From assembly GCA_015852425.1 (NCBI GenBank), contig JAAAIG010000890.1, positions 1 through 15,349 on the forward strand: DNA of 15,349 nt. The letters run 5' to 3'. The stretch is from Gryganskiella cystojenkinii (lineage: Eukaryota; Mortierellomycota; Mortierellomycetes; Mortierellales; Mortierellaceae). Of the stretch, positions 1 through 15,349 are shown piece after piece. A program made the translations under genes and the position numbers. Each line of letters starts with the position of its first letter. The first letter of the stretch is position 1. The notes beneath the pieces were generated by a model, which did no database searches, had not been told where the DNA came from, and was given only the letters and a program-made list of their open reading frames with translations.

Positions 1-6
1 TGCAGA

Positions 7-23
7 GGGGGGGGGGGGGGGGG
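7..23. repeat. Poly-G tract of 17 G
   Basis: Seventeen consecutive G (poly-C on the minus strand) lie about 85 bases beyond the stop of the minus-strand fusion gene, at the very edge of the window. Its true length cannot be judged, and such homopolymers are also a sequencing and assembly weak point. Confidence 0.8.
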
Positions 24-107
24 AAAAGAGAGAAAGAGCATGCAATGTTTTTAGACTAAAGAGGAGAGGAGGCAAGATGTCGCTAACGGGAGTAGGGAGT
101 AAAAAAA

Positions 108-3100
108 TCAAATCCGGAAGGCATAGTGTTGACCGCCACTAAAGAGCCTTTGTGTATTGCGATAACGACGATCCTCCTCGGACTCTCCAATCGTCGGGTC
201 CGCTCCGTTTCCCCCGCCTCCTCCTCCTGCTCCAACAAGACCACCAACGGCACCATGACCAGCAGCTGCAGCCACCGAACCAGCAATCGAGACCGTCGGT
301 CGGAGCGATGACGTTTGAGTGGCCTCCTTCTTTAGAACCTCAGCCAAGGGAACCGGTGCAGGAGGCATCTCAAGTAAAAGATCGTCCAATCCCATGGCCA
401 CACCCTTTAGGTTGATCTCATCCCAACAGCTCTCTTCAAAGACTGGTGCGGGGAACCCATAGGCACCCGTCATGGCCGTTCGCATATGGACACCATTCCA
501 GGTCACGACATTGTCGATATCGCGTGTCAACGATCGTCCGACCTTAAACAAGTGACCATAGTAAAACAAACAAATCGTTCGAATCATCAACAAGGGTCCC
601 AAACGTGCCGTGAACGGAATCACCATGTAACGGTTCTCGGGCTTGATCCAGACTTCGGTTCTGGTCGCATCATCTGTCACGGGTGCATAATGACCCGGAA
701 TACATACATAGAGGAAATAACAGGCCAGACGGACATCAAACGCATAACCTAGGGTGCCATCCGGACTAGGGCCTAACTTGATTGGTTTGCCTGAAAACGC
801 TTCCTTGGTCGCACCAGCCCGAGCTCCCGTCGTACACATCACTTGGCACAAGGGGCATTTCAAATTCGAGGCATCGGCCTTGAACCAGTGGCTGATACAG
901 CTCTCGTGGAAACAATGACGACAGCTCCTCAACTTGACCACTCTATCAGGCTCCTGGTCGTTCTTGTTGGATGGCAATGCGGAAGAGGATGATGTTGATG
1001 CTGTCGATGCTGACGCTGCAGTCGTCTTTGAAGGTGAAGTCATGGTCGCATTTTCGGGGATCTCGAGCACCTCCTGACAGATCGGGCATTCTGCTGGCGG
1101 TTGCTTGGAAGGTCCAGCTGCCGTGTGTCTGGTCTTATCATCATCCTGGACCAACATGTGAGGCTCTGCCGTGATGAACAGGTTCTCCATTAAATTTGCC
1201 CCCATCGCTGCAATCTCGGCCTCCCGAGCCTTCCGATCAAAGACCACGCTGCCTGTCCGACTGAGCAAACCTCGGATAGCGGGAATAATCCTTGGATCCA
1301 GCTCTTCCCACTTCTTGGACAAGAACATGCGCAAGTCCAAGCCCTCCAACGGATTCCTCTCCACTCGATCAGCCCTTAATTGAGACTTGAGCTGTCCCGT
1401 CACTGAGGAAGTCTCCCTTGCCTGAATCTTGCGTTTCCGGACCTCGGTCTCCAAAAAGATCCATTCCAGATAGTCTGTTAATTTGAACAGTCGCCGGTTC
1501 GCTAGACGACGACGGGTATTGATGGGCCATAAGATCGGGGATGCCATCGGCATCGAGAATGTGAGCGAAGGTGCAATCTCCCAGAGTTCCTTGACGTCCG
1601 TTAAGCCGAGCTGCTTGATCGTCTCCTCAACTCGAAAGATGGTCGTCTGACTGAGTTGTTGGACTGCTGCACTCGGCATCAGTGTGATCATCAATGCTGG
1701 CATCAACAACTCGGCCACGACCTGGGGCCAGGATTTCAGGGTCACTGTTTGGAAATCCGATTGAGGCATCGAAAACTTCTCCGTTGGGTTGCTGAAGCCA
1801 AGCGTACTACGGTCCTTGTCCGCGTTCACGATCCGGAGTTTCATCTCTAGCTTTGTTAAAGGACAAGCAAAGGCCAGGCCTTGCTGTGTCACCCGTGCAG
1901 TCTCTATGGTGATGGACATCTTGTTCCGATCGTCTCGTTCTTTATCCATCCGACTTTGGTCGTCAAAACTGCGTTGCATCTGAAGAATACTCTCGGCCAA
2001 GGTCTTTTGCTCCTGAGTCCAGGCCGTGGTCGCAGCCAGTTTCTGATCGTACTCGGCCTGCAGGCTCGCAAGGCGCTGTTGAATAGGATGGGCTGCTAAT
2101 TGGAATTGATGACTGTTGGCTGGAATTCCCTGTTGCGCCGCATCTGCATGCAGCTGATTGAGTTCGTTCTGGACCTGAGTACCAAGCGCCTGGATCCGCT
2201 TCAATTCCGGTTCGATATCCTGGACGACTGTCAAGAGTTGTTGGCAATTGGGGATTTTGGCCTTGGCGGCTTCGATGCTCTGGCGTTGCAAGTTCCGAGA
2301 CTTGTTGGCCAGATCTCGGTCTGCCTCCAATCGGGTCTGCAGTGTTTGGATGTTCTTCACGGCACTGATGAGTAAGCTCCGGTTCGGTTCCGAGATGTAG
2401 TACCGTCGCTGCGTTATCTTGATCTTGATCAGCCAATCGACATGTTTTGAAAACTTCAATTTCCGGACTTTGGTCGAGGCAAGATCGGCGTGGAAGACTT
2501 TGGTCAACATGGCGGCAAAGCCTTCGTCGGGTCCATGCCATTCCTCAAGATTTGAGTCTGCTGTTTCCGGGTCCGCGTTCAGGTCTGTCGGGACGGGGAC
2601 CAACAGGTTTCGTTGGATATCGTGGATCGAGGGAGGGTAATGACCGGACGCACGAAAGAGAACCGAATGTTGACTCAGTCTAAAGAAACTGTCTGGGCTG
2701 TTGGTCGCCTTGAAATTGACCACGCACAGAGGCAGGACGTGGGACTTTTCCATGCTATTTTGCGCAGAGAAAAAAATGAAAAAGGAACATGACCAGCAAA
2801 CAGTGTTTTTTTATGATACAAGGATTAGTTCAAAGCCCCCTTTTTCTTTACCCATCCAAAATGATGGGCCGTTTTTTCCCCTGTGGATATACAGCTGTTG
2901 ATAGCTACATCATTATGAAAGGCGTCCTATTGCCATGCGAAAATAACTTACACAATCCACTCTTTGTACACATCGTGCGCGACAGCAGAATCATAACCGG
3001 GGGGCAGAAAATTGGAGGTCGGAAACAGTCGCCTCGAAGACTTTTCATAGGGTTCGACCAGGACGTTGCCCAGGATCACACAACAGAGGATGATGGAATA

Positions 3101-3841
3101 TTCCTGATCCATCGTCGTCTGAGTATCCGTGTACTGCATGCATTTCTCGATTGCGTCCGAGAAATAGAGTCCCTTACCGTAATTAGCCCGGACAGTCATC
3201 TTGGGGTCGAGTCCATTATGGAGGATCGAAGCGATTTTGCTCTTTTGGGTCCCATGAAACAAGATCTCGTCCCGGAATCGATCCTCGGGCGCCTCCCAGT
3301 TTTCGTCTTCCTCTGTCAGGGGCAGGTCCGTCGCAGATGCAGCTCGAGTGCGTTGCCGTTGATCATACCATTTCTTGGATCGCTCACGCCGCATGGCCTT
3401 GGTGGCCTTGTACCGGTCCCAGACCAGAGGGTTACGGAGGATATGAACGGACTCGACCCTGTAATCGGACTGGCGATGCGTGTGGCTGTAGAAATCGTTC
3501 GCGACGATCGAGGCCAGTTCTGGGTATCTGTGCTGATCCAGGTTCAAGAGTCGGGTTCCGCCATAATGACCGGTCGAGGCAGAAGAGACGGTATTCGCCG
3601 TCGCCGTCGCCGTCGAGTCTGTGGAATTGGGGATAGAAGGAAACCCGCCACCTGCGGGGGGTTGGTAGCCAAAAAGACTGTTGTTGGTGTTGGAGCCGTT
3701 GTAGTTGTTGCGAGAGTTGGTTCCTTCGGTTGGGTCAAGAAGAGGGAGGGCGATAGAGTTTTCTTCCTCGAGGGAACAGTCCTCGAAAAAGGGTGTGAAG
3801 AGGTCCGAGAACTCGGCCTTGTTGGTGTGGATGAGGGCCAT
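108..3841 (-). CDS. PARP-RING-Deltex (DTC) fusion protein, two exons
   Basis: Exon 1 is 3841-2952 and exon 2 is 2754-108, giving 1178 residues. The PARP catalytic domain spans about 105-311. It includes RNPLVWDRYK (136-145), LFHGT with His196, YGKGLYF with Tyr226, and Glu294 in YKEWIV, so the triad is His-Tyr-Glu. The last strand (HVLPLCVVNF) comes from exon 2. A helical, probably coiled-coil region covers about 425-575. The RING-H2 ligands are Cys853, Cys856, Cys908, His910, His913, Cys916, Cys930 and Cys933, with a long Ser/Thr/Ala loop between the second and third. A Deltex C-terminal domain follows (about 940-1085), with VGRSLTRDIDNVVTWNGVHM and GFPAP motifs, then a Gly-rich tail. Known family behaviour: PARPs transfer ADP-ribose from NAD+; Deltex RING-DTC modules bind ADP-ribose and ubiquitylate it. 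I infer a self-contained ADP-ribose/ubiquitin enzyme. The ATG at 3841 has an in-frame TAG just upstream. Residues 312-425 and 575-850 match nothing I know. Confidence 0.88.
2755..2951 (-). other. Intron joining the PARP exon to the RING-DTC exon
   Basis: On the minus strand the donor GTAAGT begins at 2951. The acceptor, a T-rich tract followed by TAG, ends at 2755. A CTAAT branch-like site lies between them. Exon 1 ends in phase 2 (GT) and exon 2 supplies C, completing a valine codon (residue 297). The joined frame continues directly into the final PARP strand motif, HVLP followed by hydrophobic residues, which exon 1 alone lacks. This is the main argument that the two long frames are one gene. 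If the intron is retained, translation stops at the TAA inside the donor (2948-2950). Confidence 0.85.
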
Positions 3842-4622
3842 GTTTGGATAAACCTATGAGGAAGGGGTGGCGAAAGAGAGTGAGAGAGGACCACAGGTTA
3901 GAAATAGGGATTGAAACCTAACAATGACCACAGGTAAGAAATGAAGGGTGAATTGAAGAATGAAGTCAAGGAACGAATGAGTACTTTCGGGGTTATGCAG
4001 AGGAGGGATGAACAACGACTGCGGTGAAGACAGGGACGAGCAAAAAAAAAAAAAAAAAGAAATGAGACCTATTTCTTGCTGAAGTGCCTGACACCCCCCA
4101 GACAGGAAATGACTCGTAGCTGAGGAACGGAGGAGGGGACGAAGAAGAAAGTGGTGTGTGAGGTAATGAAAAGAGAATGAGAATGACCTGTATGGGAAGG
4201 GGACGATTGGGAAGAAAGGTGAAGAAATGGAGAAGTGAGAAAATGAGAAAACGTAAAGTCAAATGAAGGAAAAACTGAGCATGTTTTTATGCCATGATTT
4301 TACCCTTTCGCTATTTGTGCTTCGCCACTTTGGACAACTCGTTGTCCTTTTTGTACTTTGCCTTCTGGATTGCTCATTCTCCATTGACCTCCTTTTAGCA
4401 GCGCTGTCCCTACCCTTCAAATCCTGTCGTACACAGGAACGCTTTTTTTTTTGTCAAGTCAATTGCCGCCCTAGCAAAGATTTGCTATATATTTATTTTA
4501 TTTTTTCGTGTTCGATTCTGAACAATGCAAGAGATGACGAGGATTAAGGCGGAAAGGAGTAAAAGTACAAGAGACTATGGTACATGGGTGAATAACTAAA
4601 ACATAAGAAACAAATTAAGAAT
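3842..4622. promoter_or_regulatory. Intergenic region: promoter side of the PARP fusion gene, 3' side of AUR1
   Basis: No gene is supported here. Read on the minus strand, 3860-4260 is strongly pyrimidine-rich, including an A16 run (poly-T on the minus strand) at 4041-4056. This is typical of fungal promoters and 5' UTRs. A pyrimidine tract ending in TAG (3854-3856), 12 bases before the fusion-gene ATG, resembles a 3' splice site and could end a 5'-UTR intron, but I found no convincing donor. Open frames on either strand here are low-complexity (Phe/Leu/Ser-rich) and look like composition artefacts. The AUR1 3' UTR must lie at the 4500-4622 end; no AATAAA is visible in it. Confidence 0.5.
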
Positions 4623-6561
4623 CTACTCGTCCTTGAAACGCTTGCCAAGGGACGGCGAGGGCGAAGCCGAGATAAATGAACGAGGGGATGTTGGACGAGA
4701 CGAAGACGCGGCAGGCGCTGAGACCTCTGCATCAAAGTGATACTCACTCGACAGGGGACTGCTGGGTAACGAAGACCCAGATCCAGATCCAGATCCAACA
4801 CTCTGCTCAAGGAACAAGCGACCAGGGCGAGTACGACCCTTAGTGTTGCCCATCAGGGGAGTATGGCTACTGCTTCCTGCTGCTGCACTCTCCTCAATCG
4901 TGGTCAGGAACGAGTCCCGCTTCGAAGGCGAGGCCAATGGCGAGGACACATATACAGCGGAGGCGGCCTCGGAATCCAAGTTCAAGGTCGTGACCGAGCG
5001 TATGGAATCCCGACTGAACCGGCGCGAGTTTCGATTTCCGACGCCGTTATGATGAACCGTCGAGGTACGGGGAGAGTTATCAGGCGAGACACGAGGAGAG
5101 GTACGAGGCGAATTGACAGTGGAAAGAACCTCCATCCAGGACTCGTATCCTTGCCATCCATTCCAACTCTGGCGATAAGCAGCGTTCTTCTTGGGTGCGG
5201 ACAAAGTCGAGGAAGAGGACACAGAGGAAGTAGGCGAAGATGGCTCGGACTGAGACTCCTTGCGCTCCTCCGCCAGAGGATCGATGGAGACAACAATGAC
5301 ATCCGCCATCTCGACGTTCTCGTCCTCATCCTGAACATCGCTGAGGTCCCACTCTTTAGAGTTCTTGAATCCAACAAAGTTGTCCTCATGAGCAGCATCG
5401 AACAAGGTCTGCTTCTCCTGATAGTTCATGGCGTCGCCCAGATCGTGAATCACATGCGAGGCCTTGGGGTTATGGTGGTATTCCTGTTGAGGCAAGACCG
5501 AAGGCAGGAAGAAAGAGCCGATCCAAAACGCAACCACGGCATATCCAGCGCCACCAACGAGATCCACGACGTAATGGTGTCCGAGGTACATGGTTGCCCA
5601 CCAGATCCAAAAGACGTAGCCGACTGCGAAAGGAATCGAACGAGGTCCAAAGATAAAGACCAGGAAGAATGCCAGCTGCCAGGCACAGGCCGAGTGCAAA
5701 GAAGGGAAAGCACCAAAGACCATGGGCGAAGCTGTAAAAGTGGACTTGTACATGTTGGTTCCGAGAATATCATCCACTCGTGCCAATCCACCTGGGTCGC
5801 CAGGCATGGTGTAAGTGGCAGGCTCCCAAGCTCCGTAATGAGACTCGTACCCTAAAAATCGTCATAAAAAGGAAGGTATTTTGTTAGTCTAAAAGTTTTT
5901 ACTTTCTATTTGCACTAACGCACCATTCGCTCATTCTTGTCATGGTTCACAGGTAACCAGCTAAAAACTTACATGGTGGGGCACAAGGGAAGAGAAGCTG
6001 AGTCAAGACACCAGCAACGTTCATGTAACCAAAAGTTCTGGCAAAGACAGGAAGAGTACCGGGAGGTCCAAAAAAGACAATCAAACCAGCAACGACAAAG
6101 GGCAGGACAAAGTGAAGAACGCCATAAGGAATCCAGGCCAAGATATCCTTGAAAGGGGTCGTCGCCACAGCAAGCTTCTCCGAGATGTTGCCTCCGTAGA
6201 GAATGTTTTCAAGTGCAGGCAAGACCGAGGTAAAGATGTGGGGTCTCCAGGACGCAGGGATAAACCGACAGCAGTAAAAGAGAATCAACCAGGCAGCAAT
6301 AGCGAGAAAGGGGAGCATGAACTGACGGGTCTTTTTGGGGATCAAGAGACCGACGGCGAACGAGGCAATTGGCAACTTGAACCAGACGGGCTTGTCCATG
6401 ATACAGTAGCAGAAAGTAAAGAGGATAAAGAGAAAGACATATTGGAGATCAAAGAGGGTATAGCGGTGCTGGCGAAGAGGTTTGATGGTCGAGACGAAAG
6501 CGGCCTTGGTAGCCTTGTGGATCTTGCGATAGCGCAAGTTGACGTTTGTGACGGACAGCAT
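4623..6561 (-). CDS. AUR1: Inositol phosphorylceramide synthase catalytic subunit (Aur1)
   Basis: Exon 1 is 6561-5973, the intron 5852-5972 (GTAAGT donor, TTTTTAG acceptor) and exon 2 5851-4623, giving 605 residues. The splice makes a Trp codon inside the conserved APPWYE motif and restores the family sequence continuously. Aur1 transfers phosphoinositol from phosphatidylinositol to ceramide in the Golgi and is the target of aureobasidin A. Visible landmarks are several hydrophobic segments, DILAWIPYG (about 131-139), FGYMNVAGV and PCAPPW near the splice, PGDPGGLARVD (213-223), FGAFPSLHS with His249, and WWATMYLGHHYVVDLVGG with His289 and Asp293. These match the lipid-phosphatase-type catalytic triad known from yeast Aur1 (His255, His294, Asp298). 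After the last membrane segment comes a hydrophilic Ser-rich tail of roughly 290 residues with SPRTSPRVSPDNSPRTS repeats and a GSGSGSG run, so the protein is much longer than the 401-residue yeast enzyme. Recognition is firm. Confidence 0.95.
5852..5972 (-). other. AUR1 intron
   Basis: A 121-nt GT-AG intron on the minus strand, phase 1. Exon 1 ends with a single T and exon 2 begins GG, which together make the Trp of APPW. Reading through would replace this conserved Trp and soon hit a stop codon. Confidence 0.9.
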
Positions 6562-6929
6562 CGATGTTATGCTGAACTGTGTATGGGGGTATTTGAGCGG
6601 TCACTGTGCTGTCGAAAATGAGAAAGATGTTCGCTATTGCATGTGATGTGAAGAAAGGTGCATTTGCTGGATTCAACAGGATCTGAATGTGAAAGGGGGA
6701 GTGACCGTTGAAGTAGGGATATTGTGGGATGAATTAAAATAGCAGCGTGACTGAGGCAAAGTGAGAGTGATATTATTAGAGAGAGAAAGGGGCAGTAGCA
6801 AATAAAGGTATAGTAATGAGCAAGGATTATGCTGCCAATCTATGTAATGAAGGTATCAAAAAAAACAGAATGGAGACGAAAGGGAAAGGAGAAAATTAAA
6901 AAAAAATGAGCGGCAGACCTGAAGGGTCT

Positions 6930-6937
6930 CTTTTATA
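6930..6937 (-). promoter_or_regulatory. TATA-like element upstream of AUR1
   Basis: The minus strand reads TATAAAAG here, about 370 bases before the AUR1 ATG, followed by T- and CT-rich sequence. It could set a transcription start near 6900. This is position and motif only. Confidence 0.35.
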
Positions 6938-9096
6938 CAAAGGGCGGCTAAATCACCGGTCCTGCACGGTCAAACAGAACCCGCAAGCATTTTTTCCTTA
7001 TCAGAAAGGTTTCTCCATTCAATTGAACTCTCTATTCAATTCACCCCTGTACTTTCTCTTTATTTTTCCAATCTCAGACAGGGTGTTCCTTGTGCTGGCC
7101 TAAAGCTTTGTCCTCTGGGACCTTTTGAACCTGCGGAGAAACAAACAACTTCGTCATCCTTATTTTTTTTTCTGCTTTCCTGTTTGCCTGACATTATTTC
7201 TGCGCAGGTCATACGCAAAACTCGGCCTAATTCCTGGTAAGCGATCGATATTTGTCAACCCTCTCGAAAAATGCTTATTCACTCTCTCCATTTTTTGTTT
7301 TCCACCTCTTTCCGCGATATGGGCAGGACTCGAATTGCGATGCGCAAATATTATTTTTGGCAGGAGGGCATAGTCGTCAATTGCCCACAACAGCTTGATC
7401 GCTGATGATGCACAAAAGTGTCCCTTTTCGCACAATAAAAAAAACAGATACTCTCCGTCCGTCCCTGTCGATTCTGTCCCGTCCCAGATCCTTCGAGAAG
7501 AAAAAAAGAGTCCTGCTGAGATGGTGATGCGAGAGCAAGGACTGTCCTGCTTGGATGTGAAAGAGACCCTGATGATGGCCCTTGACGATACCTCCTGCGT
7601 TGAGGAGAGAGGGGTCCTGTGCAAGATCATGTCATCTCTATCTTGAAAGCTTCTTCTCGTTCTCTCCTTTTTTCTCATCCCTGCTTCTTTCAAAAGAAAA
7701 AAAAAAAGTTGTTAAACATTGAAAAATAAACTCAGTCCCTCGCACGCGAGCAATAACCAACCATACCCCGACGACAACTGAGAAATATTTCGTTGTACGT
7801 GAAAATGAGTTTCTGCACGTATCCCGACCATATGGCAAATGTTTGACTGGGACAGAACTGGAAGCGGGGATTTTTGTTTCTGAGCCTTGACCGTTTCTCC
7901 GGCAACAAGAAAACCCGACAAACAGTGCCTTTTTTTCTCATGGTTGAGCGATCGGATGGGACCGTAAAGACCTTGGTTCAACGGATCCCAGCTCTCCGAA
8001 ATTTGCAGCTCGCATGGCACACCACTGCGATTTTCGTTTTTTAAGAGCTTAGGGATTTTTTATTACTCGGCATAGATCATTCACCTTATGAAAGACAGGC
8101 CAGCATTTGATAATGACAGTGAAAGCTGGACTAAAGTGATCCAATCGATCAAATGGCCACGATGAAATCGTCATCCATATGCTGGACTTACTGTTTATTC
8201 CTCCCGTCCGGCATCTCCCATCTCGCGGTCTTGTCTCTGAAGGAAAGAAAAAGAAAAAAGGTTGCTATCCGTTTTAGGCAACGCAACGAATCGAGTAGCA
8301 ACGGAATGCTCGTTGAGGGATATTGAAGAATCTAGTTCGTTTTTTTGTTTGCATTGTTGAAATTGCTCACATGAGTTGCAGTAGTTCGCTGCGGATAAAC
8401 GTCAGACCCTTTTTTTTTTGCATCTGCTGCCATGATCGCTTTTTTTTAGGTGGGAAGAAACGCGTGCGTTTTAAAGTTTGTGGAAATATGAGAATATTCC
8501 AAGAGAGGAGGACCGGTTAGATGAAAATTTCTCACGGGCCTAGTCCCTGTCTTGGACAATGACACCGAGACATGTCCGCAAAGCGCGGAAACACACTCCA
8601 ACCGTCGCGTCACTAAAACACACAGCTGACCCGACGGTTTATCAACAACACACGATCGCTAACATGTTTCGACGATCCAGGTTGAACTCACGTATATGGG
8701 GCAGCATGACGGGAGATGAAACAATGGCCTGTTGACCGCGGTCGAGTGAACATCCGTAAGGCAAAAATAGGTGCCAAACCGTGAGTCATGAGCAAATTCC
8801 AGGCATGGACAAATAGTATTCTTAAGCGGGTTCAGCTCTCAATTTTATTTAGCTAATATACCCCTTGTCGGTCCCTGCGGCAAAGAGGTTTACCGGGGAA
8901 CCTGACCAGGATCGGCGGATGGAATGGATTTCACGAAAACGCGAAAAGAACACACGCCGGTAGGCGCCTTTAGAGAAGTCGAAGGCTTCCATAGTTGTTG
9001 ATTATGCACAAGCTCGCATTGAAAACCACAAGCACATTAACTTTGCCTTGAGAGCGGTCTTAGGTTCATGCGAGACATGGCCAGGCTGTCATCCCT

Positions 9097-9180
9097 GCGG
9101 TCCCATTTTTTTTTCTTCACTTACCACACTCCAGCCGGTCATACTCTTCCTTCTCTTATTCTTCTTTTTTATCTCCCCTC
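9097..9180 (+). promoter_or_regulatory. Pyrimidine-rich leader upstream of the unknown gene
   Basis: A T/C-rich stretch ends shortly before the ATG at 9227. The frame of the downstream gene happens to stay open through it from 9068, which would give an N-terminus rich in Phe and Leu. I read it as leader or promoter DNA, because the same kind of tract lies before the other genes here. Confidence 0.45.
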
Positions 9181-9226
9181 TCTCTCCAAGGCCCTCAGTT
9201 CTCGAATACGATTGTTCATACTATCC

Positions 9227-10303
9227 ATGGGAGTCATCACACGAGCCGCGGCCAGGAGAGCCAAGGAAAGAGAAGAAGAACAACGGCAATCGAGCTCGGA
9301 GAAGGAGGTAGTCGTAGCCATGACTCGAGATGACTGCCGGGATGGCAACACCGACTTGATACTTTGCACGGATCATGCAAGTACGATCATCGCTCCTGAG
9401 TCCGAAATAGGTTCACAGTCCTCAAAGCCGCAGCAACAGCCTGACTCTCCAAAGACCGCTGTTAAAGTCCAAGTCGAGGATAGGGACAACCGCCCCGGCG
9501 GTGGATATGACGAAGATAGAGATGGAAGGGGAGGAGTCGAAGAACTAGAAGGAGAGGTCAAGTATGATGATGACGGCTGCTCGGACTCGGAAATAAACTC
9601 GGCGAATCCAAAGACTGATGAGACCCAGGGGTTGACCTTGGGATCTGACCAATCCAGGAAGATAAGGAATAAGAAAAAAAACCAACGCCGCAAGAAGAAA
9701 CTCAACCAGGCAAAAGCCGACGGGAGTGTCATGACTGCTGCTGCCAACGTTGATTCCAACGATAATGCGAACGAAAGCGTTCTGGATCGTGTCAAAGCAG
9801 TCTTCAGACGCTCCTCCGATGCAGTTCCTCGTTCCTCGTTATCCTTCACTTTGGCCCCCGAGGACGCCGACGGTGATTTCGACTTCAAAAAAATGAACAC
9901 CTTTGTAACGGATGTCACAGACTATTATAAAGCTCGTTTAAGTCCCGAAGAGCAGGAACTTGAACCGTACATGCACAAGCTCCTCCAAGCCCGGATCTAC
10001 GCCATGGTCTACTACAACGAATCCTTTAAAACCTTTAGCCATATCAGAGACTATTTTACGAATTCAGGGAACTTGGCGACTGTCACAACGGATCCCGCCA
10101 AGGAGAAATCAGATCGTTTGTCGATTTTACGCCACATGCTTGCTTTGCGGTATCTTTTGGTTGAGGCCGAAGCGTCGCGGGTGCTGAGGTTTGGTCTGAC
10201 GAACAAGGAACTGAAAAGACTGGAGGACCTCCGAGTCTTCGTTGAAGAGCTAAATCTTAATCCGAAGGACTTACACGCTATGATTGAAAAGCTTGAATAC
10301 TGA
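9227..10303 (+). CDS. Unrecognised protein, probably nuclear, 358 residues
   Basis: I do not recognise this family. A single uninterrupted frame runs from the ATG at 9227 to the TGA at 10301-10303. I prefer this ATG over the upstream in-frame one at 9068 because the intervening codons derive from a pyrimidine-rich leader; with 9068 the protein would have 411 residues. Residues 1-140 are hydrophilic and acidic, rich in Glu, Asp, Ser and Gly. Residues 145-159 form a strong basic cluster (KIRNKKKNQRRKKK), a likely nuclear or nucleolar localisation signal or RNA-contacting patch. Residues 217-358 look folded and helical, with aromatic residues (TDYYKARLSP, ARIYAMVYYNESF) and a Leu-rich C-terminus that ends in KLEY. 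No catalytic motif, zinc ligand, signal peptide or membrane segment is visible. It converges with a pseudogene whose last codon lies 7 bases away. The frame is intact, so it is probably a real gene. Confidence 0.7.
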   Translation: MGVITRAAARRAKEREEEQRQSSSEKEVVVAMTRDDCRDGNTDLILCTDHASTIIAPESEIGSQSSKPQQQPDSPKTAVKVQVEDRDNRPGGGYDEDRDGRGGVEELEGEVKYDDDGCSDSEINSANPKTDETQGLTLGSDQSRKIRNKKKNQRRKKKLNQAKADGSVMTAAANVDSNDNANESVLDRVKAVFRRSSDAVPRSSLSFTLAPEDADGDFDFKKMNTFVTDVTDYYKARLSPEEQELEPYMHKLLQARIYAMVYYNESFKTFSHIRDYFTNSGNLATVTTDPAKEKSDRLSILRHMLALRYLLVEAEASRVLRFGLTNKELKRLEDLRVFVEELNLNPKDLHAMIEKLEY

Positions 10304-10310
10304 GCCTCCA

Positions 10311-11958
10311 TCAGTGTTCGTGTACATATAAAAATTGCAGCAGCAACAGGTAAACCTCTGCTTCATGCTTCCGTTCCTCCATCACTGCGCGTTCGTTCCA
10401 TATATCGCACTTCTTCACAACAACATCGCAGGCTTGCCATGATGCCTTGTAGGTTTGTGCCCCTTCATCGTACGATATCAGTTGCAAGCTGTCAAAAGCT
10501 GGGACAATCACTCGGGGAATGTTCTTGGACCTTGATCGCGTCTTGGGAGCACGGATCTGGATTATTTTCATGGGATGTTAGTTAAGAGTTGGCTGGAAAC
10601 ACCATTAAGTTGTCAGCTAAGGCGTATCAAACTACAAGGACGACATAGAGCCCTTGAATCGACCCGTCTTTTGTTTGTACAGACTATTGTCTTGCTTTCC
10701 CTCGTCGTTGGGTCGACTCTCATTTTCAAGAATCATTTCCACGGTAGAATCGGTCGGAGGGTCTAAGGCTTGTTTGGAAGCATTCGCCCGTCTTACAAAC
10801 CAGTAAACCACAGGTTACACTGTAGGAGAGAAGGCTCTGTACGATTGAAAGCGATCGCTGTTGAAACCACGAGATTGTTCGTTCCCTCTCGCTTGAAGAA
10901 CCATATTTGCTCGTACGTCGATAGAACGCCGTAATGATATCCATTGAGGCGCATATACCCACATGTCTGTTTGAGAGCGCATGCTGCGCCTCTTGCTACA
11001 CCAGACTGCTCCTGCGCCCTATAATCAGCCACCAAATTTGCCGACTGTAGGATAACCAGTCTCTTGATCTCGATGGGGAAGAGAACCGCCTCTGGTGCAC
11101 TGGGATCACCACTTTCCTTCAAGCTCACAACGTCAGGTCTGCATTTTGCATACTGAGTGCAACCGTTGCCTCAAACTCGAGCCATGTCTTGATATCAGCT
11201 CCCTATGTCCTCAGATCCGTCAGGCTGTCTGAGTGTCGCACTGGGATGATTACATCCTTCACGTATACCAAGAGATATAGGTTCCCACGACGAAACATGC
11301 GCAACAAACTGCCAGCCAGGTAAAATAGCGTGAGTGATATCAAAGTCGCTTGTAGACGGTCCGACGAGTTTTTCAACATTTTGCCAACCTACAAAGTCCT
11401 TGTGAGATGTAAGAACTGTCATTTAGTGAAAGACAAAACAAGATCGCCCAGTGATGCTGCCTAAGCTTCACTCACCTCGCTGCCCTAGCGTCTTTTGCGA
11501 GCTTTCAACAGCGTTCGTGCCGAGACTTCGCTTCTTTCTGTTTTCGACCTGAGATGCTACTGAAGACGTCAAAGACTCGGTGTCTTCGCCAGGTTGTCAA
11601 GTTGCCGTGTTCATTTCATTGGACTATCAATACTTACCAGCATTTCTTTTTTCGAGTACTTTTAATCGACACCCTCGCGAGAGATTCCGATCCCTTGACG
11701 ACATTCGACGCAGTTATCATCTGGGATGCTTTCGATTGTCGGTCCAGCCAGAATGGGACTCAATCGTTGATTTTCCAGTGCGTAAAAATTTCGCAGCAGC
11801 TCCAATTTAACATGCTCTTCCAGGTGGCTTTCCTAGATCTTTTGTTGGTATCTATGATGGCCATGTTGCTTGATGTATACATCAAACTTCTCGAAGAATG
11901 CGCGAGGTGATTTGTCACTGGCAGACACGATCCAAGACGACACAGATTCAGTTGACAT
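10311..11958 (-). pseudogene. Decayed Crinkler-like nuclease-kinase gene, 3' truncated
   Basis: Coding-like sequence runs on the minus strand from an ATG at 11958 (context AACGCCATGTCA) to 10311 but is broken. In-frame stops occur at codon 42 (TAG, 11833-11835) and codon 99 (TAA, 11662-11664). Frameshifts lie near 11195, near 11140 and at 10795-10810. Plausible introns remain: a GTAAGT donor at 11637, a GTGAGT donor at about 11473, and an intron at about 10557-10635 with a CTAAC branch and CAG acceptor. Recognisable pieces include RPDVVS followed by FPIEIKR (about 11061-11140), a PD-(D/E)XK nuclease-like core. Further on, ASWQACDVVVKKCD followed by HEAEVY (about 10350-10450) resembles a protein-kinase N-lobe with its Lys and alpha-C Glu. 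The C-lobe is absent; the sequence ends just beyond the neighbouring gene's stop. Nuclease-like plus kinase pairs are known from Crinkler-type proteins expanded in Mucoromycota. The family call is tentative; the decay is clear. Confidence 0.7.
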
Positions 11959-12047
11959 GGCGTTGGTCGTGAACTAGGACTAGAGCAGGGCAGAAAGACC
12001 TCTCCTAGTCAGGTCGAGGGGGGGAAGGGTACAAGCGGCGTATGTTC

Positions 12048-12146
12048 GTGTAAAGAGAGTAACAAGGGTCAAGGGGTGTCATGCTTGTGTAATGAGGGGA
12101 ACAAGGGTGTAAAGAAGGAAGCAAGGGAGTAAAGAGGGGACCAAGG
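12048..12146 (+). repeat. 20-bp imperfect tandem repeat
   Basis: Units resembling GTGTAAAGAGGGGAACAAGG occur at 12048-12067, 12087-12106, 12107-12126 and 12127-12146. The last three are head to tail, and a degenerate 19-base stretch separates the first. All share the TAA/TAAA core and a terminal CAAGG. It is a purine-rich minisatellite just upstream of the pseudogene start. Confidence 0.8.
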
Positions 12147-12262
12147 GGGCAAAAGATAAATATTCAAGTTGCCAGGTAAAGAACTAGCCGAAGACGGAAA
12201 TAAAGAGTCTATTACACTATCTTGTTTTTGTGAGAATAACCTCGATCATTTCACTTGACCTG

Positions 12263-12277
12263 GTGCCACTGTGGCAC
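12263..12277. repeat. Short perfect palindrome
   Basis: GTGCCAC, one T, then GTGGCAC form a 15-base perfect inverted repeat. Its role is unknown; it could be a protein-binding site or chance. Confidence 0.35.
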
Positions 12278-12654
12278 GGGGGCATGACTGATGGCGGCAA
12301 CATAGGGTCGCTGAGTGTGGTGCAGCTTTTTAGCACATTAAACGCCGAAGGACAGCCACAACTCTAGATTTTATCCACTTCTCGCTTCAGCACGTCTGTC
12401 GGTAAAAACAAAGAGAGGCATTCTTGGATGAAAAGTAGACTTATGGGACTTGCATCCCAAGCACAAGTACAAAAGACAAAAGGGATTCATAGGAAGTCCT
12501 TTAAAAAGACATCGATATTCTTTTATGTGGAGCGCTATAGCACAAAAAAGAACATCCAGGGAGCTACAGTACGCCTCTAAGATTATCCCGTTACAGACAA
12601 TAGCGGAGATGAAGCGGAGCGAGCACGAGAAAGATATTCCAGATCTGACGCGTC

Positions 12655-14475
12655 TTAACCTCCGATCAAGATCATGGGTCGGTTCTTCATATGGACGAGG
12701 TTTGACATGCCCGCATGTTGCTTCTTCTTGTTCTTGACCGCAATCTCGATTACTTCGCGAAGTTCCTCATCCGTCTTGCCCTGGCGCATCATATCCCTGA
12801 GCGAGACCTCGGTGTTACCAAACAGACAGACCTTCAGATTTCCATCCGCCGTGATTCGAAGTCGATTGCAGGTGCCACAGAAATGATCCGACATCGAGGT
12901 AATGAATCCTACTTGTCCTGCAAAACCGGGGACATGATAAGCCTTGGAAGTGTCGTTGGGATCATCGACGAGTTTCTTAAACGTTGGGTGAACCTTTTGA
13001 ATGTTCTGGATTAGCTCCTGGTAAGGGACCAACTTGTTCTCCTTCCATTTGTTTCCTAAAGATGAAAATACAAGTTGCAATGGTTAGTTCCTAAGTGGCC
13101 AATGAGGTAAAGAATTTGGCGAAAAAGAGCTTAATAGAAAATATCTGGTGGCGCTCACGCATGATAACTCACCTCCAAAGGGCATATATTCGATGAATCG
13201 AACGTCTACTTTTTTGTTCCGCGTAAATTCGACAAAGTCCAAGACTTCCTTGTCGTTCGTCTCACGCATCACCACGCAGTTGACCTTGACCGGTGACAAA
13301 CCCAACGCCAGAGCATCGTCAATTGTTTCCATAACTCTTTCGAATCCTTTACGACGGGTCATCAACTCAAACTTGAATCGATCCAGGGTATCCAAACTGA
13401 GGTTGAGCAAGTTCATACCACTGCCGACCAAACTGGGGAGCTTTCGTTTCAGAGCGATACCGTTTGAGGTCATGGCGATGGTCTTGAGTCCCAGCGGTTG
13501 CAACTCGCCCAATTGTGCTAATGTTGGAAAAAAAAAGCAGGAGAGGAGGGTGGAAGTGAGTCATTCGGTTATTTTGCCTAGCTGAAGAGTTGCGCAGTCT
13601 AAAAACAATACGGCGAGAGAACATGGAAACAAAACAACAGAAACACAGCGAGCTCTCTCATCACAGTGTCGTCTTGGCCTTTGATTTAAAAAACATAGTG
13701 ATATATCGTACCAACAAGTTCGTTGATGTCCTTGCGCACAGTCGGTTCGCCTCCTGTGAGTCGAATCTTGGTTACGCCTTCGCCGACGAAAAGACGGGCG
13801 AGTCGGATAATCTCTGGTGTGGTCAAAATGTCATCCTTAGGGGACAGTTCCACTCCTTCTGCTGGCATACAATATGTGCCTAGGATTATGCCAAAAAAAA
13901 CGAGAAAACATAGAAATAAGTAAAATGGAGGGATCACAGTACTTTCGGATTGGCTTTGCTGTAACTCTTATTGCAAGATCTGTTTCGGCTTTGTGCAAAT
14001 CGAAGGTCAACACTTACATCTAAGGTTGCATTTTTCAGTGAGAGAGATTCGGAGGTAGGTGTGTTGCCTTGAGAAATTATCGGTCAAAACGTTGGAGAAT
14101 GGTCGCTCTTGGTCGATGGTTGCAATCTTTGCCTAAATCAAAGAAAAGAGAACATTGAGGGTTAGAGGGCAGATCTGGAAGTAATAACAAAAAGCACAAA
14201 GGACAGGTCAAACTCTCTCGCACCTGGACTCGTTGCTTTATGCTTGTTTGCGACAAGGTTGGAGACAAAGGCGCAGTTGCTGGTAGGGGTGGAGGTGAAT
14301 CCACTTGGGTATCTTCTTGAGGGGCGAGTGCAGGCTGAGAGTAATGACGGAGTGAATGCGTTGAGGAAGCAGGACCAAAGATTCTTGAATGAGACTGTCC
14401 CGGGGCGATGGACCAGCGGAGAAGGGAGATTGCCTGCCTCGAGGGTGCAAAGAGGCCAGTTGCTGTCCTGGACAT
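12655..14475 (-). CDS. MOCS1A: GTP 3',8-cyclase, mitochondrial (MOCS1A/MoaA), five exons
   Basis: Exons: 14475-14224, 14132-14018, 13879-13712, 13517-13173 and 13055-12655. Introns are 91, 138, 194 and 117 nt, all GT-AG. The product has 426 residues. This radical-SAM enzyme starts molybdenum-cofactor synthesis by converting GTP to 3',8-cyclo-7,8-dihydro-GTP, normally in mitochondria. The N-terminal 84 residues are rich in Arg, Ser and Ala with little acid, as in a mitochondrial presequence. The radical-SAM cluster motif is Cys119, Cys123, Cys126 (CNLRCTYC); this motif spans an intron and appears only after splicing. RLTGGEP (162-168) is the SAM-binding glycine motif. MTSNG and MPFGGNKW follow, the latter also made by splicing. 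The C-terminal second-cluster cysteines are 353, 356 and 370 (CGTC, then 13 residues, then Cys). The protein ends NRPMILIGG, the conserved Gly-Gly tail needed for activity in this family. No MoaC domain is attached. Confidence 0.95.
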
Positions 14476-15085
14476 TTTAAAGTTTCGGTGCTTAGTTCTT
14501 GGAGGTGTAGGTTATGTCCGTCGGTGTTTGTCCAGTTCTTTGCGGCAGCTGCTTGTAATGGATGTATTGGAGAAGAGTCGGGTAATGAGAAAAAAGGAGT
14601 GAAAGAGAAAAAGGTGAGGAATGAAAAAAGGATAGAAATGTCCGAGAAATGAGAAAAAAATAAGAGCCAAAAAAGAACGTTTGGAGAAAGAGACAAAAAA
14701 AAAAGTGGCGCTTTGGGAGGGAAACATGACTGGCTGGATGTTACAAAAATCGGAGAAGTGGGGCAGCAGACATCCATGAACGGATCTGGAGGGGAAACAA
14801 GGTTCACTGGTGACTCGGTGGAGTGGTGGAGTGTGTGGGGTGTCGGGTGTAGTCATTTATCCATTGGAAACAAGTCGTGTGGGTGTGTGGGTTACCAACA
14901 AAGAAAGCTCAAATGACGACTCTCCCTTCGTCCCTCCCTGACGATATGCGGACGACCCTACAAGTCTAGCCCAGGTTCCCTCATCACTTCCCCACAAAAA
15001 ACAATCCTTACCAACGATTTGTTGTCGTTGACTTGTTTGAGTCGTTATACATTTTTCTGAAATAATAAAACTGGTGCCTACCCAT
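14476..15085. promoter_or_regulatory. MOCS1A upstream region
   Basis: No gene is supported here. On the minus strand, about 14570-14710 is strongly pyrimidine-rich (runs of T and CT), directly upstream of the MOCS1A ATG, and is presumably promoter and 5' UTR. Beyond about 14850 the composition becomes mixed. Open frames here are low-complexity Phe/Ser/Leu and are not believable proteins. Confidence 0.4.
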
Positions 15086-15349
15086 GAACCTTACGAGGCA
15101 CAGAGATCCTCCGTTCGGCCCTCGCCGTGCAGGATCTGGATGCTGTTTTTGAAGAACAGCGCGCGCCCTTCAAGGGTGTGAATATGGCATGTCCACAACT
15201 TAAGACTGTCCAGAATGGATCATCATGGAGTTCTGAGTCTGAACCACTGAGCATCTTGCTTTTACAGGTTTCTCGGTGTTATTTGCACCACAACCAGCAA
15301 CCCACACATCAGGTGCTGGGATCGAGTTCCGTCCGCACTATTCAAGTTG
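15086..15349 (+). other. Unassigned open frame running off the window edge
   Basis: After a TGA at 15083-15085, one plus-strand frame stays open for about 87 codons to the end of the window (it includes LRSALAVQDLDAVFEEQ). Shorter open frames exist on the minus strand over the same bases, some faintly reminiscent of WD-repeat wording. I recognise no family, see no clear start codon or splice acceptor, and cannot choose the strand. It may be part of a gene or a relic continuing to the right. Confidence 0.2.

Follow-up and report, generated by a model that had tools for sequence, protein, structure and literature searches.

A predicted fungal gene joining a PARP catalytic domain and a Deltex-type RING-DTC module in one polypeptide

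The window analyzed here (the whole stretch of DNA, 15,349 nt of a contig of Gryganskiella cystojenkinii) contains a gene that is predicted to encode a PARP catalytic domain and a Deltex-type RING-DTC module, with catalytic residues in both halves. The reading that we somewhat favor is that this one polypeptide is a single-chain ADP-ribose writer and ADP-ribose-directed ubiquitin ligase. The PARP domain would use NAD+ to place ADP-ribose onto a target or onto the fusion protein itself, and the RING-DTC module would act as a Deltex-type ligase directed to ADP-ribose, coupled with the PARP in the same molecule. It is also possible, at a little under an even chance, that the protein is a naturally occurring, non-animal ADP-ribose-ubiquitin synthase in a single chain, capping its own ADP-ribose mark with ester-linked ubiquitin. 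We infer the catalytic activity, the one-molecule coupling and the targets from the sequence.

The gene consists of two exons on the minus strand (3841-2952 and 2754-108), whose joined frame measures 1178 residues and has the following features:

2952..3841, minus strand: exon 1, residues 1-296 and two bases of codon 297, open frame from the ATG at 3841
2952..3529, minus strand: PARP catalytic domain, exon 1 part, residues about 105-296; the Pfam match begins at residue 119
2755..2951, minus strand: predicted intron, GTAAGT...TAG, 197 nt
108..2754, minus strand: exon 2, with the last PARP strand, middle region, RING-H2, DTC and C-terminal tail; stop codon 110-108
2712..2754, minus strand: PARP catalytic domain, exon 2 part (last strand), residues 297-311, outside the Pfam match
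1089..2711, minus strand: middle region, residues 312-852, no recognised family
846..1088, minus strand: RING-H2 finger, residues 853-933; Pfam zf-RING_2 covers its later part, from residue 898
399..827, minus strand: DTC domain, residues about 940-1082, from Pfam PF18102, a PDB sequence match to DTX3L and hhalign

These coordinates, the intron, the frame and the domains had been proposed in a sequence-only reading, and they were borne out by the present analysis, in which PARP, RING-H2 and DTC all scored above the Pfam cut-offs. The start of the PARP domain at residue 105 is the boundary of that reading. Exon 1 holds the start codon, a low-complexity N-terminus and most of the PARP catalytic domain. 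All the Pfam matches in the middle region are below cut-off, with weak coiled-coil-type matches near residues 420-560. Chance open frames were considered and rejected, as was contamination from bacteria or viruses: the gene contains an intron, and its neighbor in this 35 Mb genome is a PAP2-family gene that has an intron too.

The PARP half was recognised by Pfam (PF00644), for which the cut-off is 26.7 bits: exon 1 scored 57 bits and the joined protein 54.3, the match spanning profile positions 13-124 of 199. When aligned with the canonical PARP that this genome also encodes, the domain has H196 (3256-3254), Y226 (3166-3164) and E294 (2962-2960) at the H, Y and E positions, whose catalytic identity we take to be that of the human PARP1 motif. 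The H-Y-E motif is described as the PARP triad (PMC2964712). The alignment supports a PARP domain carrying the residues expected for NAD+ chemistry. In the PDB sequence search, neither the PARP domain nor exon 1 returned a match at E 1e-5; at E 1, the domain matched 91 sequences (best 2.8e-4), the top ones being PARP1 chains, and no PARP9 chain was present among the best 60 of these 91. The AlphaFold2 models built without an alignment were unusable, both for the exon 1 part of the PARP domain (mean pLDDT 36.6) and for the RING-DTC module (35.0).

In the other half, all eight RING metal ligands are present (C853, C856, C908, H910, H913, C916, C930 and C933), with a Ser/Thr-rich insert separating the second from the third, and Pfam zf-RING_2 scored 31.2 bits in exon 2 and 30.4 in the joined protein (cut-off 27.3). 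The RING immediately precedes the DTC domain and the two are collinear with the RING-DTC of DTX1. The Pfam DTC score was 30.7 bits in exon 2 and 30.3 in the joined protein (cut-off 25), for a match limited to profile positions 79-133 of 133; on the segment 399-1130, PF18102 gave 33.1 bits over residues 1031-1082 only. The best PDB sequence match of the Deltex half was DTX3L (6.5e-5), with DTX1 at 1.6e-3 and DTX2 at 3e-3; RNF126 (9.9e-4) outranked DTX1 in the same search, and on its own the RING is as similar to other RING ligases as to Deltex. When the tail segment alone was the PDB query, DTX2 was matched at no better than E 0.18. When the RING-DTC segment was compared by hhalign with a profile built from DTX1 and a portion of DTX3L, the alignment covered the full length (163 columns, probability 94.9, E 4.6e-8), whereas two other segments of the window, used as controls, gave probabilities of 0.2 and 0.1.

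Residues H1053 (488-486), Y1062 (461-459) and E1076 (419-417) align with H707, Y719 and E733 of DTX3L, residues that DTX3L is reported to need for transferring ubiquitin onto nucleic acids, in a pocket common with ADP-ribose (PMC11460948). In DTX2, H582 and E608 are the proposed catalytic pair acting on ADP-ribose (PMC7615817). Y1062 falls at the third pocket position, where a Deltex ligase has His or Tyr. The notion that the RING-DTC module carries the residues expected for ADP-ribose ubiquitylation is supported by this alignment. The first half of the DTC domain by itself had no detectable similarity, either in hhalign, where only the last 57 residues aligned once the RING anchor was removed, or in Pfam, and it aligns only if anchored by the RING; a complete ADP-ribose pocket is putative for this reason.

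The divergence of this first half bears on a different, rather unlikely reading of the one fused protein, according to which the PARP domain marks, the DTC domain only recruits by reading the mark, and the RING ubiquitylates nearby lysines. Both RING and DTC are indeed there, a divergent first half could leave binding intact but not catalysis, and DTX2 reportedly binds repair proteins that are PARylated and recruits ADP-ribosylated proteins so that they are ubiquitinated (PMC8883491). However, H1053 and E1076, the residues tied to hydroxyl catalysis, are conserved together with Y1062.

Concerning the known systems, the predicted function looks closer to that of a Deltex protein working with an active PARP, such as DTX2 with PARP7, than to that of PARP9/DTX3L. 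In the process called MARUbylation, PARP7 or PARP10 writes ADP-ribose and DTX2 caps it with ester-linked ubiquitin (PMC12583694; PMC7615817); the difference is that these are separate proteins working in trans. The same system inspires a self-directed reading, which we regard as decidedly unlikely, where the PARP domain auto-modifies and the RING-DTC module ubiquitylates the mark in cis, leading to NAD+-sensitive self-destruction or self-extraction instead of the modification of a target. Auto-ADP-ribosylated PARP10 is reported to be ubiquitylated by DTX2 (PMC7615817), PARP7 is marked likewise in cells with DTX2 (PMC12583694), and a fusion would presumably ease self-modification; yet nowhere does the sequence favor self over other targets, and such an activity would be compatible with the main reading of a writer joined to a ligase.

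The sequence-only reading had presented the gene as a “Rosetta stone” fusion, the known counterpart being the human PARP9/DTX3L heterodimer, an idea that is only partly supported. PARP and Deltex RING-DTC do lie in one gene, the Deltex half has DTX3L as its best match, with a Tyr at the third pocket position in both, and PARP9/DTX3L (with PARP14) likewise couples a PARP-fold protein to a Deltex RING-DTC ligase. The PARP half departs from this model: the PARP9 clade is described as having Q-Y/S-T/S and macrodomains, and human PARP9 as inactive (PMC2964712), even though one study suggested activity (PMC8883491), whereas the fungal domain has H-Y-E and the joined protein has no Pfam macrodomain. 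Moreover, two polypeptides in animals correspond to a single chain in the fungus. The case of PARP9 also raises the possibility, improbable in our opinion, that one of the halves, PARP or DTC, is a pseudoenzyme retained for binding, as reported for PARP9 in PARP9/DTX3L; the divergent DTC first half and the moderate PARP score would fit this, but both sets of active-site residues are intact by alignment.

Other proteins combining PARP and ubiquitin machinery differ in their layout. Fungal Clade 6A PARPs share a catalytic domain fused to such machinery, which in their case is a C-terminal E2-like UBCc domain rather than RING-DTC (PMC2964712), and PARP-UBCc fusions are known from G. zeae and A. 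nidulans (PMC1266365); in Clade 6, moreover, the Glu of H-Y-E is reported to be replaced (PMC2964712), whereas it is kept here. Dictyostelium DDB0232928 also carries a PARP and an E3-type domain on one chain, but this is described as an N-terminal U-box accompanied by a macrodomain (PMC2964712), not RING-DTC. The canonical BRCT-WGR-PRD-PARP gene, which the genome carries on another contig (C1022), has the PARP catalytic fold and H-Y-E in common with the fusion; it differs in its full PARP1-type layout and in the stretch from Tyr to Glu, which measures 98 residues versus 68 in the fusion.

That exon 1 and exon 2 are spliced together in the cell is what we infer from the analysis of the junction. 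All the GT-AG pairs keeping the frame open were compared, with a donor between 3080 and 2900 and an acceptor at least 40 nt further on, down to 2400 (n = 74). When the resulting peptides were scored with the last strand of this genome's canonical PARP as reference, the proposed join ranked first with 26, the runner-up reaching 15, in agreement with the earlier claim that splicing completes the last PARP strand. With this reference, a score of 26 was reached by none of the 30,562 six-frame windows of the contig. Exon 1 residues contribute 18 of the 26 points and exon 2 with the split codon the other 8; for the exon 2 side alone, 2 of 17,601 stop-free 17-residue contig peptides score equally well. 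The proposed join was again first (combined score 64 versus 38, best six-frame window 42) after adding plant RCD1, which is not an independent reference because it was found using the joined peptide itself (E 0.37). The intron has stops in all three frames, GTAAGT...TAG is also read in two canonical-PARP introns and in the intron of the neighboring PAP2 gene, and the codon usage of exon 1 and exon 2 correlates best in the reading frame (0.53, versus at most 0.38 in the other five frames). A MoaA-type gene has GTGAGT in place of GTAAGT, as a putative donor only. It is very improbable that two genes or transcripts exist, with a free RING-DTC starting from the in-frame ATG of exon 2 (2753-2751, one base past the acceptor) and exon 1 encoding an unfinished PARP: this would agree with the position of that ATG, with a possible alternative start within the intron and with the small exon 2 share of the last-strand points, but an unspliced exon 1 stops at intron bases 2-4 without the last PARP strand, 73 other open joins restore that strand less well, and the codon usage argues for one frame.

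Ubiquitin linked to ADP-ribose was discovered recently, in work on separate human proteins. In the fungus, one protein may perform two steps that are divided between separate proteins in animal cells; were it a one-chain ADP-ribose-ubiquitin synthase, the partnership between PARP and Deltex would either predate animals or have arisen twice. Fixing the writer and the capper covalently would say that both belong together, and it would give a single recombinant protein in which each step could be switched off separately. A review of 2025 considers firm conclusions on the physiological roles of ADP-ribose-linked ubiquitin premature (PMC12687431). In a survey of 2009, Deltex, defined there by WWE plus RING, was holozoan-specific (PMC2770060), whereas our analysis places a RING-DTC with catalytic residues intact by alignment in a fungus. 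The fungal PARPs of a 2010 survey belonged only to Clade 1 and Clade 6, with early-branching fungi sparsely sampled (PMC2964712). No fungal PARP-DTC fusion appeared in the titles and abstract beginnings of the literature matches listed, and domain databases may already list the architecture; words beginning with “fung” were absent from those papers on Deltex or ADP-ribose-ubiquitin that were searched for them.

Bacterial and archaeal genomes scanned with an alignment of the window and DTX sequences gave 57 pattern matches, and viral contigs scanned with RING-DTC, the PARP domain and a DTX1 plus DTX3L alignment gave 2, 1 and 17, respectively; tblastn confirmed none of them, the single-protein scans (RING-DTC, PARP domain) being sensitive to close relatives only. 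In the fungal genome itself, no macrodomain was found with PF01661, a search that was positive in 8 of 14 control genomes, and no match to Di19 was obtained. The searches for WWE and HPF1 found no match in this genome nor in any control genome, so absence is not implied. NCBIfam returned two matches only, both far below cut-off. The sole DTC match found in the assembly is the fusion gene, which is one of the two PARP genes found there, and a paralogue search with exon 2 recovered only itself. This genome also encodes candidate erasers of ADP-ribosylation: two contigs carry PARG-type matches, and one contig carries a match to an ADP-ribosyl-glycohydrolase.

Removing the intron at 2755-2951 and joining 3841-2952 to 2754-108 on the minus strand gives a single conceptual product of 1178 residues, as the sequence-only reading had proposed, and the Pfam search of this joined protein returned, in one frame and above the cut-off, the PARP, RING-H2 and DTC (Deltex C-terminal) domains that it had claimed. 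Left unspliced, the exon 1 frame ends at once, on a stop codon formed by intron bases 2-4. The source assembly comprises 34,989,676 bases in 1,050 contigs, the window being bases 1-15,349 of contig C952.

Features of the predicted fusion gene and of the window
3841-2952, minus strand: fusion gene exon 1, open frame from the ATG at 3841
2951-2755, minus strand: fusion gene intron, 197 nt, GTAAGT...TAG, stops in all three frames
2754-108, minus strand: fusion gene exon 2, stop codon 110-108
Residues 119-261: PARP (PF00644)
Residues 312-852 (window 1089-2711, minus strand): middle region, no family match above the Pfam cut-off
Residues 898-934: RING-H2 (zf-RING_2)
Residues 1031-1082: DTC (PF18102)
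4623-6600, minus strand: PAP2-family gene, two exons with PAP2_3 on both, intron GTAAGT...TAG
12655-13560, minus strand: pieces of a MoaA/MOCS1A-type molybdenum cofactor gene, Radical_SAM and Mob_synth_C, two open frames

The RING starts at C853, upstream of the Pfam match, because a Ser/Thr-rich insert sets its first two ligands apart from the other six; none of the eight metal ligands is missing. Weak Pfam matches suggest a coiled coil in the middle region, and WGR, BRCT, PARP regulatory, macro and WWE domains gave no match in the joined protein up to E 1.

Three lines of sequence evidence, namely the form of the splice sites, the restored last PARP strand and the codon usage of the exons, support the predicted exon join as real. 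The GTAAGT...TAG form of the fusion intron recurs in the PAP2 gene intron and in two introns of the same genome's canonical PARP gene; the MoaA-type gene, whose two open frames are probably separated by an intron, shows a GTGAGT at its putative donor instead. The last PARP strand is missing from exon 1 and is supplied by the first residues of exon 2, and the earlier claim that splicing completes it was supported: scored against the last strand of the canonical PARP, the proposed join ranked first (26 vs 15 for the next) among the 74 GT-AG joins tested in the area that keep the frame open, and no six-frame window of the contig, out of 30,562, reached 26. Exon 1 residues contribute 18 of these points and the exon-2 side the other 8. 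When plant RCD1, itself picked up using the joined peptide (E 0.37), was added as a reference, the join was again first (64 vs 38; best six-frame window 42). Taken by itself, the exon-2 side was equalled by 2 of 17,601 peptides. Finally, the codon usage of exon 1, read in frame, shows a correlation of 0.53 with that of exon 2, and none of the other five frames exceeds 0.38.

As for the Deltex half, a profile built from DTX1 (180 residues) and DTX3L (98 residues) aligned over 163 columns with the entire RING-DTC segment, at a probability of 94.9 and E 4.6e-8, two control segments of the window giving probabilities of 0.2 and 0.1; with the RING removed, only the last 57 residues aligned (probability 93.1). 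The PDB sequence search ranked DTX3L first (6.5e-5), followed by RNF126 (9.9e-4), DTX1 (1.6e-3) and DTX2 (3e-3), the second place of RNF126 being due to its RING alone. On the basis of these alignments and this ranking, the assignment of the second half of the predicted DTC, holding the putative catalytic residues, is firm, and the apparent divergence of its first half is the chief weakness of the Deltex assignment, on which AlphaFold2 without an alignment was uninformative.

In the PARP half, H196, Y226 and E294 align with the H, Y and E of the signature motifs of the canonical PARP, residues that we take to be catalytic from human PARP1. The Tyr-to-Glu distance is 68 residues vs 98 in the canonical PARP, so the loops differ between the two. 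In the DTC, H1053, Y1062 and E1076 fall on DTX3L H707, Y719 and E733 (3pg6; DTX3L numbering from PMC11460948, matched by spacing). Replacing any of the three by alanine is reported there to impair ubiquitin transfer to DNA, and the pocket involved is shared with ADP-ribose. That either half, PARP or DTC, is a pseudoenzyme seems to us improbable.

We infer that one fungal chain may perform both ADP-ribose writing and ubiquitin capping: on the simplest model, the PARP part would put ADP-ribose on a target, the DTC part would hold this mark, and the RING would place E2~ubiquitin, so that ubiquitin would be linked to an ADP-ribose hydroxyl. Each of these steps is already known from human proteins that act separately: DTX2 is reported to act on auto-modified PARP10 (PMC7615817) and, in cells, on PARP7 (PMC12583694). 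The DTC might instead recruit the marked target for lysine ubiquitylation, which we regard as a minority possibility; somewhat less probable is that both activities are aimed at the fusion protein itself.

The proposed parallel with human PARP9/DTX3L had support on the Deltex side, DTX3L being the top PDB match, and is looser than claimed on the PARP side, where the fusion has H-Y-E whereas the PARP9 clade has Q-Y/S-T/S (PMC2964712). Human PARP9 has two macrodomains, unlike the fusion, and is described there as inactive, although one study suggested activity (PMC8883491). Fungal Clade 6A PARPs also combine PARP with ubiquitin machinery, but through an E2-like domain (PMC2964712, PMC1266365), and a Dictyostelium protein joins PARP to a U-box rather than to RING-DTC (PMC2964712). 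No fungal PARP with RING-DTC was found among the matches listed in the open-access literature. Two surveys, now old, gave Deltex as holozoan-only (2009; PMC2770060) and fungal PARPs as Clades 1 and 6 only (2010; PMC2964712).

In the genome, where match counts are lower bounds, the six-frame search found DTC once, in the fusion gene, and PARP in two genes, the fusion and the canonical gene; no second copy of exon 2, middle region included, was found in the assembly.

Other predicted ADP-ribose genes of the genome (G000)
G000:C1022:3000-12500, minus strand: canonical BRCT-WGR-PRD-PARP gene (L011), at least two introns, 693 residues joined
G000:C846 and C144, two contigs: PARG-type matches (L007-L010)
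C292, one contig: ADP-ribosyl-glycohydrolase matches (L005-L006)

Searches of the genome gave no match for the macrodomain (control matches in 8 of 14 genomes), for Di19 (1 of 14), or for WWE and HPF1, for which the control genomes were equally without match. Because PARG-type and ADP-ribosyl-glycohydrolase matches were found, ADP-ribose erasers are likely present; some of these stretches contain stops, perhaps introns.

Elsewhere in the window, the open frame at 9041-10303 (plus strand, 420 residues) has no Pfam match above the cut-off and that at 10793-11170 (minus strand, 125 residues) none at E 0.1. The neighbouring PAP2-family gene at 4623-6600, in keeping with a fungal source, looks like the fungal inositol phosphorylceramide synthase AUR1.
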